Part shown: piece by piece, positions 1 to 64,000 of the stretch | Numbering within the stretch: position 1 is the first letter of the stretch | Layout: every line of letters starts with the position of its first letter | Assembly (NCBI RefSeq): GCF_003144095.1 | Contig: NZ_NSKH01000024.1 | Location: 327,198-391,197 of the forward strand | From: Streptomyces sp. ICBB 8177 | Lineage (GTDB): Bacteria; Actinomycetota; Actinomycetes; Streptomycetales; Streptomycetaceae | Reading direction: 5' to 3' | Length of the DNA stretch: 64,000 nt | Translations under genes and position numbers: made by a program | Notes under the pieces: model-generated | Database searches by the model: none | What the model was told of the DNA's origin: nothing | What the model saw: only the letters and a program-made list of their open reading frames with translations

Positions 1-527
1 CCGCACGCGAAGTGCGCGCCCGAACCTCCGGACGCCACCGACATCCACGGCATACCGGGCATGGCCGGGGGCGAGGGGAGCGCGGGCGCCGACGCCGGGT
101 CGATCCCCGCCTGCCGCAGCAGCCGGGCCGCGTCACCGGGCGTGAGCCGCAGCCCCTGCGCGTGGCAGACCAACCGCACGGCCAGCGCCATCACCCGCTG
201 CGACTGGCCCCCGCCCGCGCCGCCCGCGTTCGAGGCGCTCGCGGCGCACCACTGGCCGGCGCTGAAGAGCATGTGCAACGCCAGCTCGCCGACGAGCAGC
301 AGCGCCGCGATCCCGGGCAGCGAGCGTTCCCGTCCGGCCAGCGAGGCGGCCACGGCGAACACCGCGGCCCAGCCGGCGAGCAGGGTCCACAGCGGTATCG
401 GCCCGCCGGAGGCCATCGCGTGCCCGGCCGCGGACAGCGTGACGCAGACCGCGGCGAACACCGCGGCCCTCATCAGTCGCAGATCGGCGGCGGCGCGCGA
501 GGGGGCAGACATGGCGGGCGTCATCAT
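1..527 (-). CDS. Membrane protein, C-terminus cut off by window edge
   Basis: The minus-strand frame is open from an ATG at 527 to the window edge, so the carboxyl end is missing. A GGAGG lies 8 nt upstream of that ATG; a second ATG follows directly. The visible 175 or so residues show three hydrophobic segments near residues 19-38, 45-64 and 71-90, then a soluble tail containing AARLLRQAGIDP and a Met/Pro-rich stretch. This looks like a small integral membrane protein with a cytoplasmic tail. I do not recognise a named family. It is divergent from the anti-sigma-like ATPase gene at 719. No function is assigned. Confidence 0.75.
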   Translation of the reverse strand, partial: MMTPAMSAPSRAAADLRLMRAAVFAAVCVTLSAAGHAMASGGPIPLWTLLAGWAAVFAVAASLAGRERSLPGIAALLLVGELALHMLFSAGQWCAASASNAGGAGGGQSQRVMALAVRLVCHAQGLRLTPGDAARLLRQAGIDPASAPALPSPPAMPGMPWMSVASGGSGAHFAC

Positions 528-718
528 CCCACCCGCCTCCGGTCCCCCTTACGGCAGGGTGCCCGGCTCGCGCGGGTGCGCGTGCGGTGTCCCTTTACTC
601 CCGTACGCCGGGCCCACGCATCCGCCGAATGAGCGGCATCCCGTCAACACCACGCTTACCGGGTGGCCTTCGCGGCAATACGTAACCGTATGTCGAGCCT
701 GGGTCGGGAGGCTGGAGC

Positions 719-1165
719 ATGAGCATCTGGTGGTCTCTGCACTTGCGGCGCGAGGCCGCGAGCGTGCCGCTCGCCCGCCGACTGCTGCTGGGCACCATGG
801 AGACCGCGGGCGTCGACCCCGACATCTCCTACGACCTGTGCGTCGCCCTGTCCGAGGCGTGTGCCAACGCCGTGGAGCACGCGGGGACGAGCGGCGGCGA
901 CTACCGCGTCACCGCGCACATCGAGGGCGACCGCTGCCGCATCGAGGTGACCGACTCCGGCCCCGGGTTCACCCCCGGCCTGGAGCGGCGTCCGGTGCGG
1001 GCGCTGCCCAGCAGGCCCCAGCAGGCCGAGCACGGCCGCGGGATGTTCCTCATCGAGGCGCTCGTGGACCACGTGCAGTTCCAGAACCGGCCGGGGCGCG
1101 GGGCGGTCGTGAGCTTCGACAAGGTCCTCAAGTGGCGCGACGGGGCGCTGCTGAAGGCGTCCTGA
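719..1165 (+). CDS. RsbW-like anti-sigma factor / ATP-binding protein
   Basis: A 148-residue stand-alone HATPase_c (GHKL) domain protein. The N box EACANAVEHA lies near residues 46-55, the G1 motif DSGPGF near 79-84 and the G2 motif GRGMFLIEAL near 106-115, as in the RsbW/SpoIIAB kinase family. Such proteins bind ATP and either sequester sigma-B-type factors or phosphorylate STAS antagonists. The ATG at 719 has a GGGAGG 7 nt upstream. A SpoIIE-type phosphatase (2856-4403) and a second HATPase protein (7699-8301) lie nearby, as expected for streptomycete partner-switching modules. No sigma factor or antagonist gene adjoins it, so its partners are unknown. Confidence 0.85.
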   Translation: MSIWWSLHLRREAASVPLARRLLLGTMETAGVDPDISYDLCVALSEACANAVEHAGTSGGDYRVTAHIEGDRCRIEVTDSGPGFTPGLERRPVRALPSRPQQAEHGRGMFLIEALVDHVQFQNRPGRGAVVSFDKVLKWRDGALLKAS

Positions 1166-1173
1166 CGCGCGGC

Positions 1174-1219
1174 GGGCCGGACCGCCCGACGCCCGAAGGC
1201 GGAGGTGGCGGTCCGGCCC
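1174..1219. terminator. Bidirectional terminator hairpin
   Basis: A perfect 13-bp inverted repeat (1174-1186 with 1207-1219) and a 20-nt loop lie between the convergent stops of the anti-sigma gene (1165) and aminopeptidase P (1235). There is no T-run, as is common for actinobacterial terminators. Confidence 0.75.
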
Positions 1220-1234
1220 GGAGGCGGTGCGGGC

Positions 1235-2698
1235 TCAGGCGCGCAGGTCGCGCATCCAGGCCTCGACGTCGGCGGAGCGGCGGGGCAGGGCGGCGGACAG
1301 ATTGCGGTTGCCGTCCTCGGTGACCAGGATGTCGTCCTCGATCCGCACGCCGATGCCGCGGTACTCGGCCGGGACGGTCAGGTCGTCGGCCTGGAAGTAC
1401 AGCCCCGGCTCGACGGTGAGGACCATGCCGGGCTCCAGGGTGCCGTCCACGTACGACTCGGTGCGCGCCTGGGCGCAGTCGTGGACGTCGAGGCCGAGCA
1501 TGTGGCCGGTGCCGTGCAGGGTCCAGCGGCGCTGGAGGCCGAGTTCCAGGACGCGCTCGACCGGGCCCTCGACCAGGCCCCACTCGACCAGACGGGTGGC
1601 GAGCACGCGCTGGGCGGCGTCGTGGAAGTCGCGGTACTTCGCGCCGGGGCGCACGGCGGCGATACCGGCCTCCTGCGCCTCGTACACCGCGTCGTAGATC
1701 CTGCGCTGGAGGTCGGTGTACGTACCGGAGACCGGCAGGGTGCGGGTGACGTCGGCGGTGTAGAGGGTGGTGGTCTCCACGCCCGCGTCCAGCAGGAGCA
1801 GTTCACCGGAGCGCACCGGGCCGTCGTTGCGCACCCAGTGCAGCGTGGTGGCGTGCGGGCCGGCGGCGCAGATGCTGCCGTAGCCGACGTCGTTGCCCTC
1901 GACGCGGGCGCGCAGGAAGAAGGTGCCCTCTATGTAGCGCTCGGAGGTGGCCTCGGCACGGTCCAGGACCTTCACCACGTCCTCGAAGCCGCGGACGGTG
2001 GAGTCCACGGCGTTCTGGAGTTCGCCGATCTCCCACTCGTCCTTGACCAGGCGCAGTTCGCTCAGGAAGGCCTTGAACTCCTCGTCGCGCTCGGCGGTGA
2101 CCTTGTCCGTGAGGGCGGCCTCGATGCCGGCGTCCTGGCCGCGCACGACGCGCACCGGACCGGTGGCGGCGGCGAGCCGCTCCGGGAGGGTGCGCACGTC
2201 CTCGCAGGGGATGCCGAGCAGCTGCGCGCCCTCGGCCAGGCTGTGGCGGCGGCCGACCCACAGCTCGCCCTGGCCGTCCAGCCAGAACTCGCCGTTCTCC
2301 CGGTCGGAACGCGGCAGCAGGTAGGCGGTCGCCTCGTGGCCGGTCGCGGTCGGCTCCAGCACCAGCACGGCGTCGTGGGTCTGGTCGCCGGTCAGGTGCA
2401 CGTACTCGGACGAGGCGCGGAACGGGTACTCGGTGTCGTTGGACCGGGTCCGCAGGTTGCCCGCCGGGATCACCAGCCGCTCGCCCGGGAACCGCGCGGA
2501 CAACGCGGCGCGCCGGCGCGCGGTGTGCGGCGCCTGGGCGATCGGCTCCAGGTCGCGCTGCTCGGTGTCCGCCCAGCCCGACTTCATCGAAGCCGCCAGC
2601 TCGTCGGAGACGGCCGGGTACAGGCCGTTCTTGCGCTGCTTGATGGGCTCGTCGCCCTCCGGGGTCTCCGGAGTCTCCTGGGCTCGGTCCTCGGCCAC
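1235..2698 (-). CDS. pepP: Xaa-Pro aminopeptidase (aminopeptidase P)
   Basis: A 487-residue M24-family metallopeptidase that removes the N-terminal residue from peptides with proline in second position. The creatinase N-terminal domain comes first and the pita-bread catalytic domain follows. The dinuclear metal ligands are visible: Asp near 304 and 316 (LLDAGVETTTLYTADVTRT), His near 399 (HGTGHMLGLDVHD), Glu near 430 (VEPGLYF) and Glu near 454 (RIEDDILVT). The GTG at 2698 is chosen because a GGAGG sits 7 nt upstream; the earlier in-frame GTG at 2716 would put that site inside the gene. A perfect TTGTCCACA box (minus strand) lies 65 bp upstream. Confidence 0.93.
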   Translation of the reverse strand: MAEDRAQETPETPEGDEPIKQRKNGLYPAVSDELAASMKSGWADTEQRDLEPIAQAPHTARRRAALSARFPGERLVIPAGNLRTRSNDTEYPFRASSEYVHLTGDQTHDAVLVLEPTATGHEATAYLLPRSDRENGEFWLDGQGELWVGRRHSLAEGAQLLGIPCEDVRTLPERLAAATGPVRVVRGQDAGIEAALTDKVTAERDEEFKAFLSELRLVKDEWEIGELQNAVDSTVRGFEDVVKVLDRAEATSERYIEGTFFLRARVEGNDVGYGSICAAGPHATTLHWVRNDGPVRSGELLLLDAGVETTTLYTADVTRTLPVSGTYTDLQRRIYDAVYEAQEAGIAAVRPGAKYRDFHDAAQRVLATRLVEWGLVEGPVERVLELGLQRRWTLHGTGHMLGLDVHDCAQARTESYVDGTLEPGMVLTVEPGLYFQADDLTVPAEYRGIGVRIEDDILVTEDGNRNLSAALPRRSADVEAWMRDLRA

Positions 2699-2762
2699 GT
2701 CAATGCCTCCTCGCACTAGACGCTCCCATCGTAAGCGCGTACGAGAAGACCCCTGCCGGGCC

Positions 2763-2771
2763 TGTGGACAA
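2763..2771 (-). promoter_or_regulatory. Perfect DnaA-box-like nonamer TTGTCCACA
   Basis: Reads TTGTCCACA on the minus strand, 65 bp upstream of the pepP start, in the gap between pepP and the SpoIIE phosphatase gene. One of seven perfect copies in this window, all outside coding sequence. Confidence 0.6.
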
Positions 2772-2855
2772 CTCTCCGGAAACCGCTTCCCGTCAGGCAG
2801 GACGCGGATGCGGGGTGGGAGCGGCGGGCGGGGGGCCGGACCCGCGCGGGCGGAC

Positions 2856-4403
2856 TCAGTCGAACCGGGCCGCCAGCAGCACCACGTCGTCCCCGGCCGT
2901 GGCGCCGCCCAGTGGGTCGCGGGCGTCCGCGTCGTCGCGCGGCGGCAGGCAGGCCCGCAGCACGTGGTCGACGAGGAGTTCGGGGTCCTCCAGCGCGGAG
3001 CGCGGGGCGTTGGCCGCGGCGGCGTGCAACATCGCGAAGGCCCGGTCGACCGGTTCGCCGGTGCGGTGCAGCAGCCCGTCGGTGTAGAGGAGGACGGTCT
3101 CGCCGCGGGCGGCGGTGAACTCGACGCTGGGCGCCTCCCAGCAACTGAGCATGCCCAGCGGCGCGGACAGCGTGGTCTCCACGTACTCCGCCCGGCGCGC
3201 GCCGACCACCAGCGGGGGGCAGTGCCCGGCTCCGGCCAGCAGCAGCTTGCGCCCGGCCGGTTCGACGTAGGCGAACAGCGCGGTGGCGCTGCGGGCCGGT
3301 TCCGTGACGCGCAGCAGCAGTTCGAGGTCGGACAGCACGGCGACCGGGTCCTCGCCCTCCATCACCGCGTACGCCCGCAGCGAGGCGCGCAGTCGGCCCA
3401 TCGCGGCGATCGCGCTCGGCCCCGAGCCGGTCACGCTGCCGACCGACAGCCCGAGCGCGGCCTCGGGAAGCGGCAGCGCGTCGTACCAGTCGCCGCCGCC
3501 GTGCGCGGACGTGCGGTGCCGCACCGCCATCCGCACACCGGGCACCCGGGGCAGCCTGCTGGGCAGCAGTTCCTCGCGCAGGACGGCGACAGTGGAGTGG
3601 GCCCGGGCCAGGTCGAGCTGGCGGGCGATGTGCTCGGCCGCGTACCGCACGTACAGGCCCACGAGGTGGCGTTGGCGGTCGGTGGGGCGGGCGGGCTCGT
3701 CGTAGAGCCAGACGACGGCGCCGAGACGTGCGGAGGCGGTGGCCAGCCGCAGTCCGTAGCTGGCGGCGAACCCGAGCTGGGCGGCGACCTCGCGGTGGCG
3801 CGCGTCGAGCCCGTGCTCGTCGGCGAGGTCGGGGTGGATCATCTCGTCGCGGGCGTCGTCGGCCGCGCTGTCCAGCAGGTGTCCGTGGACGGCGGAGTCG
3901 GACGGCACGGTCTCGATCGTGCCGAGGTCGGAACGGAGCAGGCCGAAACCGAGCGAGGTGCGCGGGCCGAGTCCGTCGGAGGGGTGGAGCACGACGAGGC
4001 CGCGGCGGGCGCCCACCAGACCCGCGCCGGTGCGCAGCAGTTCGTGCAGCGCGGCGTCGAGAGTGGTGGTGGCGGTGAGGCGTTCGGTCAGTTCGTGCAG
4101 GGTGGTGAGGTCGGAGACCCAGGCCGCCAGCCGGTCCTGGATGACGGCGAGTTGCTCGAACGGCCGGACGATCTCCGCGAAGTCGTCGGGCGCCTGGGCG
4201 CTGCCGCCCGGGGCCGGCACGGTGCGGGTGACCAGGACGGTTCCGCTGGCCGTCGCGGCGGAGGGAGGCGGTGCGGGGACGGTGTCGGCCGGGGAACCGG
4301 CTTCGTGATCGGGCCGCTGCGCCTTCGCACGCGCGTCAGTGTCTGCGACATCGCTAATGGCCTGATCGATTCCGGCCACTTTCGGAAGGCGGGCCGCGGT
4401 CAT
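2856..4403 (-). CDS. GAF/SpoIIE-family PP2C-type protein phosphatase
   Basis: A 515-residue soluble phosphatase. A GAF-like sensory region (about residues 80-250, with an LHELTERLTA helix before it) precedes a SpoIIE/PPM domain. The PPM motifs are present in order: GGGDWYDALPL (metal Asp), SVGSVTGSG, ATALFAYVEP, GHCPPLVV, LLYTDGLLHR and the terminal GDDVVLLAARF. The family dephosphorylates STAS anti-sigma antagonists and thereby frees sigma factors. In SVGSVTGSGPSA the usual second metal Asp of GDVxGxG is Ser, so activity may be altered. The frame continues upstream to 4559; I chose the ATG at 4403 because the upstream codons fall in lower-GC sequence with weaker codon bias, but the start is uncertain. 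Confidence 0.85.
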   Translation of the reverse strand: MTAARLPKVAGIDQAISDVADTDARAKAQRPDHEAGSPADTVPAPPPSAATASGTVLVTRTVPAPGGSAQAPDDFAEIVRPFEQLAVIQDRLAAWVSDLTTLHELTERLTATTTLDAALHELLRTGAGLVGARRGLVVLHPSDGLGPRTSLGFGLLRSDLGTIETVPSDSAVHGHLLDSAADDARDEMIHPDLADEHGLDARHREVAAQLGFAASYGLRLATASARLGAVVWLYDEPARPTDRQRHLVGLYVRYAAEHIARQLDLARAHSTVAVLREELLPSRLPRVPGVRMAVRHRTSAHGGGDWYDALPLPEAALGLSVGSVTGSGPSAIAAMGRLRASLRAYAVMEGEDPVAVLSDLELLLRVTEPARSATALFAYVEPAGRKLLLAGAGHCPPLVVGARRAEYVETTLSAPLGMLSCWEAPSVEFTAARGETVLLYTDGLLHRTGEPVDRAFAMLHAAAANAPRSALEDPELLVDHVLRACLPPRDDADARDPLGGATAGDDVVLLAARFD

Positions 4404-5187
4404 GAGCGGGGGCTTCCCGGGCGAATCCGCACACCAAGCGAGATGCCCGGATTTCTCCTGTTTTGGCGGCATTTCAAAGCACCGATCGGGGTCGTCGGCG
4501 AACTGCCCTTTTCTGTCAATAGCATCGCAAACCCCCATGTCATGCTGCGCCGCTATCAATACCTCCCTTGTACACGCATGGAAGAGGACATGTCCAGGAT
4601 TGCGCAGGTAGCCACAGGGGTGTCTCGCACACCACGCGCCCCGGCGGCGAACCGGGCGCCAACCGGCGTACGATGACCGAAAACAGCCTCCTCAGACGTC
4701 AATTCGCGGTCGACTGAGGGCATTCGACAGCGCGTCATATCCGCGTCGGCGGGTACGTACGAGGTGGGACAGGCAGCGAGGCCACCCGACCGGTCCGGTC
4801 TGTTTTCCGGCACCCCGGTCGGCCCTCCCGGCCGTACCGGCGGGAATCCGAGCCGGTCCGGGACGGGCTCGCGTCGCGGAACCGAAGCGGCGCCAAGTGG
4901 CAGGAACCCGTTGCCCGGCCCGCGCGTCCTACACGAAGACGGCCGGTTCACTGGCGGCGAGGCGGGGCCCGCTACACCTGCGGAACCATGGACGATCCAG
5001 CGCCACTGAGAGTCAAGAGCCATGTGAGCGCCACCCCCCGCCACGTTCCACGCTCGGGCCACGGCGTGATGCGCTGCCTTGCACGGCGGTGTGCTGCCCT
5101 CATGGGGGAGTCGCGGTACTGGTTGGTCGCGGTACTGGTTAGCGGTAACGGGCAGATCCAAGCGTTCACGGAAAGGAACGAGCGCTG
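4404..5187. other. Intergenic region, about 780 bp, with a short direct repeat
   Basis: I see no convincing gene here. Part of it (about 4440-4600) is AT-richer than the surroundings and may hold promoters for the leftward phosphatase gene. A 12-bp direct repeat GCGGTACTGGTT occurs at 5113-5124 and 5129-5140, roughly 50-75 bp before the start at 5188, with a third partial copy GCGGTAACGG at 5142. It could be an operator or activator site for the downstream gene. Confidence 0.4.
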
Positions 5188-5958
5188 ATGCGCGAGATCC
5201 TCGGAAGGCGACGCAGGTGGTTCATGGGGTCCAGGCGGCAGAAGGGGACGCAGCCATGGGAGGCGGCGCTGCTGTGCGCCACGCGGTGGCGGTGGCCGGT
5301 GCTGCCGGGGGTGGGGCTCGACCGGCGCGCGGAGGCGCTCGGCGCGCGCGGCGCGGAGCGCGAGCGCACGGCCGCCTATCCGCCCGGCGAGGACGGCACG
5401 CCGCACGCGCCCGGCGACGGCCCGCCCGCGCGGGTCTGCGCCTGCCCGCACCCGGACTGCGCTGTTCCCGGCGCCCACCCGCACGACCCGGGGCTGCTGG
5501 CGGCCACCACCGACGCCCGGATGGTCGAGTGGTGGTGGACCCGGCGGCCTGACGCGCCCGTACTGCTCGCCACCGGTGGGCCGGTCTCGGCGGTCAGCCT
5601 GCCCGCCACCGCCGGCGTCCGCGCGCTGCGCACCCTGGAACGCATGGGGGTGCGGCTCGGCCCGGTCGTCGCCACGCCCACCCGCTGCGCGCTGCTCGTC
5701 GCGCCTTACGAGTTCGAGCAGTTGGGCGAGTTGCTCGCCCGGCACGAGTGGGTGCCGTCCTCGCTGCGGTACCACGGACGCGGCGGCTACCTGGTGCTGC
5801 CGCCGTCGCGGATCGCCTCCGGCGGCGTCGGCTGGGAGCGCGCCCCGCAGCCCGGCCCCGGCGGATCGGCGCCATGGCTGCCGAGGATCGAGGTCATCGT
5901 GGACAGCCTGGTGGCGGCGGGCACTCGGGAGCCGGACGAGAACCGCCTCGCGTACTGA
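5188..5958 (+). CDS. Primase-polymerase-like domain protein, catalytic acids missing
   Basis: A 256-residue protein with the layout of the N-terminal domain of bifunctional primase/polymerase proteins: AALLCATRWRWPVLPG near residues 26-41, a Cys/His segment CACPHPDC near 82-89, and the later block where the family usually reads V-D-x-D. Here that block reads VSAVSLPAT, so the two metal-binding aspartates appear absent. An AEP-type fold may survive without polymerase activity. The ATG at 5188 has AAAGGA about 10 nt upstream. The gene is chromosomal and unrelated in position to the true primase-polymerase of the integrated element (15003-15896). Streptomycetes carry such solitary genes; their role is not known to me. 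Confidence 0.7.
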   Translation: MREILGRRRRWFMGSRRQKGTQPWEAALLCATRWRWPVLPGVGLDRRAEALGARGAERERTAAYPPGEDGTPHAPGDGPPARVCACPHPDCAVPGAHPHDPGLLAATTDARMVEWWWTRRPDAPVLLATGGPVSAVSLPATAGVRALRTLERMGVRLGPVVATPTRCALLVAPYEFEQLGELLARHEWVPSSLRYHGRGGYLVLPPSRIASGGVGWERAPQPGPGGSAPWLPRIEVIVDSLVAAGTREPDENRLAY

Positions 5959-6110
5959 GCGCTTCGGTGCGCGCGCCACCGCGCGCCCCCCGCGCTTCGG
6001 CGCGCGCCACTCCACGCTTCGGCGCGCGCACGTCACTTGGCGCCCGCGTGCGCGTCACCCTGCCCTCGGTGCGCGTCACCCTGCGCTTCTGTGCGCGCCG
6101 CGTCGCAAAC
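5959..6110. repeat. Short GC-rich imperfect repeats
   Basis: After the stop at 5958 the phrase CGCTTCGGCGCGCGCCA recurs with variation at about 5961, 5992 and 6014, followed by GCGCGTCACCCTGC twice (about 6051-6085). These are degenerate tandem units, 20-35 bp apart, in non-coding sequence. Confidence 0.55.
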
Positions 6111-6272
6111 CTTCCCTCGGTGATTCACTCGTACGAGTGCGAGAGTGGGTGCGGCGCGGGGCGGCGGCGTGATGATCGGCAGAACGGCGGGGCCTTCCGG
6201 TTATGTTCTGATCACCAAGCTCCCCCCGAGGTCGGGCAGGTGGTCCCCGTGGAACAGGCGCCGCATCTGCGC

Positions 6273-6578
6273 ATGACCGCCCTCGCGAGCGTCGTGGCAC
6301 TGGCCGCGATGCTCCCGCTCGGCGCCGCCACGCACAGCCGCGAGGCACCGCACGCTCACCGCGCGCCCACCGGGGGGACGGCCTGTGCGGATGCGGTGAA
6401 CCCGGGTTCCGGAACCGGCGCGACCCCTGGTACGGTCCAACGCGCCCGGACATGGAAAGGCCCAGTCGCTGGCGACGGGGGATGCACCAGCGACCGGGCT
6501 CCAATCAACGGTAACAAGAGATGGGCCGTTCGCAAATTCGTCGACGGTCCCAAAGACCGTATTCGACGGGGAAATTGA
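6273..6578 (+). CDS. Possible small secreted or lipid-exposed protein
   Basis: A 101-codon open frame starting with a signal-peptide-like segment (MTALASVVALAAMLPLGAA) and continuing with a Gly/Thr-rich, weakly basic tail. No good ribosome site precedes this ATG, an upstream GTG at 6243 is an alternative, and I recognise no family. Codon bias is weak. It may simply be a chance frame in the gap between the genes ending at 5958 and 6627. Confidence 0.3.
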   Translation: MTALASVVALAAMLPLGAATHSREAPHAHRAPTGGTACADAVNPGSGTGATPGTVQRARTWKGPVAGDGGCTSDRAPINGNKRWAVRKFVDGPKDRIRRGN

Positions 6579-6626
6579 CGCCCTGTGACGGGAATCACGT
6601 CGTGGTGGGCGTGACGCGCCCGCCGG

Positions 6627-7607
6627 TCAGCTCAGGGTGATCTGCCGGTTCGCCAGACCGCTGCGGGCCCGCCGCTCCCCTGCGGTCAGCGCGGCGGACG
6701 AGGCCAGCGCCTCGCCGAGCCGTTCCTGGAAGGCGGCGGCGGGCTTCTCGATCTCGTCCGCGCGGGTGCTCACCGGCAGGTCCCACACCGGCACCATCAG
6801 GCCGTGCGCCCGGAACGACCCGACCAGCCGGGTGTCGTCGCCCAGCGAGGACGCACCGGCCGCGTGCAGCCGCGCCAGCGCGTCGAGCAGCTGTTCCTCG
6901 GGGTGCGGCATGACCCAGCGCAGGTGGTTCTTCTCCGGCGTCGCGCACCAGTACGCGGCGTCAACCCCGGTCAGCCGTACGGTCGGCAGCGCGGCCTCGT
7001 TCGCCCGCTCCAGGGAGGCGGCCACCTCGCCGGTCGCGTTCGCGGCCTCCTCCGGGCCGCCGATCCAGAACTCGAACCCGGTGTGCACCTGCGGCGTGAA
7101 CGGCACGGAGGTGTCCAGCAGGTCCTGCAGCCGGGGCGAGGCGGGATCGGGCCGGCCGGCCTCCACGGGGTGGCCGGGTTCGGCGGTCAGCGCGCGGCGC
7201 AGCGTGCCGCCGAGGTCGCGGCTGAGGTCGCCGGAGGCGGTGTCGTTCTGCAACCCGAGCAGCACCTCGCCGGTGTCGCGGCGCAGCGCGGGCCACGCCA
7301 TCGGCAGCACGGTCGCCAGCGTCACCGACGGCACGCCCTCGGGCAGCGGCTCCTTCAGCGTCAGCTCGGCCGTGGCGGCCGGGACCAGCTCGCGCAGCGC
7401 CACCCAGTCGCACTCCCCCGGCAGCCCCTCGAAGGGGCGGCGGACCAGCTCGGTGACGGCCTGCGCGGCCTCGCGGCCGTGGCAGGCCTTGTAGCGGCGG
7501 CCGGAACCGCAGGGGCAGGGCTCACGCGCCCCGACGACCGGAATCCGGCCGTCACCGCGCTGTGCTGCCGGACTGCGGTCCTTGGTGTGGGTGCGCTTCT
7601 TGGCCAT
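6627..7607 (-). CDS. DUF5926 family protein with SEC-C zinc motif
   Basis: A 326-residue soluble protein. A lysine-rich start (MAKKRTHTKD) is followed by a SEC-C-type metal motif, PCPCGSGRRYKACHG, near residues 30-44. In SecA and other proteins this motif binds zinc and mediates protein contacts. The rest is an alpha/beta domain with two tryptophan-containing blocks (FEFWIGG, HLRWVMPHPEEQLLDAL). This arrangement matches the streptomycete DUF5926 family as I remember it; its biochemical role is not established. The ATG at 7607 has GGGAGA 9 nt upstream. It is monocistronic, facing the next leftward gene. Confidence 0.8.
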   Translation of the reverse strand: MAKKRTHTKDRSPAAQRGDGRIPVVGAREPCPCGSGRRYKACHGREAAQAVTELVRRPFEGLPGECDWVALRELVPAATAELTLKEPLPEGVPSVTLATVLPMAWPALRRDTGEVLLGLQNDTASGDLSRDLGGTLRRALTAEPGHPVEAGRPDPASPRLQDLLDTSVPFTPQVHTGFEFWIGGPEEAANATGEVAASLERANEAALPTVRLTGVDAAYWCATPEKNHLRWVMPHPEEQLLDALARLHAAGASSLGDDTRLVGSFRAHGLMVPVWDLPVSTRADEIEKPAAAFQERLGEALASSAALTAGERRARSGLANRQITLS

Positions 7608-7698
7608 GACTGGGTGTCTCCCGCGTGAGCGTTACGTGTCGGCGTGAGCCTAGTGCTCCGCGGGGCCCGGCCGACGCAGACGCGGTCCGGTGGCCGTC

Positions 7699-8301
7699 TC
7701 AGCCCAGGTCGTCGAGGAACCCGCCGAAGCGCGGCAGCGTGTCGCCGACCGCCGTGCCGAACAGTTCCGCGTCGGTGAAGCCGTCCGCCTTCAGCGGCGC
7801 CTCCGCCGGGACCGCGCCCAGCAACGACGACACCCCGCGCGGGGCGACGCCTTCGCGCCGCGCGTGCCGCCCGCGCACCGGAAGCACCGCCCAGACCGTC
7901 ACCTCACCCGGTTCGTCCTTGACGCCCCAGTCCAGCGAGAGGGTGCCGACGATGCCGAGACCGCGGCCGCCGCGCGCGGTCAGCGAGGGAGAGGACGGCA
8001 GGGGGCGGGTCGGACCGCCGCCGTCGGTCACCTCCAGGGTGAGCAGGCCGTCGCCGTCGAACCGCCACGCGGCCCGTATCCCCGGCTCCCGATCGCCGTC
8101 GTCGATCGGTCTGCCGTGCCGGCACGCGTTGCTGAGCAGTTCGGAAATGATCAGAACCGCGTCGTCCACGACCGTGTCCGGCGCGCCACGACGGCACAGC
8201 TCCTCGCGCAGTCGTCGTCGCGCGTGCCCCACGCCCACCGGACCATGGGGCAGAGCCATGGTCGAGGACGTCGGCACCTCTTCGGCTACCACGAACGCCA
8301 C
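7699..8301 (-). CDS. Anti-sigma-like HATPase domain regulator
   Basis: A 200-residue protein with a GHKL ATPase domain of the orphan streptomycete anti-sigma type: helix ARRRLREELCRRG, N box LLSNACRHG near residues 55-65, G1 motif EVTDGGGP, then GGRGLGIVGTLSLDWG. A 60-residue C-terminal extension (EAPLKADGFTDAELFG...) is unusual for the short forms and ends in LPRFGGFLDDLG. The GTG at 8301 follows AAGGAGG with a 7-nt spacer and decides the start. Its target sigma factor or antagonist is not encoded nearby. Confidence 0.85.
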   Translation of the reverse strand: MAFVVAEEVPTSSTMALPHGPVGVGHARRRLREELCRRGAPDTVVDDAVLIISELLSNACRHGRPIDDGDREPGIRAAWRFDGDGLLTLEVTDGGGPTRPLPSSPSLTARGGRGLGIVGTLSLDWGVKDEPGEVTVWAVLPVRGRHARREGVAPRGVSSLLGAVPAEAPLKADGFTDAELFGTAVGDTLPRFGGFLDDLG

Positions 8302-8705
8302 CCCCGCTACCTCCTTCACCCCACGCCACGAATTGGATGCCCCGGGGAACTCGACCGGAAACAGGCCATTCACATTCCGTTGGCGCACTTTCACGGGGCG
8401 GACACGGCCGAACGCGCCGGAGTGCTCCTGCGGAGGGAACCGAAGTGCTCCCGCGGAGGGAAGCGGAGGGAAAAGGAGTGGCCACGGGGAGGGAAAGCGG
8501 AATCGGCGGAAGGCAAGGCCGAGGCCGCGGGCGGCGGACGGCAGACGGCGGACGGCGGGCGGCGAGGCCGGCGCGGGAAGCGGCCGGCAGCCGGCGGCGG
8601 CGAGTCCCGGGTGACAGAGGGCAGATGGCAGACGGCAGAAATGCCGTGGCACGAATGGCGGCCAACAGGCGGCAGACGGAAGACAGCAGGCGGAAGACGG
8701 CCGAC
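8302..8705. repeat. Purine-rich GGCAGACGG/GGCGGA repeat region
   Basis: A 400-bp gap without a gene. From about 8500 to 8702 the plus strand is dominated by variations of GGCRGACGG and GGAAGAC, for example CGGACGGCAGACGGCGGACGG and, near 8670-8700, GGCAGACGG followed by AAGACAGCAGGCGGAAGACGG. Strand asymmetry is strong (G and A on plus). It lies upstream of the anti-sigma gene and downstream of the phosphodiesterase gene. Confidence 0.6.
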
Positions 8706-9599
8706 TCAGACCGTGCGGCCGAGTTGGGCCAACACCTGCTTCGGGCGGTTGGTGATGATCGCGTCGACGCCGAGCCGTACGCACAACTCCACGTCACGCG
8801 GCTCGTCCACGGTCCACACGTGCACCCGGTGCCCGGCCCTGCGCAGTCGTGCCACGTAGCCGGGGCTGGCGCGCAGTACACGGACGCCGAGACCGGCGAT
8901 GCCGACACCGACCGGAAGCCGCCCGTCCCGGTAACGCGGCAGTACGTAACTCATCAGGTAGACGGTCGGCAGCGTGGGCGCCGCCATGCGGACGCGGCGC
9001 AGGGAGCGCGGCGAGAAGCTCATCACCCGCACCTCGGGCCGGTCCCCGGGGCCGCCGCCCGGGCGGTCGAGGCCGAAGCGCCGCAACGTCTCCAGCAGGC
9101 GTTCCTCCACCTGCCCGGCCCAGCGCGTCGGGTGCTTGGTCTCGACGGCGAGGTCGACCCGGCGGCCGGAGTCGACGACGAGTTCCAGCAGGCGTTCCAG
9201 GGTCAGGACGGAGCTGCGTTCCGCCGGATCGGGTGTCCAGCGTTCCCAGTCGGGCGATTCGGCGGCGTCGTCGTCCGTCAGGCCGCCCGGCACTCCGTCC
9301 GGCGCGTCCGGGCCTCCCTTCCAGGAACCGAAGTCCAGGGCGGCGAGTTCGGACAGCTCCAGCGCGGAGACCGCGCCGCGGCCGTTGGACGTGCGGTTGA
9401 CGCGGCGGTCGTGCACGCACACCAGGTGGCCGTCCGCGGTCAGCCGCACGTCGCACTCCAGCGCGTCGGCGCCGTCCTCGATCGCCTTGCGGTAGGCGGC
9501 CAGGGTGTGTTCCGGCTCCTCCTGGGACGCGCCGCGGTGCGCGACGACCTGAATGGCGGCGGCGGGCAGGGCCTCCCCGGCTGCGTACGCATAGCTCAC
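8706..9599 (-). CDS. glpQ: Glycerophosphodiester phosphodiesterase
   Basis: A 297-residue GDPD-family TIM barrel that hydrolyses glycerophosphodiesters to glycerol-3-phosphate and an alcohol. The N-terminal signature VVAHRGASQEEPEHTLAAY (catalytic His, Arg and Glu) is near residues 18-36, followed by GADALECDVRLTADGHLVCVHD with the metal Glu and Asp and the second catalytic His. Late blocks VHVWTVDEPRD and GVDAIITNRP are also typical. No signal peptide is evident, so it is probably cytoplasmic. A 35-residue Asp/Gly/Pro-rich insertion near residues 95-130 departs from the compact enzymes. It starts at a GTG (9599) with no clear ribosome site. Confidence 0.92.
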   Translation of the reverse strand: MSYAYAAGEALPAAAIQVVAHRGASQEEPEHTLAAYRKAIEDGADALECDVRLTADGHLVCVHDRRVNRTSNGRGAVSALELSELAALDFGSWKGGPDAPDGVPGGLTDDDAAESPDWERWTPDPAERSSVLTLERLLELVVDSGRRVDLAVETKHPTRWAGQVEERLLETLRRFGLDRPGGGPGDRPEVRVMSFSPRSLRRVRMAAPTLPTVYLMSYVLPRYRDGRLPVGVGIAGLGVRVLRASPGYVARLRRAGHRVHVWTVDEPRDVELCVRLGVDAIITNRPKQVLAQLGRTV

Positions 9600-9853
9600 C
9601 GGGCTATGGTGCCACCGCCGGACGGTCCCGGGCGGAGGCCGATCACGCGCGACTTGCCCGTAACGGCCGGTATGCCCGAACTGCCTGACCTAAACGGACC
9701 GGGCCGAGGGCGCGCGCCCTGCTTACGGTGGTCCGACACCCCGTGGGAAAAGCTGTCCACGGTTGTCTTTCCCCCCGGGCCGGTGTGCCCCGCGCACCGA
9801 CCCGGGCCGTCCCAACTCACCGACCGATCGCGCATCTTCGAGGAGACACAGCT

Positions 9854-11338
9854 GTGAGCACCGAGAACGAGGGCGGCCTCCCGGCCTCCGGTCAGGACGG
9901 CACGTCCCGTCCCGCGGAGGGCGAGCCGGGCGTCTCGGAGCAGCCTCGCGAGACCGCTCAGATGCCCACCGTCCCCGCCGGGCAGCCGGCACCCCCCGCC
10001 GCCGGCACCCCCGAGGGCGGTCCGTACGCGGGCGCCCCGCAGGACCCGGCCGGGGCGCCGACGGCGCAGACGCCGCCCGTGCGGCCGTCCGCCTTCTCCG
10101 CGCCCCCTGCCCCCGGCGTCGCCCCGGCGGGCCCCTACGACGGCGGTCCGCAGGGCCCCCAGGCCCCGTACGGCGCCTACGCGCTCAGCCCCTCGCCCGA
10201 GCCGAAGCCCCGGCGCGGCGCGGCGGGGCTGGTGGCCGCGGTCATCGTGGCCGCGCTGGTCGCGGGCGGCGTCGGCGGCGGCATCGGCTACTGGGCGGCG
10301 AACCGCAGCGGCGACACGACGGTGTCGGCCAGCGCCAACCCCAAGGACCTGAACCGCGCGCCCACGTCGGTCGCCGGAATAGCGAACCGCGCGCTGCCCA
10401 GCGTCGTCACGATCAACGCCAGCGGCAGCCAGGAGAGCGGCACGGGCACCGGGTTCGTCTACGACACCCAGGGCCACATCCTCACCAACAACCACGTGGT
10501 CGCCCCGGCGGCGGACGGCGGCAAGCTCACCGTCACGTTCTCCGACGGCAAGACGTACAACGCCGAGGTCGTCGGGCGTGCCCAGGGCTACGACGTCGCG
10601 GTGATCAAGCTGAAGAACGCGGCCGGCGCAAAGCTGACGCCGCTGCCGCTCGGCGACTCCAACAAGGTCGCGGTGGGCGACGCCACGATCGCGATCGGCG
10701 CGCCCTTCGGCCTGTCCGGCACGGTCACCACGGGCATCGTCAGCGCCAAGAACCGCCCCGTCGCCTCCAGCGACGGCCAGGGGTCGCCCTCGTCGTACAT
10801 GAGCGCGTTGCAGACGGACGCGTCGATCAACCCGGGCAACTCCGGCGGCCCGCTGCTGGACGCCAGCGGCGACGTGATCGGCATCAACTCCGCGATCCAG
10901 TCGACCAACAGCGGCGGCGGCGACCCGTTCGGCGGCGGCACGACGGCCCAGTCCGGCAGCATCGGCCTGGGCTTCGCCATCCCGATCGACGAGGCCCGTT
11001 ACGTGGCCGACACGCTGATCAAGACCGGCACGCCGGTGTACGCGATCATGGGCATGTCGGTGAACATGAACTACGACGGCCAGGGCGCGCAGATCTCCAC
11101 CAGCGGTGCGAACGGCGGCTCCGCGGTCACCGCGGGCGGCCCGGCGGACAAGGCGGGCCTGAAGCCGGGCGACGTCATCACGAAGTTCGGTGACACGCTC
11201 ATCGACAGCGGCCCGACCCTGATCGGCGCGATCTGGCAGCACCGCCCCGGCGACCAGGTCCAGGTCACGTACGAGCGCGGCGGCAAGACCAGCACGACCA
11301 CGGTCACCCTCGGCGAGCGCAAGGGCGACAGCGACTGA
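9854..11338 (+). CDS. Membrane-anchored HtrA/DegP-type serine protease with PDZ domain
   Basis: A 494-residue S1C protease. A long Pro/Gly/Ala-rich cytoplasmic region (1-120) precedes one membrane segment (about 124-147), so the protease faces outward. The catalytic triad is visible: His214 in TNNHVV, Asp247 in GYDVAVIKL and Ser330 in GNSGGPLL. A PDZ domain spans about 390-480 (AGGPADKAGLKPGDVITKFG). HtrA enzymes degrade or refold damaged envelope proteins. The GTG at 9854 has GGAG 8 nt upstream. The next gene downstream is tRNA-Ser, 58 bp after the stop. Confidence 0.93.
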   Translation: MSTENEGGLPASGQDGTSRPAEGEPGVSEQPRETAQMPTVPAGQPAPPAAGTPEGGPYAGAPQDPAGAPTAQTPPVRPSAFSAPPAPGVAPAGPYDGGPQGPQAPYGAYALSPSPEPKPRRGAAGLVAAVIVAALVAGGVGGGIGYWAANRSGDTTVSASANPKDLNRAPTSVAGIANRALPSVVTINASGSQESGTGTGFVYDTQGHILTNNHVVAPAADGGKLTVTFSDGKTYNAEVVGRAQGYDVAVIKLKNAAGAKLTPLPLGDSNKVAVGDATIAIGAPFGLSGTVTTGIVSAKNRPVASSDGQGSPSSYMSALQTDASINPGNSGGPLLDASGDVIGINSAIQSTNSGGGDPFGGGTTAQSGSIGLGFAIPIDEARYVADTLIKTGTPVYAIMGMSVNMNYDGQGAQISTSGANGGSAVTAGGPADKAGLKPGDVITKFGDTLIDSGPTLIGAIWQHRPGDQVQVTYERGGKTSTTTVTLGERKGDSD

Positions 11339-11354
11339 CCCCGCCCGAACCGGC

Positions 11355-11360
11355 TAGGCT
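11355..11360 (+). promoter_or_regulatory. Probable -10 box of tRNA-Ser
   Basis: TAGGCT, a common streptomycete -10 sequence, ends 36 bp before the tRNA. No clear -35 at 17 bp. An inverted repeat CCCCGTCC/GGACGGGG (11364-11371 with 11391-11398) lies between it and the tRNA 5' end. Confidence 0.4.
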
Positions 11361-11396
11361 GTTCCCCGTCCCGGCGGCGCCCCGCGCCCCGGACGG

Positions 11397-11483
11397 GGAG
11401 GGTTGCCCGAGCGGCCTAAGGGAACAGTCTTGAAAACTGTCGTGGCGGCAACGCCACCGTGGGTTCAAATCCCACACCCTCCG
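11397..11483 (+). tRNA. tRNA-Ser (anticodon TGA)
   Basis: An 87-nt class II tRNA. Acceptor GGAGGGT (11397-11403) pairs with ACCCTCC (11476-11482), discriminator G11483. Anticodon stem ACAGT/ACTGT encloses the loop CTTGAAA with anticodon TGA at 11431-11433; a long variable arm and the T loop GGGTTCAAATCCC follow. CCA is not encoded. The gene is complete although it is the integration target: the element restores its own 3' part. Confidence 0.97.
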
Positions 11484-11484
11484 C
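11429..11484 (+). repeat. attL core (3' part of tRNA-Ser)
   Basis: Fifty-six bp, from the first anticodon-loop base to the base after the discriminator, identical to 30180-30235. The flanking bases differ on both sides (T11428 versus C30179; G11485 versus A30236). Confidence 0.95.
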
Positions 11485-11501
11485 GCAGGTAGACGTTTTG
11501 C

Positions 11502-11547
11502 CAGGTGGGCGGGGGTCCCGGAGCAATCCGGGACCCCCGCCCACCTG
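11502..11547. terminator. Perfect 21-bp stem terminator between tRNA-Ser and integrase
   Basis: Stem 11502-11522 with 11527-11547, GCAA tetraloop. It ends both rightward tRNA transcription and leftward int transcription and insulates the element from the tRNA promoter. It belongs to the element because it lies inside attL. Confidence 0.85.
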
Positions 11548-11618
11548 TTCGTTGTCTCAGCTCGTACCGCCCATATCCCGGCGTCGACCAGCCCGTGTGG
11601 ACCAGACGTGGACCAGGA

Positions 11619-13010
11619 TCAGGCCCCTTCGCCCTCCTGCTCAGCGGCGCTCATGGCCTGGTCGATCAGGGCGTTCGCGTGCTCGCGGCGACCGTCGAGC
11701 ACCTTCGCGTAGAACTTGTAGAGCACTGCCACGCTGTGGCCGGCGCGCCGGGCCGCCTCGGTCGGGTCCATCCCGCAGGCAAGCCAGAACGAGATCCCCG
11801 CCTTGCGCAGGCAGTACGGCACTCCGGCGAACGGCGTGGCGAGCTGCTTCTTGGTCAACGCAGCCTTCCGGACCTCCTTCCACACGCCCGTGTACTCGTT
11901 GCTGAGCACGATCCCGCCCTCGGCCGCTCGGAACAGCCGCCCGTCCGGGCCGACGCCGTACCGGGCGATGTGCGCGCGCAGCATCCGCACCAGCACCGGG
12001 GGAATCGGCACCTCGCGCACTGAGGACCGCGCCCGCTTCTTGAGCGCGCGTTCCTCGTACGACTTCCCGTCGTCCGTCCAGGCCGCGCCCACGCGGGAGG
12101 AACTGCCGGACAACAGCACGGTGCCCCAACCGATCTCCGGCAGAGTGCAGTCGGCGTCCTTGAGGTTCATCGCCTCGGCCGGGCGAGTGACGGCGTGGTA
12201 GATGCACCCGTAGAACGCCTGTAGGTGCTCACCGCGGGGCCCGACCGTTGCAGCGGCGTCGATGAGCGCGGTCGCCTGGCGAGGATTCGGGACGTAGCGC
12301 CAGTCGATTTCGTCGTCGGTGGGCGGCGGCGACCAGTCGACCGATGGCAGCGGGTTCTCCGTCAGCAGCTTGCGCGAAACGGCGTACCGCAAGGCATTGT
12401 TGAAGACGGTGCGGCGATTCGTGACCGTGCTGGGCGCGGTCGGCTTGCCGTTGAGCCGCGTGCTCATGGCCGTGAGCGCCAGTCTGAGGAGTTCGGGGTC
12501 GTCCTCCAATTCCGACACGGGCAGCGCCTTGGCCTCCAGCCAGGCCAGAGCGGCAGACAAGTCCGCGGACGCGGGCGGGCGGTGCTCGGAAAAGTTGAAC
12601 GCGTAGCCGCTCAGTGCGCGCCGGAGGATCGTGGGCGGGGGCGTGCCCTTCGTGTCCTTCACCAGTGCGGCCGTGACGGACGCCAGGGCGTCGGCCCGCG
12701 TGGCGCGGCCTTTGGCGGAAGCGGCCACCCGCCACTTCATCTCGGCGTAAACCTTGGCGTGCTCGAACCACGTCGGTTGGGGTTTCTGGGTCTGGGCGTC
12801 CATTTCCGACTTCGGCAAGCCGGTTTCCACGTCGAAGAGTTCGCCGCGCTGTCGCGCGGACAGCAACTGGGCGCGGCGGCCGTCAGCTTGGGTCTTCGTG
12901 GCGTAGCTCTTGCTGTGCGACTGGGGCCCGACTTTCCAGCGGACCATGTAGGGAGAGGGGCGTTCCGGCCGGTGCCGGAGGGCGTGAATCTTCACGTCGA
13001 GGGTGAGCAC
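11619..13010 (-). CDS. int: Tyrosine site-specific integrase
   Basis: A 463-residue tyrosine recombinase of the pSAM2 type that would join attP to the 3' end of tRNA-Ser. Catalytic boxes: Arg276 (AVTRPAEAMNL), Arg402 (YCLRKAG), His425 (RRAGHSVAVL) and the nucleophile Tyr434 (YKFYAK). Box II usually begins HxLRH; here it is YCLRK, so the first His and the His after Arg are replaced by Tyr and Lys. An N-terminal arm-binding region precedes a SAM-like core-binding domain. The GTG at 13010 is preceded by GGAG at 9 nt and lies 65 bp after the excisionase stop; the longer frame to 13352 overlaps that gene. Confidence 0.93.
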   Translation of the reverse strand: MLTLDVKIHALRHRPERPSPYMVRWKVGPQSHSKSYATKTQADGRRAQLLSARQRGELFDVETGLPKSEMDAQTQKPQPTWFEHAKVYAEMKWRVAASAKGRATRADALASVTAALVKDTKGTPPPTILRRALSGYAFNFSEHRPPASADLSAALAWLEAKALPVSELEDDPELLRLALTAMSTRLNGKPTAPSTVTNRRTVFNNALRYAVSRKLLTENPLPSVDWSPPPTDDEIDWRYVPNPRQATALIDAAATVGPRGEHLQAFYGCIYHAVTRPAEAMNLKDADCTLPEIGWGTVLLSGSSSRVGAAWTDDGKSYEERALKKRARSSVREVPIPPVLVRMLRAHIARYGVGPDGRLFRAAEGGIVLSNEYTGVWKEVRKAALTKKQLATPFAGVPYCLRKAGISFWLACGMDPTEAARRAGHSVAVLYKFYAKVLDGRREHANALIDQAMSAAEQEGEGA

Positions 13011-13074
13011 GGTGGTGTTCTCCGGGCGAAGAAGCGGGGCCCGGATCGCTCCGGGCCCCGCGACGATCGGGCGG

Positions 13075-13272
13075 TCAGACAGCGGTCTGCTCACAGGCGG
13101 CGAGCCACAGGTCCAAGTCCGCCTGGCGGAACCGGATCTGGCCGTTGGGGAGCTTGACCATGCGGGGCGCCTTGCCGCGGGCGCGGAGGCGGTAGAACGC
13201 GGCGCGGGACATGTCGAGTTCGGCGAGGACTTCGGGGAGGCGGAGCATCTTGGGCTGGCGGGCGGCGGGCAC
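13075..13272 (-). CDS. Excisionase-like helix-turn-helix protein
   Basis: A 65-residue basic protein with the excisionase/MerR-like winged helix-turn-helix layout: LRLPEVLAELDMSRAAFYRLRARGKAPRMVKLPNGQIRFRQADLDLWLAACE. In AICEs such proteins direct excisive recombination with Int. GTG at 13272 is chosen because GAAGGAG lies 5-6 nt upstream; the frame also runs to a GTG at 13344 within the left arm of an inverted repeat. Co-directional with int. Confidence 0.85.
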   Translation of the reverse strand: MPAARQPKMLRLPEVLAELDMSRAAFYRLRARGKAPRMVKLPNGQIRFRQADLDLWLAACEQTAV

Positions 13273-13325
13273 CGGTACTCCTTCGTCGGATCGTCGGCGC
13301 TGGCGGGCTTTCGGGCGCTCTGGAG

Positions 13326-13364
13326 AATCCGCCACGTCCGCCACGCCGCCACACCGCAGGTCAG
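13326..13364 (-). repeat. Left arm of a 39/40-bp near-perfect inverted repeat
   Basis: Reverse complement of 13495-13534 except for one missing base. The arm contains three GTGGCGG-type units. It lies just upstream of the excisionase start. Confidence 0.9.
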
Positions 13365-13412
13365 AGGGTGTGATCGCGTGGCGGATACGTGGCGTGTGGC
13401 GGATTGGTGCCG

Positions 13413-14642
13413 CTACGCGGCGGGGCCGGTGGTGGCGGTTCCCTCGGGGGCGTGGCGGATCTCGGAGGGGCTTTCCGCCACGGATTCACCCCCGCTGACC
13501 TGCGGTGTGGCGGACGTGGCGGACGTGGCGGATTTCTGAGGGGGTGGGGGGCAGTAACGGGCCCAGGCGTCGGCGAGGTCTTCGGCGTAGTAGCCCTTGG
13601 GGAACCCGGAGGTGGTCCGGATGCCGCGGGGCTTGATGGGCTTGCCCGCCTCGGTGACGTAGCTGCTGAGCATCTTCGACAGGGCCCTGGGGGTGAGGGG
13701 CTTGCCGTTGAAGTCGCACCAGGGCGCGTCGTCCATACCGTTGAGGACTTCGAGGACGACGACGGTGGGAATGCGTTCGGCTCCGCAGAACACCAGGTCA
13801 CGCAGGTCGGTCAACAGGCGGATACCGAGGGAGGCTTCGTCGTCCACGGTCGCGGCGGCGACCAGTTCGACGCAGGCGGCGCGGGCGCGCTGAGGCCAGG
13901 TTCCACCTGCGGCATCGGCGATGGCGAGCAGGGGTTCCCACACGTCGGCGGGCCGGTCGGTCACGCCCTCGGGCATGGTCGGCCAAGTGCCTTCCACGGT
14001 CGCGCGGGCAGTCTCGGCCCAGCGGCCGAGGCGGTCGCGCAGGGCGTGGCCTTCCTTCTCGTGGACGCGCTGCCGGTAGGGCTCCACGCTCTCGTTCGGC
14101 GCCCGGCGGCGCATGCGGACGATGACCGAGCGGGTCAGGATCGTGTCGGGCAGCGAGCCGAGTCCGGCCATGGCGACCGCGCAGTACGAGGGAAACGCCT
14201 GCACGCTCTGAGAACTCCCGTCGCCGACGCACCGGTACGTGACACCGGAGCGGCGGTGCCCGGCGTTGAGGAACCCGCGCAGTTCCTCGTTCTCCCCCGC
14301 CTTCGGGCCGAATACGGTGTCGATCTCGTCAAACAGGATGGTCGGGCGTCCGTCCATGCCGGATACCGCGCGAAAGAGCGCGGCCGGGGAGGCGTTGACC
14401 GCCACCATCGGCTGCGGCACGAGCGTTTCCACGATCTCCAGCGCCCGCGACTTGCCGGACCCGGGCTCCGGGGAGAGGAAGGCCAGGCGCGGGGTGGAGT
14501 CGAAAGCGTCGAGCATGTGGGCGTGCGCGTCCCACAGCGCCACGGCGACGTACGCGGCCGGGCCAGGAAAGACGTTGAAGCGGCGGTGGAACGCCTCGAT
14601 CTCGTCAAGCAGCGCGGCGCCGTCCTCGGGCGTGGTGCTCAC
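13413..14642 (-). CDS. DUF3631 ATPase, replication-associated
   Basis: A 409-residue P-loop ATPase. Walker A EPGSGKS is at residues 59-65 and a Walker B-like ILFDEIDTVFG near 102-112, followed by the DUF3631 C-terminal region. In AICEs and phages DUF3631 proteins accompany primase-polymerases and act as candidate replicative helicases. The GTG at 14642 has GGGAGG 7 nt upstream. It overlaps the upstream small gene by 38 nt, indicating a coupled replication operon. The last 45 residues are low-complexity (SATSATSAT) and encoded by one arm of the inverted repeat. Confidence 0.85.
   Translation of the reverse strand: MSTTPEDGAALLDEIEAFHRRFNVFPGPAAYVAVALWDAHAHMLDAFDSTPRLAFLSPEPGSGKSRALEIVETLVPQPMVAVNASPAALFRAVSGMDGRPTILFDEIDTVFGPKAGENEELRGFLNAGHRRSGVTYRCVGDGSSQSVQAFPSYCAVAMAGLGSLPDTILTRSVIVRMRRRAPNESVEPYRQRVHEKEGHALRDRLGRWAETARATVEGTWPTMPEGVTDRPADVWEPLLAIADAAGGTWPQRARAACVELVAAATVDDEASLGIRLLTDLRDLVFCGAERIPTVVVLEVLNGMDDAPWCDFNGKPLTPRALSKMLSSYVTEAGKPIKPRGIRTTSGFPKGYYAEDLADAWARYCPPPPQKSATSATSATPQVSGGESVAESPSEIRHAPEGTATTGPAA
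13495..13534 (+). repeat. Right arm of the 39/40-bp inverted repeat
   Basis: Partner of 13326-13364; the 130-bp space between arms holds further GTGGCGGA copies near 13378, 13397 and 13452. This arm overlaps the 3' end of the DUF3631 gene, where it encodes the SATSATSAT tail. Confidence 0.9.
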
Positions 14643-15006
14643 AGTCGGGCCTCCCTTCGGTGCTGGTCGTGCTGGCAGTGCGCAGCGGGCAGGCGGTGCG
14701 GTGGTCGGCGTGGGCGGCGATGAGGGCTTGGACCTGGCGGACACCGACCGCGGTTTCGTCCCGGCCGCAGGCGCACCAGGAGTGGGCCGTGGGCTGGTCG
14801 GTGCGGTAGCGCGGGGCGATCACGTGCAGCCACGCCACCGGGGCCCGAACGATGGTGACTTGGCGCGGGTCAGGGCGAAGTGCAGAGCGGACGCCCTGAC
14901 GGGCGACGACCTTCGGCCCGCCCACGCCCGCCCGGACCCCGGCCAGTTCGGCGGGGCGCGGCTGGTCCGGGGTGGCGGTGATGCTTTTCAGGCGGGGGGC
15001 GGTCAT
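14605..15006 (-). CDS. Small AICE protein with Cys/His zinc-like motif
   Basis: A 133-residue basic protein. A C-terminal block HSWCACGRDETAVG followed by HADHRTACPLR supplies a C-x-C...H...H...C pattern that could bind zinc. Its ATG at 15006 overlaps the primase-polymerase stop (ATGA), and its end runs 38 nt into the DUF3631 gene, so it is part of the same coupled unit. I recall similar small proteins between primase and helicase genes of other actinobacterial elements, but no function is known to me. The fused-frame tail after CPLR may be poorly conserved. Confidence 0.7.
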   Translation of the reverse strand: MTAPRLKSITATPDQPRPAELAGVRAGVGGPKVVARQGVRSALRPDPRQVTIVRAPVAWLHVIAPRYRTDQPTAHSWCACGRDETAVGVRQVQALIAAHADHRTACPLRTASTTSTEGRPDCEHHARGRRRAA

Positions 15007-15896
15007 GCGGTCCGCCTCGGACGTGCGGTGCGCAGGGACCAGTCGAGGGCGCTTCGGATGGTGGCGCGGCACTCGGACGCCGGCAGTCCGGCCGACTCGC
15101 CCGCCGCCTGAAAAGCCTCCTCGACGGTGGCGCGGTCGAGGTCTCCCCACGCCACGAAGCGACCCAACGCCCTCACAGCACGCAGGAGTTCGGCGTTCCG
15201 CCCACCCTCGGTGGTCGCGGCCACGGTGGCGGCCTCGCGGTCGAGGACCACGTTCGCCAGGCGCCCGGCGTCCCGCGCGGGGGCAGGCCGGAGCGGCAGC
15301 ACGGCAGGCTGCTGCGGAGTGGTGAGGGCGGTGTGGAGCCAGGCGGGGAGTTCGGCGACCGGCTGGTCGTCGTCCAGGACCGTGTACGGGCCGGTGGGCG
15401 TGATGCTGCCGGGCGCGGCGACCTGTCCGCCCCACGCGCGGGTGTCGACCTTCGGGGCGAGGGTGCCGGCGGTGTTGTGCAGCCGGGTGCCGGGTGGGGT
15501 GGTGAAGTACAGGTGGCGTCCGCCGCTCGCGGTCCGGATCGTGCGGGTGGTGGGCACGGGCTGTCCGGCGCGCTCGCAGAGCGCCAGGAAGTTCGCCACG
15601 CCGTCAGGCGTGCCCTTCTCGTCGTTGGGCTTGAGCGTGTCGAGATCCACCACGACCAGCCCGGCGGGGCCGGTGGCGATGCCGACGTTGAACGGGCCCG
15701 CCGTCCAGCAGCGTTGGATGCGCTCGGGGTCGAGGGTGGCGCGCTGCTCGAACGTACGGTGCCCGCCCGCGCAGTCACCGGTTCCGGGACAGCGGCGCGC
15801 GCCGTGCAGGGCGGGGGCCTTCCCGCCAGGGCGGAGGGGGATGACGGGCCAGCCGCGTTCGGCGGCGGTCAGGGCGGCGTTGAGAAGAGCATTCAC
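15003..15896 (-). CDS. Primase-polymerase (Prim-Pol) of the element
   Basis: A 297-residue AEP-superfamily protein. The Prim-Pol domain starts with GWPVIPLRPGGKAPAL near residues 15-30; a CPGTGDC...H zinc-like segment follows, then the metal-binding VVVDLDT (Asp84, Asp86) and SGGRHLYF with His128. All catalytic residues are present, in contrast to the chromosomal relative at 5188. It would prime and copy the excised element, probably with the DUF3631 ATPase as helicase. The GTG at 15896 overlaps the methyltransferase stop (GTGA) and its stop overlaps the next start (ATGA). Confidence 0.9.
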   Translation of the reverse strand: MNALLNAALTAAERGWPVIPLRPGGKAPALHGARRCPGTGDCAGGHRTFEQRATLDPERIQRCWTAGPFNVGIATGPAGLVVVDLDTLKPNDEKGTPDGVANFLALCERAGQPVPTTRTIRTASGGRHLYFTTPPGTRLHNTAGTLAPKVDTRAWGGQVAAPGSITPTGPYTVLDDDQPVAELPAWLHTALTTPQQPAVLPLRPAPARDAGRLANVVLDREAATVAATTEGGRNAELLRAVRALGRFVAWGDLDRATVEEAFQAAGESAGLPASECRATIRSALDWSLRTARPRRTA

Positions 15897-16597
15897 GCTG
15901 CGACCGCCTTGGTGTCGAGGCGGGCGAGCGCTTGTTGGCCGATCCAGTGGGCGTAGCCGGGTGGGATGGCCTCGCAGACGCCCTTGATGGTGGTGATCCA
16001 GGGGGTGCCCATGGCGTGTGCGGCGGCGCGTTGCCATGCGCGGGAGTGGCGGCCGCCGGTGATGGTCATGAACGGCTTCGCCTCGGTGGGGAGGTAGCCG
16101 TTGCGGGTGCACAGGGCCCTGTGCTCGGGGTGGACTGGCGCGGAGAGCGGGAACGAGGTCTCGAACAGCCGGTGCCGGTACATCCGGAGGCCGAACATCG
16201 GCCCGCACAGCATCACCGGGTCGAGCAATTCGGGGCGCGCGGCTTCCACGTTCTCGATGACGTACGGACGGCCGATGGCTCGCATGGCCTGTCGGGTGGG
16301 GGCGATGAGGTCCGGATAGGCCTTGTGGTTGTAGGCGTTCAGCGGCGTGTAGAGCTGGCAGGGCGGTGAGGCGTGGATCAGGTCGAACTCGCCGCCGTGG
16401 GCGTGCAGGTAATCGATCGCGTCCGCGTGGACGAAGGTGAACGGGTACTCGGTGGAGCACTCGGCATCGACATCGACGCCGACGACGTCGAACCCGGCGA
16501 GGTGGTAGCCCATGGCCATACCGCCTCGGTGACAGAACAGGTCCAGGACGCGTGGCCGATCGGCGCGTGGTCGCGGGATCGGGATGGGATGGGTCAT
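15893..16597 (-). CDS. C5-cytosine DNA methyltransferase (compact, phage-like)
   Basis: A 234-residue Dcm-type methyltransferase. Motif I VLDLFCHRGGMAMGYHLAGF (17-36), the catalytic loop ASPPCQLYT with Cys80 and the ENV motif VIENVEAA near 115-122 are present; a later block GPMFGLRMYRHRLFE matches motif VIII. At 234 residues it is much shorter than bacterial Dcm enzymes and has little room for a target-recognition domain, like phage enzymes. ATG 16597 follows GGAGG at 8 nt; the longer ATG at 16612 overlaps that site. First gene of the leftward replication block and divergent from an HNH nuclease (16852). Confidence 0.88.
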   Translation of the reverse strand: MTHPIPIPRPRADRPRVLDLFCHRGGMAMGYHLAGFDVVGVDVDAECSTEYPFTFVHADAIDYLHAHGGEFDLIHASPPCQLYTPLNAYNHKAYPDLIAPTRQAMRAIGRPYVIENVEAARPELLDPVMLCGPMFGLRMYRHRLFETSFPLSAPVHPEHRALCTRNGYLPTEAKPFMTITGGRHSRAWQRAAAHAMGTPWITTIKGVCEAIPPGYAHWIGQQALARLDTKAVAA

Positions 16598-16721
16598 GCT
16601 GAAGACCTCCATCAGGTTGGGTGGAGAAGGGCGGGCCGTCGCTTGTGGAGAGGGGCGGCCTGCCCGGCCGTTAGCGCCATCGCCGGATCCGTACCGGGTG
16701 GTGAGGCGCCTGGTAATGGGT

Positions 16722-16796
16722 GCCGGCCGCGCGTACGGCGGCCGGGGCGAAGGTTATTCGTGTGGGTGTTGTCAGTGGTGCCCGATACGTTGATCT
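16722..16796 (+). promoter_or_regulatory. Hairpin and promoter for the HNH nuclease gene
   Basis: An 8-bp stem CCGGCCGC/GCGGCCGG (about 16722-16744) precedes a promoter-like pair TTGTCA (16769-16774) and TGATCT (16791-16796), spacer 16. The 254-bp gap must also hold the leftward promoter for the methyltransferase operon. Confidence 0.45.
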
Positions 16797-16851
16797 AGGG
16801 CGCCCGGGAGAATCCCGGCGTGTGGCTTCGTCGTGCCTGTTGGGAGGACTC

Positions 16852-17829
16852 ATGGCGGCGTGGTTGGTGCTGGCGAAGGCCGGGAGTAAGCGGATCAGCG
16901 AGGGCTACGACGACAACCCGGAGACGCACTACAGCTGGGACGACACCGTGCCCAATCACGGGGCACTCCAGGTTGGTGACGTGATCGCGTTGTGGGACGC
17001 CACCACGCTGCTGGGGTTGTCTGTGATCGAACAGATCGAGGTAGGCGAGGGGGAGAAGGAGACCCCGTACTGCCTGGCGTGTGGCAAGGCGGACGTGGCC
17101 GAGCGCAAGCAGAAGTTGCCGCGGTTCGTGTGCTGGAACCAGGCGTGCAAGCACGAGGCCGACGAGGCCGGCTGGAAGCACAAGAAGGTGGTCACCTACC
17201 GCAGCCGGCACGAGGCGGGGTGGATCGCGGCACGTGGTGCGCTGACCGCCGCCCAGCTGCGGGCGTTGTGTGTGAAGCCCGCCTCGCAGAACTCACTGCG
17301 GGAGCTGCGGTGGGACGACTTCCGCCACGCGTTGACGCACGGCGGGGCCCCGCTGCCGTTGCGGATCATCGACACCACACAGAAGGTCATCGCCGGCGGG
17401 CACGGCACCGCCACGATCCGAGTGCGCAAGGGTCAGCCGGCTTTCCGCAAGGGGCTGTTGAGCGAGTTCGGCGAGGTGTGCGCGTTCACCGGATCGGCGC
17501 CGGCGGAGGCGTTGGACGCCGCCCACCTGTACAGCTACGCGGGCAACGGCAAGCACCACAAGGGCGGCGGACTGCTTCTACGCAGCGACCTGCACCGGCT
17601 GTTCGACCTGGGCCTGATCGCCGTCAACCCGCAGGACAAGACGCTCCACCTGGCCGACAGGCTCAAGGCATACCCGGACTACGCCAAGCTCCATGGTGCC
17701 CCGCTCAGCGTGACCATCACCAGCCATCACGTCGCCTGGCTGGCCAAGCACTGGGACATGCACCGCCCGAACACGCCGCCCACCGGCATCCCCCAGCAGA
17801 CCATCCCCACGCAGACCGCGCTCGCCTAA
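16852..17829 (+). CDS. HNH endonuclease with N-terminal EVE/PUA-like domain
   Basis: A 325-residue protein that I read as a modification-dependent (type IV-like) restriction enzyme. Residues 1-65 resemble an EVE/PUA-like base-reading domain (HYSWDDTVPNHG, VGDVIALWD). A four-Cys zinc ribbon follows (Cys74, 77, 94, 99), then an HNH domain: CAFTGSAPAEALDAAHLY (first His near 225) and LLLRSDLHRLFDLGLIAVNP. The Asn usually found in NGLLLRSD is Gly here, so catalytic competence needs testing. ATG 16852 has GGGAGG 4 nt upstream. It is the only rightward gene inside the leftward operons and sits back-to-back with a C5 methyltransferase. Confidence 0.78.
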   Translation: MAAWLVLAKAGSKRISEGYDDNPETHYSWDDTVPNHGALQVGDVIALWDATTLLGLSVIEQIEVGEGEKETPYCLACGKADVAERKQKLPRFVCWNQACKHEADEAGWKHKKVVTYRSRHEAGWIAARGALTAAQLRALCVKPASQNSLRELRWDDFRHALTHGGAPLPLRIIDTTQKVIAGGHGTATIRVRKGQPAFRKGLLSEFGEVCAFTGSAPAEALDAAHLYSYAGNGKHHKGGGLLLRSDLHRLFDLGLIAVNPQDKTLHLADRLKAYPDYAKLHGAPLSVTITSHHVAWLAKHWDMHRPNTPPTGIPQQTIPTQTALA

Positions 17830-17891
17830 CCCGGACACCCGCCAGCCCAGAGGCAGTCGAACGGGTCGACACGCCTGGGCCAACGGAGCGG

Positions 17892-17924
17892 GGACGGCCA
17901 CCTCGCCTGGAAGCGCGGCCGTCC
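17892..17924. terminator. Terminator between HNH and MazG-like genes
   Basis: Inverted repeat GGACGGCC (17892-17899) with GGCCGTCC (17917-17924) between convergent stops at 17829 and 17934. Confidence 0.6.
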
Positions 17925-17933
17925 TGTCCGAGG

Positions 17934-18314
17934 TCAACGGCTGGTGCCGAATTGACGCTTCAGCTGTTCGCCCAGTCGGTCGTGGGCGGCAAGGAGGGCC
18001 CAGTCGAAGGTGTCCTCGGGGTCCTCGGTGAAGCGGTGCAGAGCAACGGCGGCGGCCACGATCACGTCGCACAGCTCAACCGCCACGTCGGATGGCGTGT
18101 GGGTGACGCCCTTACGCGGGTTCTGGCCGCTTGCGCCGATGTACGCCTGGAACGCTTCACCGGCTTCCTCGCCGATCTTGAGCAGCCGCAGGGCGGTCTC
18201 CTGCGCGTCGTCCGGGTTGCGCGAGTCAAGCCAAGCGTTGACGCGGCGAGCGTGCTGCCAGAGGCTGATGGCCGAGGATCGGACGGGTGTCGGGTCGGTG
18301 GGTACCTCGGGCAT
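17934..18314 (-). CDS. MazG-like nucleotide pyrophosphohydrolase
   Basis: A 126-residue protein of the all-alpha NTP pyrophosphohydrolase superfamily. The metal-binding pattern is split over two helices: IGEEAGEAFQAYIG and, about 25 residues on, DVAVELCDVIVAA. Members cleave NTPs to NMP and pyrophosphate. The ATG at 18314 has AGGAGG at 9 nt. pSAM2 encodes a different nucleotide hydrolase (the Nudix protein Pif) that blocks transfer between carriers; a similar role here is only an analogy. It ends the leftward transfer operon, facing the HNH gene. Confidence 0.8.
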   Translation of the reverse strand: MPEVPTDPTPVRSSAISLWQHARRVNAWLDSRNPDDAQETALRLLKIGEEAGEAFQAYIGASGQNPRKGVTHTPSDVAVELCDVIVAAAVALHRFTEDPEDTFDWALLAAHDRLGEQLKRQFGTSR

Positions 18315-18330
18315 GAGGCGAGTCCTCCTG

Positions 18331-18648
18331 TCAGGTAGTGGGGTTGGTGCACGGCCAGCAGGTGCCGAGGCTGCGCGAGATGACGTAGCCGCGGTCATGA
18401 CCACAGGCCGGGCAGGTGCGGCGCGCGGTCATGGCAGCGGCGAGCGCCTGCCACCGGCCCGCCGTCATCGGTCGGACAGGCAGGGCGCGAGTGGTGTCGT
18501 AGAGGAGAGCGAAGCGCTGTCCGCGGCGCCAACGGATCTCCGCGACCGGATCGGCGCCACCAGGCCGCAGTCCGGCGGCGCGCAACTGGCGGCGGGTGGC
18601 GAGTCCGTCAGGCGCGCATCGGTAGCGGTAGACGGGGAGGGCGGCCAC
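18331..18648 (-). CDS. RRQRL-type zinc-binding protein
   Basis: A 105-residue basic protein. An ATRRQLRAAGLRPGG block near residues 18-32 and a C-terminal zinc ribbon CPACG...CWPC match what is annotated as RRQRL-motif zinc-binding proteins in streptomycete mobile elements. The GTG at 18648 has AAGGAG 5 nt upstream, a strong site that fixes the start. It is 17 bp upstream of the MazG-like start, so co-translated. Function unknown; DNA or RNA binding is plausible from charge and the ribbon. Confidence 0.75.
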   Translation of the reverse strand: MAALPVYRYRCAPDGLATRRQLRAAGLRPGGADPVAEIRWRRGQRFALLYDTTRALPVRPMTAGRWQALAAAMTARRTCPACGHDRGYVISRSLGTCWPCTNPTT

Positions 18649-18694
18649 GGCAGCTCCTTCCGGATCGTGGCCGTGACGGGGCAAGGGCGTGTGC

Positions 18695-19042
18695 TCACCG
18701 TTCCAGCAAGTGGAAGGGGAAGGGCTCGCGTTCCATGCGCACGCCCCAGTCGCGGATCCAGTACCAGTGGAACGGGAACGAGTCGGAGCCCAGCTCCATC
18801 AGGGCGATGGCCCGGTGGTGGCCGTCGGCGACGTAGATGTCGAAGTGGCGGTCATCGACGCCGAGGGTGATCGGGACGCGCAGGCCCTTCTTCGGGATCG
18901 ACTGCACCAGCTCATCGACGCGCGCTCGGTGCTTGGGGCGGGTGGCGAAGTGGCGCTGCGCGTGGGCCCACTTGCGGTACTCGATGGGGCGGATCTGCTG
19001 GTCGTTGAGGAACGAGGTCTTCATCTGCCCGCGGTACAACAC
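18695..19042 (-). CDS. ParB-like nuclease-domain protein
   Basis: A 115-residue protein with the ParB/Sulfiredoxin core: KKGLRVPITLGVDD...IYVADGHHRAIALMELG near residues 45-85, where ADGHHR corresponds to the GxxR nucleotide-binding motif. Short stand-alone members occur on plasmids and phages; it lacks the HTH and dimer domains of partition ParB. The GTG at 19042 with GGAG 5 nt upstream is my choice; ATG 19024 is an alternative without a ribosome site. It follows TraB in the transfer operon. Confidence 0.72.
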   Translation of the reverse strand: MLYRGQMKTSFLNDQQIRPIEYRKWAHAQRHFATRPKHRARVDELVQSIPKKGLRVPITLGVDDRHFDIYVADGHHRAIALMELGSDSFPFHWYWIRDWGVRMEREPFPFHLLER

Positions 19043-19237
19043 GACTTCTCCATCGTCACTGTGTGTGCAAGGAAGGGAGGGCAGGGGGCGGCCCGACAGC
19101 GGTCTCAGGGGGCCGAAGGCCATGGGGCACGGTGGCCTCCCCTGCCTCCCCTGGCACTGATCTGCGCTGATCAGCGCGGGGAGACGGAGTTGGGGAGGCC
19201 CACGGGGAGAACTCCCCGCCTCCCCACCCGACTCCCC
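19043..19237. other. Non-coding gap after traB: palindrome, hairpin, CTCCCC repeats
   Basis: The 195-bp gap has a perfect 14-bp palindrome GCGCTGATCAGCGC (19164-19177), a nested hairpin (TGGGGAGG 19191-19198 with CCTCCCCA 19219-19226, inner CGGGGAG/CTCCCCG) and six CTCCCC copies between about 19137 and 19235. The hairpin could terminate traB. Clusters of short direct repeats beside traB genes are where TraB binds (clt) in other Streptomyces elements, so this is my candidate transfer origin. Confidence 0.5.
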
Positions 19238-21406
19238 TTACGAAGCGTCACCACCGGTGGGGTTGCTGTCGCGCTCCTGGATGCCGTCGAGGACGCGGGC
19301 GCGGCGGACGGTCATGATGCCGCCGACCTTGCGCGGCTCTGCTCCGACCGCTTCGAGGACGGCGGTGAGGTTGGAGAACGTCCAGCCGCGGTACTCGCGC
19401 GGGTTGAGTGCCATCAGCCCGGACAGGACTTCGGTGGAGCGCATCTTGTCCTGCTCGCCGATGACGGTGGCGATGTCGGCGAGGTGGTCGACCGGCACGG
19501 CCGGATCGATCGACGAGGCGGTCGTGACGCCCTCGCGCAGCGCCTTGGCCCGCGCCGCGATCTCCTTCGCCTGGTCCTCATCGATGAAGTGCGTGCGGAT
19601 GGTGACCGACGACTGCCCCGGCGCGAGTTTCACACCGTCGCCCGCGACGACGACCGTGCCCTTGTCCAGGCCCTGGCGCAGCTTGTGCGGGGCGGCGCCG
19701 CCGTCGACGGCCTTGGCGCCGAGTGCCATCTTGGCCTGCTCCTCGGTGCCCAGGACCAGCGAGGCGCGGATGTGGGCGCCTTCGCGGATGAGCTTGGGCA
19801 GGTTCTCGTTCGTGGGGTCCTGGGTGCCTTCCCACATCACCACGTCGACGGCGCGACCCTGGTTGTGGATCTTACGGACGGCGTTGAAGTACCGGCTGGT
19901 GGCCTTCGTTCCGCCGTAGGGCCGCTTGTCGTCGCCGACCGCGGGGCACATGAACGCGACCTGCGCTTCGTCCACGATGAGGATCAGCGGCGGGAAGGTG
20001 GTGCCGGGCGGGGCCTGGATGCGGCGTTCCATCTCGGCAACGCCCTCTTCGACCATCTCCGTCACGTCGATGACGTGCTCATCGGTCGGGCCCTCGATCA
20101 GCACCGTCGCGACGCCGTCGAACATCCGCCAGTCACCGATGCCCTTCAGGTCACCGATGCGCAGCTCAACGCGCTTGTCCAGCGCCAGCCACAGCGCCAG
20201 CGAACGCAGGGATGCGGTCTTGCCCTGGTTCGACAGGCCGGTGATGAGCAGGTGGCGCTGGAACAGGCTGATGGCTGCGGCGTCCCCGCGCAGGTCCTGA
20301 CCCCAGGGGGCGCGGCCCTTGGCGTAGTCGCCGGTCAGCGTGGTGTCGATGGTGAGCGGGGAGGGGCCGATCGGCTCGTCGAGGGCGCCGGAGTCCGCGA
20401 TCCACAGCCGCACCGTGCGGGCGGCCTGCGGGATCGTGACGAACACCTCGTGCTCGTGGCGGCCCAGGTTCTCCGCGAGCTTGCGCCGCCTGTTTTGCAC
20501 CTCGACGGTCGAGACGCCGGAGGGGAGGGTGACGTCGACCTCGACGCCGCACCCGGCGATGGTGATCGGGCCGAGCATGCCGGCGCCCGCGTCCTCCATC
20601 TCCTGGATGGACTTGCGCAACGCGGCGATGCCCAGGTCACGCAGGGACTTGACCACGATCGAGGGGGTGATGGGCTCGCCGTCCGTGCTGCGGGCGGACT
20701 CCGGCAGGGCCCACGCCGGGGCGGCCTGCCGGGAGCGGCCGATCTGCCACAGGCCCAGCAGCATCAGCCACGGGCCGACCGCGACCAGCGGCCCCCACAC
20801 CACGGAGGCGATGAACACCGTCCACCGGATCAGGGTGATGGTGGTCATCAACGGCACGACGGTCTCACGGGCGTTGTGTTCGGCGATGGCAAGGACGATC
20901 CCGAGGCCGAGCAGTCCGCCCGCGGTGGCGGCGGTGCCGACCAGCGCGGACTTCGCAACCTGCTGCGGGGCCGTGAGCAGGTCCATGCGCCGCTGGTGGC
21001 GGGCGGCGCGGAACGCGGCGGCGCGCTGTTCCCACTCCATCGCCACCTCGTGCTGGCCCGCGGCTTCGGCGGTGCGCATCATCCGCTCGTACCGTGCGGT
21101 CGTGCGGCCGTCCCACAGCCGCTTCGCGGCGATCACACCACCAGCGGCGACGTACGAACCGTGCCGGACGGCGAGCGTCGCGGCGGTGCGGGTGCGGTCG
21201 TGGGTGACGACCACGCGCACCGCCCGCGCACCACGCGCCCACGCCGGCACAGCGGGGCCCGGGTCGCTGCCGGAGGGGATGACGACGCCCTCGATCACAC
21301 GGGGCGCCGGGGCATCGTCCGGTGGGGTGGGCCGGGGCTTGAGGAGGGTCAGCCGCGGTGGCGCATTGGTGGCGGTCTCCTGCGGCGGGGTGACCGTGTC
21401 GGACAT
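19238..21406 (-). CDS. traB: TraB/FtsK-SpoIIIE-type conjugative DNA translocase
   Basis: A 722-residue membrane ATPase, the single protein needed for mycelial transfer of double-stranded DNA in streptomycete elements. Membrane segments lie near residues 155-175 and 188-220; the motor contains Walker A GLSNQGKT (390-397) and Walker B LILIVDEAQ (474-482). A C-terminal winged-helix-like region (EYRGWTFSNLTAVLEAVG) would recognise the clt repeats, like the FtsK gamma domain. The ATG at 21406 follows AGGAG at 9 nt. A perfect 13-bp hairpin separates it from the upstream gene. Confidence 0.92.
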   Translation of the reverse strand: MSDTVTPPQETATNAPPRLTLLKPRPTPPDDAPAPRVIEGVVIPSGSDPGPAVPAWARGARAVRVVVTHDRTRTAATLAVRHGSYVAAGGVIAAKRLWDGRTTARYERMMRTAEAAGQHEVAMEWEQRAAAFRAARHQRRMDLLTAPQQVAKSALVGTAATAGGLLGLGIVLAIAEHNARETVVPLMTTITLIRWTVFIASVVWGPLVAVGPWLMLLGLWQIGRSRQAAPAWALPESARSTDGEPITPSIVVKSLRDLGIAALRKSIQEMEDAGAGMLGPITIAGCGVEVDVTLPSGVSTVEVQNRRRKLAENLGRHEHEVFVTIPQAARTVRLWIADSGALDEPIGPSPLTIDTTLTGDYAKGRAPWGQDLRGDAAAISLFQRHLLITGLSNQGKTASLRSLALWLALDKRVELRIGDLKGIGDWRMFDGVATVLIEGPTDEHVIDVTEMVEEGVAEMERRIQAPPGTTFPPLILIVDEAQVAFMCPAVGDDKRPYGGTKATSRYFNAVRKIHNQGRAVDVVMWEGTQDPTNENLPKLIREGAHIRASLVLGTEEQAKMALGAKAVDGGAAPHKLRQGLDKGTVVVAGDGVKLAPGQSSVTIRTHFIDEDQAKEIAARAKALREGVTTASSIDPAVPVDHLADIATVIGEQDKMRSTEVLSGLMALNPREYRGWTFSNLTAVLEAVGAEPRKVGGIMTVRRARVLDGIQERDSNPTGGDAS

Positions 21407-21444
21407 GATGGGGCTCTCCTGTCGTCTTCAGGGGCGTGCAGGGG

Positions 21445-21488
21445 CCCGGGACGGCCGGACTGCTTGGCGGTTGGACGGCCGTCCCGGG
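21445..21488. terminator. Intra-operon hairpin upstream of traB
   Basis: Perfect 13-bp inverted repeat (21445-21457 with 21476-21488) between the 87-residue gene stop (21495) and the traB start (21406). Could attenuate or stabilise traB mRNA. Confidence 0.65.
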
Positions 21489-21494
21489 GCGGAT

Positions 21495-21758
21495 TCAGCG
21501 GTACTTGCGGGTGGCGCGTTCCACGGCGCGGCGGGTCTTGGCGTCCGCGACCGCGAAACGCTTGGCGTCGGCGGTGGCCTGTTTCATCGCGGCCTTCTCC
21601 TCCTCGCGCTGCGCGGCCCGGTCAAGGATCTGCTCGACGCGCCGTTCCAGGCGGCCGGTGGACTTGCCCCGGGCCTCGCGCAGCGCGATCCGCGCGGCCA
21701 GCGCGGTCACGCGGACGGCCTCGTTGTGGTTCACGTCGTCGCGGTCGTTGATGCGCAT
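21495..21758 (-). CDS. Small charged AICE protein
   Basis: An 87-residue, highly charged, predicted helical protein (many Arg, Glu, Ala), with TGRLERRVEQILDRAAQREEEKAA in its centre suggesting a coiled coil. ATG 21758 has AAGGAG at 9 nt. The start is 4 nt past the upstream gene stop, so translation is probably coupled. I recognise no domain. Its place between spread-type membrane genes and traB suggests a transfer-accessory role, by context only. Confidence 0.7.
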   Translation of the reverse strand: MRINDRDDVNHNEAVRVTALAARIALREARGKSTGRLERRVEQILDRAAQREEEKAAMKQATADAKRFAVADAKTRRAVERATRKYR

Positions 21759-21761
21759 CGC

Positions 21762-22112
21762 TCAGTGCTCCTTCCGGATTCCGGCGACGACGCGTACGAC
21801 CGCCCACCCGGCGACCGCGGCGAACAGCGCCAGCATCGCCAGGTCGAACGCGATCGCGGTGAGCGCGCCGACGAGCAGCGGGCCGAAGTAGACCCCGGCC
21901 GCGACCGCGCCGCTGCCGACACCGGCCCCGAGGGCGAGACGCTGGGCGGTGCGGTCCGGCGGGGCGGTGTGCACGTGCTGCACCACGACCGGGACCCCGG
22001 CCGGGCCGTCGAACGGGCTCAGCGGCTGAGGCTGGTAGGTGTCGGGGGTGCGGGGGTTGGGGATGGCGGGCAGGGGGTTGTCGAACCGGTACGGGTCACG
22101 GCGCGGAGCCAT
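21762..22112 (-). CDS. Small membrane protein, DUF6251-like
   Basis: A 116-residue protein. A Pro-rich N-terminus (PYRFDNPLPAIPNP) leads into QHVHTAPPDRTAQRLALGAG, then two hydrophobic segments near residues 60-85 and 87-108. The HVHTAPPDRT-ALGAGVGSG pattern recalls the DUF6251 family of streptomycete plasmid proteins, possibly related to spread (Spd) proteins that help plasmid distribution along hyphae. ATG 22112 follows AAGGA. Coupled to neighbours on both sides (gaps of 4 and 14 bp). Confidence 0.75.
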   Translation of the reverse strand: MAPRRDPYRFDNPLPAIPNPRTPDTYQPQPLSPFDGPAGVPVVVQHVHTAPPDRTAQRLALGAGVGSGAVAAGVYFGPLLVGALTAIAFDLAMLALFAAVAGWAVVRVVAGIRKEH

Positions 22113-22126
22113 CGGGACGGGTCCTT

Positions 22127-23266
22127 TCAGACGTTCGCGGACACCTGCGGGCGGCGGGCGGTCTCAGCCGCCGCAGCGCGCGCCGCGCGGTGGTACTTGG
22201 GGGTGTCGCCCTTGCGACGACGCGGCGGCGACGGCCGCTTGCCCGACCCCTTCGCCGACGCCTCGCCGGGGGTGGGCATTTGGGAAGTGACCTGCGGCTT
22301 TTCGCCCCGCAGCGGGATCACGTTGCCCAGCTCCGGCAGCAGCAAGCCGCGCTGCGTGGCGGGGGTGGCGAGGGCCGCGTGCAGACGGCGGGCGATCTCC
22401 TCACCCGCGGGCACCCGCGACTCGGCGAGCCGGGTGCGGGCGGCGACCGCGGCGCGGTGCAGGCGCGGGGTCATGCCGGGGGTGTCGGTGCCGTGCACGA
22501 CCGCCCACGCCTGTGCCCACGCCTCCTCCGCCCCGAGCGTGCCGAACGGCGCGGCGGAGACGAGACGGCGCGCGATGCGGGACACGTCACGGTGGTCGCG
22601 GCGGCGACGGCGGGCGTGACGGCGACGGTCGCGTTCGGCCGGGTCTCGGACGGCGCAGGTCGCCACCCACTGCCGGATCTCGAACACCAACGGCCCGAGC
22701 AACGTCACCGCCGCAAGCCCGAGCCCCGCGGTCGACGCGTCCGCGGCCGACAGGCCATGGGGGTGGTGGAGGGACAAGCCGTAGCCATAGTTGATGGACG
22801 CGGCGAACCCGGCGCACACCGCGACCAGGGCCCGCAGCAGCCAGCGCACCCACACCGGGGCCCGGCGCGCGTCGGCGAAGGCGACACCGGCCGCCATCAC
22901 CCACGCCGCACCCTCCAGCCCCAACGGGACGGGCAGCAGCATCAACGAGATCCCGGCGAAGTGCAGAACCTGCGCCGGAAGCGACGCCAACCCGGACGCG
23001 ACCACCAGGGCAAGCGTCCCGTTGCGGTAGACGCGCTCCGGCGTCAGCGCCTGGGCCCGCCGCTCAGCGCGTTCCTGACGGTGCGTCGTACGCTCCGTCC
23101 GCGCCGCCTGCCGGTCCGCTCGCGCCTGCTCCCGCAGGCGGGCAGCACGCTCATCGGCCAGCCGCTGACGCTCCGCCCGCTGGTGCTCGGTGGCCATCCG
23201 GTCGGCCCGGGCCTGCTCCGCCGCTGCGGCCTGATCGGCCCGGCGCTCCTGGCGGTAGGTGCTCAT
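22127..23266 (-). CDS. DUF2637 membrane protein (spread-type)
   Basis: A 379-residue protein with a long N-terminal charged coiled coil (residues 1-75, dominated by Arg, Ala, Glu and Gln), then four to five hydrophobic segments between about 80 and 205 in the DUF2637 arrangement (VASGLASLPAQVLHFAG, INYGYGLSLHH), and a basic C-terminal cytoplasmic domain ending in PRRRKGDTPKYHRA. DUF2637 proteins are typical of AICEs and streptomycete plasmids and are thought to act in intramycelial spread. Its ATG (23266) overlaps the upstream stop (ATGA). Confidence 0.82.
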   Translation of the reverse strand: MSTYRQERRADQAAAAEQARADRMATEHQRAERQRLADERAARLREQARADRQAARTERTTHRQERAERRAQALTPERVYRNGTLALVVASGLASLPAQVLHFAGISLMLLPVPLGLEGAAWVMAAGVAFADARRAPVWVRWLLRALVAVCAGFAASINYGYGLSLHHPHGLSAADASTAGLGLAAVTLLGPLVFEIRQWVATCAVRDPAERDRRRHARRRRRDHRDVSRIARRLVSAAPFGTLGAEEAWAQAWAVVHGTDTPGMTPRLHRAAVAARTRLAESRVPAGEEIARRLHAALATPATQRGLLLPELGNVIPLRGEKPQVTSQMPTPGEASAKGSGKRPSPPRRRKGDTPKYHRAARAAAAETARRPQVSANV

Positions 23267-23445
23267 CGGGTCCGCCCCTTCGTGGCCTTGCGGGCCTCCT
23301 GGCGGCGCTTGCCGGCCGACGAACGACGCTCCCGACCGGTCGGGTTGAGCCCCACCATGTCCCGCGGGTCACGCGCCACCGGCTCCTGCTGGGCCTGGTT
23401 CTGCTCGTCGTGTCCGGGGTCCGGGGTGTGCGGACGGAACCTCAT
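23263..23445 (-). CDS. Small basic AICE protein
   Basis: A 60-residue polar protein, rich in Arg, Gln and Lys (RERRSSAGKRRQEARKATKG at its end). ATG at 23445 overlaps the upstream gene stop (23442-23444) and its own stop overlaps the DUF2637 start, so it is embedded in a coupled series. No known domain; the charge suggests nucleic-acid or membrane-surface contact. The longer frame upstream is antisense-like noise. Confidence 0.6.
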   Translation of the reverse strand: MRFRPHTPDPGHDEQNQAQQEPVARDPRDMVGLNPTGRERRSSAGKRRQEARKATKGRTR

Positions 23446-23753
23446 GCCGCGACCCCCTTCACCACGCGCCGCCGGACAGGCGGAACCCTGACCGGCGTCG
23501 GGGCGGCCACGGGCGGGGCGAGGCGCAGCAGGTCCGGCATGGTGGCGCCGATGCTCTCGACCGCGAGGCGGGTGGTGCGGTCCACGATGGCGGGGTCGTC
23601 GGCGAGGATGTCGGCCGCCGCGTCCAGCCGCGCCGCCCGCTCCTCCTCGCTCTCGCCGTCCTCGCCCAGCCACAGCGCCAGCGGCGTGCCGATGGCGAGT
23701 TCGAGGAAGTCGTCAGTGGTCTCGGCCCGATGCGGGCCCACGTAGGTGTGCAC
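23442..23753 (-). CDS. Small AICE protein of unknown function
   Basis: A 103-residue protein beginning VHTYVGPHRAETTDDFLELAIG and continuing with a predicted helix (ERAARLDAAADILADDPAIVD). The GTG at 23753 has AGGAG 6 nt upstream and is preferred to the GTG at 23807, which lacks a ribosome site but would add a CxxC. Translation is coupled to the next gene. No family recognised. Confidence 0.65.
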   Translation of the reverse strand: MHTYVGPHRAETTDDFLELAIGTPLALWLGEDGESEEERAARLDAAADILADDPAIVDRTTRLAVESIGATMPDLLRLAPPVAAPTPVRVPPVRRRVVKGVAA

Positions 23754-23792
23754 GGTGTTCTCCTGTCGGAACCCGCACTCCACACAACGCAC

Positions 23793-23849
23793 CCCGGGCA
23801 GGGCCACGTCCCGTGAAGCGCGAGGAAAGTGGGAAGCGGCCCTGCCGGG
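23793..23849. other. Intergenic hairpin
   Basis: Inverted repeat 23793-23805 with 23838-23849 (12 bp, one bulged G) between the genes ending at 23868 and starting at 23753. Confidence 0.5.
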
Positions 23850-23867
23850 CCTGGGAAACGAGCGAGG

Positions 23868-24095
23868 TCAGTGACGGCGGCGCAGCTGGAGCTTGTAGCT
23901 CGGCCGCCGCAGGTGCAGCACCGGCTCGTTGGGGAAGTCGGACGCCGCCGCGGTGACGATGGCCTGCGCGATCTCCTGATCCGTCATCGGCCGGTCCACC
24001 GTCACGTTGCTGCGCATCTCCAGGGGACGCACCTTGCGCTGCGGGTCGGACACGACGATCGCGAAGGCGTACACGCCCGGCTGGTAGGTAGCCAC
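23868..24095 (-). CDS. Small AICE protein of unknown function
   Basis: A 75-residue protein. The N-terminal half is beta-rich (YQPGVYAFAIVVSDPQRKVRPLEM) and the C-terminal half has a helix TDQEIAQAIVTAAA followed by the basic tail SYKLQLRRRH. GTG 24095 follows GGAGAG at 5 nt. Similar short proteins occur early in AICE transfer operons as far as I recall, without known function. Confidence 0.65.
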   Translation of the reverse strand: MATYQPGVYAFAIVVSDPQRKVRPLEMRSNVTVDRPMTDQEIAQAIVTAAASDFPNEPVLHLRRPSYKLQLRRRH

Positions 24096-24120
24096 GAAAG
24101 CTCTCCCGAGTAGGTCGAAG

Positions 24121-24178
24121 GCGCACTCCGGCCAGGTCCGCCCGGCCGGAGCACGAAAGGGCGGAAGGTGGAGTGCGC
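24121..24178. other. Nested hairpin in the transfer operon
   Basis: Outer pair GCGCACTCC (24121-24129) with GGAGTGCGC (24170-24178) and an overlapping inner pair CTCCGGCC (24126-24133) with GGCCGGAG (24144-24151). The two pairs share bases and are mutually exclusive, an arrangement that could switch. Confidence 0.5.
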
Positions 24179-24180
24179 GC

Positions 24181-24654
24181 CTAGACGGCGACGATGAGCA
24201 GCGCGGCGACCAGCAGCCACAGGTGATGCCACGACTGGTCCAGGGCGTAGGCGCCGGTCCCCAGCGTCGGCGCGTAACCGCCCTCGGCGGTCGCGGGGGC
24301 CTTCGGGTGAGCGGGCGTGCCCAGTTCGTAGAACTCGCTGTTGCGGGTGACCTTGGCCAGCCAGGCGAGCGTGCTACGGCGGTCGGCCCACCAGTGCGAG
24401 GCCGCGTCGACCGCGAACCCCATCACCAGCCCGATCACGCGCAGGTGCAGCCCGAGCACGCCGGTAACCAGCGCCAGCAACACGGCCTTCGTGAGCGTCA
24501 GCGTCGCAACGTGGCGGGCATCGGCGAGACGACCCGGCCAGCCCGGACGGCCCTTGTCCGCCGCCTGACGCGAGGTCTGCACCCAGTGGTCACCCACGCT
24601 GTGGGCGACGAACAACGCCGCGAAGACCGTGGCGAACACGGCGGGCGTGCCCAT
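24181..24654 (-). CDS. DUF3307 membrane protein
   Basis: A 157-residue protein with four hydrophobic segments. The N-terminal block FAALFVAHSVGDHWVQTSRQA (His/Asp/Gln pattern) and the later DAASHWWADRR match DUF3307, a family of small membrane proteins found on actinobacterial elements. ATG 24654 has GAGGTGG 6 nt upstream, and it overlaps the stop of the short gene before it by one base (TGATG). Its role in transfer is inferred only from context. Confidence 0.75.
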   Translation of the reverse strand: MGTPAVFATVFAALFVAHSVGDHWVQTSRQAADKGRPGWPGRLADARHVATLTLTKAVLLALVTGVLGLHLRVIGLVMGFAVDAASHWWADRRSTLAWLAKVTRNSEFYELGTPAHPKAPATAEGGYAPTLGTGAYALDQSWHHLWLLVAALLIVAV

Positions 24655-24758
24655 CACCGGCCACCTCGTACGGTGGCGTCGTTCTCGCTGCGGCGGTTGG
24701 CCTCCTTGACCTTCTCCGACAGTTCCTTGCGGTCCTGCTCGGTCATACTGAGCAACAC
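24654..24758 (-). CDS. 34-residue peptide, first gene of the transfer operon
   Basis: GTG 24758 sits 4 nt after a perfect AGGAGG, and the frame (LLSMTEQDRKELSEKVKEAN...) ends in TGATG overlapping the DUF3307 start. The product is charged and probably helical. The strong ribosome site and the coupling argue that it is translated, perhaps mainly to couple the leader to downstream genes. Confidence 0.6.
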   Translation of the reverse strand: MLLSMTEQDRKELSEKVKEANRRSENDATVRGGR

Positions 24759-24784
24759 AGGTCCTCCTCATCAGGTCCTGTACA

Positions 24785-24818
24785 GCGGCGCCCAGGGCTT
24801 AGGCCCCCTGGGCGCCGC
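24785..24818. terminator. Strong leader hairpin upstream of the transfer operon
   Basis: Perfect 13-bp stem (24785-24797 with 24806-24818), loop of 8. It lies 17-27 nt upstream of the first AGGAGG in the leftward transcript, so it could be an attenuator. No T-run follows. Confidence 0.65.
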
Positions 24819-24835
24819 GCTTCGTTTGGATGAAG

Positions 24836-24862
24836 CAGGGCCTGACGCGCTGCCAGGCCCTG
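24836..24862. other. Leader hairpin overlapping the tRNA-like 3' end
   Basis: Perfect 9-bp inverted repeat CAGGGCCTG/CAGGCCCTG (24836-24844 with 24854-24862). Its right arm shares two bases with the CCA terminus of the tRNA-like sequence, so the two folds compete slightly or stack. Confidence 0.55.
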
Positions 24863-24949
24863 GCGCCCTGGCCGGGAGTCGAACCCGGCCTGCGACCATC
24901 AGGGCTGTAGAAACACGGCTTCACCGGCGCATCCGTTGCCACGGGCGCC
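24861..24949 (-). ncRNA. tRNA-like sequence with encoded CCA, in operon leader
   Basis: Minus strand, about 89 nt. A canonical T arm CCGGG-TTCGACT-CCCGG (24872-24888) is extended by two more pairs, and the 3' end reads GGGCGCCA with a CCA terminus. The 5' end GGCGCCC pairs perfectly with GGGCGCC; alternatively GCCC-G-TGG pairs with CCAGGGC with one bulged G, which gives the standard G73-CCA register. A D-loop-like AACGGAT and a variable-arm hairpin CCTG/CAGG are present, giving class II length. I find no acceptable anticodon stem. It is probably a tRNA mimic or decayed tRNA rather than a decoder. Confidence 0.55.
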
Positions 24950-25380
24950 GATCCCGAGCCGGTCAGTCGGGCGCGTCATCGTCACTGCTCTGACGCCAGC
25001 AGGGCGGCCCGCACCGCGCGAGTTCCACATCTGCGTGGAGTCGGTGCGTGTGGCATGTGATGCCGCCGACGACATCACCCGGTCGTCGCGGGGGCGGTCT
25101 TCTCATCCCGCCACATGCGTTGGGGCCTGCGCTGTATCTCCCCACGCCCGGTTCGGGCGACGCCTGCCAAGCGCGTAGGGGGAGAGCGGTGTTCATCCCG
25201 GCGGTTTGCCCCCAGACCCTCGCCCTGGGCACCTGCCACGACCGCCGCTCTCGCGTCAGCCCCGCATGATCACTGTTCAGTTCTCAAGAAGCACTGCTCA
25301 TGGCCCATCGGTGAGGCACCGACCAAAGGCCGGAGGGAGTCACGGAGAGATCCCCGCCGGTAGCTCCGGGTTGCCTCGGC

Positions 25381-25413
25381 ATTGATACTGGACCGGTGGA
25401 CCGGTCCAGTCAA
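25381..25413 (-). promoter_or_regulatory. Leftward promoter with operator O1 in its spacer
   Basis: Minus strand: -35 TTGACT (25413-25408) and -10 candidates CAGTAT (17-bp spacer) or TATCAA (20-bp). The spacer is filled by O1 (25387-25410), a perfect 11+2+11 inverted repeat of ACTGGACCGGT. Repressor binding there would block RNA polymerase. Best candidate for the transfer-operon promoter. Confidence 0.7.
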
Positions 25414-25477
25414 CCCAAGAAGGTCGAGCTGGGCCGCCGTGAAGCCAAATATGTGCAGCTCAAGCGCCGTTTTGAGG

Positions 25478-25512
25478 AAATAAAAAAGCTGGACCGGCGG
25501 ACCGGTCCAGCT
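25478..25512 (-). terminator. Operator-like palindrome O2 followed by T-run, gntR terminator
   Basis: A 26-bp inverted repeat with one mismatch (25487-25512), sharing the CTGGACCGG half-site with O1, lies 14 bp after the gntR stop. On the minus strand it is followed directly by six T and then ATTT. It therefore reads both as a second repressor site and as an intrinsic terminator. Confidence 0.7.
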
Positions 25513-25525
25513 CGTGTCGCGGACT

Positions 25526-26242
25526 CTACATCGCGTAGGTGTCCACCTGCTCGAAGAGAGCAGCGGGTGTCACACCCTCCTCGCACACAAGAGGACGGCC
25601 AGCCTGGTCAAGAGCCGTATGCAGGAGCACGGCCACGGGCGCTTCCTCGGCCAGAGCCAGGTGGTGGGCTTCGGTCTCCGTGGCGAGGCGGACCGTGGTC
25701 ACGTCTACGCCCTCTACCGGGTAGCGGTCGGTCTGCCGCCGCACGTAGCGGGTAGTCCCCTCGGCGATCGGCGCGGCTTGCGCAAGCCGCGGTGACGCCT
25801 CGGCCACGTCAGGCGGGAACCACGCTTCCACGTAGCTGTGAGGACTACCGTCCGGGAGCTGGAGTACGCGAGCGCGTCGCAGCGCAGGAACCCCGGCGTC
25901 CATGCGTAGCGCAGCGGCCACGCGCGGCGGGGGCTCCGCCCAGTCCGGGACGCCGATGCGAAGGAAGGGCATGCCGCCGGTCACGCGTGCCGATCCCGCT
26001 CGACGCGAACCCGCCGGCCGGGCCACGGGGGTCTCGGTCACAATGAAGCCGGTCCCCTGCCTGGCCACGACCACGCCGTCGCTGCGGAGCACGTCCATCG
26101 CCTTGATGGCGGTCGCCCGTGAGACCGACCACTGCTCGGCCAGGTCTCGGCCAGAAGGCACTACTTCGCCGGGCCCGAACTCGCCAGCGGCGATGCGAGC
26201 ACGCAGCGACTCCGCGATCTCCTCGTACTTCAGCAGGGCCAT
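25526..26242 (-). CDS. GntR-family repressor of the element
   Basis: A 238-residue GntR/HutC-type regulator. The winged helix is at residues 5-68 (KYEEIAESLRARIAAGEFGPGE, then LAEQWSVSRATAIKAMDVL) and a UTRA-type effector domain follows. KorSA-like GntR proteins repress replication and transfer of AICEs. The ATG at 26242 is chosen over the upstream in-frame start at 26299 because the homologous fold begins at MALLKYEEI and a purine-rich GAGAGAGGG precedes it. Three related palindromes flank the gene (O1, O2, O3), suggesting autoregulation and control of the leftward operon. Confidence 0.88.
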   Translation of the reverse strand: MALLKYEEIAESLRARIAAGEFGPGEVVPSGRDLAEQWSVSRATAIKAMDVLRSDGVVVARQGTGFIVTETPVARPAGSRRAGSARVTGGMPFLRIGVPDWAEPPPRVAAALRMDAGVPALRRARVLQLPDGSPHSYVEAWFPPDVAEASPRLAQAAPIAEGTTRYVRRQTDRYPVEGVDVTTVRLATETEAHHLALAEEAPVAVLLHTALDQAGRPLVCEEGVTPAALFEQVDTYAM

Positions 26243-26260
26243 CGGTTTCCCTCTCTCCAC

Positions 26261-26284
26261 ACTGGACTGGTCCACCGGTACACA
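26261..26284. promoter_or_regulatory. Operator O3 between gntR and divergent methyltransferase
   Basis: ACTGGACTGGT-CC-ACCGGTACACA matches O1 in 10 of 11 bases of the left half and 8 of 11 of the right half. Lies 19 bp before the gntR start and 13 bp before the methyltransferase start, so it can control both. Confidence 0.65.
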
Positions 26285-26297
26285 GGATACTGCCACC

Positions 26298-27104
26298 ATG
26301 GTGAAACCCGACTTGGCTCCATCAGTGGCCCGGTTCTACGGCGAGACTGTGGACGAGGGCACCCGGCTGCGTAGCTCGGCAGACGGCCGCCTTGAGCTGG
26401 AGCGCACGAAGGAACTCCTCCGTCGCTTCCTCCCGCCGGCGCCAGCGCGCGTGCTGGACGTAGGTGGCGCGACTGGCATCCACGCGGAGTGGCTGGTCGA
26501 GGACGGCTACGAAGTAGACCTCGTGGACCCGATCCCCCGCCACGTAGAGCAGGCGTCCGCCATCTGCCGAGCGACGGTGGGTGATGCCCGAGCGCTGGAC
26601 GCCGCCGACGACACCTACGACGCCGTGCTGCTCCTCGGCCCGCTGTACCACCTGCCCGAGGCTAGTGACCGCCTCCAGGCGCTGGCAGAGGCCCGCCGAA
26701 CGGTAAAGCCGGGTGGGTTGATCGCCGCGGCGGCGATCAACCGGTATGCCTCACTCTTCGAGCACGTCACCTACGCCCATCTCCACAAGGAGCGCATCCA
26801 AGCATCGATCGCCAAAATCCTCAGCACGGCGGTTCACCAGGGGCCCGGCTTTACGTTGGCGTACTTCCACCGAGCGGATGAGCTTGCCGGAGAACTCCGC
26901 GAATCGGGACTCAGGGATGTTCAGGTTCTCGGGATCGAGGGCCCGGCGTGGTCCCTCCTAAAGGCTGTCGAGCAACAGCCTGGAGACAGTCCCACCGTTG
27001 ACCTGGTCGATTCGGTAGCTACCGCTGCCAGGATGGCCGAGCCATACCCTGAACTGCTGGCGGCTAGCTCTCATCTGCTCGCAGTCGGAAAGGTCGCATC
27101 CTGA
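26298..27104 (+). CDS. Class I SAM-dependent methyltransferase
   Basis: A 268-residue methyltransferase. Motif I RVLDVGGATGIHAEWL is near residues 50-65, the acidic end of strand 2 in YEVDLVDPIP near 70-79, and motif IV DAVLLLGPLYHLPEA near 107-121. The substrate is unknown; the LGPLYHL block is common in small-molecule or ubiquinone-type methyltransferases of this clan. It is divergent from gntR across operator O3, with a possible GATACT -10 and a very short leader, so the repressor probably controls it. It could be cargo or belong to the regulatory module. Confidence 0.82.
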   Translation: MVKPDLAPSVARFYGETVDEGTRLRSSADGRLELERTKELLRRFLPPAPARVLDVGGATGIHAEWLVEDGYEVDLVDPIPRHVEQASAICRATVGDARALDAADDTYDAVLLLGPLYHLPEASDRLQALAEARRTVKPGGLIAAAAINRYASLFEHVTYAHLHKERIQASIAKILSTAVHQGPGFTLAYFHRADELAGELRESGLRDVQVLGIEGPAWSLLKAVEQQPGDSPTVDLVDSVATAARMAEPYPELLAASSHLLAVGKVAS

Positions 27105-27204
27105 ACAATCCGAACAGGCCGATGTAGATACGTGACACACACCACGGGCCGGAATGCTAAAATCTGAAGTTCTCGCGGGCGGGACCCGCCGACCAGACTT
27201 AGCG

Positions 27205-28026
27205 CTACTTCCTGTAGCCCTTCTTTGGCATCTGGACGCGACGCACCGGCATCTCCGACCTTTCTGCAGCAGGAGGCGGCGTGTGAGCCAGGTCATCATC
27301 AGGCAGCCATGCCGTTTTAGGCTCAGGCTCCCTGAAAAGGATTGACCGAGCCAGACCGCTAAGAACGGCTCTACCCGCACTATCGCGCAGCAAGTCAATT
27401 CTGACGCCACTGCCATAGGGGACGTTAAGCCATTCCCTTACACCTCTAGGTTCAAGAACGTCCACCAAAGCTTCAATAAATGCGTGCGCCTCGAACAAAT
27501 TAAGCGTCGTAGCGTCATAGGGAACCATTCCCTTCAGCCAGTTGTAATAGGAGCGACGGTAACCGCCAGCCAAATCAGCAGCTTTAGCCGCTGTCACTCC
27601 AAGCCAACTCGACATTTCTTCGATAGCTACCAGAGCTTTGTTTTGACGCTCAACGGGGGCTGGCTCGTCAGCTTGGTGCTCAAATGGATCGAGCCGCCGT
27701 CGAAGCTCCCTTCGCACTAGCTCGAATGCTTCTGCAGTACCGAAGGTCCAGAGAGGCAACATTTGCCTACCGCCAGACTGGAACGGAGTCAGGTGGGCCG
27801 CAATGTCAGCCAGCAGAGAGGGAGCTTCAGACCGACTTTCTTGCATGCTGATGCCAGGTGTCACAGGCCCTTCAAGAGAGCAAGAAAAGCTGTCTTGGAC
27901 ACCTACATATAGGGTGTCTACGTCCAGGATTCCGACGTGCTGGGTTCGCTGGACGGTGATCACGGGGGTCGCGTCGATGGACCAATCCCGTGCATAATTC
28001 TCCAGAATATCGGAAACCGTACTCAC
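27205..28026 (-). CDS. Uncharacterised cargo protein coupled to TIGR04255-like gene
   Basis: A 273-residue protein. Segments worth noting: an N-terminal beta-rich part (VITVQRTQHVGILDVDTLYVGV), a central helix-turn-helix-like region (EEMSSWLGVTAAKAADLAGG followed by RRSYYNWLKG) and a basic proline tail. The central part resembles an HTH with a recognition helix around YYNWL. The GTG at 28026 overlaps the upstream stop as GTGA, so the two proteins are made together. The sequence is clearly AT-richer than the chromosome. I do not recognise the family. Confidence 0.7.
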   Translation of the reverse strand: MSTVSDILENYARDWSIDATPVITVQRTQHVGILDVDTLYVGVQDSFSCSLEGPVTPGISMQESRSEAPSLLADIAAHLTPFQSGGRQMLPLWTFGTAEAFELVRRELRRRLDPFEHQADEPAPVERQNKALVAIEEMSSWLGVTAAKAADLAGGYRRSYYNWLKGMVPYDATTLNLFEAHAFIEALVDVLEPRGVREWLNVPYGSGVRIDLLRDSAGRAVLSGLARSILFREPEPKTAWLPDDDLAHTPPPAAERSEMPVRRVQMPKKGYRK

Positions 28027-28805
28027 TCACCCTCCTCACCCAAGTGCTTGCGAAGTTCTAGCGTAGTCCCCATCTCGAATGCGCGCAGAGATAGTTTGTG
28101 GAGCGAGTCAACATTTCCCAGCAAGGAGGCTACGTTGAACTCTCGCGAACCAACTTGAGAGCAGTCACTATCGAGAACATACGTCATTTCACTACCGTGA
28201 CTCGGGTATTTAAAACCGTGACGCACGACGATAGTGTTTCCTTCTGGAGCTGCAACTTCGATTACCTGCATTGCCGCCCGAAGCGTGTCACCCAGACCGC
28301 TATATAGACTGCTCTGGTATATATCTTTTCCGATGTAAGCTTCCCAGTCCTGCGGATTTACAACGTCTGGGTGAGTGATTTGATTAACGAAGCGTAGACC
28401 GACGCGATGCCGCAAGGTCGGGGAAATCTGCTCGCCGATGGCACGAATCAATGCTTCCAGGCGTTGCCGGAAGCTCACCCACCCCGCGTACAAAGTGGTC
28501 TCAATAGCGAAATGGTCTGGTTGGATGTTAACAATCCAGCCGCTATCAGGGGAGCGAAGTTGCCACCCTCGCACAGCGGGCGCCTGAGACGTGGTCATGC
28601 CGAACCCTTGCCCAAGGGCGACATTTACGCCTTGCGTCACACTTTCACTCAGCTCTGTAGGCCAACCGAGCGCTTCCTTGATTCTTAGCGCACGACTCGC
28701 CTCGCTAGCCGCATACTCAGTCTCGTGACGCACCTGGCACACCACCAAGGCGAGTGGAGGATTCCTCAGCCGACGGTCCCGGGGTTCGTCTGTCAACCAG
28801 CTCAT
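28023..28805 (-). CDS. TIGR04255-like protein, cargo
   Basis: A 260-residue protein. The opening NPPLALVVCQVRHE, the ITP-like WIVNIQPDHFAIETTLYAGW and the block RHRVGLRFVNQITHP fit the sporadic TIGR04255 family as I remember it; members have no known biochemistry. The ATG at 28805 follows GAGG at 5 nt; a GTG lies 6 nt further up. It overlaps the next gene by 4 nt. Low GC and position at the element edge mark it as acquired cargo. Confidence 0.7.
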   Translation of the reverse strand: MSWLTDEPRDRRLRNPPLALVVCQVRHETEYAASEASRALRIKEALGWPTELSESVTQGVNVALGQGFGMTTSQAPAVRGWQLRSPDSGWIVNIQPDHFAIETTLYAGWVSFRQRLEALIRAIGEQISPTLRHRVGLRFVNQITHPDVVNPQDWEAYIGKDIYQSSLYSGLGDTLRAAMQVIEVAAPEGNTIVVRHGFKYPSHGSEMTYVLDSDCSQVGSREFNVASLLGNVDSLHKLSLRAFEMGTTLELRKHLGEEGE

Positions 28806-28899
28806 ACCCACCTCGGTTGCGTAGCGCTCACTTGACCCTACTCAGGAGTAACTTTCACAGACTTACACACCTTGACTGTGGCCTGCGCTACGCCCGTTG

Positions 28900-28905
28900 T
28901 CAACC
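28900..28905 (-). promoter_or_regulatory. Consensus -35 TTGACA upstream of the TIGR04255-like gene
   Basis: Minus strand TTGACA 95 bp before the ATG at 28805. No convincing -10 at 17 bp (CACAGT). A tentative promoter in the 141-bp gap between the cargo genes. Confidence 0.3.
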
Positions 28906-28946
28906 AAACTGACCTGAAGGGTCGTTACAGTCCGCTGTCGAGGCGA

Positions 28947-29867
28947 TTACTCGTTGCTGAACTTGCCATGTGGGCTGTCCAGAGGCGTGAGCTTGCGGTA
29001 CTCACTCACCGGCAGTTCGTCTAGGCGCTCGAAGCGAGGACCAATGATCGTCATGCCTCCACCGGAGGCGGAGGCACCCTCGCGAAGATGTTCTACCGTC
29101 TCTCTCCACCACTGCTGGACCGGATCACTCGGCATGCAGTCTTGCGAGAGCAGGACAATCGCCACCCGCCTGGGATCCAAGCGGCTGTCAACCTCGACTG
29201 CCCACTCGGGGATCTCCTGATCGAGCCTGTCGGCGAGGGCCCTCTGCCTTTTGCGGAGTTCGCCCAGCCTCTTCCGTGTCGGCAGAAGAACGTGCTCGAT
29301 GAACCGCCGCCCCATCGCTGGGCGCTGCCTCTGCCTGGCCACAGCCAGGCCAACGATCTCTTGCTCGCGTTCGGTCGCCCAGCCCCGCAGTCTCTCCTGC
29401 CCGGCCAGCCAGGTCTTCTCAACTGGGTACTCGATACGTAGATCAGCCGCCCAGAGGCCTGGCCTAGCATCCGACAGCAGGGGCACGTGTAGTAGATATC
29501 CGAACTTATTTCCCTTAAGCAGCTTTTGATCGCCTGGATCCAGGTCAGACAGGTCGACAATGGGAGCAACCTGCACAAACGGCTTTTTGGGTACAGGAGC
29601 ATCCTGCTCCGCCAGGTCGCACGTCCCCGAAGTTACGAGAGCCCAGGGCGGAAGGTCTTCAGGGTTCACCATCACGGCCATCGCCACGTCGGAGTCTCCC
29701 GCGTAGCTGGTACTTGTGCGGGTGATGGGGGCGTACGGGGCACCATGGAAGACGAAGTCGGGGCATCCTACGACGTCACCTTGGACGAACGGATCCAAAG
29801 CCGCCAGGACCCCGTGGGGCCAGTCTTCGCGTGAAGCTGGCAACCCATCGTCAACGAAGCTGCCCAA
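28947..29867 (-). CDS. Uncharacterised cargo protein with T-x-x-CDL motif
   Basis: A 306-residue soluble protein. The block LVTSGTCDLAEQDAPVPKKP near residues 78-97 places a Cys-Asp in a strand-loop followed by FVQVAPIVDL; a central helical region is basic (LLPTRKRLGELRKRQRALADRLDQ), and a later strand reads VAIVLLSQDCMPSD with another Asp-Cys. Similar S/T-x-x-CD-I/L motifs occur in uncharacterised bacterial proteins, but I cannot name a family. It starts at a TTG (29867) preceded by AAGGGGAG at 5 nt. It is the outermost gene before attR. Confidence 0.65.
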   Translation of the reverse strand: MGSFVDDGLPASREDWPHGVLAALDPFVQGDVVGCPDFVFHGAPYAPITRTSTSYAGDSDVAMAVMVNPEDLPPWALVTSGTCDLAEQDAPVPKKPFVQVAPIVDLSDLDPGDQKLLKGNKFGYLLHVPLLSDARPGLWAADLRIEYPVEKTWLAGQERLRGWATEREQEIVGLAVARQRQRPAMGRRFIEHVLLPTRKRLGELRKRQRALADRLDQEIPEWAVEVDSRLDPRRVAIVLLSQDCMPSDPVQQWWRETVEHLREGASASGGGMTIIGPRFERLDELPVSEYRKLTPLDSPHGKFSNE

Positions 29868-30179
29868 GGTGTCTCCCCTTGCCTCCCGCCGGTGTTGCCA
29901 GCTTCGTCGACAAGTGCTAGGTCGACAAGGCTTGGTAAGTAACGATAGATCAGATGATGCGCCATGTTGAGCGGACCAGATGGGTTAGGTTCGCCTGAGC
30001 CGCGTAGCCCAGGACACCAGTGACGAGTGCATTCCGCGGGGCGCAGCTCGCTGTACAGATCCTGTCTCCCCGGAGGGGGTCCACTTCATGGACCAGGCGT
30101 GGCCCAACACAGTCGGCAGACTGGCCAACCGTAAGTTCACCGCAGGTCAGGCGCCCCTAGCTCCAGACGTGAGCACTCC
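29868..30179. other. Right-end gap of the element
   Basis: About 310 bp without a clear gene other than the short attR-crossing frame. CTTGTCGAC is repeated twice (about 29908-29928, in reverse sense). Confidence 0.4.
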
Positions 30180-30252
30180 CTTGAAAACTGTCGTGGCGGC
30201 AACGCCACCGTGGGTTCAAATCCCACACCCTCCGCAGGTGAACGGCCCCTGA
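30088..30252 (+). CDS. Possible 54-residue ORF crossing attR
   Basis: ATG 30088 lies 8 nt after GGAGGGGG. The frame starts MDQAWPNTVGRLANRKFTAG inside the element, continues through the tRNA-derived attR core and stops in chromosomal sequence at 30252. If expressed, its last third is fixed by tRNA sequence and would change on excision. May be a chance frame. Confidence 0.35.
   Translation: MDQAWPNTVGRLANRKFTAGQAPLAPDVSTPLKTVVAATPPWVQIPHPPQVNGP
30180..30235 (+). repeat. attR core (tRNA-Ser 3' copy)
   Basis: Exact 56-bp copy of 11429-11484; it contains the anticodon-loop to 3' end but no tRNA 5' half, so it is not a gene. Confidence 0.95.
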
Positions 30253-30275
30253 CCAGCAGTCTGGTCGGGGGCCGT
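30242..30275. terminator. Original tRNA-Ser terminator, displaced by insertion
   Basis: A 15-bp stem (30242-30256 with 30261-30275, one G-T pair) and CAGT loop, 7 bp past attR. Before insertion it would have lain 7 bp past the tRNA. Confidence 0.75.
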
Positions 30276-30361
30276 CGGCGTGCTGTGGCTCCGGCGTGAT
30301 CCCAGTCCCCGGTGGTTGCCGGTCGATCGGGCACGCTGGGAGCACGCCTTCGTTCTCGGCG

Positions 30362-30592
30362 TCACAGCACCAGAAGGCCGATCGTGATCAAGGCCAGGCC
30401 GAAGAGCGGCCCGCACCGGAAGAGCCACGTCGGGAGGGGTCTGTAGGCAACCCCTAGCGGTCCGGTCTTGAGGCGCGACTCCAGTCGGGAGTTGATCCTG
30501 CCTACGTCCAGGACGAGGACCAGGCAAAGGGTGACGGCCAGCCCATAAAAGATCAGCGGGGCGTAGTCGCCGGTCCGCACAGCCTGCAGCAT
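30362..30592 (-). CDS. Small membrane protein
   Basis: A 76-residue protein with two hydrophobic segments (about 13-30 and 57-76) joined by a basic loop. ATG 30592 follows GAGGGGG at 4 nt, a strong site. No family recognised. First chromosomal gene to the right of the element. Confidence 0.65.
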   Translation of the reverse strand: MLQAVRTGDYAPLIFYGLAVTLCLVLVLDVGRINSRLESRLKTGPLGVAYRPLPTWLFRCGPLFGLALITIGLLVL

Positions 30593-30875
30593 GTGTCCCC
30601 CTCAGAAGTGTTCCGAGGGGATCTTCCTCCAGGGGTAAACCACCGGCAAGGGGGGCAGTTCGAGCCTCCGGCAGGAACCACAGCCGCCCCCTGCGGCCAT
30701 CCCGGCTACCGAGGTCACCGGGGCCGTGCGCCGCATCAGCCTGAGCAGGACATCAGGCGCACGGGACAGCGCGGCCCCCGTGTCGGCCGGGACCGCGCAC
30801 GGGTGGTGAGTTGTTCCTTCCCGCACCGTGACATCGCGTGCCCGGCTCTGGCGGAGCGGCGGCCAGCCGAGCGCG

Positions 30876-31559
30876 TCAGTCCCTCGCGCGGTGGGCCAGG
30901 ACGTAGCAGCGCTGGGTCTCGGCCTCCTGAGGGGCCGGGGCGCGTTGCATCGTGGCGGTGACCGTGAAGCCCGCCTCGCGCAGCGGGGCGAGGACCGCCT
31001 CCGGCTGGTGGAAGTGAAAGTCCACGTCCACCTCGTGGCCCCACCATTCGGTCAGGTGGCGGATCTCGGTGCCGACGTGGAACGCGAGCAGCAGCGGTGC
31101 GCCGGGACGCAGCACGCGGCGGAACTCCGCGAAGGCGGTGGGCAGTTCGGCAGGTTCGAGGTGGATGACGGAGTACAGCGCGACGGCCGCCCCGAACTCG
31201 CCTTCCCGCGCGGGCAGTTCCAGCAGGTCGCCCTCGCGGAACTCGCACGCCGGATGTGCCCGCCGGGCCGTCGCCACCATCGCGGGGGACAGGTCGATCC
31301 CGACGACCGCCCGCACGCCGTGCTCCGCGAGCCAGCCGGCCACGTGCCCCGGCCCGCACCCGAGGTCCGCCACCGGTGCGTCCGCGACCGCCTGCTCGAC
31401 CACCGCCGCCAGCAGCGCCCGGTCCAGCGGCTTGTACGCCAACTCCCCGCCGATCCGCGCGAGATACTCCCCCACCACCACGTCATAACTCCGCCGCGCC
31501 CGAACGTGGTTGTCGGCAGTCCCCACACGGGAAGCCTGCCACGCCTCCGACTCATCCAC
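30876..31559 (-). CDS. Class I SAM-dependent methyltransferase
   Basis: A 227-residue methyltransferase of the UbiE/Methyltransf_11 type. Motif I VADLGCGPGHVAGWLAEHG is near residues 63-81, VVGIDLSPAMVATAR near 84-98, and motif IV AVALYSVIHLEP near 122-133. A basic N-terminus (RARRSYDVVVGEYLARIGG) resembles small-molecule methyltransferases. The substrate is unknown. Its GTG start at 31559 overlaps the upstream gene end by 8 nt, so the pair is an operon. Confidence 0.85.
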   Translation of the reverse strand: MDESEAWQASRVGTADNHVRARRSYDVVVGEYLARIGGELAYKPLDRALLAAVVEQAVADAPVADLGCGPGHVAGWLAEHGVRAVVGIDLSPAMVATARRAHPACEFREGDLLELPAREGEFGAAVALYSVIHLEPAELPTAFAEFRRVLRPGAPLLLAFHVGTEIRHLTEWWGHEVDVDFHFHQPEAVLAPLREAGFTVTATMQRAPAPQEAETQRCYVLAHRARD

Positions 31560-32172
31560 GCAGTTCGATCACGGTGCACTCGTTCAGCCGCCGGACCAGC
31601 TGAAAAGCACGTACCCATCGGACCGCGGGATCGGTGTACGCGACGGTGACACCTTCGGGCTCCGGAACGGGCCCCCGGCCGGTCGGACGGTAGCGGATGC
31701 CGTGCACGCCGTGGACGACACTGCGCCGGACCCGGACAGCGACGAACTGCCCGCGCAGATGGGGGCAGCGCCGAACGGACTCCGTCGCGCAGGGAACGCA
31801 GACCGGCGGATGCGTCGCCCCCAGGTCCTCCGGCCAGGTGGACGTCACGCCACGGTCGTCCTTCAGCAGCCAGAGAGCGCCCTCCTCCGTCCTGTCAGCG
31901 GCGTTACCGCACACCTGACACAGCATGAGGCGCATCGCCCGCCGCTGCCTCGCCGGGTGGACACGCCCGAGCTCCGGCTTGCCAACCCCACGGCGGATCG
32001 CACTGCGCGTCCAGAGCACGCCGTGGGCGTCCCGGTCGTACGGCTGCTCGTCGGCGTAACCGATGCCGTACGGCCCACCGACGACCCGCGCCCTGGGCCC
32101 GCGTTCAGCGCTCCAAGCCGCGATGTACGGCACGACCGGCACGTTCGTCCGGCTCTTCACCTGCTGGCTCAC
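31552..32172 (-). CDS. Zinc-ribbon hypothetical protein under GntR control
   Basis: A 206-residue soluble protein with two Cys pairs, LCQVCG and CVPCA, separated by about 35 residues, forming a probable zinc ribbon. The remainder is basic and shows no enzyme motif. The GTG at 32172 follows GGGGGG at 5 nt. Two palindromic operators lie 19 and 46 bp upstream, shared with the divergent GntR gene, so this operon is likely the regulator's target. I recall similar proteins beside GntR genes in other streptomycetes; function unknown. Confidence 0.7.
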   Translation of the reverse strand: MSQQVKSRTNVPVVPYIAAWSAERGPRARVVGGPYGIGYADEQPYDRDAHGVLWTRSAIRRGVGKPELGRVHPARQRRAMRLMLCQVCGNAADRTEEGALWLLKDDRGVTSTWPEDLGATHPPVCVPCATESVRRCPHLRGQFVAVRVRRSVVHGVHGIRYRPTGRGPVPEPEGVTVAYTDPAVRWVRAFQLVRRLNECTVIELRG

Positions 32173-32190
32173 GGAAACCCCCCTTGCCAA

Positions 32191-32231
32191 CATCTCTAGA
32201 GATGCAGTGAATGCCATCATCTCTAGAGATG
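32191..32231. promoter_or_regulatory. Paired palindromic operator CATCTCTAGAGATG
   Basis: Two perfect 14-bp palindromes at 32191-32204 and 32218-32231, centres 27 bp apart, in the divergent promoter between the zinc-ribbon gene and gntR. Typical of a HutC/GntR dimer pair. Confidence 0.85.
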
Positions 32232-32319
32232 TCAAGTGGCGAGATCCGACGTCGGCGACCGCGCCCGGGTCGAGTCGGTCGACACAACTAAGCTGCCTTC
32301 AAAGGACGAGGAGAGGCGC

Positions 32320-33069
32320 ATGCCCAGCACGGAAGCCGGTCGGCCCAGGCCCAAGTACCAGCGGATCGCCGACGCGCTGAAGGGTGCCATCGAGGCCGGG
32401 GAGTACGCGCCCGGCGACCGGTTGCCCGGGGAGAACGAGCTGATGGCCTCCTACGGCGTCGCCCGGATGACCGCGCGGCAGGCGCTCGGGGTGCTGCGCA
32501 ACGAGGGGATCGCGGAGGCCCGCAAGGGCTCCGGCGTCTTCGTGCGCGACTTCCGGCCGCTGCGGCGGCTCGGCGTCCAGCGGCTGGCGCGGGAGGGGTG
32601 GTCGTCCGGGCGGTCCGTGTGGACGGCCGATCTCGGCGATCGCCAACTGGTCGTCGACCAGGTCGAGGTGGGCACCGGCGTCGCGCCCCAACGCGTCGCC
32701 GAGGTGACCGGGCAGGACGTCCTCGTACGCGCACGACGTTTCGTGCTGGACGGGAAGCCCGTGCTGCTCGCGACCTCCTACCTGCCCGCCGCTCTCGTCG
32801 CCGGATCCGCCGTCACCCGTGAGGACCCTGGTCCTGGCGGGATCTACGCCCGTCTCGCCGAACTCGGCCACGCGCCTGTCCGGTTCCGCGAGGAGGTGCG
32901 GTCCCGGATGCCGTCGCACGAAGAAGCGGACGCCCTCGGCCTCGCCGACGGAACACCCGTCATCCTCATCTGCCGTACCGCCTACGCCACCGAGGACCGC
33001 GTGGTCGAGGTCAACGAGATGGTGCTCGATTCGGCCGCCTACGTGCTGGAGTACGACTTCGACGCATGA
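32320..33069 (+). CDS. GntR/HutC-family transcriptional regulator
   Basis: A 249-residue regulator with an N-terminal winged helix (KYQRIADALKGAIEAGEYAPGD, ELMASYGVARMTARQALGVL, residues 11-75) and a UTRA ligand-binding domain (about 90-240, ending VVEVNEMVLDSAAYVLEYDF). ATG 32320 has GAGGAG at 6 nt. The paired palindromes at 32191-32231 are its likely operators, controlling itself and the zinc-ribbon/methyltransferase operon. The effector is unknown. Confidence 0.9.
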   Translation: MPSTEAGRPRPKYQRIADALKGAIEAGEYAPGDRLPGENELMASYGVARMTARQALGVLRNEGIAEARKGSGVFVRDFRPLRRLGVQRLAREGWSSGRSVWTADLGDRQLVVDQVEVGTGVAPQRVAEVTGQDVLVRARRFVLDGKPVLLATSYLPAALVAGSAVTREDPGPGGIYARLAELGHAPVRFREEVRSRMPSHEEADALGLADGTPVILICRTAYATEDRVVEVNEMVLDSAAYVLEYDFDA

Positions 33070-33169
33070 CCCGGCGTCTGAGCGCATCCCTTCACACCGC
33101 TTCCCGCGTCACTACTGTGGAACCCGGGTCAACCAGGAACGCGGGAAACGGTGGAAGGCGGGCGGCGGC

Positions 33170-33691
33170 GTGAAGTATCTGGTGCGCGAGAAGATGTTCT
33201 CGATCGGGGACGACTTCTGGATCGAGGACGAGCACGGGAACAAGGCCTTCTACGTCGACGGGAAGGTGCTGCGGCTGCGGGAGACGCTCGTCGTGCAGGA
33301 CCCGCACGGGCGCGAGCTGGCCGTCATCCACAAGAAGGTGATCAGTGTCCGCGACGCGATGACCGTCGAGCGGGACGGCGAGGTCCTGGTCACCGTGCGC
33401 AAGAAGCTCTTCACGCCGTTCCACGACTCCTACCGCGCGGAACTGGCCTCCGGTGACGAGCTGGAGATCCGCGGCGACATCATCGACAAGGAGTACGACA
33501 TCGAATACGGGGACGAGCGCCTCGCGCGCATCTCCCGCAAGTGGTTCCGGCTGCGCGACACCTACGCGATCCACGTCGACCGCGACGACGCGGACCCCGC
33601 CATGCTCATCGCCATCGCGGTCTGCGTCGACCGCCTCGTCGAGCACGAGCACGAGAAGCACGAACGCGAGCGCGAGAACCACGAACGCTGA
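33170..33691 (+). CDS. LURP-one-related (tubby-like fold) protein
   Basis: A 173-residue protein of the LOR/DUF567 family: KYLVREKMFSIGDDFWIEDE near residues 2-21, KAFYVDGKVLRLRETL, and repeated beta-strand pairs ending IHVDRDDADPAMLIAIAVCVDRL. The family adopts a tubby-like barrel; bacterial roles are unknown, though membrane or phosphoinositide binding has been proposed for relatives. A charged tail (HEHEKHERERENHER) is present. GTG 33170 is preceded by GGAAGG. Confidence 0.85.
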   Translation: MKYLVREKMFSIGDDFWIEDEHGNKAFYVDGKVLRLRETLVVQDPHGRELAVIHKKVISVRDAMTVERDGEVLVTVRKKLFTPFHDSYRAELASGDELEIRGDIIDKEYDIEYGDERLARISRKWFRLRDTYAIHVDRDDADPAMLIAIAVCVDRLVEHEHEKHERERENHER

Positions 33692-33718
33692 GGACGCGGC
33701 CGACTCGACTGCGCGGAA

Positions 33719-35347
33719 TCACGCGAACGTCAGGCGCAGGTGGTCGCTCACCCGGGCCGTCTGCGCCGCCGCGCCGCGCAGGCCCAGGTAGCCGTCGGGA
33801 CGCACGACGAACGCCTCGCCGCCGAACGCCCCGTACGCCTCGCGGAATCCACCGGAGGCGTCCCGCAGCGTGGGCGGCGGTACCTCCCGCGCCGTCCACC
33901 GCGTCCCCGGCGCCAGCACCGCGAGGACGTCCACCTCACCGTGCGCCGCCTCCCGCGCCGCCGTGGCACAGGCGGCCAGGTCCGGCGTCTGCGCGTCGGC
34001 GTCCGCGTACAGCAGCACCACGTGCCGCATCCCGTCCAGCACGTCGAACAACCGCAGCGGGAACGTCATCACGTCGCGTTCCAGCCCGCCGCAGTCCGGT
34101 ACGCGTTCACCCGGCGCCGGCGAAGAACCGCCATCGGGGCTGACGATCGGGCTGTCGGGATATCCGACGAGCAGCTGGGCCTCTCGCCTGATGATCGTGG
34201 AGACGTCGTTGGGGTCCGCCTCGAAGCCGGCCCTGGCGTGCCGCACGGTCCGTCCGACGACCTCCTCGCCGACCGGCCGCCGTTCCGCGTCGTACGAGGC
34301 GACCAGTCCCTCGCCGGCCTTCCCGCCGATCGCCAGCGCCAGCTTCCAGGCGAGGTTGTACGCGTCCTGGATGCCGGTGTTCATGCCCTGCGCGCCGGTC
34401 GGCGGGTGGATGTGCGCCGCGTCGCCCGCGACCATCACGCGGCCGTCCGCGTAACGGTCGACGATGCGGTGGCTGATGCGGAAGACCGACGACCAGCGCA
34501 GGGCGGAGGCCGTCGTGGGTTGCGGGGCCAGGCGGTCCAGCACGGCCTGGATGTGCTGGAGCCCGGGCGTACGGCCCGCCTCCAGGCCGTGCGCGACGCC
34601 GTCGTCCGCTGCGCCCCCGGCCCCCGCCGCCGACAGCTCCGGCGGCACCAGCATCGACATCCGGTAGCGGTTGCGGCCCGGCAGCGGGATGCACACCAGC
34701 AAGTCGTCAGTACTGCCGTCGTCGGTCTGGTGCAGGGACCGCACGCCGTAGCCGCGCGGCATGTCCCAGTCCACCTCGACGTCCCCGAGCATGTACTCCT
34801 CGGGGAACGCGTCACCTTCGAAGGTCAGCCCGAGCCCCTTGCGCACGATGCTGTGCGCACCGTCGCAACCGACCAGATAGCGTGCGGTGACCTCCCGCTC
34901 CGTGCCCGAGGCCTCCCGCAGCCGCGCCGTCACGCGGTCGGGGTCCTGCTCGAACGACAGCAGTTCCGTGCCGCGTTCCACCTGCGCGCCCAGATCCGCC
35001 AGGTGCTCGGCCAGCACGCGTTCCGTCTCGTACTGCGGCAGCGAGGCGAAGCCGTACGGGATGTCGGGCGGCAGCGTGAGCTCCAGCCGGGCCGCCTGCT
35101 CGCCGTTGACGTACAGCAGCTGGCCGAACATCGGCACCGCCGCGTCCAGCGCGCGCCGCAGGATGCCCATCGCCGCCCAGATCTCCAGCGTCCGGGGCTG
35201 CACCCCGACCGCCTTCGCGTACGGCTTGCGCTCGGTGAGCCGGTCGACGAGGCGGCACTCCACGCCCCTGCGGCACAGCTCCGCCGCCGCGGTCAGGCCG
35301 ACCGGCCCGGCGCCCACCACCAGGACATCGACGTCTGTGTCGGACAT
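33719..35347 (-). CDS. FAD-dependent aromatic monooxygenase
   Basis: A 542-residue class A flavoprotein monooxygenase (FAD_binding_3). The dinucleotide fold VVGAGPVGLTAAAELCRRG is near residues 9-27, the DG motif YLVGCDGAHS near 158-167, and the GD motif VMVAGDAAHIHPPTGAQGMN near 295-314. A thioredoxin-like C-terminal domain follows. Such enzymes hydroxylate aromatic or polyketide rings with NAD(P)H and oxygen. ATG 35347 follows GGAGG at 9 nt. No biosynthetic cluster surrounds it, so a catabolic or resistance role is equally possible. Confidence 0.9.
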   Translation of the reverse strand: MSDTDVDVLVVGAGPVGLTAAAELCRRGVECRLVDRLTERKPYAKAVGVQPRTLEIWAAMGILRRALDAAVPMFGQLLYVNGEQAARLELTLPPDIPYGFASLPQYETERVLAEHLADLGAQVERGTELLSFEQDPDRVTARLREASGTEREVTARYLVGCDGAHSIVRKGLGLTFEGDAFPEEYMLGDVEVDWDMPRGYGVRSLHQTDDGSTDDLLVCIPLPGRNRYRMSMLVPPELSAAGAGGAADDGVAHGLEAGRTPGLQHIQAVLDRLAPQPTTASALRWSSVFRISHRIVDRYADGRVMVAGDAAHIHPPTGAQGMNTGIQDAYNLAWKLALAIGGKAGEGLVASYDAERRPVGEEVVGRTVRHARAGFEADPNDVSTIIRREAQLLVGYPDSPIVSPDGGSSPAPGERVPDCGGLERDVMTFPLRLFDVLDGMRHVVLLYADADAQTPDLAACATAAREAAHGEVDVLAVLAPGTRWTAREVPPPTLRDASGGFREAYGAFGGEAFVVRPDGYLGLRGAAAQTARVSDHLRLTFA

Positions 35348-35492
35348 GGCACGCCACCTCCGTCCTTCCAGCGCAGCACAGACGGGGAGGTTTGTCGAAG
35401 CGGCAGGCGCCCTCGTGAGCGGTGAGGGGCGCCTTCCGGGGCGGGGCGCCTTCCGGGCGGGGCCTTCGTGCGCGGGGAAGGCCGCGGGGCCG

Positions 35493-36323
35493 CTACGCTT
35501 CCGGCCTCTTCGGGGCCGGCAGGCCCAGGACGCGGTCGCGCAGGACCGGGAAGTCCGCCCTGGTGCGCTCCACCCGCGCCGGGTCCAGCTCGACGGTGAG
35601 GACCTGCTCGCCGGTGCCGGCCTCGGCAATCACCTCGCCCCACGGGTCCACGACGACGCTGTGGCCGGCCTGCTCGACGCCCGCGTGGGTGCCGGCCGAG
35701 CAGCAGGCCAGTACGTACGCCTGCGACTCGACCGCGCGCGCCCGGGCCAGCAGCGACCAGTGCTCGCGCCGCCGTGCGGGCCAGCCCGCGCTGACCACGA
35801 CCGCCTGCGCGCCCGCGTCCACCAGGAGCCGGAACTGCTCGGGGAAGCGCAGGTCGTAGCAGGTGGTCAGGCCCAGGGTGAGGTCAGGACCGGGCAGGCG
35901 GGCGGTGACGATGTCCTCTCCCGCCGACATCAGCGCCGCCTCGCCCCGGTCGAAGCCGAAGCGGTGGATCTTGCGGTAGACGCGGCGCAGTTCGCCGTCC
36001 GGCGCGAAGAGCAGCGCGGTGTTGTAGAGGGCGTCGCCGCGCTCCGCCGCGCGCTCCACGATCGACCCCGCGTGCAACCACACGCCCGCGTCGCGCGCCG
36101 CCGCGCTCATCGCCGCCGCCGTCGGGCCGTCGAGCGGTTCCGCGCCCGGCGCGAAGTCGTCGTAGGCGAACGCCCCGACCGTCCACAGTTCCGGCAGCAC
36201 CACGAGGTCGGCACCCACCTGGCCGCGTACCAGCCCGGCCGCTCTGGCGCGGCGCGAATCGACCGACTCGTCCGGCTTGACGTCGATCTGGATGAGGGAT
36301 GCGCGCACGGTACCACCGCCCAT
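35493..36323 (-). CDS. Carbon-nitrogen hydrolase (nitrilase superfamily)
   Basis: A 276-residue C-N hydrolase with the Glu-Lys-Cys triad: Glu in VVLPELWTVGAF, Lys in YRKIHRFGF, and Cys in GLTTCYDLRFPEQFR. The CYDLRFPE block and length resemble omega-amidase (Nit2-like) enzymes that hydrolyse alpha-ketoglutaramate or other amides. The start could be ATG 36323 or GTG 36308. It is divergent from the maleylpyruvate-isomerase-type gene. Confidence 0.85.
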   Translation of the reverse strand: MGGGTVRASLIQIDVKPDESVDSRRARAAGLVRGQVGADLVVLPELWTVGAFAYDDFAPGAEPLDGPTAAAMSAAARDAGVWLHAGSIVERAAERGDALYNTALLFAPDGELRRVYRKIHRFGFDRGEAALMSAGEDIVTARLPGPDLTLGLTTCYDLRFPEQFRLLVDAGAQAVVVSAGWPARRREHWSLLARARAVESQAYVLACCSAGTHAGVEQAGHSVVVDPWGEVIAEAGTGEQVLTVELDPARVERTRADFPVLRDRVLGLPAPKRPEA

Positions 36324-36460
36324 GAGTCGAGCCTGCTTCTTCGAAGCCTACGATCGTCACACGAAAGCACTGCCATGGTGCCTGCCCACAGCGTAATTTG
36401 GGCGCACACCGCCACCTACGAAGCACCGTCGTACTCACGTACCCACGTACCACCGCAAGC

Positions 36461-36530
36461 CGCCCCGCCCGCCACACCGCAGTCCGCAACACCGCACAGT
36501 CCGCCACATCGCAGTCCGCCACATCGTCGT
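36461..36530 (+). repeat. Short CCGCCACA/CCGCAGTC repeats
   Basis: Imperfect direct repeats of the form CCGCCACAYCGCAGT, about 21-26 bp apart, in the leader of the gene at 36572. Four or more partial units. Confidence 0.55.
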
Positions 36531-36571
36531 CTCAGCGCCGCGACCGAGCACCGATCCGTTCGAGGGGTCCC

Positions 36572-37396
36572 GTGACCGTCCACAGCAAGCTCCAGCCCTA
36601 CATCGATGCCTGGACCCACTCCATCGAAGCGATATCCGAGTTGGTGACCCCGCTCAGCGAGGGCGAGTGGAACCGGGCGACAGAGTGCCCCGGCTGGTCG
36701 GTGCGTGACGTGGTGTCACACGTCATCGGCTTTGAGTGCGAGGCGCTGGGCGACCCGCGCCCGATCCACTCGCTGCCGCGCGACCTGTACCACGTCACGG
36801 ACGAGTTCAGCCGCTACTGCGAGGTCCAGGTCGACGTCCGCCGCTGCCACACCGCGCCCGAGATGACCTCCGAACTGGAGTACACGATCATCCGGCGCTC
36901 CCGTCAGCTGCGCAACGAGACCCGGGCACCGGAGACGACCGTGCGCGGCCTGATGGGCCGTGAGGTCACGCTGGAACTCCAGCTGAGGATGCGTGCGTTC
37001 GACGTGTGGGTGCACGAGCAGGACCTGCGCCGGGCCCTCGACCGCCCCGGCAACCCCGACTCGCCCGGCGCGCTGGTCACCCGCGACTTCCTGCTGCCCC
37101 AGCTGCCCAAGGTGGTCGCCAAGGAGGCGGGCGCGCCGGCGGGTTCTGCGGTCGTCTTCGACGTGCACGGGCCGGTCGAGTTCATGCGGACGGTACGGGT
37201 CGACGCGGAGGGCCACGGGACGATCGACGGCAGCGTGTCGCTGGGGCCCGCGGTGACGCTGGCGATGGACTGGGAGACGTTCGTACGGCTGGCGTGCGGC
37301 CGGGTGCGCGGGGAGGCGGTCGCCGACCTGGTGAAGACGGAGGGCGACCAGGAGCTGGCGGCGGCGATCCTCGGCAAGATGGCGGTCACGCCGTAA
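36572..37396 (+). CDS. Maleylpyruvate isomerase family, mycothiol-dependent
   Basis: A 274-residue protein with the DinB-like N-terminal helical bundle (PLSEGEWNRATECPGWSVRDVVSHV, residues 30-55, containing the metal His) and the C-terminal MDMPI domain (VHGPVEFMRTVRVDAEGHG ... WETFVRLACGR). Members use mycothiol in isomerisation, detoxification or nitrosation of small molecules; the substrate here is unknown. GTG 36572 has GAGGGG at 4 nt; the longer frame to 36398 runs through repeats. Confidence 0.85.
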   Translation: MTVHSKLQPYIDAWTHSIEAISELVTPLSEGEWNRATECPGWSVRDVVSHVIGFECEALGDPRPIHSLPRDLYHVTDEFSRYCEVQVDVRRCHTAPEMTSELEYTIIRRSRQLRNETRAPETTVRGLMGREVTLELQLRMRAFDVWVHEQDLRRALDRPGNPDSPGALVTRDFLLPQLPKVVAKEAGAPAGSAVVFDVHGPVEFMRTVRVDAEGHGTIDGSVSLGPAVTLAMDWETFVRLACGRVRGEAVADLVKTEGDQELAAAILGKMAVTP

Positions 37397-37488
37397 CGCG
37401 GTCGCCTGTCGGGGCGCCGGACGGGGCAGGGGTGCCGGGGGGGGAAGGGTGCGCCACGCCACGCCCCCGCGCGCCAGTGCCCGCCCCA

Positions 37489-37523
37489 GTACGGCGCCAC
37501 GCCCCTGTACGGCGCCACGCCCC
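37489..37523 (+). repeat. Direct repeat, 17 bp twice
   Basis: GTACGGCGCCACGCCCC at 37489-37505 and 37507-37523, in the gap between convergent genes ending at 37396 and 37538. Confidence 0.7.
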
Positions 37524-37537
37524 CCGTACCGCCCCCC

Positions 37538-38923
37538 CTACGCGCCGACCTCCGCCGTGTGCACCGTTTCCACCCTGCTCACCGTGATCGTCTCCCGCTC
37601 GCGCCGGGCGGCCTTCGCGCGCAGGCGGAGGATCTGGCTGAGGCCGACCGCCTGGAGGACGAAGACGCTGCACATCGCGACCGCGTAGTCATCCCCCGTG
37701 GCGTCGAGCAGTTCGCCGATGGCCAGCAGGGCGATCATCGTCGCGGTGAAGCCGCCCATGTTGACGACGCCGGAGGCGGTGCCGAACCGTTCCGGCGGAT
37801 TGGCCGGGCGGGCGAAGTCGAACCCGATCATCGAGGCGGGCCCGCACGCCCCCAGCACCGCGCACAGCACCACCAGCAGCCACATCGGCGCGTGCCCCGA
37901 GGCGGCGGCGGAGGCGGAGGCCGTCGAATTCGCTCCGGCGTGCGCCCCGGTCGGCCCGCCGTGCCAGGTCAGCACCGCGACCCAGCAGGCCGCCGTGGCC
38001 AGCACCGTGCCCAGCGCCAGCGGCATCCGCGCGCCGTGGTGGCGGGCGATGACCTGGCCGAAGACCATGCCGAGCACCATGTTGGAGACCACCACGAGCG
38101 TCAGCAGCGATCCGGCGGTGGCGCGGGTCAGGCCCTCGCCCTCGACCAGGAACGGCATCCCCCACAGCAGCAGGAAGACCATCGCGGAGAACTGCGTGGT
38201 GAAGTGCACCCACATCCCCAGCCGGGTGCCGGGTTCCCGCCAGGCGTCGGCGAGTTGGCGTCGGACCGCGCCGGGCGCGCGCGGCTGGGCGGGCGGCGGT
38301 TCGTGGCCCTCGGGGTGGTCCTTCATGAACAGCAGCACCAGGACGAGGACCGAGGCCCCGCCGACGGCCGTGCCCACGAAGGTCTTCGTCCAACCCTCCG
38401 AGTGCAGCATGCGGGCCAGCACGAGGGTGCTGACCAGGTTGCCGGCCATGCCGAACAGCGCGGCGCCCTGGGCTATCAGCGGCCCGCGCCGTGCCGGGAA
38501 CCAGCGCGAGCCGAGCCGCAGGACGCTGATGAACGTCATGGCGTCGCCGCAGCCGAGCACCGCGCGGGCGGCCAGCGCGGCTCCGTAGGAGTGCGAGAGC
38601 GCGAAACCGAGCTGACCGGCGGTCAGCAGGATCACGCCGCAGATCAGGACGCGCTTGGTGCCGAAACGGTCGACCAGCACGCCCACGGGTATCTGCATGC
38701 CCGCGTAGACCAGCACCTGGAGGATGGAGAACGTGGACAGCGCGGAGGCGTCGATGTGGAAGCGGTGGGCCGCGTCGATGCCGGCCACGCCCAGGCTGGA
38801 GCGGTGCACGACCGCCACCATGTAGACGAAGACGCCGATGCCCCAGACGGCCGCCGCCCGCGCGCCGCCGGGCGGATCCCCCGGCAGCCGCAGCGCCCGC
38901 CGGTCGGTCTCGGTCGTGCTCAC
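37538..38923 (-). CDS. MFS transporter
   Basis: A 461-residue major facilitator with about 12 hydrophobic segments. The MFS signature between TM2 and TM3 reads GVLVDRFGTKRVL; the N-terminal half resembles anion:cation or sugar-phosphate-type symporters (YAGMQIPVGVLVDRFG). The GTG at 38923 overlaps the regulator stop (GTGA), so transporter and GntR regulator are co-translated. The substrate cannot be read from sequence. Confidence 0.88.
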   Translation of the reverse strand: MSTTETDRRALRLPGDPPGGARAAAVWGIGVFVYMVAVVHRSSLGVAGIDAAHRFHIDASALSTFSILQVLVYAGMQIPVGVLVDRFGTKRVLICGVILLTAGQLGFALSHSYGAALAARAVLGCGDAMTFISVLRLGSRWFPARRGPLIAQGAALFGMAGNLVSTLVLARMLHSEGWTKTFVGTAVGGASVLVLVLLFMKDHPEGHEPPPAQPRAPGAVRRQLADAWREPGTRLGMWVHFTTQFSAMVFLLLWGMPFLVEGEGLTRATAGSLLTLVVVSNMVLGMVFGQVIARHHGARMPLALGTVLATAACWVAVLTWHGGPTGAHAGANSTASASAAASGHAPMWLLVVLCAVLGACGPASMIGFDFARPANPPERFGTASGVVNMGGFTATMIALLAIGELLDATGDDYAVAMCSVFVLQAVGLSQILRLRAKAARRERETITVSRVETVHTAEVGA

Positions 38924-39621
38924 GCGTCCTCCCCCCTGACGATGGCCTTGACCCGGCCGACGTGCCGGCGCACCGCCGCCGCGGCGCCGTCGGCGTCCCC
39001 GGCGCGGATCGCGGCGAGGATCTCGGCGTGCTCGGTGATGTTCCGGGCGATGCGGTCCGGCTCGGCGTGCATCACCTGCACGCCCATGCGCAACTGACGG
39101 TCACGCATCTGGTCGTACAGGTGCGCGAGGATGGCGTTGCCCGCGGCCCGCACGATCTCCGCGTGGAAGCAGCGGTCGGTCACCGAGGCGCGGGCGAGGT
39201 CGCCGGTCTCGCGGTGCTCCTCGTGCTCGTCCAGCAGTTCCTCGAGGCGGCGCAGCAACTGGTCCCCGGCCGGGATCACCTTGCGCACCGCGTGCTCCTC
39301 GATGAGCAGCCGGGTCTCCACCACGTCGGCGATCTCCTGCGCGGAGACCGGCAGCACCAGGGCGCCCTTCTTGGGGTAGAGCTTGATCAGCCCTTCCGCC
39401 TCCAGCCGCAGCAGCCCTTCCCGTACGGGCGTGCGCGACACTCCCACGGCGTCCGCGAGATCGCCCTCGGTGAGCAGGGTCCCGCCTTCGTACGACCGGT
39501 CGAGGACGGCCTGCTTGACGTGCGCGTAGACCCGCTCGGCGGCGGGGGCGCGCTTGACGGCGTGCGGCCGCGCCTTGCCGACGGGGTCGGGCGCTTCGGC
39601 GGTGGTGGTATCGGTAGGCAT
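38920..39621 (-). CDS. FadR-subfamily GntR regulator
   Basis: A 233-residue regulator with the GntR winged helix (RVYAHVKQAVLDRSYEGG, DLADAVGVSRTPVREGLLRLEAEGLI) and an FCD domain (ETRLLIEEHAVRKV ... ITEHAEILAAIRAGDADGAAAAVRRHV) that contains the metal-binding His residues. ATG 39621 sits about 12 nt after a TATGAT (-10), so the message may be nearly leaderless. It probably represses the coupled transporter gene in response to an organic acid. Confidence 0.87.
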   Translation of the reverse strand: MPTDTTTAEAPDPVGKARPHAVKRAPAAERVYAHVKQAVLDRSYEGGTLLTEGDLADAVGVSRTPVREGLLRLEAEGLIKLYPKKGALVLPVSAQEIADVVETRLLIEEHAVRKVIPAGDQLLRRLEELLDEHEEHRETGDLARASVTDRCFHAEIVRAAGNAILAHLYDQMRDRQLRMGVQVMHAEPDRIARNITEHAEILAAIRAGDADGAAAAVRRHVGRVKAIVRGEDA

Positions 39622-39726
39622 GATGCGCACATCATAGATACAACACGCATACGGAAGAAGTGCGCGCCCACGATGTGGACCGGACACCGGAGACCCGCCA
39701 CGTGGACCGCCCGCCCGGCGCCGCGC

Positions 39727-39921
39727 CTACGGGTGCAGGTGGCCCACCACGCCCGCCGTTGCCGTGATGCCGGACTGGATGGTGGGCGCCAGGCTGGTGC
39801 CCGCCAGGGTGAAGCCCAGCAGCACGCACAGCACGGCGTGGGAGAGCTTCAGGCTCCCGGCCCGCAGCAGGATCAGCGCGAAGACCAGGAGGAGCAGGAC
39901 GACGGAGATGGAGATGACCAT
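39727..39921 (-). CDS. Small membrane protein
   Basis: A 64-residue protein with two hydrophobic segments (residues 2-20, 30-60). ATG 39921 follows AAGGA at 6 nt. No family named. Located between the GntR/MFS pair and the first 2-oxoacid dehydrogenase cluster. Confidence 0.7.
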   Translation of the reverse strand: MVISISVVLLLLVFALILLRAGSLKLSHAVLCVLLGFTLAGTSLAPTIQSGITATAGVVGHLHP

Positions 39922-40110
39922 GGTCAGTCCTTCGGCGTAACTCCGGCTGCCGGAAGTGGCGAAATCCGATGGATAGGTCTATATCGCCATACTTTCTCTC
40001 CGGTGTCCCGTAGGCGCGCGAGGGCGCACGGCACCGGGGCCCGCTCCGCGCACGGCGAAGGCCCGGACGCGGTGGACGCGTCCGAGCCTTCGCCTGCTGG
40101 AAACCGACGG

Positions 40111-41643
40111 CTATGACCAGGTCATGAGCCGCTTCGGGTACTCCAGTACCGCCGCGATGTCGGCGAGGAACTTCGAGCCCAGCTCGCCGTCGACCAGCCG
40201 GTGGTCGAAGGAGAGCGCCAGCGTGGTGACCTGGCGGACCTTCACCTTGCCCTTGTGCACCCAGGGCTGGTCCTTGACCGCGCCGAACGCGAGGATCGCG
40301 GACTCGCCGGGGTTGAGGATCGGCGTACCGGCGTCGACGCCGAAGACGCCGACGTTGGTGATGGTGATCGTGCCGCCCTGCATGGCCGCCGGAGTCGTCT
40401 TGCCCTCGCGGGCGGTGGTGACCAACTCGCCCAGCGCTGCCGCGAGTTCAGGCAGCGTCTTGGCCTGCGCGTCCTTGATGTTGGGGACGATCAGGCCGCG
40501 TGGGGTGGCGGCGGCGATGCCCAGGTTCACGTAGCCCTTGTGGACGATCTCCTGGTTGGCCTCGTCCCAGGCGGCGTTGACCTCGGGGTTGCGCTTGATG
40601 GCGACCAGCAGCGCCTTGGCCACCAGCAACAGGGGGCTGACCCGCAGTCCGGCGAAGCCCGGATCGGTCTTGAGTTCCTGCACCAGACGCATGGTGCGCG
40701 TGATGTCGAACGTCACGAACTCGGTGACGTGCGGCGCGGTGAACGCGCTGGCCACCATCGCCTGCGCGGTCGCCTTGCGAACGCCCTTGACGGGAACGCG
40801 CGTTTCACGTGAAACATCCCCGCCGACCGCCGGAGCCACCGCCGGCACCGTGCCGGCCTCCGGGGCGGGCTCGGCGGAACGCAGGGGCTCGGGGGCCGTC
40901 GCCGCCGGGGCGGCCGCCGCGTGGACGTCCTCCCGGGTGACGGTGTTGTGCGGGCCGGTCGGGACGACGGTCGCCAGGTCGACGCCGAGGTCCTTGGCCA
41001 GCTTGCGCACCGGTGGCTTGGCCAACGGCCGGGCCGGCCCCTCCGCCGGAGCCGCGGGCGCGGACGCGGGGGCCGCGGCGGCAGCCGCGGACGGGGCGGG
41101 GGCCGCCTGACCGGCGTGGCCGTTCAGCTCGCCCTGCACGGCCGCGGTGGCCTGCGTCGGCACCCCGGCGCCCTGCTTGCGCGGGCGGCGCTTGGTGGAC
41201 GACTGGGCGACGCCGTAGCCGACCAGCACCGCCTGGCGCTTGGGCGCCTCGCCCTCGGCCGCCGCGGGCTCCGCCGGGACGGACTCGGGGGAGGTGGGCG
41301 CGGACGCCGTGGGCTCGGACGCCACGGCGTCGGTGGCCTCCAGCACCTCGGGGGACGCGGGCCCGGCCGAGGCCGCGCCGGGGGTGGTGTCCACGGTGAT
41401 GATGGCGGTGCCCACGTCGACGGTCTCCCCCTCGGGGAACCGCACCTCGTGCACCACGCCGTCGAACGGGATCGGCAGCTCGACGGCCGCCTTGGCCGTC
41501 TCCACCTCGCAGACCACCTGGCCGTCGGTGACGGTGTCGCCGACGTTGACGAACCACTTGAGGATCTCGGCCTCCGTGAGCCCCTCGCCCACGTCGGGCA
41601 TCTTGAACTCGCGGTAGCGCTGCCCGGTCTCAGTCACGGTCAC
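40111..41643 (-). CDS. bkdC: Branched-chain 2-oxoacid dehydrogenase E2 (first cluster)
   Basis: A 510-residue dihydrolipoyl acyltransferase. One lipoyl domain (residues 11-85) with lipoylated Lys51 in VETAKAAVELP, a long Ala/Pro-rich linker, a peripheral-subunit-binding domain (KPPVRKLAKDLGVDLATVVPTG) and the catalytic domain ending in SFDHRLVDGELGSKFL (His/Asp). It transfers the branched acyl group from lipoate to CoA. Last gene of an E1a-E1b-E2 operon; no E3 is encoded here. The GTG at 41643 or the GTG at 41637 may start translation. Confidence 0.92.
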   Translation of the reverse strand: MTVTETGQRYREFKMPDVGEGLTEAEILKWFVNVGDTVTDGQVVCEVETAKAAVELPIPFDGVVHEVRFPEGETVDVGTAIITVDTTPGAASAGPASPEVLEATDAVASEPTASAPTSPESVPAEPAAAEGEAPKRQAVLVGYGVAQSSTKRRPRKQGAGVPTQATAAVQGELNGHAGQAAPAPSAAAAAAPASAPAAPAEGPARPLAKPPVRKLAKDLGVDLATVVPTGPHNTVTREDVHAAAAPAATAPEPLRSAEPAPEAGTVPAVAPAVGGDVSRETRVPVKGVRKATAQAMVASAFTAPHVTEFVTFDITRTMRLVQELKTDPGFAGLRVSPLLLVAKALLVAIKRNPEVNAAWDEANQEIVHKGYVNLGIAAATPRGLIVPNIKDAQAKTLPELAAALGELVTTAREGKTTPAAMQGGTITITNVGVFGVDAGTPILNPGESAILAFGAVKDQPWVHKGKVKVRQVTTLALSFDHRLVDGELGSKFLADIAAVLEYPKRLMTWS

Positions 41644-41658
41644 TGCTCTCCTCGGCTT

Positions 41659-42633
41659 TCAGAAGGCCAGTGCGCGGTCGACGGCGTCGAGCACACGGTC
41701 AAGGCCGGGCAGGTACTCCTCCTCGACCCGGGCCGGCGGGTACGGCGAGTGGAAACCGCCCACCCGCAGCACCGGGGCCTCCAGGTGGTAGAAGCACCGC
41801 TCGGTGATCCGGGACGCGATCTCCGCGCCGGAGCCGAAGAACACCGGCGCCTCGTGGACCACGACCAGCCGCCGGGTCTTCTCCACCGACGCCTGGAGGG
41901 TGTCGAAGTCGACCGGGGAGATCGACCTGAGGTCCACCACCTCCAGGCTGCGGCCCTCCTCCTCGGCCGCCGTCGCGGCCTCCAGGCAGACCTTCACCAT
42001 CGGGCCGTAGGCGGCCAGCGTCAGGTCGGTGCCCTCGCGGGCGACCAGGGCCCGGTGCAGCGGGGCCGGGACGGCGGCCGTGTCGACCTCGCCCTTGTCC
42101 CAGTAGCGGCGCTTGGGCTCGAAGAAGATCACCGGGTCGTCGCACTCGATGGCCTGCTGGAGCATCCAGTACGCGTCGGAAGGCGTCGCGGGGGAGATCA
42201 CCTTCAGACCCGCCACGTGCGCGAACAGCGCCTCGGGGGACTCGCTGTGGTGCTCGACCGCGCCGATGCCGCCGCCGTAGGGGATGCGGATGACGACCGG
42301 CACCTTGACCTTGCCGAGCGCCCGGGCGTGCATCTTGGCCAGCTGCGTGACGATCTGGTCGTACGCGGGGAAGACGAAACCGTCGAACTGGATCTCCACC
42401 ACCGGGCGGTAGCCGCGCAGCGCCAGGCCGATCGCGGTGCCGACGATGCCGGACTCGGCCAGCGGGGTGTCGATGACCCGCTCCTCGCCGAAGTCCTTCT
42501 GCAGGCCGTCGGTGACCCGGAAGACGCCGCCGAGCTTGCCGACGTCCTCACCCATCACCAGGACCTTGGGGTCGCTCTCCATCGCGGTGCGCAGGCTGGA
42601 GTTGATGGCCTTGGCCAGGGTCATGGCGGTCAT
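41659..42633 (-). CDS. bkdB: 2-oxoacid dehydrogenase E1 beta (first cluster)
   Basis: A 324-residue E1 beta subunit. The thiamine-diphosphate glutamate lies in VLVMGEDVGKLGGVFRVT; GIVGTAIGLALRGYRPVVEIQF and IPYGGGIGAVEHHSESPEA follow, and the C-terminal transketolase domain holds LEVVDLRSISPVD. It forms the alpha2beta2 decarboxylase with the upstream subunit. The ATG overlaps the E1 alpha stop (ATGA). Confidence 0.93.
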   Translation of the reverse strand: MTAMTLAKAINSSLRTAMESDPKVLVMGEDVGKLGGVFRVTDGLQKDFGEERVIDTPLAESGIVGTAIGLALRGYRPVVEIQFDGFVFPAYDQIVTQLAKMHARALGKVKVPVVIRIPYGGGIGAVEHHSESPEALFAHVAGLKVISPATPSDAYWMLQQAIECDDPVIFFEPKRRYWDKGEVDTAAVPAPLHRALVAREGTDLTLAAYGPMVKVCLEAATAAEEEGRSLEVVDLRSISPVDFDTLQASVEKTRRLVVVHEAPVFFGSGAEIASRITERCFYHLEAPVLRVGGFHSPYPPARVEEEYLPGLDRVLDAVDRALAF

Positions 42634-43778
42634 CGGACGGCCCCTTCCTGCGTGTCGGCGAAGGACGCCCGGTAGGCGGCGAACTGCGCGCGCTCCTCGT
42701 CGACCAGCGCGTGGCCGTCCGCGTAGACGTTGTCGAAGATCGTCATGGGGTCGGGGTCGGGCATCGCGCGGACCCCTTCACGCACCCGCTTGGCCAGCGC
42801 GTCGCTCTCCGCCTCGACCTCGGCGTAGAACGCGTCGTCGGCCGCCTTCTCCTTGTCAAGGTAGGCCTTCAGCCGGGCGATCGGGTCCTTGGCCTCCCAC
42901 TCCTGGCGCTCGGTGTCGAGCCGGTAGCGGCTGGCGTCGTCGGAGGTGGTGTGCGCGCCCATCCGGTAGGTGAACGCCTCGACCAGCATCGGGCCCTCGC
43001 CGGAGCGGGCCCGCTCCAGGGCCGCGCGGGTGACGGCGAGCACGGCCAGCACGTCGTTGCCGTCGACGCGGACGCCCGGGAAGCCGAAACCCGCGGCGCG
43101 CTGGTAGAGCGGTACGCGGGTCTGCTTCTCGGTGGGCTCGGAGATCGCCCACTGGTTGTTCTGGCAGAAGAAGACGACCGGAGCGTTGTAGACCGCCGAG
43201 AAGGTGAACGCCTCCGCGACGTCGCCCTGGCTGGACGCGCCGTCGCCGAAGTAGGCGATGACGGCCGAGTCGGCGCCGTCCTTGGCGACGCCCATGGCGT
43301 AGCCGGTGGCGTGCAGCGTCTGCGAGCCGATGACGATCGTGTAGAGCTGGAAGTTGTTGGTGCTCGGGTCCCAGCCGCCGTTGTTCACACCCCGGAACAT
43401 CCCGAGCAGGTTCAGCGGGTCGACCCCACGGGTCCAGGCCACGCCGTGCTCACGGTAGGTGGGGAACACGTAGTCGTCGGGCCGGGTGGCGCGCCCGGAG
43501 CCGATCTGCGCGGCCTCCTGGCCCAGCAGCGAGGCCCACAGCCCCAGCTCGCCCTGGCGCTGGAGGGTGATGGCCTCGGCGTCGAAACGACGGGTCAGCA
43601 CCATGTCGCGGTACAGACCGCGCAGCTCCTCGGGGGACAGGTCGATGGAGTACTCGCTGTGCTCTACGCGCTCGCCCTCGGGGGTCAGCAACTGCACCAG
43701 CTCGGGTACCTGCCCGGCTGCCCCTCGGCGCTTCGCGCCGCCGCGGCTGCTGCGCGCGGCAGTGCTCTTCACGCTCAC
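42630..43778 (-). CDS. bkdA: 2-oxoacid dehydrogenase E1 alpha (first cluster)
   Basis: A 382-residue thiamine-diphosphate-dependent E1 alpha. The ThDP motif spans YFGDGASSQGDVAEAFTFSAVYNAPVVFFCQNNQWAIS; the phosphorylation-loop region YRMGAHTTSDDASRYR is present. It decarboxylates keto acids of Val, Leu or Ile and acylates E2 lipoate, supplying branched acyl-CoA starters for fatty acids and polyketides. GTG 43778 follows GGAG at 6 nt and is preferred to the long upstream frame. Confidence 0.93.
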   Translation of the reverse strand: MSVKSTAARSSRGGAKRRGAAGQVPELVQLLTPEGERVEHSEYSIDLSPEELRGLYRDMVLTRRFDAEAITLQRQGELGLWASLLGQEAAQIGSGRATRPDDYVFPTYREHGVAWTRGVDPLNLLGMFRGVNNGGWDPSTNNFQLYTIVIGSQTLHATGYAMGVAKDGADSAVIAYFGDGASSQGDVAEAFTFSAVYNAPVVFFCQNNQWAISEPTEKQTRVPLYQRAAGFGFPGVRVDGNDVLAVLAVTRAALERARSGEGPMLVEAFTYRMGAHTTSDDASRYRLDTERQEWEAKDPIARLKAYLDKEKAADDAFYAEVEAESDALAKRVREGVRAMPDPDPMTIFDNVYADGHALVDEERAQFAAYRASFADTQEGAVR

Positions 43779-44222
43779 GTCTTGCTCCTCCGTCTGGCCG
43801 GCCCCCGGGGTCCGCCGGCGGCCGTACGGGCTCACCCGACTCGGCTCGGCGCACGGGGTGTGTGCGACAAGGCCGGAGTCCGGGCGTGACAAGTGCCCCG
43901 GCTGGCGGCCTGCAAAAGAGACGTTACCCACTACTGCCGCAATAGCGCGAAGGGGCGTCTACCTGCGGTTTTGCTTGGATTTCCTAGTAAGTCACCGTGA
44001 AGGCGCCATTCCCGCAGGCCACCGGGACAACGGCACGGTATCCCGCGGATCGCGACTGCGTAAGAGGGAGACGACGCGAATCGGGTGAGCGAGTGGCAAC
44101 CGTGTGAACACGGGCCAGGTCACGAGCCGGGGGCGCGGAGCACGGAGCCGGGCGCCCCCGCGCGGGCCCGGGCGCCGTCAGCGGCGGAATATGACACAGG
44201 CGTGACCACGTACGCACTCTGA
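43779..44222. other. Intergenic region upstream of bkdA
   Basis: A 444-bp gap between divergent genes (bkdA leftward, phosphotransferase rightward). I see no gene. Part of it (43920-44010) is AT-richer, as in a promoter. TACGAT at 44229 may be the -10 of a leaderless phosphotransferase message starting at GTG 44241. Confidence 0.4.
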
Positions 44223-45296
44223 GTGATCTACGATGCGCCGGTGCCCTCTCGAAGTCCGGCGACGGCGCCGCCCTCCGACCGCACGATCGGACGCCTGCTC
44301 AGCCGCTACCACCACGCCGGGACCCCGTTGTCCTGCCAGCCCGTCGCACGGGGACTGCTCAACCGCGGATACCGCGTCGCCACCACGCGTGGGCGCTTCT
44401 TCCTCAAGCAGTACCTCGACGACCCGGACCGCGACACCGCCCGCCCGGAGACCATCGCCCGCCAGCACCACGCGACGCTGCGCCTGGGCGCCCTCGGCCT
44501 GCCGGTCGCCGCGCCGCTGCGGGACGCGGACGGCCGCACGGTGGTGGTGATCGGCGGCAGCCCGTACGCGCTCTACCCCTGGGTCGACGGGCGCCACCGG
44601 GCCGGTACCGAGCTGAGCTTCGGTGAGTCGCGGCGGCTGGGAGCACTGCTCGGCCGGGTGCACACCTGCCTGGAGCGGGTCCTGCCGCCGCAGCGCGAAC
44701 CGGCGACGGCGGTGCCGCACCCGAGCGCCTCCCCCGAGGACAGCTACGCGCTCATCGACGAGTTGCTGCGGCTGGCCCGCCGCCACCGCCCGCGCGACGC
44801 CTTCGACGCCCTGGCGGAGGACCGGCTGCTGGAGCGGCGGGCCCTGCTGGAGCGGCACGCCCACCGCAGACCGGCCGACGCGACGACCCGCGTCACCGGC
44901 TGGGTGCACGGCGACTTCCACCCCTTCAACCTGCTCTACCGGGGCGCCGAACCCGCCGCGATCGTCGACTGGGACCGCCTGGGCGTGCAGCCGCGCGCCG
45001 AGGAGGCCGTACGCGCGGCGGCCATCTTCTTCTTACGGGAGGAGGACGGGACGCTGGACCTCGCCCGGGTACGCGGCTACGCCGGGGCCTACCGGCGCAC
45101 CGCCCGGGTGACCGCGGCCGAGCTGGCCACGGCCGTGCACCGGGTGTGGTGGGAGCGGCTGAACGACCTGTGGATGCTGCGCTGGCGCTACCAGCGGCAC
45201 GACCGCAGGGCCGACCCGCTCTTCCCGGCGGCGGCCGGGCTGGTGGTGTGGTGGACGCGGGAGTACGAAGAGGTACTGGCCGCCTTCACGGGGTGA
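44223..45296 (+). CDS. Aminoglycoside/choline kinase-like phosphotransferase
   Basis: A 357-residue APH-family protein. The nucleotide pocket region is followed by the Brenner-type motif GWVHGDFHPFNLLY (catalytic Asp and Asn) near residues 227-240 and the metal site AAIVDWDRLGV. Such kinases phosphorylate aminoglycosides, choline, homoserine or other small alcohols. A typical Trp-rich end (WWERLNDLWMLRWRYQ) resembles homoserine/choline kinase-like enzymes. The start may be GTG 44223 or the GTG at 44241. Confidence 0.82.
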   Translation: MIYDAPVPSRSPATAPPSDRTIGRLLSRYHHAGTPLSCQPVARGLLNRGYRVATTRGRFFLKQYLDDPDRDTARPETIARQHHATLRLGALGLPVAAPLRDADGRTVVVIGGSPYALYPWVDGRHRAGTELSFGESRRLGALLGRVHTCLERVLPPQREPATAVPHPSASPEDSYALIDELLRLARRHRPRDAFDALAEDRLLERRALLERHAHRRPADATTRVTGWVHGDFHPFNLLYRGAEPAAIVDWDRLGVQPRAEEAVRAAAIFFLREEDGTLDLARVRGYAGAYRRTARVTAAELATAVHRVWWERLNDLWMLRWRYQRHDRRADPLFPAAAGLVVWWTREYEEVLAAFTG

Positions 45297-45332
45297 AGGC
45301 GGCCAGTGGGTGGGATACGGGGTGAGGCGGGG

Positions 45333-47009
45333 TCAGTCGGAGCCGGGGGAGGGACCGCCGGCGTTGCCCTGGCTCGCGCCGCCGTTGTTGTTGCCCCCCG
45401 GAGCGCCCCCCGCGGCCCCCTTGCTGGTACCGCCGTCCTGTCCCGCGGTCGCGCCGCCGTCCTGCCCCGACGTCGTGCCCTCCGTCGTGCCGTCCGTGCT
45501 GCCGCCGCCCGACGTGCTGGGCGGCGAGGAGCTGGGCGGGGCGGAACTCGGCGGAGCGGAGCTGGGCGGGTTCGAGTCGTCCGGCTGCGACGGGTACGGG
45601 TTGACCGGCTGGGTCGACGGATAGTCGCTGGTCGAGCCGTCGTCGTTCCCCGCACCCGTGCTGGGCGTGTCCGAGTCGCTGGGTGCCTGCGAGGGCTGCG
45701 TGCTGTCGCTGGGCTGCGGCGACTGCGACGTGGTGGCGGGCGGACGCTTGGCGTCGTTGGCCTGGCCGAAGTGGACGGCGAAGAAGACGCCCAGGCCTAT
45801 CGCGACGATCGCGGCGACCACGAGCAGCACGGTGTTGCGGGCCCGGTGGCCGCTGCCGCCGCGCCCGCCGCCGCCCGGCCCGGAGCCGTACCCGTCATAG
45901 CCGTCGTACCCGCCCTCGCCCTCCCGCCCGGGCGGGCCCATCAGCAGCGGCGCGCCGAGCGCGGCGGTCTGCCCGGCCTGCGGGTGCGGCATCACGGTGG
46001 TGGCCGCGGTCCCGGCGGCCGGGGTGGAGGCCGCGCCGTGGTCCACGTAGCCGGTGTCCCAGGCGCCGGTCCAGCCGCCCTGCTCCTGGAGCATGCGCAG
46101 GGAGTACTGGACGAGGCCGTGCATCTCCTCGGCGCTCTGGAAGCGGTCGTCCGGGTTCTTGGCGAGGGCGCGCAGCACCATGCCGTCGAGCTCCGGCGGC
46201 ACCCGGTCGCTGACCTGCGAGGGGATCTTGGGGTCGTCCTGGACGTGCTGGTAGACCACCGACAGCGGCGTCTCGCCGGTGAACGGCGGCCGCAGCGTGA
46301 GGAGTTCGTACAGCAGGCAGCCCGTCGCGTACAGGTCGCTGCGGTGGTCGACGGCCTTGCCGAGGGCCTGCTCGGGGGAGAGGTACTGCGGCGTGCCCAT
46401 GACCATGCCGGTCTGCGTCATCGTGGTGGACGCGCCGTGCAGGGCGCGGGCGATGCCGAAGTCCATCACCTTGACCGCGCCCTGGTCGGTGATGATGACG
46501 TTGGCGGGCTTGATGTCGCGGTGCACGATGCCGTGCTGGTGGCTGTAGGCGAGCGCCTCCAGCACGCCGGAGACGATGATCAGCGCCTGGTCGACCGGCG
46601 GCGCCTCCTCCGCGATCAGCAGGTCGCGGATGGTGCGGCCCTCGCACAGCTCCATGACGATGTACGGAACGACGTTGGGACCGATCCGGTCCTCGCCGGA
46701 GTCGTAGACGGCGACCACGGCGTGGTGGTTGAGGCCGGCGACCGACTGCGCCTCGCGTGTGAAGCGGGCCTTGGAGACCGGGTCCTCGGCGAGGTCGCTG
46801 CGCAGCAGCTTGACGGCCACCGTGCGCCCGAGCCGTACGTCCTCGGCCGCGAAGACCTCGGCCATGCCGCCCCTGCCCAGGCGCCGGGTGAGGCGGTAAC
46901 GGCCGTCACCGATCAGACCGTTCGCGCCCCACAGCTCCGGTGTGTCGTAGGTCTGGGCCTCGGGGGCCGAGGCCTTCTCGGGTTCACCGGAGGCCTGCGT
47001 GTGGTCCAT
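45333..47009 (-). CDS. Membrane Ser/Thr protein kinase with low-complexity tail
   Basis: A 558-residue Hanks-type kinase. The kinase domain spans about 38-305: glycine loop LGRGGMAEVF, Lys67 in VAVKLL, HRDIKPAN (Asp165), DFG (183-185) and GTPQYLSPEQ. A juxtamembrane linker leads to one membrane segment (about 395-417) and an extracellular tail of some 130 residues rich in Ser, Pro, Gly and Thr, without PASTA repeats. The tail may sit in the wall. It is divergent from a paralogous kinase (47408), sharing the promoter gap. Confidence 0.9.
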   Translation of the reverse strand: MDHTQASGEPEKASAPEAQTYDTPELWGANGLIGDGRYRLTRRLGRGGMAEVFAAEDVRLGRTVAVKLLRSDLAEDPVSKARFTREAQSVAGLNHHAVVAVYDSGEDRIGPNVVPYIVMELCEGRTIRDLLIAEEAPPVDQALIIVSGVLEALAYSHQHGIVHRDIKPANVIITDQGAVKVMDFGIARALHGASTTMTQTGMVMGTPQYLSPEQALGKAVDHRSDLYATGCLLYELLTLRPPFTGETPLSVVYQHVQDDPKIPSQVSDRVPPELDGMVLRALAKNPDDRFQSAEEMHGLVQYSLRMLQEQGGWTGAWDTGYVDHGAASTPAAGTAATTVMPHPQAGQTAALGAPLLMGPPGREGEGGYDGYDGYGSGPGGGGRGGSGHRARNTVLLVVAAIVAIGLGVFFAVHFGQANDAKRPPATTSQSPQPSDSTQPSQAPSDSDTPSTGAGNDDGSTSDYPSTQPVNPYPSQPDDSNPPSSAPPSSAPPSSSPPSTSGGGSTDGTTEGTTSGQDGGATAGQDGGTSKGAAGGAPGGNNNGGASQGNAGGPSPGSD

Positions 47010-47407
47010 CAGTCCTCGCCGTCGCTCATCGCCTCGTACCGGAGGGGTCCGTACGCGCCTCGTTGCCGTACGTTGTACGTTTCCGGTTACGCTCCGCGGT
47101 ACGTGCCTCGTACAGGTGCCGTCACAGTGCTACGAGGGTGAACGCTACCGTCTTCGCGGGCCGCGGTGGGAAGCCGAGGACAGGACGAAACCACCCATAG
47201 CCGCGTGACCAGCGCATTCCTTTGCCGAGGGTGACCAATACCGGCCTGCTCACAGATCGGAAACGGTTTCCTGGGCATCCGGTGACGGATCGGTCAAGCA
47301 ACTTGACGCATAACCGCTCTCCGGCAGACTGACCAGGGTCAAGCAAGAGTGGCATCGGTGTCTGGTTGCGCGTGCGGCTTCCCGTGCGCCGAGGGGGAAG
47401 CGGTTAC
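47010..47407. other. Divergent kinase promoter region with GTACG repeats
   Basis: No gene. GTACG or its complement occurs about seven times between 47036 and 47115. A shared regulator or simply biased sequence. The rightward kinase start lies at 47408. Confidence 0.4.
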
Positions 47408-49054
47408 ATGAGCGGGGACGCAACTGGCGACTTCTCCGGCAACACGGTGGGACACGGCCGCTACCAGTTGCGCAGTCTGCTCGGCGAGGGCGGCATGGCC
47501 TCCGTCCACCTCGGATACGACACGGTGCTGGAACGACCGGTCGCGGTCAAGACCCTGCACAGCGAACTCGGCCGAGAAGCGTCGTTCCGCGAGCGCTTCC
47601 GCCGTGAGGCGCAGTCGGTCGCCAAGCTGAACCACACCAATATCGTCTCGGTCTTCGACTCCGGCGAGGACGAGATCGACGGCCGCTCGGTGCCGTACAT
47701 CGTCATGGAACTGGTGGACGGCAAGCCGCTGCGCACCGTGCTCGACGAGGACGTGGCCACGCACGGCGCCATGCCGACCGAGAAGGCCCTGAAGATCACC
47801 GGCGACGTCCTGGCGGCGCTCGCGGTCAGCCACGAGATGGGCCTGGTCCACCGCGACATCAAGCCGGGCAACGTCATGCTGACCAAGCGCGGCGTGGTCA
47901 AGGTGATGGACTTCGGCATCGCGCGCGCCCTCCAGTCGGGCGTGACCTCGATGACGCAGACCGGCATGGTCGTCGGCACGCCGCAGTACCTCTCCCCCGA
48001 ACAGGCCCTCGGGCGCGGCGTGGACGCCCGCTCCGACCTGTACTCGGTGGGCTGCATGCTCTTCGAACTCCTCACCGGGCGGCTGTCGTTCGACGGCGAC
48101 TCGCCGCTGTCGGTGGCGTACCAGCACGTCCAGGAGGAGCCGCCGGTCCCCTCCTCCATCAACCGCTCGCTGCCCCCGGCCGTGGACGCGCTGGTGGCCC
48201 GCGCGCTGCGGAAGAACCCCGCCGAGCGCTTTCCCAGCGCCGAGGCGATGCAGGACGAGTGCGAGCGGGTCGCCTCGGCCGCCAAGGGCACCGCGACCCC
48301 GCTGGTCATCGGCGAGGGCCCGAAGGTCCACCACGGCGCCGCGGGCACCCCGCACCCGGACTCCTTCGCGATCTTCCCCAACGCGGCCGGCGACCCCCAC
48401 ACCCCGGCGCCGGGCCCGTTCCAGTCGCCCTACCAGCCGCAGCCGACGCCCGCGCCGCAGGCCGGCTACGGTCCGCCGACGCCGCCGCCGAACACCATGC
48501 CCCGGCAGTACGCGCCCGGCGGCTACCAGGCGCCCGCGCCCGCCCCGGCGCCCGCTCCCGCGTACAACACCCGCCCGCCCGCGCCCCGCAAGTCCGGGGG
48601 CAACTGGAAGCCGCTGCTGATCTTCGGCGGCGTCGCCGTGGTGATCGCGGTCGTACTGCTCGCCATCATCGGCTCGCTGGGCGGCGATAAGAAGACGCCG
48701 GACGCCGACCCGAGCACCTCGACGGTGGCCTCGACCGGCGGCACCCCCGACGGCCAGGGCGTCGTCCAGGGCGACCCGAGCCGCACGGTCGACCAGTCGG
48801 AGTGCACCAACGCCTCCGACGGCTTCGGCAGTTCCAGTACCCAGGTCGACATGCCGGACCTGACGTTCAAGTACGTCGACTCCGTCAAGTCCTGCCTACA
48901 GGCGGCGGGTTGGAAGTACAACGTCAAGTACGAGGACGAGCAGGTCTGGGGCAAGGGCACGGTGATCACCACCAACCCGGCGAAGTACACGCAGTTCAAC
49001 CCGAAGAAGCAGACCATCACGCTGTGGGTCTCGACGGGCAAGAGCAGCGACTGA
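47408..49054 (+). CDS. PASTA-domain Ser/Thr protein kinase
   Basis: A 548-residue receptor-type kinase. The kinase domain starts at YQLRSLLGEGGMASVHLG, with Lys48, HRDIKPGN (Asp150), DFG and GTPQYLSPEQ. A Pro/Gln/Tyr-rich linker is followed by a membrane segment (about 402-422) and an extracellular region with one PASTA-like domain (VDMPDLTFKYVDSVKSCLQAAGW...), which in relatives binds muropeptides or lipid II. ATG 47408 has GGGGGAAG at 7 nt. Paralogous to its divergent neighbour. Confidence 0.9.
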   Translation: MSGDATGDFSGNTVGHGRYQLRSLLGEGGMASVHLGYDTVLERPVAVKTLHSELGREASFRERFRREAQSVAKLNHTNIVSVFDSGEDEIDGRSVPYIVMELVDGKPLRTVLDEDVATHGAMPTEKALKITGDVLAALAVSHEMGLVHRDIKPGNVMLTKRGVVKVMDFGIARALQSGVTSMTQTGMVVGTPQYLSPEQALGRGVDARSDLYSVGCMLFELLTGRLSFDGDSPLSVAYQHVQEEPPVPSSINRSLPPAVDALVARALRKNPAERFPSAEAMQDECERVASAAKGTATPLVIGEGPKVHHGAAGTPHPDSFAIFPNAAGDPHTPAPGPFQSPYQPQPTPAPQAGYGPPTPPPNTMPRQYAPGGYQAPAPAPAPAPAYNTRPPAPRKSGGNWKPLLIFGGVAVVIAVVLLAIIGSLGGDKKTPDADPSTSTVASTGGTPDGQGVVQGDPSRTVDQSECTNASDGFGSSSTQVDMPDLTFKYVDSVKSCLQAAGWKYNVKYEDEQVWGKGTVITTNPAKYTQFNPKKQTITLWVSTGKSSD

Positions 49055-49115
49055 GCCCGCAGGTCCGCGCCGCGCCGGAACGCGGGGCGCGCGCCGGAAC
49101 GCGGGAACGTACCGA

Positions 49116-49144
49116 GGCCCGCCACGCCTGACGCGTGGCGGGCC
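49116..49144 (+). terminator. Terminator of the PASTA kinase gene
   Basis: Perfect 12-bp stem (49116-49127 with 49133-49144), 5-nt loop, about 60 bp after the stop at 49054, followed by CCTTCG. Confidence 0.75.
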
Positions 49145-49184
49145 CCTTCGTACGCGCGCCCTTCGGGACGGGGACGGCGGGCCT

Positions 49185-49284
49185 GGCTCACAGGTACGGG
49201 CGCCAGGCCGGCTCACAGGGACGGGCGGCAGCCCGGATCAGAGGGACGGGCTGGGGTCCGGATCACAGGTACGGGCCGGAGCGG
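49185..49284 (+). repeat. Four tandem 25-bp units at the bpa 3' end
   Basis: Units 49185-49209, 49210-49234, 49235-49259 and 49260-49284, with consensus near GGMTCACAGGKACGGGC. The last unit contains the bpa stop codon and its Pro-Tyr-Leu codons. Confidence 0.85.
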
Positions 49285-49823
49285 GTGGCGCCGGGGTGGC
49301 CGCCGCCTTCGCCCTCCTCGAAACCGCCCACGCCGGGCGGCAACGCGCGCCGCATCTGCTCCAACTGCGCCCGCGCCGCCATCTGCTGGGCGAACAGCGC
49401 CGTCTGGATCCCGTGGAACAGGCCCTCCAGCCAGCCGACCAACTGCGCCTGCGCGATACGCAGTTCGGCCTCGGTCGGCACGCTGTCGTCGGTGAACGGC
49501 AACGACAGCCGCTCCAGTTCCTCGACCAGTTCGGGCGCGAGGCCTTCCTCCAACTCCTTCACCGAGCTGTGGTGGATCTCCTTGAGCCGGACCCGGCTGG
49601 CCTCGTCCAAAGGTGCCGCCCGCACTTCCTCCAGAAGCTGCTTGATCATGCTGCCGATGCGCATGACCTTCGCGGGCTGCTCGACCATCTCGGTCACCGG
49701 CGTCTCCCGGGACTCGCCGTCCTCGCCGTCGCGGTTGCCGCCGCCGAGGGCCATCCCGTCCGGACCGACGACCAGGACGTGCGGGCTTTCCTGCTGCGAC
49801 CGTTCGTTCATCGGCATATCCAT
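49263..49823 (-). CDS. bpa: Bacterial proteasome activator Bpa
   Basis: A 186-residue, mostly helical protein of the Bpa/DUF2587 family. The helical core (VMRIGSMIKQLLEEVRAAPLDEASRVRLKEIHHSSVKELEEGL and the AELRIAQAQLVGWLEGLFHGIQ helix) forms an ATP-independent dodecameric ring that opens the 20S proteasome gate. The protein ends in GPYL, the GQYL-like docking motif that enters alpha-subunit pockets. ATG 49823 is chosen because the family starts MxMPMNERS and a GAGAG precedes it. The C-terminal codons are part of a tandem repeat. Confidence 0.9.
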   Translation of the reverse strand: MDMPMNERSQQESPHVLVVGPDGMALGGGNRDGEDGESRETPVTEMVEQPAKVMRIGSMIKQLLEEVRAAPLDEASRVRLKEIHHSSVKELEEGLAPELVEELERLSLPFTDDSVPTEAELRIAQAQLVGWLEGLFHGIQTALFAQQMAARAQLEQMRRALPPGVGGFEEGEGGGHPGATRSGPYL

Positions 49824-49955
49824 GCCGCCATTCTCTCGCACACATGACTCACCTTGGGTGTGCCCCGGCGCGAACGTGATCCACCCTCGCGACGCGCACG
49901 AAGGCACGCGTGAGGACGCGGGACCACGCGTACGCCCGCGAACGCCGTCAGCGCC

Positions 49956-50579
49956 TCACCGGCGGCGCAACCGCACGGCGATCACGCCAAGACCGAGGCC
50001 CAGCAGAGCCAGTCCGGTGCCCAGCGGCAGCACTCTGAGCACCCGTGCGGGCCGCGGGTCGGCGATCTGCCGCCCCTGGGGCGCGGGGGTCGTCGTCGCC
50101 GCCGACGGTCCGGGGGCGGGGGTGCGCGGCGGCCGGGCGGGAGTGCCGGCCGGGCGCCGCACGGGGACGGCCGGGGGCGCGGCGGGCGGCTGAATGGCCG
50201 CCGGAGGCGCGGCGGGCAGGGCGGTCGGCGGCACGGTCCCGTCCTGCCCGCCCAGCGCCGGCTGTACGGCGTCCGGGTCCGGTCCCAGTTCGGCGGCGTC
50301 CCCGTCCCGCCCGGGATGCGGCCTCCCCTGCCCGGCCCGTGTCCCGGCCAGCGCGGCGGGGGTGGCGGTGGCGGCCGCTGGGCGGAGGGGACTCACGGCG
50401 GCGGGGTGGAGGCCGGCTGCTGCCACGGGGCGAAGGAGGCCCGCGGCGGCGGGGCGGAGCGCGGCGTGGGCCGACGCGGCGCCGGGTCTGGCGTAGGCGC
50501 CCGGCGTGAACAGCAGCACCGCGCCCACCGCACACGCGGCCGACCCACTCGCCAGCCATGCCCTGACCTGCGACGCCAC
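49956..50579 (-). CDS. Membrane protein with Pro/Ala-rich exported region
   Basis: A 207-residue protein: hydrophobic segment near 9-27, a long Pro/Ala/Arg-rich low-complexity region, and a C-terminal membrane segment (LPLGTGLALLGLGLGVIAVRLRRR). The layout (signal, disordered exported stretch, C-terminal anchor with positive tail) suggests a wall-spanning protein. GTG 50579 follows GGAGG at 8 nt. No family recognised. Confidence 0.6.
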   Translation of the reverse strand: MASQVRAWLASGSAACAVGAVLLFTPGAYARPGAASAHAALRPAAAGLLRPVAAAGLHPAAVSPLRPAAATATPAALAGTRAGQGRPHPGRDGDAAELGPDPDAVQPALGGQDGTVPPTALPAAPPAAIQPPAAPPAVPVRRPAGTPARPPRTPAPGPSAATTTPAPQGRQIADPRPARVLRVLPLGTGLALLGLGLGVIAVRLRRR

Positions 50580-50746
50580 GGCCTCCACCTCCCGCTCTTC
50601 CCCCGCCACCCCATCACGCAGTGACACAAGCGTCACACGTAGCGACGGAGGCGGCATCCGGAGGCGGTCGCGTTCAGGTGGTCGTACCGGACGGGAGCGC
50701 GGGCGCCGGCCCGGCCTCGCCTCAGGCGGTCAGCTCAGTGGTCAGC

Positions 50747-51724
50747 TCAGGTGGTCAGCAGAACCTTCCCCACGTGCCCCCCTTCCTCCAGCACCTGGTG
50801 GCCCTGGGCCGCGTCCGCCATCGGGAGTACACGGTCGATGACCGGGCGGACCTGGCCGTTCTCCAGCAGGGGCCAGACGTGTTCGCGTACGGCGGCGATG
50901 ATGGCCGCCTTCTCCCCGAGGGGGCGTCCGCGCAGCGAGGTGGCCGTGACCGCGGCACGCTTGGCCAGCAGCTTGCCCAGGTCGAGTTCGCCCTTGGTGC
51001 CGCCCTGGAGACCGATGACGGCGAGGCGGCCGTTGACAGCGAGGGCGTCGACGTTGCGGCCCAGGTACTTCGCGCCCATGTTGTCGAGGATGACGTCGGC
51101 CTTGGCGCCGTCCGTCGCCTGCTTCAGCTCGGCCACGAAGTCCTGCTCGCGGTAGTTGATGAGGATGTCCGCGCCCAGTTCGCGGCAGCGCTCCAGCTTC
51201 TGCTCGCTGCCCGCGGTCACCGCGACGCGCGCGCCGACCGCCTTGGCGAGCTGGATCGCCATGGTGCCGATACCGCTCGCGCCGCCGTGCACCAGCAGCG
51301 TCTCGCCCGGCCGCAGATGGGCCACCATGAACACGTTCGACCAGACCGTCGCGGTGACTTCGGGCAGCGCGGCGGCGTGCACCAGATCGATCCCCTTGGG
51401 CACGGGCAGGAGTTGGCCGTACGGGACGGCGACCTTCTGCGCGTACCCGCCGCCCGCCAGCAGCGCGCAGACCTCGTCGCCGACCGTCCAGCCGGTGACG
51501 CCCGGGCCGACCTCCGTGATCCGGCCGGAGCACTCCATGCCCGGGTAGACGGAGGCGCCGGGCGGCGGGTCGTAGAAACCCTGACGTTGCAGCAGGTCGG
51601 CGCGGTTGATCGCACTGGCCACCACCTCGACGACCACCTCGCCCTCGCCGGGCACGGGGTCGGGGACCTCGGTCCACACCAGGGCTTCGGGGCCGCCGGG
51701 TTCCGGAATCGTGATCGCGTACAT
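50747..51724 (-). CDS. NAD(P)H:quinone oxidoreductase, zinc-free MDR family
   Basis: A 325-residue quinone-oxidoreductase-like medium-chain dehydrogenase. It carries NRADLLQRQGFYDPPPGAS, the PGMECSGRITEVG region, and the nucleotide fold LLVHGGASGIGTMAIQLAKAVGARV. No catalytic or structural zinc Cys pattern is present. Members reduce quinones or enoyl substrates with NADPH. Two perfect TTGTCCACA boxes lie 38 and 70 bp upstream of its ATG. Confidence 0.92.
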   Translation of the reverse strand: MYAITIPEPGGPEALVWTEVPDPVPGEGEVVVEVVASAINRADLLQRQGFYDPPPGASVYPGMECSGRITEVGPGVTGWTVGDEVCALLAGGGYAQKVAVPYGQLLPVPKGIDLVHAAALPEVTATVWSNVFMVAHLRPGETLLVHGGASGIGTMAIQLAKAVGARVAVTAGSEQKLERCRELGADILINYREQDFVAELKQATDGAKADVILDNMGAKYLGRNVDALAVNGRLAVIGLQGGTKGELDLGKLLAKRAAVTATSLRGRPLGEKAAIIAAVREHVWPLLENGQVRPVIDRVLPMADAAQGHQVLEEGGHVGKVLLTT

Positions 51725-51761
51725 GCGGCGAGGCTACTCCGCGCCGAGGCCCCGATCCGGG

Positions 51762-51802
51762 TTGTCCACAGGGGGAAACAGCGGGCCGGGAAGTTGTCCA
51801 CA
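51762..51802 (+). promoter_or_regulatory. Two DnaA-box-like sites (TTGTCCACA)
   Basis: Perfect nonamers at 51762-51770 and 51794-51802, same orientation, 32 bp apart, between the quinone oxidoreductase start and the moeA end. Confidence 0.6.
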
Positions 51803-51867
51803 GGCCCGGGGAAGGCACTGGCGGAGGGAGCCCAGGACCCTCACACTGGTCCCGTCGGCGGGGAATG

Positions 51868-53250
51868 TCAGAGGGCTCCCGTCGCGAGCGGCAGGATCTC
51901 GACCTGCGTGTGGCGCGTCATCGCCGAGTCCCCCGGCGGTACGACGGCCATGGCGTCCGCGCAGGCGATCCCGCGCAGCATGGCCGGGCCGCCGAACCGC
52001 AGCGGCCGCACGAGGGGCATGCCTTGCTCCCCTTCCTCCTCGGAAGAGCCGTGGGCGCCGTGGAGGCCGTGGAGAGAGACCGGGACCAGCCGGGTGTCGG
52101 TGGCGTGCGTGCGCACGTCCTCGGCGAGCCTGGCGCGCCGTGGCGCGGGCTGAGGGCGTCCGGCGAGCGTCCTGGCCAGCGGCGCGACGAGGGTCAGCAG
52201 TCCGCAGACCGCCGCCAGCGGGTTGCCGGGCAGGCCGACCAGCGGGCGTCCGCCGGGCAGCCGGGCCAGCAGCATGGGGTGGCCCGGCCGCACGGCCACG
52301 CCGTCGACCAGCAGTTCGGCGTCGAGGTCGTCCAGCACCGGCCGCACGAAGTCGACCGGCCCCGCCGCCGTCCCACCGGTGGTGACAACGAGGTCGGCCG
52401 TGCTGCCGGCCACGGCCCGCCGCAGCGTGTCCGCGTCGTCCTCCAGGCGTCGCACCTCGCCGGGTTCCACGCCCAGCGCGCGCAGCCACGGCGGCAGCAG
52501 CGGTCCCAGCGCGTCCCGCACGCGCCCATCACTCGGCGGCCCCGCGTCCAGCAACTCGTCGCCCAGGACGAAAACGTCGGCGTGCGGCGCGGGTACGACG
52601 GTCAGGTCGTCGCGCCCCGCGGCGGCGGCCAGTCCGAGGGCGGCGGGGCCCAGCAACGTTCCGCAGGGGAGGAGTTCGTCTTCGGCACGGCACTCCTGCC
52701 CACGCGGCCGGATGTCCTGCCCGGGCGCGGGACCGGCCGGGTCCGTGGCGTGCGCGGGCAACGCGTGCAGCCACGCGGTGGGCTGTCCTGCCGGGTGCTC
52801 GACGTGGCCGCCTTCCCGCCTGAGCACGGCGGTCGCCCCGGGCGGCAGCGCGGCGCCGGTGGCGATGCGGATGGCCCAGCCCTCGGCCAGCGCTTGCGCC
52901 GACCGCTGGCCGGCGAGGAGCTGGCCGGACAGCCGCCAGGGGCCGGGTCCCGACACCGCCCAGCCGTCCATCGCGGAGGTGTCGAAGGGCGGCAGGTCAC
53001 CGGCGGCGGTGAGCGGCGCGGCGAGCACCTGGCCGAGGGCTGCCCGCAGCGGCAGCGTGACCGGCGTCAGCCGCCGTCCGGCGTCCTGGGCCACGCGCCG
53101 GGCGTCCGGCCAGGGCAGGCCGCCGTGCGGGTGGTAGGGCGGTTCTGCGGCGGGTTTGCGCGCGGTGGCCCCGGGGGCGTGGTCGCCGTGCGGGGCGCGC
53201 GCGCCGGTTTCGTGCGGGCCGGCCGTCGTGGGGTGGGCGCGGGCGGTCAC
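51868..53250 (-). CDS. moeA: Molybdopterin molybdenumtransferase
   Basis: A 460-residue MoeA-type enzyme that inserts molybdate into adenylylated molybdopterin. The MoeA signature FDTSAMDGWAV is near residues 80-90, and the MoCF-binding domain contains VVTTGGTAAGPVDFV and LPGNPLAAV. The gene begins at a GTG overlapping the mobA-like stop (GTGA), so the cofactor genes are coupled. The first 50 residues are low-complexity and Ala/Pro/His-rich. Confidence 0.9.
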   Translation of the reverse strand: MTARAHPTTAGPHETGARAPHGDHAPGATARKPAAEPPYHPHGGLPWPDARRVAQDAGRRLTPVTLPLRAALGQVLAAPLTAAGDLPPFDTSAMDGWAVSGPGPWRLSGQLLAGQRSAQALAEGWAIRIATGAALPPGATAVLRREGGHVEHPAGQPTAWLHALPAHATDPAGPAPGQDIRPRGQECRAEDELLPCGTLLGPAALGLAAAAGRDDLTVVPAPHADVFVLGDELLDAGPPSDGRVRDALGPLLPPWLRALGVEPGEVRRLEDDADTLRRAVAGSTADLVVTTGGTAAGPVDFVRPVLDDLDAELLVDGVAVRPGHPMLLARLPGGRPLVGLPGNPLAAVCGLLTLVAPLARTLAGRPQPAPRRARLAEDVRTHATDTRLVPVSLHGLHGAHGSSEEEGEQGMPLVRPLRFGGPAMLRGIACADAMAVVPPGDSAMTRHTQVEILPLATGAL

Positions 53251-54170
53251 GGGGCCGGTTCGCCGCCGTCCTTCTCGGGCGGCGCGGCCTCGGCGGCCCA
53301 CCGCTGGGCCAGCGCGGCGGCCCGGCGCGCCGCGTCGGCGACCGCCTCCGGGCCGCCACCGCGGCCGGCGGCCGCGTAGCCGACCAGGAACGTGGTCAGC
53401 GGCGCGGCCGGGCGGGCGACGCCGTGCGCCGCGTCCCGGGCCAGGTCGAGGAGGGCGGCGACGTCCACATCGAGGTCGATGCCGAGTTCGGCCTTGGCTG
53501 TGGCGATCCATTCGTCGAGCACGCGTCCATGCTCCCTGATCCGCGACCGGGCCGCTGCCAGGGCCTCCCAGGTGTCGCAGTCGAACGACGCCTCACCGCC
53601 GGGGTCGGGCAGCCGGACCAGTGCCAGTTCGCCGGTGAGCAGGCGCAGCGGCAGGCCGCCGAGCCCGCCGTGTTCGGCGGCGAGCAGGGCGGCCTCGCGG
53701 CGCAGCGCGTTCGTGCGGTAGGCGGCGACCAGCGGGTTGTCGCGCCCCGAGGGGTCCACGAGGACGGCTCCGTCGGAGTGCTCGCCGCCGTCGCGCACGG
53801 CCTCCAGCAGCGCGGTGACGGTCGCCGGGGTCACGAAGGGCAGGTCCGCCGCGAGCAGCAGGACGTACGGCGCGGTGGCGTGCCGCAGACCGGCCGCGAG
53901 GGCGGGCACGGGGCCGCCGCCCGGCGGTTCCTCATGGGTCCACACCACCGGGCGGGCGGTCGGGCGGCGCGGGCCCACGACGACCGTGGTGGCCGCCCGG
54001 GCGCAGGCGTCCAGCACCCGGTCGAGCAGGGTGGCGCCGCCGACCCGCAAGGCGGGCTTGTCCGCGCCGCCGAGCCGCCGCCCTGCGCCCCCCGCGAGGA
54101 CGACCGCATCGTGCGGCACGGTGGCGGAGCCGCCGCCCGACCCGGGTCCTCGCACGCCGTCAAGCGTCAT
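53247..54170 (-). CDS. MobA-like nucleotidyltransferase fused to DUF6457
   Basis: A 307-residue fusion. Residues 20-210 form a MobA-type nucleotidyltransferase (VVLAGGAGRRLGGADKPAL, then LLLAADLPFVTP with the metal Asp), which would attach GMP or CMP to molybdopterin. Residues 215-307 contain a DUF6457 helical domain (LDEWIATAKAELGIDLDVD...TTFLVGYAAAG). Fusion of these parts is common in actinobacteria. ATG 54170; translation is coupled to moeA. Confidence 0.88.
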   Translation of the reverse strand: MTLDGVRGPGSGGGSATVPHDAVVLAGGAGRRLGGADKPALRVGGATLLDRVLDACARAATTVVVGPRRPTARPVVWTHEEPPGGGPVPALAAGLRHATAPYVLLLAADLPFVTPATVTALLEAVRDGGEHSDGAVLVDPSGRDNPLVAAYRTNALRREAALLAAEHGGLGGLPLRLLTGELALVRLPDPGGEASFDCDTWEALAAARSRIREHGRVLDEWIATAKAELGIDLDVDVAALLDLARDAAHGVARPAAPLTTFLVGYAAAGRGGGPEAVADAARRAAALAQRWAAEAAPPEKDGGEPAP

Positions 54171-54248
54171 GGGCCATCACGCCTCCTGTGGTCGTCCCCA
54201 TGGCGTGCAGTATCTCCGCAAGGGGGCGATCCATGGCGGGCGAGGCGG

Positions 54249-55628
54249 TCACACCCCGCGCAGCAGCACCGCCGGATGCTCCACGCAGTCGGCGACGTAC
54301 CGCAGGAAGCCGCCCGCCGCGCCTCCGTCGCACACCCGGTGGTCGAAGGTGAACGACAGCTGCACGACCTGCCGTACCGCCAACTCCCCTTCGTGCACCC
54401 ACGGCTTGGGGCATATCCGGCCGACGCCGAGCATCGCCGCCTCGGGGTGGTTGACGATCGGCGTGGAGCCGTCGACGCCGAACACCCCGTAGTTGTTGAG
54501 GGTGAAGGTGCCGCCGGTCAGCTCGGCCGGGGCGAGGGTGCCCGCGCGGGCCGCCTCGGTGAGCCGGGTTATCTCCGCGCCCAGCTCCTCGGTGGTGCGG
54601 GCGTGCGCGTCGCGGATGACCGGCACCACGAGCCCGCGGTCGGTCTGCGCGGCGAACCCGAGATGCACGGCAGGCAGTCGTACGATCTCGGCGCGCTCGG
54701 TGTCCACGGTGGCGTTCAGCTCGGGGAAGCGGGCGAGCGCGGCCACCGCGATGCGGGCCAGCAGCGCCAGCAGCGGCACCTTGGGGCCACCGGCGGCGTT
54801 CATCGCGGTGCGGGCGGCTAGCAGTTCGGTGGCGTCGGCGTCGACCCAGGTCGTCGCGTCGGGGATCTCCCTGCGGCTGCGCGACAGCTTCTCGGCGACC
54901 ACACCGCGCAGGCCGCGCAGCGGGATCCGGGTCTCCTCCAGGGTGGTCGCGGCGGCCTGGCGCGAACCGGCGTGCGCGGCAGGCGTGTTGGCCTGCGCCA
55001 CGGCGGCCGGGGCGGGGGCGGACTCGGCTATCGCCCGTTCCACGTCGGCCCGCAGGATCAGGCCGTCCTTGCCGCTGCCGCGCAACGTGCGCAGGTCCAG
55101 GCCGTGTTCCCGGGCCAGCCGCCGCACCAGCGGCGAGACGACCGCGACCGGACCGGCGGGCGCAGGGGCGGCCGGAGCAGGCGCCGCGGGGGCGGGCTTG
55201 CGCGGTGTCGTGCCGGACCGCTCGCCGCCCGAACCGTTGGCCAGCGGCGTCGTCGGCCGCACCCTGCGGCGGCGCGGCGCGCTGCCTGAAGTGCCGTACC
55301 CCACCAGCACGTTGCCGGAACCGGAGTCGGCGGCGCCCGGGTCGCCGGACGCGGCGGGCTCCGGGTCCGCGGCGGCGTCGTGCCCTCCCACCGCGACGGT
55401 CACCAGCGGACGGCCGACCGGGACCTCGTCACCCGGCTCACCGAAGCGCGCGGTGACCACACCGCCGTACGGGCACGGCACCTCGACCATCGCCTTGGCG
55501 GTCTCGACCTCGACCACCGGCTGGTCGACGGCGACCACGTCGCCGACCTCGACCAGCCACCGCACGATCTCCGCCTCGGTCAGACCCTCACCGAGGTCGG
55601 GAAGCGTGAACTCCTTGACCGCGGCCAT
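54249..55628 (-). CDS. 2-oxoacid dehydrogenase E2 (second cluster)
   Basis: A 459-residue dihydrolipoyl acyltransferase: lipoyl domain with Lys45 in VETAKAMVEVP, linker, peripheral-subunit-binding domain (SPLVRRLAREHGLDLRTLRG), and a catalytic domain ending SFTFDHRVCDGGAAGGFL. Paralogue of the E2 at 40111. Its ATG overlaps the E1 beta stop (TGATG). Streptomycetes often hold two bkd clusters; which keto acid each prefers cannot be read here. Confidence 0.92.
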   Translation of the reverse strand: MAAVKEFTLPDLGEGLTEAEIVRWLVEVGDVVAVDQPVVEVETAKAMVEVPCPYGGVVTARFGEPGDEVPVGRPLVTVAVGGHDAAADPEPAASGDPGAADSGSGNVLVGYGTSGSAPRRRRVRPTTPLANGSGGERSGTTPRKPAPAAPAPAAPAPAGPVAVVSPLVRRLAREHGLDLRTLRGSGKDGLILRADVERAIAESAPAPAAVAQANTPAAHAGSRQAAATTLEETRIPLRGLRGVVAEKLSRSRREIPDATTWVDADATELLAARTAMNAAGGPKVPLLALLARIAVAALARFPELNATVDTERAEIVRLPAVHLGFAAQTDRGLVVPVIRDAHARTTEELGAEITRLTEAARAGTLAPAELTGGTFTLNNYGVFGVDGSTPIVNHPEAAMLGVGRICPKPWVHEGELAVRQVVQLSFTFDHRVCDGGAAGGFLRYVADCVEHPAVLLRGV

Positions 55629-56653
55629 CAGTTCCCCTCCCACTGCAACCGGGCGACCGCGTCCAGCACCCGGTCGACACCGGGCAGGTGGTGGCGCTCC
55701 AGCATCGGCGGCGGGTACGGGATGTCGAACCCGGCCACGCGCAGCACCGGAGCCTCCAGGTGGTGGAAGCAGCGTTCGCTGACCCGGGCCGCGATCTCCG
55801 CGCCGGTGCCGCAGAAGCCCGCCGACTCGTGCACGACGACCGCACGGCCGGTCCTGCGCACCGAGGCACACACCGTCTCGTCGTCGAACGGCATCAGGCT
55901 GCGCAGGTCCACCACTTCGAGGTCCCAGCCCTCCTGGCGCGCCGCTTCGGCGGCCTCCAGGCAGACCGGCACCGAGGGGCCGTAGGTGATGAGGGTCGCC
56001 GAGGTGCCGGCCCGGCGCACCACCGCACGGCCCAGCGGCGGCACGGTCTCCGGCGCGTCCGCCGACCAGTCGGCCTTGCCCCAGTACAGCCGCTTGGGTT
56101 CGAGGAAGACCACGGGGTCGTCGGAGGCGATGGCGGCGCGCAGCAGCCCGTAGGCGTCGGCGACCGTCGCGGGGGTGACGACGTGCAGACCGGGGGTGTG
56201 CAGGTAGTACGCCTCGGAGGAGTCGCTGTGGTGCTCCACGCCGCCGATGCCGCCGCCGTAGGGCACGCGGATGGTGATCGGCATCGGCAGGGTGCCCCGG
56301 GTGCGGTTGCGCATCCGGGAGACGTGGCTGATCAGCTGCTCCATCGCGGGGTAGGCGAAGGCGTCGAACTGCATCTCCACGACCGGCCGCAGCCCGTACA
56401 TCGCCATGCCGACCGCCGTGCCGAGGATGCCGGCCTCGGCGAGCGGGGTGTCCGTGACGCGCTCGGGACCGAACTCGGCGGCCAGCCCGTCGGTGACGCG
56501 GAAGACGCCGCCGAGGGTGCCGACGTCCTCCCCCATCACGTGGACGTCCCGGTCCTCCGCGAGCGCGTCGCGCATCGCCTGGCGCAGCGCCTGGGCCATG
56601 GTGGCCGGCTTGCGCGTGGCGGGCGCGGGCGCGGGGGCGGTGGCGGTGCCCAT
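55628..56653 (-). CDS. 2-oxoacid dehydrogenase E1 beta (second cluster)
   Basis: A 341-residue E1 beta with VHVMGEDVGTLGGVFRVT, VPYGGGIGGVEHHSDSSEAYY and LEVVDLRSLMPFDDE. An extra Ala/Pro-rich N-terminal stretch of about 20 residues is present relative to the paralogue at 41659. ATG 56653 overlaps the E1 alpha stop. Confidence 0.92.
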   Translation of the reverse strand: MGTATAPAPAPATRKPATMAQALRQAMRDALAEDRDVHVMGEDVGTLGGVFRVTDGLAAEFGPERVTDTPLAEAGILGTAVGMAMYGLRPVVEMQFDAFAYPAMEQLISHVSRMRNRTRGTLPMPITIRVPYGGGIGGVEHHSDSSEAYYLHTPGLHVVTPATVADAYGLLRAAIASDDPVVFLEPKRLYWGKADWSADAPETVPPLGRAVVRRAGTSATLITYGPSVPVCLEAAEAARQEGWDLEVVDLRSLMPFDDETVCASVRRTGRAVVVHESAGFCGTGAEIAARVSERCFHHLEAPVLRVAGFDIPYPPPMLERHHLPGVDRVLDAVARLQWEGN

Positions 56654-57858
56654 CACTCCTCCTCGGCGTCGAGTTCGGCCCGCAGCTGCGCGGCCTGTTC
56701 GCGCAGTTGTGAGGTCTTCTCGGCGTAGACGTGGTCGAACAGCTCCATCGGGTCGAGCACCGGCTCGGCGTTCATCTCCTCGCGCAGCCGGGCCGCCATC
56801 TCCTCGGCGGCGGCCTCGACGGCGCGTATGCCTGCGTCGTCGATCAGGCCGCGCTCGCGCAGTTCGCGTTCCAGCAGCGCGACCGGGTCGTGCGCCCGCC
56901 ACGGCTCGATCTGGGCGTCGTCCCGGTAGCGGGTGGCATCGTCGGCGTTGGTGTGCGCGTCGATGCGGTAGGTGAGGGCTTCCACGAGCGTCGGTCCGCC
57001 GCCGGCCCTGGCGTGCTCCACCGCCTCGCACAGCACCTGGTGCACGGCGGGCGCGTCGTTGCCGTCGACCAGGCGGCCGGGCATGCCGTAGCCGACCGCC
57101 TTGTGGGCGAGCGACGGCGCCGCGGTCTGCTTGTCCAGCGGTACGGAGATGGCGAACCCGTTGTTCTGCACGAGGAAGACCACCGGCGCCTTCCACACGG
57201 CCGCGAAGTTGAGCGCCTCGTGGAAGTCGCCCTCGCTGGTGCCGCCGTCGCCCACCAGGGCGAGCGCGACGGTGTCGTCACCGCGCAACCGGGCCGCGTG
57301 TGCCAGGCCCACGGCGTGCGGCAGCTGGGTGGCCAGCGGGGTGGACAGCGGCGCCACCTTCGTCGCGCGCGGGTCGTAGCCGCTGTGCCAGTCGCCGCGC
57401 AGCAGGGTGAGCGCCTCGGCCGGGTCGACGCCGCGGGCGACGACCGCGAGGGTGTCGCGGTAGCTGGGGAAGAGCCAGTCCTGCGGGCGCAGCGCCAGCG
57501 CGGCGGCGACCTCGCAGGCCTCCTGACCGGTGGTGGACGGGTAGACCGCGAGCCTGCCCTGCTGGGTGAGGGCGGTGGCCTGGCGGTTGTAGCGGCGACC
57601 GCGCACCAGCTGCCCGTACAGCTCGCGCAGCAGCTGCGGGTCCAGGTCGGCGACGGCGGGCGTGCCCAGCACGCGGTACGGCTCGCGGTCGGGGAGCAGC
57701 GGTCCGGGATCGGTGCGGGGCCGCCAGTCGGGGGGCGGCGTGTGGCCCGGGCGGGTGCCGTCCGGCCGCGCGGCGGCGGGACGGCCCTGGCCGGACGACG
57801 GGCGCTCGGCGGAACGGGCGCGTTTCCCCGTGCCGGAGGCCAGGGAGGATCGGGCCAT
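56653..57858 (-). CDS. 2-oxoacid dehydrogenase E1 alpha (second cluster)
   Basis: A 401-residue E1 alpha with the ThDP motif GDGGTSEGDFHEALNFAAVW...NNGFAIS and loop YRIDAHTNADDATRYRDD. A basic, low-complexity N-terminus of about 70 residues precedes the fold. ATG 57858 follows AGGAGG at 6 nt. First gene of the E1a-E1b-E2 operon, divergent from an Lrp/AsnC regulator that probably controls it. Confidence 0.92.
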   Translation of the reverse strand: MARSSLASGTGKRARSAERPSSGQGRPAAARPDGTRPGHTPPPDWRPRTDPGPLLPDREPYRVLGTPAVADLDPQLLRELYGQLVRGRRYNRQATALTQQGRLAVYPSTTGQEACEVAAALALRPQDWLFPSYRDTLAVVARGVDPAEALTLLRGDWHSGYDPRATKVAPLSTPLATQLPHAVGLAHAARLRGDDTVALALVGDGGTSEGDFHEALNFAAVWKAPVVFLVQNNGFAISVPLDKQTAAPSLAHKAVGYGMPGRLVDGNDAPAVHQVLCEAVEHARAGGGPTLVEALTYRIDAHTNADDATRYRDDAQIEPWRAHDPVALLERELRERGLIDDAGIRAVEAAAEEMAARLREEMNAEPVLDPMELFDHVYAEKTSQLREQAAQLRAELDAEEE

Positions 57859-57986
57859 TGCGCACCTCCTCGTAGGCGGTGTCCGCGCACCCGCTCGTGG
57901 CGGGTGCCTGCTGGTGAGCGGGGGCTCCCGCTTCACCTACCGATTGTTCGGTCGTCGGCGGCATTTTGGCCACAGTCGCGATCCGC

Positions 57987-58010
57987 CTGTGGACAAACGG
58001 TTCTCCACAG
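57987..58010. promoter_or_regulatory. Inverted repeat with DnaA-box-like site, E1a/Lrp promoter
   Basis: CTGTGGA (57987-57993) and TCCACAG (58004-58010) form a 7-bp inverted repeat, 10 bp apart, in the divergent promoter. A perfect TTGTCCACA lies on the minus strand at 57988-57996. Could be an Lrp operator or a DnaA site. Confidence 0.5.
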
Positions 58011-58054
58011 CCTGAGATGGAGGCAGTACGTCCATGGTAGGGAGGCCCGGGGGG

Positions 58055-58537
58055 ATGGCGAATGAACAGATGGCCGAGCCGGGCCGCCCTGACCGCCCGC
58101 TCGACTCGACGGATCGCGCCATCCTGCGGCTGCTCCAGGAGGACGGCAGGGCGTCGATACGGTCGGTCGCGGACCGCGTGCACGTCTCGCGGGCCAACGC
58201 GTACGCCCGGATCAACCGGCTGATCGACGACGGGATCATCCGCGGCTTCACCGCCCGGGTCGACCACGAGCGGGCGGGCCAGGGCGCGTCCGCGTACATC
58301 ACGCTCAAGATCGTGCAGAACTCCTGGCGGACGGTGCGCGAGCAGTTGCTGACGCTGCCGGGCGTCGCCCACATCGCGCTGGTCAGCGGTGACTTCGACG
58401 TGCTGCTGCTGGTCCACACGCCGGACAACCGCAGCCTGCGGGAGCTGGTCCTCACCCGTATCCAGGCGGTCCCCGAGGTGCTGAGCAGCCGCACGCTGCT
58501 GGTCTTCGAGGAGACGGACCTGGTGGTGGGCGAATAG
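58055..58537 (+). CDS. bkdR: Lrp/AsnC-family regulator, BkdR-like
   Basis: A 160-residue regulator: AsnC winged helix near residues 15-65 (DSTDRAILRLLQEDGRASIRSVADRVHVSRANAYARINRL) and a RAM effector-binding domain (VAHIALVSGDFDVLLLVHTPD). In other bacteria BkdR-type Lrp proteins regulate branched-chain keto-acid dehydrogenase operons; the divergent position to E1 alpha supports that. ATG 58055 is chosen because GGGAGG lies upstream of it and inside the frame that starts at 58034. Confidence 0.87.
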   Translation: MANEQMAEPGRPDRPLDSTDRAILRLLQEDGRASIRSVADRVHVSRANAYARINRLIDDGIIRGFTARVDHERAGQGASAYITLKIVQNSWRTVREQLLTLPGVAHIALVSGDFDVLLLVHTPDNRSLRELVLTRIQAVPEVLSSRTLLVFEETDLVVGE

Positions 58538-58613
58538 CGCCCTGGCGGGGGCGCCTCCAGTGCGCAAGTGGTCGGCGAATAGCTCCCGGCGAGGGACGCC
58601 TCCGGTGCGCAAG
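58529..58613 (+). repeat. 40-bp duplicated end of the Lrp gene
   Basis: 58529-58568 and 58574-58613 are similar 40-bp units (GGCGAATAGCKCCC...GTGCGCAAG). The first contains the stop codon of the Lrp gene, so the gene end was copied downstream. Confidence 0.8.
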
Positions 58614-58761
58614 GCGCCGGCACGAAGGGCTGCGGCACGCACGGCTCGGGGCGGACACGGGTCCCCGGCATACACGGCTACGGCACTCGCCCGCCCCCGG
58701 CGGCGCCCAGTCCCGCCGGGCCCAGTCCGGCCCCGGGACGCGGAAAGCCGCAGGACGCGGA

Positions 58762-58795
58762 AAGCCGCGGGCTGCTCGCTCCGGGCCCGCGGCTT
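58762..58795. terminator. Bidirectional terminator between Lrp and TetR genes
   Basis: Perfect 11-bp stem AAGCCGCGGGC with GCCCGCGGCTT (58762-58772, 58785-58795). The region 58614-58894 otherwise holds short CGGCAC repeats and no gene. Confidence 0.7.
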
Positions 58796-58894
58796 CCTCA
58801 CGCGTTCACCGTCACGCGGTCACCGTCACGCGTTCGCGGGGCCTGTCGGCACGTCCCAACGCGCGGCGCGGCCCCACGTGCGCAGGCCGCGGTC

Positions 58895-59515
58895 CTACTT
58901 GCGCAGGCCCTCGAAGGCCATGCGCACGACCGTGTCGGCCACCCGTTCGTCGGTGGCGCCGGTGCCGCCGGCCGGGGGCCGGTACCACTCCACGATGGAG
59001 TTGATCATGCCGAACAGCAGCCGGGTGGCCAGACGGACGTCCACGTCCGCGCGCAGGTCGCCCTCCGCGACGGCCGCCCGCAGCAACTCGGCCACCCGCT
59101 GGTCGAACTCCCTGCGGCGCTCCATGGCCCAGCGTTCGGTGCGCGTGTTGCCGCGCACCCGCAGCAGCAGGGTGACGTACGGCAGTTCCGCCATCAGGAC
59201 GTCCGTGGTGCGGTGGACGACGTGCTCCAGCCGCTCGACGGCGCGGCCCCGCGACGCGGCGGGCTCGTCCAGGATGCCGAACAGGCCGTCCAGCGCCCGG
59301 CCGACCGCGCGCTCCAGCAGTTCCTCCTTGCCCCGCACGTGGTGGTAGATCGAGGACTTCGAGATCCCCGCCGCACGCGACAGGTGCTCCATGGACGTGC
59401 CGTCGTAACCGCGCTCGATGAACACCTCCACGGCGACCGCAAGCAGCGATTCAGGCGTGTAGGTATCCCTCTTCCGGGTGATTTCGGAGGTGCTGTCGTG
59501 CTCGGCCATGGTCAT
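58895..59515 (-). CDS. TetR-family regulator
   Basis: A 206-residue TetR repressor. N-terminal HTH: LLAVAVEVFIERGYDGTSMEHLSRAAGISKSSIYHHVRGKEELL (residues 20-65). The ligand domain carries ERVADTVVRMAFEGL at its end and resembles the PaaR/acyl-CoA-type regulators. The ATG overlaps the 3-hydroxyacyl-CoA dehydrogenase stop (ATGA), so it may sense the acyl-CoA made or used by that enzyme. Confidence 0.87.
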   Translation of the reverse strand: MTMAEHDSTSEITRKRDTYTPESLLAVAVEVFIERGYDGTSMEHLSRAAGISKSSIYHHVRGKEELLERAVGRALDGLFGILDEPAASRGRAVERLEHVVHRTTDVLMAELPYVTLLLRVRGNTRTERWAMERRREFDQRVAELLRAAVAEGDLRADVDVRLATRLLFGMINSIVEWYRPPAGGTGATDERVADTVVRMAFEGLRK

Positions 59516-61176
59516 GATGAGAGCACACCTTCCGGCGACGCGTACCAGCGGCGGAGTCCGACCGAGGGCGCGTAACGGCCGGTCGGGTGGTGGGCGTGCA
59601 GCGCGCGCAGGACGCCGCGCACCCAGCCGGGGGTCAGCCGGGCGCCCCATTCGACCGGCCCGAGCGGGTAGTTGACGCCGAGCCGCATGGCGGTGTCCAC
59701 GTCCTCCGGGGTCGCCACGCCCTTGGCCACCGCGTCCGCGGCGAAGTCGACCAGCATCGCGACGGTACGCGCGACGATCAGCCCGGGGCTGTCGCGCACC
59801 ACGCTGACCTGCTTGCCCAGCGCCTGGAACAGCCCGATCGCCTCGTCCACCGCCCCCGCGCGGGCACCGGGCGCGTGGGCGATCGCGACACGGGTGGCGG
59901 CCGCGTAGTCCAGCGCCAGGTCGTACTGCACGGTGTCGCCGCCGCTGTCGGCAGCGTACGTGCCGTCCGCGAGGGTGAGGCGGGCGCCGCCGGGAAGGGT
60001 GACCACGCCGTACCCGGCGGCCTCGTCGCGGTCCACGCCGATGCCCGCCTTCTCGATGACCGCGACCAGTTCGCGCACCGGCGGCGGGCCGTCCGTGAAG
60101 CCGACGCGGGCCGGGGGCGTGGCGGGTGGTGCCGTGTGCGGGGCGGGCCGCCCGGCACCGCCGCCACTCCCCTTGCCGGTGCCTCCGCCCCCTTCGGGGT
60201 CGTCGTAACGGAACCAGCCCGCGCCCGACTTGCGACCGTGCCGCCCGGACTCCACGAGCCTGCGCTGCGCGAGCGAGGGGGTGAACTTCGGGTGCTGGAA
60301 GAACGCCTCCCACACCGACCGCGTGACGGCCTCGTTGACGTCCTGGCCGATCAGGTCGGTCAGCTCGAACGGGCCCATCCGGAAGCCGCCGCTCTCGCGC
60401 AGCACCGCGTCGATGGTGGCCGGGTCCGCCACCCGGTCCTCCAGCGCGGCGAACGCCTCCGCGTAGAACGGGCGCGCCACCCGGTTGACGACGAAACCGG
60501 GCGTGTCGGTGCAGCGCACCGGCGTCTTGCCCCAGCCGAGCGCGGTCGCGTACCCGAAGTCGGCGACCGCCGGGGCGGTGGCGTGACCGGAGACCACCTC
60601 GACCAGCGGCAGCAGGGGCGCCGGGTTGAAGAAGTGCAGGCCGAGGAATCGTTCCGGCCGCCGCAGAGCGCCCGCGATCGCGGTGACCGACAGGGAGGAG
60701 GTGTTGGTGGCCAGTACGCAGTCGTCGCCGACGACCTCCTCCAGGTCGGCGAAGAGGCGCTGCTTGACCTCGAGCCGCTCGGCGACCGCCTCGATCACGA
60801 GCCCCGCGGGTGCCAGCCGCTCCAGGCCCGTCACCGGCGTGGCCGCGGCGCGGGCGGCGTCCCGTTGCTCCGCGGTCATCCGGCCCTTCTCCACCAGCCG
60901 GTCCAGGCGTGCGCCGATCGCCTCGGCGGCCCGTGCGGCGAAGCCCTCGGCCACGTCGTACAGCAGCACGGGATGGCCCGCGGCCAGGGCGACCTGCGCG
61001 ATCCCCTGGCCCATCGTGCCGGTGCCGACGACGGCGACCGTGACGCGGTCACCCGCCGCACCGGACCCCGTCGCACCGGAGGCCGTGGCACCGGAGGCCG
61101 TGGCGCCGGAGGCGGAGTGGCCGGCCTCGCCGGAACGCCCGGAGTCATCGGAATGCCCGTAGTGAGAAGAGTTCAT
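59512..61176 (-). CDS. 3-hydroxyacyl-CoA dehydrogenase (two domains)
   Basis: A 554-residue NAD-dependent dehydrogenase. The Rossmann motif VVGTGTMGQGIAQ is near residues 52-64, followed by the 3HCDH core (LGLHFFNPAPLLPLVEVV, TPGFVVNRVARPFY) and a second 3HCDH C-terminal domain (DSPGLIVARTVAMLVDFAADAV). The arrangement resembles PaaH-type enzymes of phenylacetate and butyryl-CoA metabolism. A repeated SGATASGATASGA stretch near residues 22-37 is encoded by 15-bp repeats. ATG 61176 lies downstream of three TTGTCCACA sites. Confidence 0.9.
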   Translation of the reverse strand: MNSSHYGHSDDSGRSGEAGHSASGATASGATASGATGSGAAGDRVTVAVVGTGTMGQGIAQVALAAGHPVLLYDVAEGFAARAAEAIGARLDRLVEKGRMTAEQRDAARAAATPVTGLERLAPAGLVIEAVAERLEVKQRLFADLEEVVGDDCVLATNTSSLSVTAIAGALRRPERFLGLHFFNPAPLLPLVEVVSGHATAPAVADFGYATALGWGKTPVRCTDTPGFVVNRVARPFYAEAFAALEDRVADPATIDAVLRESGGFRMGPFELTDLIGQDVNEAVTRSVWEAFFQHPKFTPSLAQRRLVESGRHGRKSGAGWFRYDDPEGGGGTGKGSGGGAGRPAPHTAPPATPPARVGFTDGPPPVRELVAVIEKAGIGVDRDEAAGYGVVTLPGGARLTLADGTYAADSGGDTVQYDLALDYAAATRVAIAHAPGARAGAVDEAIGLFQALGKQVSVVRDSPGLIVARTVAMLVDFAADAVAKGVATPEDVDTAMRLGVNYPLGPVEWGARLTPGWVRGVLRALHAHHPTGRYAPSVGLRRWYASPEGVLSS

Positions 61177-61194
61177 CGCGTCCGTTCCCCAAAG

Positions 61195-61262
61195 TTGTCC
61201 ACAGGCCACACTTGTCCACAGGCCGCGCGGCGCGCGTCGTCCGGCGGTCCGCGTTGTCCACA
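61195..61262 (+). promoter_or_regulatory. Three DnaA-box-like sites (TTGTCCACA)
   Basis: Perfect nonamers at 61195-61203, 61212-61220 and 61254-61262, all on the plus strand, within 68 bp of the divergent dehydrogenase/PaaN promoter. Confidence 0.65.
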
Positions 61263-61400
61263 GGCCGGATCGCCCCCTTGCCCCGACCGACCATTCGGTC
61301 AAGACTATGAGCGCGAAGGCGTCGGCGGAACCTCCTGACCGGTTCCGCGTCGCTCTCGTCCCGATATCCGTCCGTACCCACTCACCGAGGAGTGGCCCGC

Positions 61401-63110
61401 ATGACCGCAGACCTCGCCGTCGCCCAGCTGACCGAACGGCACCGCGCGACCCTGGACCAGGCCCTTCAGGCGATCCGCACCCGTGAGTACTGGTCGCCGC
61501 ACCCCGAGCACCCCAAGGCCTACGGAGACGGACACGGCCTGGACGCCGCCGAGGGCAAGGCGGCGTTCGAGGCGCTCCTCGGCAAGCGCTTCGCGTTCGA
61601 CGGCTCCGGCCACGCCGACCAGCCGGGCACCGACGAGTGGACCGGCGCGGAGATCTCGCCGTACGGGATCGAGCTGGGCGTCAGCTACCCGCACCCCGAC
61701 CTGGACACGCTGCTCGCGTCCATGCGCGACGCCATGCCGTCCTGGCGCGACGCCGGGCCCGAGACCAGGGCGCTGGTGTGCCTGGAGATCCTGGCCCGGA
61801 TCAACGCCCGCACCCACGAGTTCGCGCACGCGGTGATGCACACCAGCGGCCAGGCCTTCACGATGGCGTTCCAGGCGGGCGGCCCGCACGCGCAGGACCG
61901 CGGCCTGGAGGCGGTGGCGTACGCCTACCAGGAGCAGACCCGCACCCCGTCCTCGGCGCACTGGGTCAAGCCGCAGGGCAAGCGCGACCCGCTGAAGCTG
62001 CGCACCACGTTCAAGACCGTACCGCGCGGCATCGCGCTGCTCGTCGGCTGCAACACCTTCCCGACGTGGAACGGCTTCCCCGGCCTGTTCGCCTCGCTGG
62101 CCACCGGCAACCCGGTGCTGGTCAAGCCGCACCCGCGGGCGATCCTGCCGCTGGCGCTGACCGTGCGGATCGCGCGGGAGGTGCTGGGCGAGGCCGGGTT
62201 CGACCCCAACCTGGTCTGCCTGGCGGCGGAGCGCCCGGGCGAGGGGATCGCCAAGACCCTGGCGCTGCGCCCGGAGATCCGGATCATCGACTACACCGGC
62301 TCGACCTCCTTCGGCGACTGGCTGGAGACCAACGCCCGCCAGGCGCAGGTCTACACCGAGAAGGCCGGCGTCAACACGGTCGTCATCGACTCCACCGACG
62401 ACTACCGCGGCATGCTGGGCAACCTCGCCTTCGCCCTGTCGCTCTACAGCGGCCAGATGTGCACCACCCCGCAGAACCTGCTGATCCCCCGCGACGGCAT
62501 CGACACCGACGCCGGGCACAAGACCTACGACGAGGTGGTCGCCGACCTCGCGGCGGCCGTCGACAAGCTGCTGGGCGACGACGCGCGGGCCAACGCCCTG
62601 CTGGGCGCGATCGTCAACCCGCAGGTGCGCGAACGGCTCGACGGCGCCGCCTCGTTGGGCACGGTGGCGCTGGCGTCGCGGTCCGTGGCGCACCCGGAGT
62701 TCCCCGACGCGCTGGTGCGCACCCCCGCGATCGTCACGCTGGACGGCGCCAAGCCGGACGACGAGGCCGCCTACCTGTCGGAGTGCTTCGGCCCGGTGTC
62801 GTTCGCCGTCGCGGTGGACTCCACGGCGGACGCGCTGGCGCTGCTGCGCCGCACGGTGCGCGAGAAGGGCGCGATGACGGTCGGCGCGTACACCACGTCC
62901 GCCGAGGTGGAGCGCGCCGTGGAGGAGGTCTGCGAACAGGAGTGCGCCAACCTGTCGCTGAACCTCACCGGCGGCGTGTACGTCAACCAGACCGCCGCCT
63001 TCGCCGACTTCCACGGCACCGGCGGCAACCCGGCGGCCAACGCGACGCTGTGCGACGGGGCGTTCGTGGCGAACCGCTTCCGCACGGTGGAGGTGCGGCG
63101 GCCGCAGTGA
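61401..63110 (+). CDS. paaN: Phenylacetic acid degradation protein PaaN-type dehydrogenase
   Basis: A 569-residue aldehyde-dehydrogenase-superfamily protein of the streptomycete PaaN type. Blocks include GCNTFPTWNGFPGLFASLATGNPVLVKPH, IIDYTGSTSFGDWLE and the Cys site SGQMCTTPQNLL (about residue 355). The family was named for its place in phenylacetate catabolism, where PaaN oxidises the ring-opened aldehyde; activity here is inferred. ATG 61401 follows GGAG at 8 nt; a GTG at 61392 overlaps that site. Confidence 0.88.
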   Translation: MTADLAVAQLTERHRATLDQALQAIRTREYWSPHPEHPKAYGDGHGLDAAEGKAAFEALLGKRFAFDGSGHADQPGTDEWTGAEISPYGIELGVSYPHPDLDTLLASMRDAMPSWRDAGPETRALVCLEILARINARTHEFAHAVMHTSGQAFTMAFQAGGPHAQDRGLEAVAYAYQEQTRTPSSAHWVKPQGKRDPLKLRTTFKTVPRGIALLVGCNTFPTWNGFPGLFASLATGNPVLVKPHPRAILPLALTVRIAREVLGEAGFDPNLVCLAAERPGEGIAKTLALRPEIRIIDYTGSTSFGDWLETNARQAQVYTEKAGVNTVVIDSTDDYRGMLGNLAFALSLYSGQMCTTPQNLLIPRDGIDTDAGHKTYDEVVADLAAAVDKLLGDDARANALLGAIVNPQVRERLDGAASLGTVALASRSVAHPEFPDALVRTPAIVTLDGAKPDDEAAYLSECFGPVSFAVAVDSTADALALLRRTVREKGAMTVGAYTTSAEVERAVEEVCEQECANLSLNLTGGVYVNQTAAFADFHGTGGNPAANATLCDGAFVANRFRTVEVRRPQ

Positions 63111-63219
63111 CGCGACGGGCGGGCGGCCCGGTGCGACCACGGCGTCGTCGCCGGGCCTTCGCCCCCGCCCCGCCGCGTAGGCCCAGGTCAGGCGCGGCGG
63201 GGCGGACGCGGCGGGCCCG

Positions 63220-63225
63220 TAGGCT
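63220..63225 (+). promoter_or_regulatory. -10 box, leaderless start
   Basis: TAGGCT ends 6 nt before the ATG at 63232; transcription would begin at or next to the start codon. Confidence 0.5.
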
Positions 63226-63231
63226 TGGCGC

Positions 63232-63996
63232 ATGTCCGACGACCTGACCGCCGACGTGGTGCGGCACTGGCGCGAGGCCGCCGCCTCGGGCGTGCTGCTC
63301 GACGGGTTCCACGCGCTCAAGCACGCGCTGCGTTTCGGGGCGGACGTGCGCCTCGTGCTCGCCGCCGACAAGGACGCCGTGCTGGCCCTGGCGGCGGAGC
63401 TGGCGCCGGACGTGGCCGAGCGGCTGGACGCCCTGGTACGGCCCGTTGCGGCGTCGCTGCTGCGGGAGTTGCTGCCGCGCACCCATCCCACCGGGGTCGC
63501 CGCGATCGCCGCCCGCCCGGAGCGCGACGCCAACCTGGCCGCGCTGGCCCGCCGGCCCCGGCGGGCCCCCGTCGTCGTCCTGGAGAACCCGCGCAACCTC
63601 GGCAACGTAGGCGCCGTCGTCCGGCTCGCGGCCGGCATGGGCGCCACCGGCGTCATCACCACCGGGGACGCCGACCCGTGGCACCCCAACGTGTTGCGCG
63701 CCGGCGCCGGCTTGCACTACGCCACCGCCGTCGAACGCCTCGACCTCGGCTCGCTGCCGGACGGCCCGTTGTTCGTCCTCGACCCGGCGGGCGACGACAT
63801 CAGGACGACGACCCTGCCCGACGACGCGCTGCTCGCCTTCGGTTCCGAACGGCACGGCGTCTCGGACGAACTGCGCGGCGTGGCGACCCGGTTGCTGGCG
63901 CTGCCGATGCGCGCCCAGGTCTCCAGCTTCAACCTGGCGACCAGCGTGGCGATGAGCCTGTACCACTGGAGCGCGGGCCCGGGAACGCGGGCGTAG
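63232..63996 (+). CDS. SpoU/TrmH-type RNA 2'-O-methyltransferase
   Basis: A 254-residue SPOUT methyltransferase. An N-terminal substrate-binding domain (ASGVLLDGFHALKHALRFGADV) precedes the knot: VVVLENPRNLGNVGAVVRLAAGMGA (motif 1 with Asn and Arg), LLAFGSERHGVSDELRG (motif 2) and LPMRAQVSSFNLATSVAMSLY (motif 3). It would methylate a tRNA or rRNA ribose. The gene is complete, ending 4 bp before the window edge. Confidence 0.9.
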   Translation: MSDDLTADVVRHWREAAASGVLLDGFHALKHALRFGADVRLVLAADKDAVLALAAELAPDVAERLDALVRPVAASLLRELLPRTHPTGVAAIAARPERDANLAALARRPRRAPVVVLENPRNLGNVGAVVRLAAGMGATGVITTGDADPWHPNVLRAGAGLHYATAVERLDLGSLPDGPLFVLDPAGDDIRTTTLPDDALLAFGSERHGVSDELRGVATRLLALPMRAQVSSFNLATSVAMSLYHWSAGPGTRA

Positions 63997-64000
63997 CGGG

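Follow-up and report, generated by a model that had tools for sequence, protein, structure and literature searches.

A tRNA-like minihelix in the transfer-operon leader of a Streptomyces integrative element, and its relatives between genes of actinobacterial phages and plasmids: putative signals for RNA processing

What is the tRNA-like sequence in the leader of the transfer operon of an integrative element (AICE) of Streptomyces sp. ICBB 8177, and what might it do there? The preliminary description of the window (the whole stretch of 64,000 nucleotides that was analysed) saw an 89-nt RNA of class II tRNA length with an encoded CCA end. The sequence and its comparison with relatives reduce this to a tRNA-like minihelix (TLS) of 45 nt on the minus strand, which reads, from 24905 to 24861, GCCCUG-AUGGUCGCAGG-CCGGG-UUCGACU-CCCGG-C-CAGGGC-G-CCA. 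The TLS, its parts and its surroundings are as follows.

25526..26299, minus strand: GntR/UTRA regulator gene, upstream of the leader (Pfam).
24968..25081, minus strand: gntR-DTE RNA (RF02989), upstream in the leader; 85.3 bits, cutoff 63.6.
24925..24950, minus strand: hairpin CGGCGCCCGUGGCAACGGAUGCGCCG, which holds most of the 5' acceptor half proposed earlier; from the fold of the 302-nt leader, with counterparts in many of 30 loci (by eye).
24861..24905, minus strand: the TLS, G1 to A76; 61 bits (E 2.4e-8) with covariance model R1 and 63.5 bits with R2, both of whose training sets include the site.
24900..24905, minus strand: TLS acceptor, 5' strand GCCCUG, pairing with 24865-24870.
24889..24899, minus strand: TLS linker AUGGUCGCAGG with a D-loop-like GGU; GGT starts the linker in 29/30 type I rows.
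24872..24888, minus strand: TLS T arm CCGGG-UUCGACU-CCCGG, from the sequence; T-stem pairing probability 0.99-1 in 8/8 contexts tried.
24865..24870, minus strand: TLS acceptor, 3' strand CAGGGC, from the sequence and the alignment with relatives.
24861..24864, minus strand: G73-C74-C75-A76 tail of the TLS, with an encoded CCA that is exceptional within the family.
24838..24860, minus strand: GC-rich hairpin directly 3' of the TLS (sequence, fold).
24785..24818, minus strand: second GC-rich hairpin, before the ribosome binding site (sequence, fold).
24655..24746, minus strand: first open frame downstream of the leader, ~29 aa with the ATG taken as its start (sequence).
24181..24655, minus strand: transfer-operon gene for a DUF3307 protein (Pfam PF11750; the score, 23.0 bits, equals the cutoff of 23).
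11429..11484, no strand assigned: attachment-site-like direct repeat inside tRNA-Ser(TGA), a 56-nt perfect repeat with 30180-30235.
30180..30235, no strand assigned: second copy of the same 56-nt perfect repeat, at the other end of the element.

The TLS is well supported as a natural mimic of the top half of tRNA, with a 6-bp acceptor, a D-loop-like GG, a T arm, a purine at position 73 and C74. The canonical T arm of the preliminary description stands, as do its CCA end (24863-24861, in tRNA register), the location on the strand of the transfer operon and the strong hairpins that follow at once; it had also noted, correctly, that no anticodon stem can be drawn, the acceptor being joined to the T stem by a linker of only 11 nt. 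Acceptor pair 5 is U-A in the window copy and C-G in most relatives, and a seventh pair is often mismatched in the family. Relatives L012, L016 and L017 have kept the GCCCUG/CAGGGC helix beside the T arm, likewise behind gntR-DTE and in the corresponding position. The scores with R1 and R2 place the site in the tRNA-like family, with the qualification that both models were trained with it, and the same holds for the margin in R1 between the TLS (61 bits) and the next-best match in the window (15.8 bits).

The longer reading does not survive. The 89-nt class II fold is hardly above chance (z -1.57; 12/200 shuffles fold as well), and class II length is not a feature of the family. The acceptor proposed for it, GGCGCCC/GGGCGCC, has a pairing probability of 0.98-1 only in an RNA trimmed to exactly 24949-24861, and of 0 in both longer contexts that contain it; in the 302-nt leader fold the GGCGCC stretch of its 5' half pairs inside another hairpin, with counterparts behind gntR-DTE in related loci (by eye). 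A hairpin CCGGnGCCGUGGCAACGGCnCCGG can be discerned by eye behind gntR-DTE in many of the loci L001-L030, and at 24925-24950 of the window; it is outside the Rfam match. The 302-nt leader as a whole folds better than its shuffles (z -4.66, 0/100). In its minimum-energy fold the T arm forms and the TLS acceptor does not; according to the energy model, the acceptor of the window copy competes with neighbouring sequence, its pairing probability varying from 0 to 1 by context, and this probability exceeds 0.5 in 44/82 copies of the family.

None of the established RNA families accounts for the element. At the window TLS, ARAGORN calls neither a tRNA nor a tmRNA, and the Rfam tRNA model (RF00005) remains below its gathering score. 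The tRNA-Sec model (RF01852) gives 15.4 bits against a gathering score of 47, and mascRNA-menRNA (RF01684) a weak 19.9 bits against 42.5; Rfam offers neither a tmRNA nor a T-box match, and its gntR-DTE match ends at 24968, short of the TLS. ARAGORN makes no call at the TLS in 38 AICE-type loci, and no Rfam family reaches its cutoff on the TLS in the window, in 15 loci (14 of AICE type, and L015) or in regions of four phages.

On the minus strand, the GntR/UTRA gene, gntR-DTE, the TLS, the small open frame and the DUF3307 gene follow one another in that order. Small frames like that at 24655..24746 are found in L015 and L027, and hairpins similar to that at 24785..24818 follow the TLS of many relatives (both by eye). 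A second leader module, CGGYTGCCTCC...hairpin...GGGGAGCCG, is present within ~300 nt in 16/30 gntR-DTE loci (L001-L028), for example ~100 nt after gntR-DTE in L004, and is absent from the window leader (by eye). The integrative element also encodes a DUF3631 protein (13413-14744). The 56-nt repeats that bound this element lie at tRNA-Ser(TGA), and the TLS is thus not its attachment site; a candidate role as such was dropped, the repeats lying elsewhere (11429, 30180) and a 141-nt TLS query matching just one place in the genome at E 0.001.

Relatives were sought first where the leader itself recurs. The gntR-DTE RNA is found in 40/394 genomes of the host's family, and a scan requiring a T loop and pairing places a TLS directly behind it in 4/30 loci (the window, L012, L016 and L017) and within ~1 kb in five further loci (L013, L015, L022, L024 and L030), 9/30 in all; matches in L007, L008, L023 and L027 were excluded by eye because acceptor, linker and tail were unfit. 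All nine continue with [A/G]C, at positions that the scan ignores. Model R1, built from these nine, has matches at E 0.1 in 322 of the 394 genomes. Its scores of 39-41 bits are background that comes from the tRNA-Arg(CCG) gene (L100 and L101 examined), and a floor of 42 bits was set for this reason, after the background had been seen. Above it lie 97 places in 69/394 genomes among the matches listed (hand count), of which 38 stretches were examined in detail; in seven genomes two copies above the floor are 0.2-3.4 kb apart (hand count). Two forms recur: type I, with AUGGUCGCA after the acceptor (GGT in 29/30 rows), and type II, with GUGA in 17/47 rows and mostly the loop AUCGAAU. A GC-rich hairpin follows many of the family's copies (by eye). 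The host genome has two more type II mimics outside the window (G000:C9:268-321 and G000:C11:1145585-1145638; L062, L063). L078 and L080 are nearly alike through the end of the mimic and then diverge at once, as if modules had been exchanged (by eye).

Type II elements are matched in 12 Streptomyces plasmid records. NZ_CP108706 has three copies per unit and two units in the record, and pFP11 has one copy, all on the transfer-operon strand. Two other plasmid BLAST matches were dropped: L104, beside an erm gene, in which the scan showed no TLS, and L103, which is a tRNA array. The latter (Nonomuraea sp. NBC_00507 plasmid, ~350-5500) holds 30 tRNA-like scan matches, with C74 in 29/30 and an encoded CCA in 5/30 (by eye). 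Gene context was tested on 44 AICE copies, with a weak outcome: 10 have the end of a coding-like frame no more than 100 nt upstream (2 in the mirrored arrangement), 24 have a frame start within 250 nt on the downstream side, and 2 copies lie inside a coding-like frame. At the level of the phylum, and with a stricter filter, model R2 finds 5/296 genomes, two from the host's family and three candidate others at 40.9-42.8 bits. The occurrence of the TLS is patchy.

The preliminary description had tied the element to AICE leaders; this is too narrow, for it also occurs between genes of plasmids and phages. BLAST with a consensus query returns 34 phage records (20 Mycobacterium, 9 Gordonia, 2 Streptomyces, 2 Salmonella and 1 Bacteroides), and a subset of the actinophages among them was analysed further. 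The operon of Gordonia phage VanLee at 71.6-82.7 kb contains 16 TLS by R2, 11 of which belong to the training set of that model; R2 matches nothing in the first 50 kb. (VanLee, in which more mimics were counted than in any other phage, also has a gene for a Ro-like RNA-binding protein adjoining a tRNA-Arg gene, in L109, 15454-17367.) A strict scan of regions of four phages found TLS in 32/49 gaps and visibly overlooked copies; the criteria were accordingly loosened to five acceptor pairs with at most one G-U, 4/5 T pairs, the T-loop motif and a linker of 6-34, and applied to one operon span in each of six phages, two of them new relative to the strict scan. In the TLS-bearing operons of these six, 42/69 gaps of at least 60 nt (60-450 nt) carry a TLS: 15/17 in VanLee, 7/7 in Cafasso, 7/7 in Morgana, 7/14 in Indlulamithi, 3/10 in Konstantine and 3/14 in Fowlmouth. 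The six are not six independent cases, since they were picked for their BLAST matches and Cafasso and Morgana are related.

The placement of the phage copies is strongly polar. The loosened scan finds 49 on the sense strand (43 in the counted gaps and 6 elsewhere) and 0 on the antisense strand, against 1.7 per strand in shuffles. The median distance from the preceding stop codon to G1 is 8 nt and that from C72 to the next start is 47 nt, with 36/43 of the latter values between 33 and 53 nt; a hairpin and then a ribosome binding site follow the TLS in fixed order (by eye). In 2/43 copies G1 and the stop codon overlap, and cutting would damage the codon. An intermediate form, GGGTAG-CUC-UGGU-GAGC...CUACCC, lies in a gap of Indlulamithi (by eye).

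Among viral contigs of IMG/VR, a GCCCYG-acceptor pattern matches 104 stretches; 80 of these hold 107 matches against 3 in shuffles, the loci having been preselected for one match each, and where a locus has several matches they are all on one strand in 21/22. In contigs L196, L226 and L228 the mimic-like elements are repeated and have no C74 in their tail. When two viral contigs bearing TLS-like repeats were compared by BLAST, no named phage came up; for L228 there is no named relative. MakoManhole has three TLS; on 8-9 kb stretches of five of its cluster DR relatives, R2 reaches 18.9 bits at best and finds none. Cluster DR phages carry repeats, according to the portion of PMC9302106 that describes them, and their sequence differs from the TLS. 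On phi80, R2 has no match. Exact-pattern scans, with 75 matches of which ARAGORN called 44 tRNAs, are excluded from the counts; L127, L141, L147 and L159, which came from them, entered the search that yielded the alignment considered next.

That alignment (A3) comprises 82 matches, with 81 distinct rows, and 99.2% of its cells are paired, a figure to be read with the fact that A3 is fitted to the model and that the scans themselves select for pairing. Changes on both sides occur in 9/11 pairs, which 0/500 shuffles reach. The covariation score of 0.404 compares with 0.096 for shuffles and with no more than 0.076 on sliding. Five loci picked by the protein gp89 and not by their RNA have T stems CCAGG, CGCGG, TCGGG, GCAGG and GAGGG, all of which pair; their acceptors are GGGTAG/CTACCC in three, GGGCGG/CCGCCC in one and degenerate in L363 (by eye). 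A covariance-model search for relatives, proposed at the outset, thus found conservation and stem covariation, not the lack of both that would have spoken against the element.

The tail of the TLS resembles that of host tRNA genes in one particular respect. The 43 phage copies in gaps have a purine at 73 in 42, C74 in 42 and C75 in 0, all at positions that the scan does not use. GG occurs within the first six linker nucleotides in 40/43, against 21.4 expected from shuffled linkers (0/2000 shuffles as high). In the copies found with the covariance models, C74 is present in 45/45 of AICE type and 37/37 from phages and other sources, a count that leans, the model knowing this column. C75, present in the window, is found in 4/45 and 0/37, respectively. 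An encoded CCA, which the preliminary description had made a defining trait, is real in the window copy; as a family feature it fails (2/45, the window included, and 0/37). Host tRNA genes (30 of 63 matches examined) have C74 in 30/30, C75 in 11/30 and an encoded CCA in 4/30. The pattern in mimics and host tRNA genes together indicates that the mimics follow, at position 74, the rule of tRNA genes that lack CCA. Acceptor with T stem-loop, purine 73 and C74, which are features of RNase P substrates, are all present by sequence and covariation; C75 of the RCC contact is not general in the family and is lacking in phages. The C74 of the mimics fits the RCC contact of RNase P RNA as given in the relevant part of PMC10465520.

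Phages of the L5 type (cluster A2) have a larger relative of the TLS before gene 89. Seven sequences fold as a three-arm cloverleaf, in which 17/35 predicted pairs are changed on both sides in at least one sequence; six of the seven were selected for GGGTAGCTC, the T arm and CTACCC. The tRNA-Sec model (RF01852) gives 22.1 bits on the SWU1 relative, against a gathering score of 47. The excerpts of PMC5712189 that deal with the L5 promoter Pleft (start 51,672) describe an extremely abundant and stable RNA of ~500 nt: ~90% of transcripts end at 51,140-51,190 with no evident terminator, smaller species arise by processing, and D29, StarStuff, Kampy, SWU1 and RedRock have a similar RNA. The same excerpts report that L5 deletions 51,195-51,619 and 51,195-51,407 were unrecovered and that deletion 51,407-51,619 is viable (PMC5712189). 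For SWU1 (L346), the Pleft start was set 35 nt behind the -35 box, counted from its first base; measured from this presumed position, C72 lies 538 nt away and G1 447 nt. In 16/18 relatives the upstream-most promoter match is 517-564 nt from C72; in the remaining pair, which includes D29, the first match of the pattern is nearer (437 and 409 nt). Coordinates transferred from SWU1 and its relatives predict the L5 element at ~51,225-51,134, across the reported 3' end, and its 5' part would lie inside both unrecovered deletions, which remove other sequence too. The L5/D29 leader RNA is described as an abundant noncoding RNA with an unexplained 3' end, so far as the excerpted account goes (PMC5712189); the leaders of relatives carry the cloverleaf form before gene 89, and this form would set the 3' end of the stable leader RNA in L5-type phages.

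The covarying tRNA-like structure, the sense-strand location between phage genes and the tRNA-gene-like C74 bear directly on what the TLS may be for. The reading that we favour, and hold to be somewhat better than an even bet, is that it serves as a processing signal in polycistronic RNA, a mimic of tRNA at which tRNA enzymes of the host cut. Among the suggestions of the preliminary description, a mimic recruiting RNase P, or a processing signal, probably fits best: the TLS resembles substrates made of acceptor and T stem, and it obeys the rule at position 74. The TLS is located in untranslated parts of polycistronic RNA; in phages it usually follows a stop codon closely and precedes a hairpin and the next ribosome binding site. 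Host RNase P would cut before G1, which structure, purine 73 and C74 make the most likely event; after position 73, an RNase Z cut or trimming may act. CCA is disfavoured by RNase Z, and most copies lack it, which points, more weakly, to a cut by that enzyme after 73. A long transcript would so be divided into units, the downstream part beginning with a compact, protected end. In the window, the TLS would separate the GntR/gntR-DTE leader from the transfer-operon mRNA, and the transfer-operon message would begin with the mimic. Larger relatives retain the whole cloverleaf. The wider proposition, that tRNA mimics ranging from the cloverleaf to a 42-nt minihelix punctuate polycistronic RNAs of actinobacterial phages, plasmids and integrative elements, that RNase P and RNase Z make the ends, and that this explains the 3' end in L5-type phages, could in our judgement go either way. 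Bacterial RNase P does cut hairpins of acceptor and T stem in vitro (PMC11143913), and the contacts of its RNA include RCC and the T stem-loop (PMC11143913, PMC10465520), as far as the consulted portions of these sources go. The processing reading has against it the acceptor of the window copy, which the energy model favours in some contexts and not in others, the lack of C75 in phages, the two phage copies in which a cut would fall in a stop codon, the patchy occurrence and the weak gene-context result in AICEs.

Might the TLS act without being cut? As a 5'-UTR element, its tRNA-like fold could protect the downstream message or aid the loading of ribosomes or of a tRNA-binding protein. The narrow spacing from C72 to the start codon (33-53 nt in 36/43) and the fixed order of hairpin and ribosome binding site (by eye) would suit such a role, but the upstream stop codon is also close (median 8 nt), the tRNA-gene-like conservation of C74 points to tRNA processing, and the L5 RNA ends near the predicted site (the excerpted PMC5712189), so that we regard it as unlikely. 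Cutting might, on the other hand, serve a function in trans, excised mini-tRNAs accumulating as decoys that occupy host tRNA enzymes, EF-Tu or tRNA nucleases. The 16 copies in the single VanLee operon could be understood in this way, as could the abundance and stability of the L5 leader RNA and the toxicity of its region (as excerpted in PMC5712189). Yet the copies are spread, mostly one per gap and in no array, and C75 in 0/43 phage copies means that the CCA end is not encoded; we judge a decoy improbable.

The remaining alternatives place the function in DNA or in a larger RNA. The 3' ends of tRNAs are often used by integrative elements and phages, and tRNA 3' halves could conceivably be integrase targets, as alternative attachment sites or recombination points: the window element uses tRNA-Ser, and L078 and L080 are alike up to the TLS and different after it (by eye). 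The attachment repeats lie elsewhere, however, and the asymmetric linker, the 49:0 sense bias and the diversified stems suit RNA, which makes this explanation very improbable. The full-length class II mimic or T-box-like control of the preliminary description is scarcely credible. The T arm and the CCA are there, and the 89-nt piece does fold in that way when cut out, but its acceptor is unformed in longer context, its fold hardly beats shuffles, and no T-box model of Rfam matches. Synthetase recruitment, also suggested, finds no support, and an anticodon arm cannot be drawn.

Return, then, to the TLS as a processing signal and to its possible counterparts. In mitochondrial transcripts, tRNAs punctuate: they are tRNA-shaped cutting signals between coding units. 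These are real tRNAs, whereas the short forms of the TLS lack an anticodon arm and most copies lack CCA. The mascRNA-menRNA family (RF01684) is a minimal tRNA-like RNA of the animal nucleus whose 5' end is made by RNase P. The gntR-DTE RNA shares the leader, directly upstream of the TLS, but is a separate element. The tRNA-like domain of tmRNA is likewise an upper half of tRNA with a 5' end made by RNase P (PMC3985003, in the part consulted). Similar in form are AT1 and pATSer, model substrates which establish that acceptor and T stem-loop suffice for bacterial RNase P (from the relevant portions of PMC11143913 and PMC10465520); these are synthetic, whereas the TLS is natural. Phage RNAs other than tRNAs are also known RNase P substrates, namely phi80 M3 RNA and P1/P7 C4 RNA (same portions of PMC11143913 and PMC10465520). 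The M3 RNA is annotated on the strand opposite its neighbour genes and C4 is an antisense RNA, in contrast to the TLS, which is sense-strand, repeated and intergenic. Among the open-licence literature matches listed, tRNA-like elements between genes of phages or AICEs are not described. Both tRNA-like structures and the cutting of phage RNA by RNase P are already known kinds; the new part is the repeated, sense-strand mimics between genes of bacterial mobile elements.

A tRNA finder and the Rfam tRNA model overlooked the TLS in the loci tested. If the proposed reading is true, actinobacterial phages and conjugative elements cut their long transcripts with the host's tRNA-maturation enzymes by way of stripped-down mimics, in parallel to mitochondria, where real tRNAs do the marking. 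This would account for separate messages from the genes of one long operon, would supply a testable cause for the end of the L5/D29 leader RNA, and would make the family a source of many natural minimal RNase P substrates.
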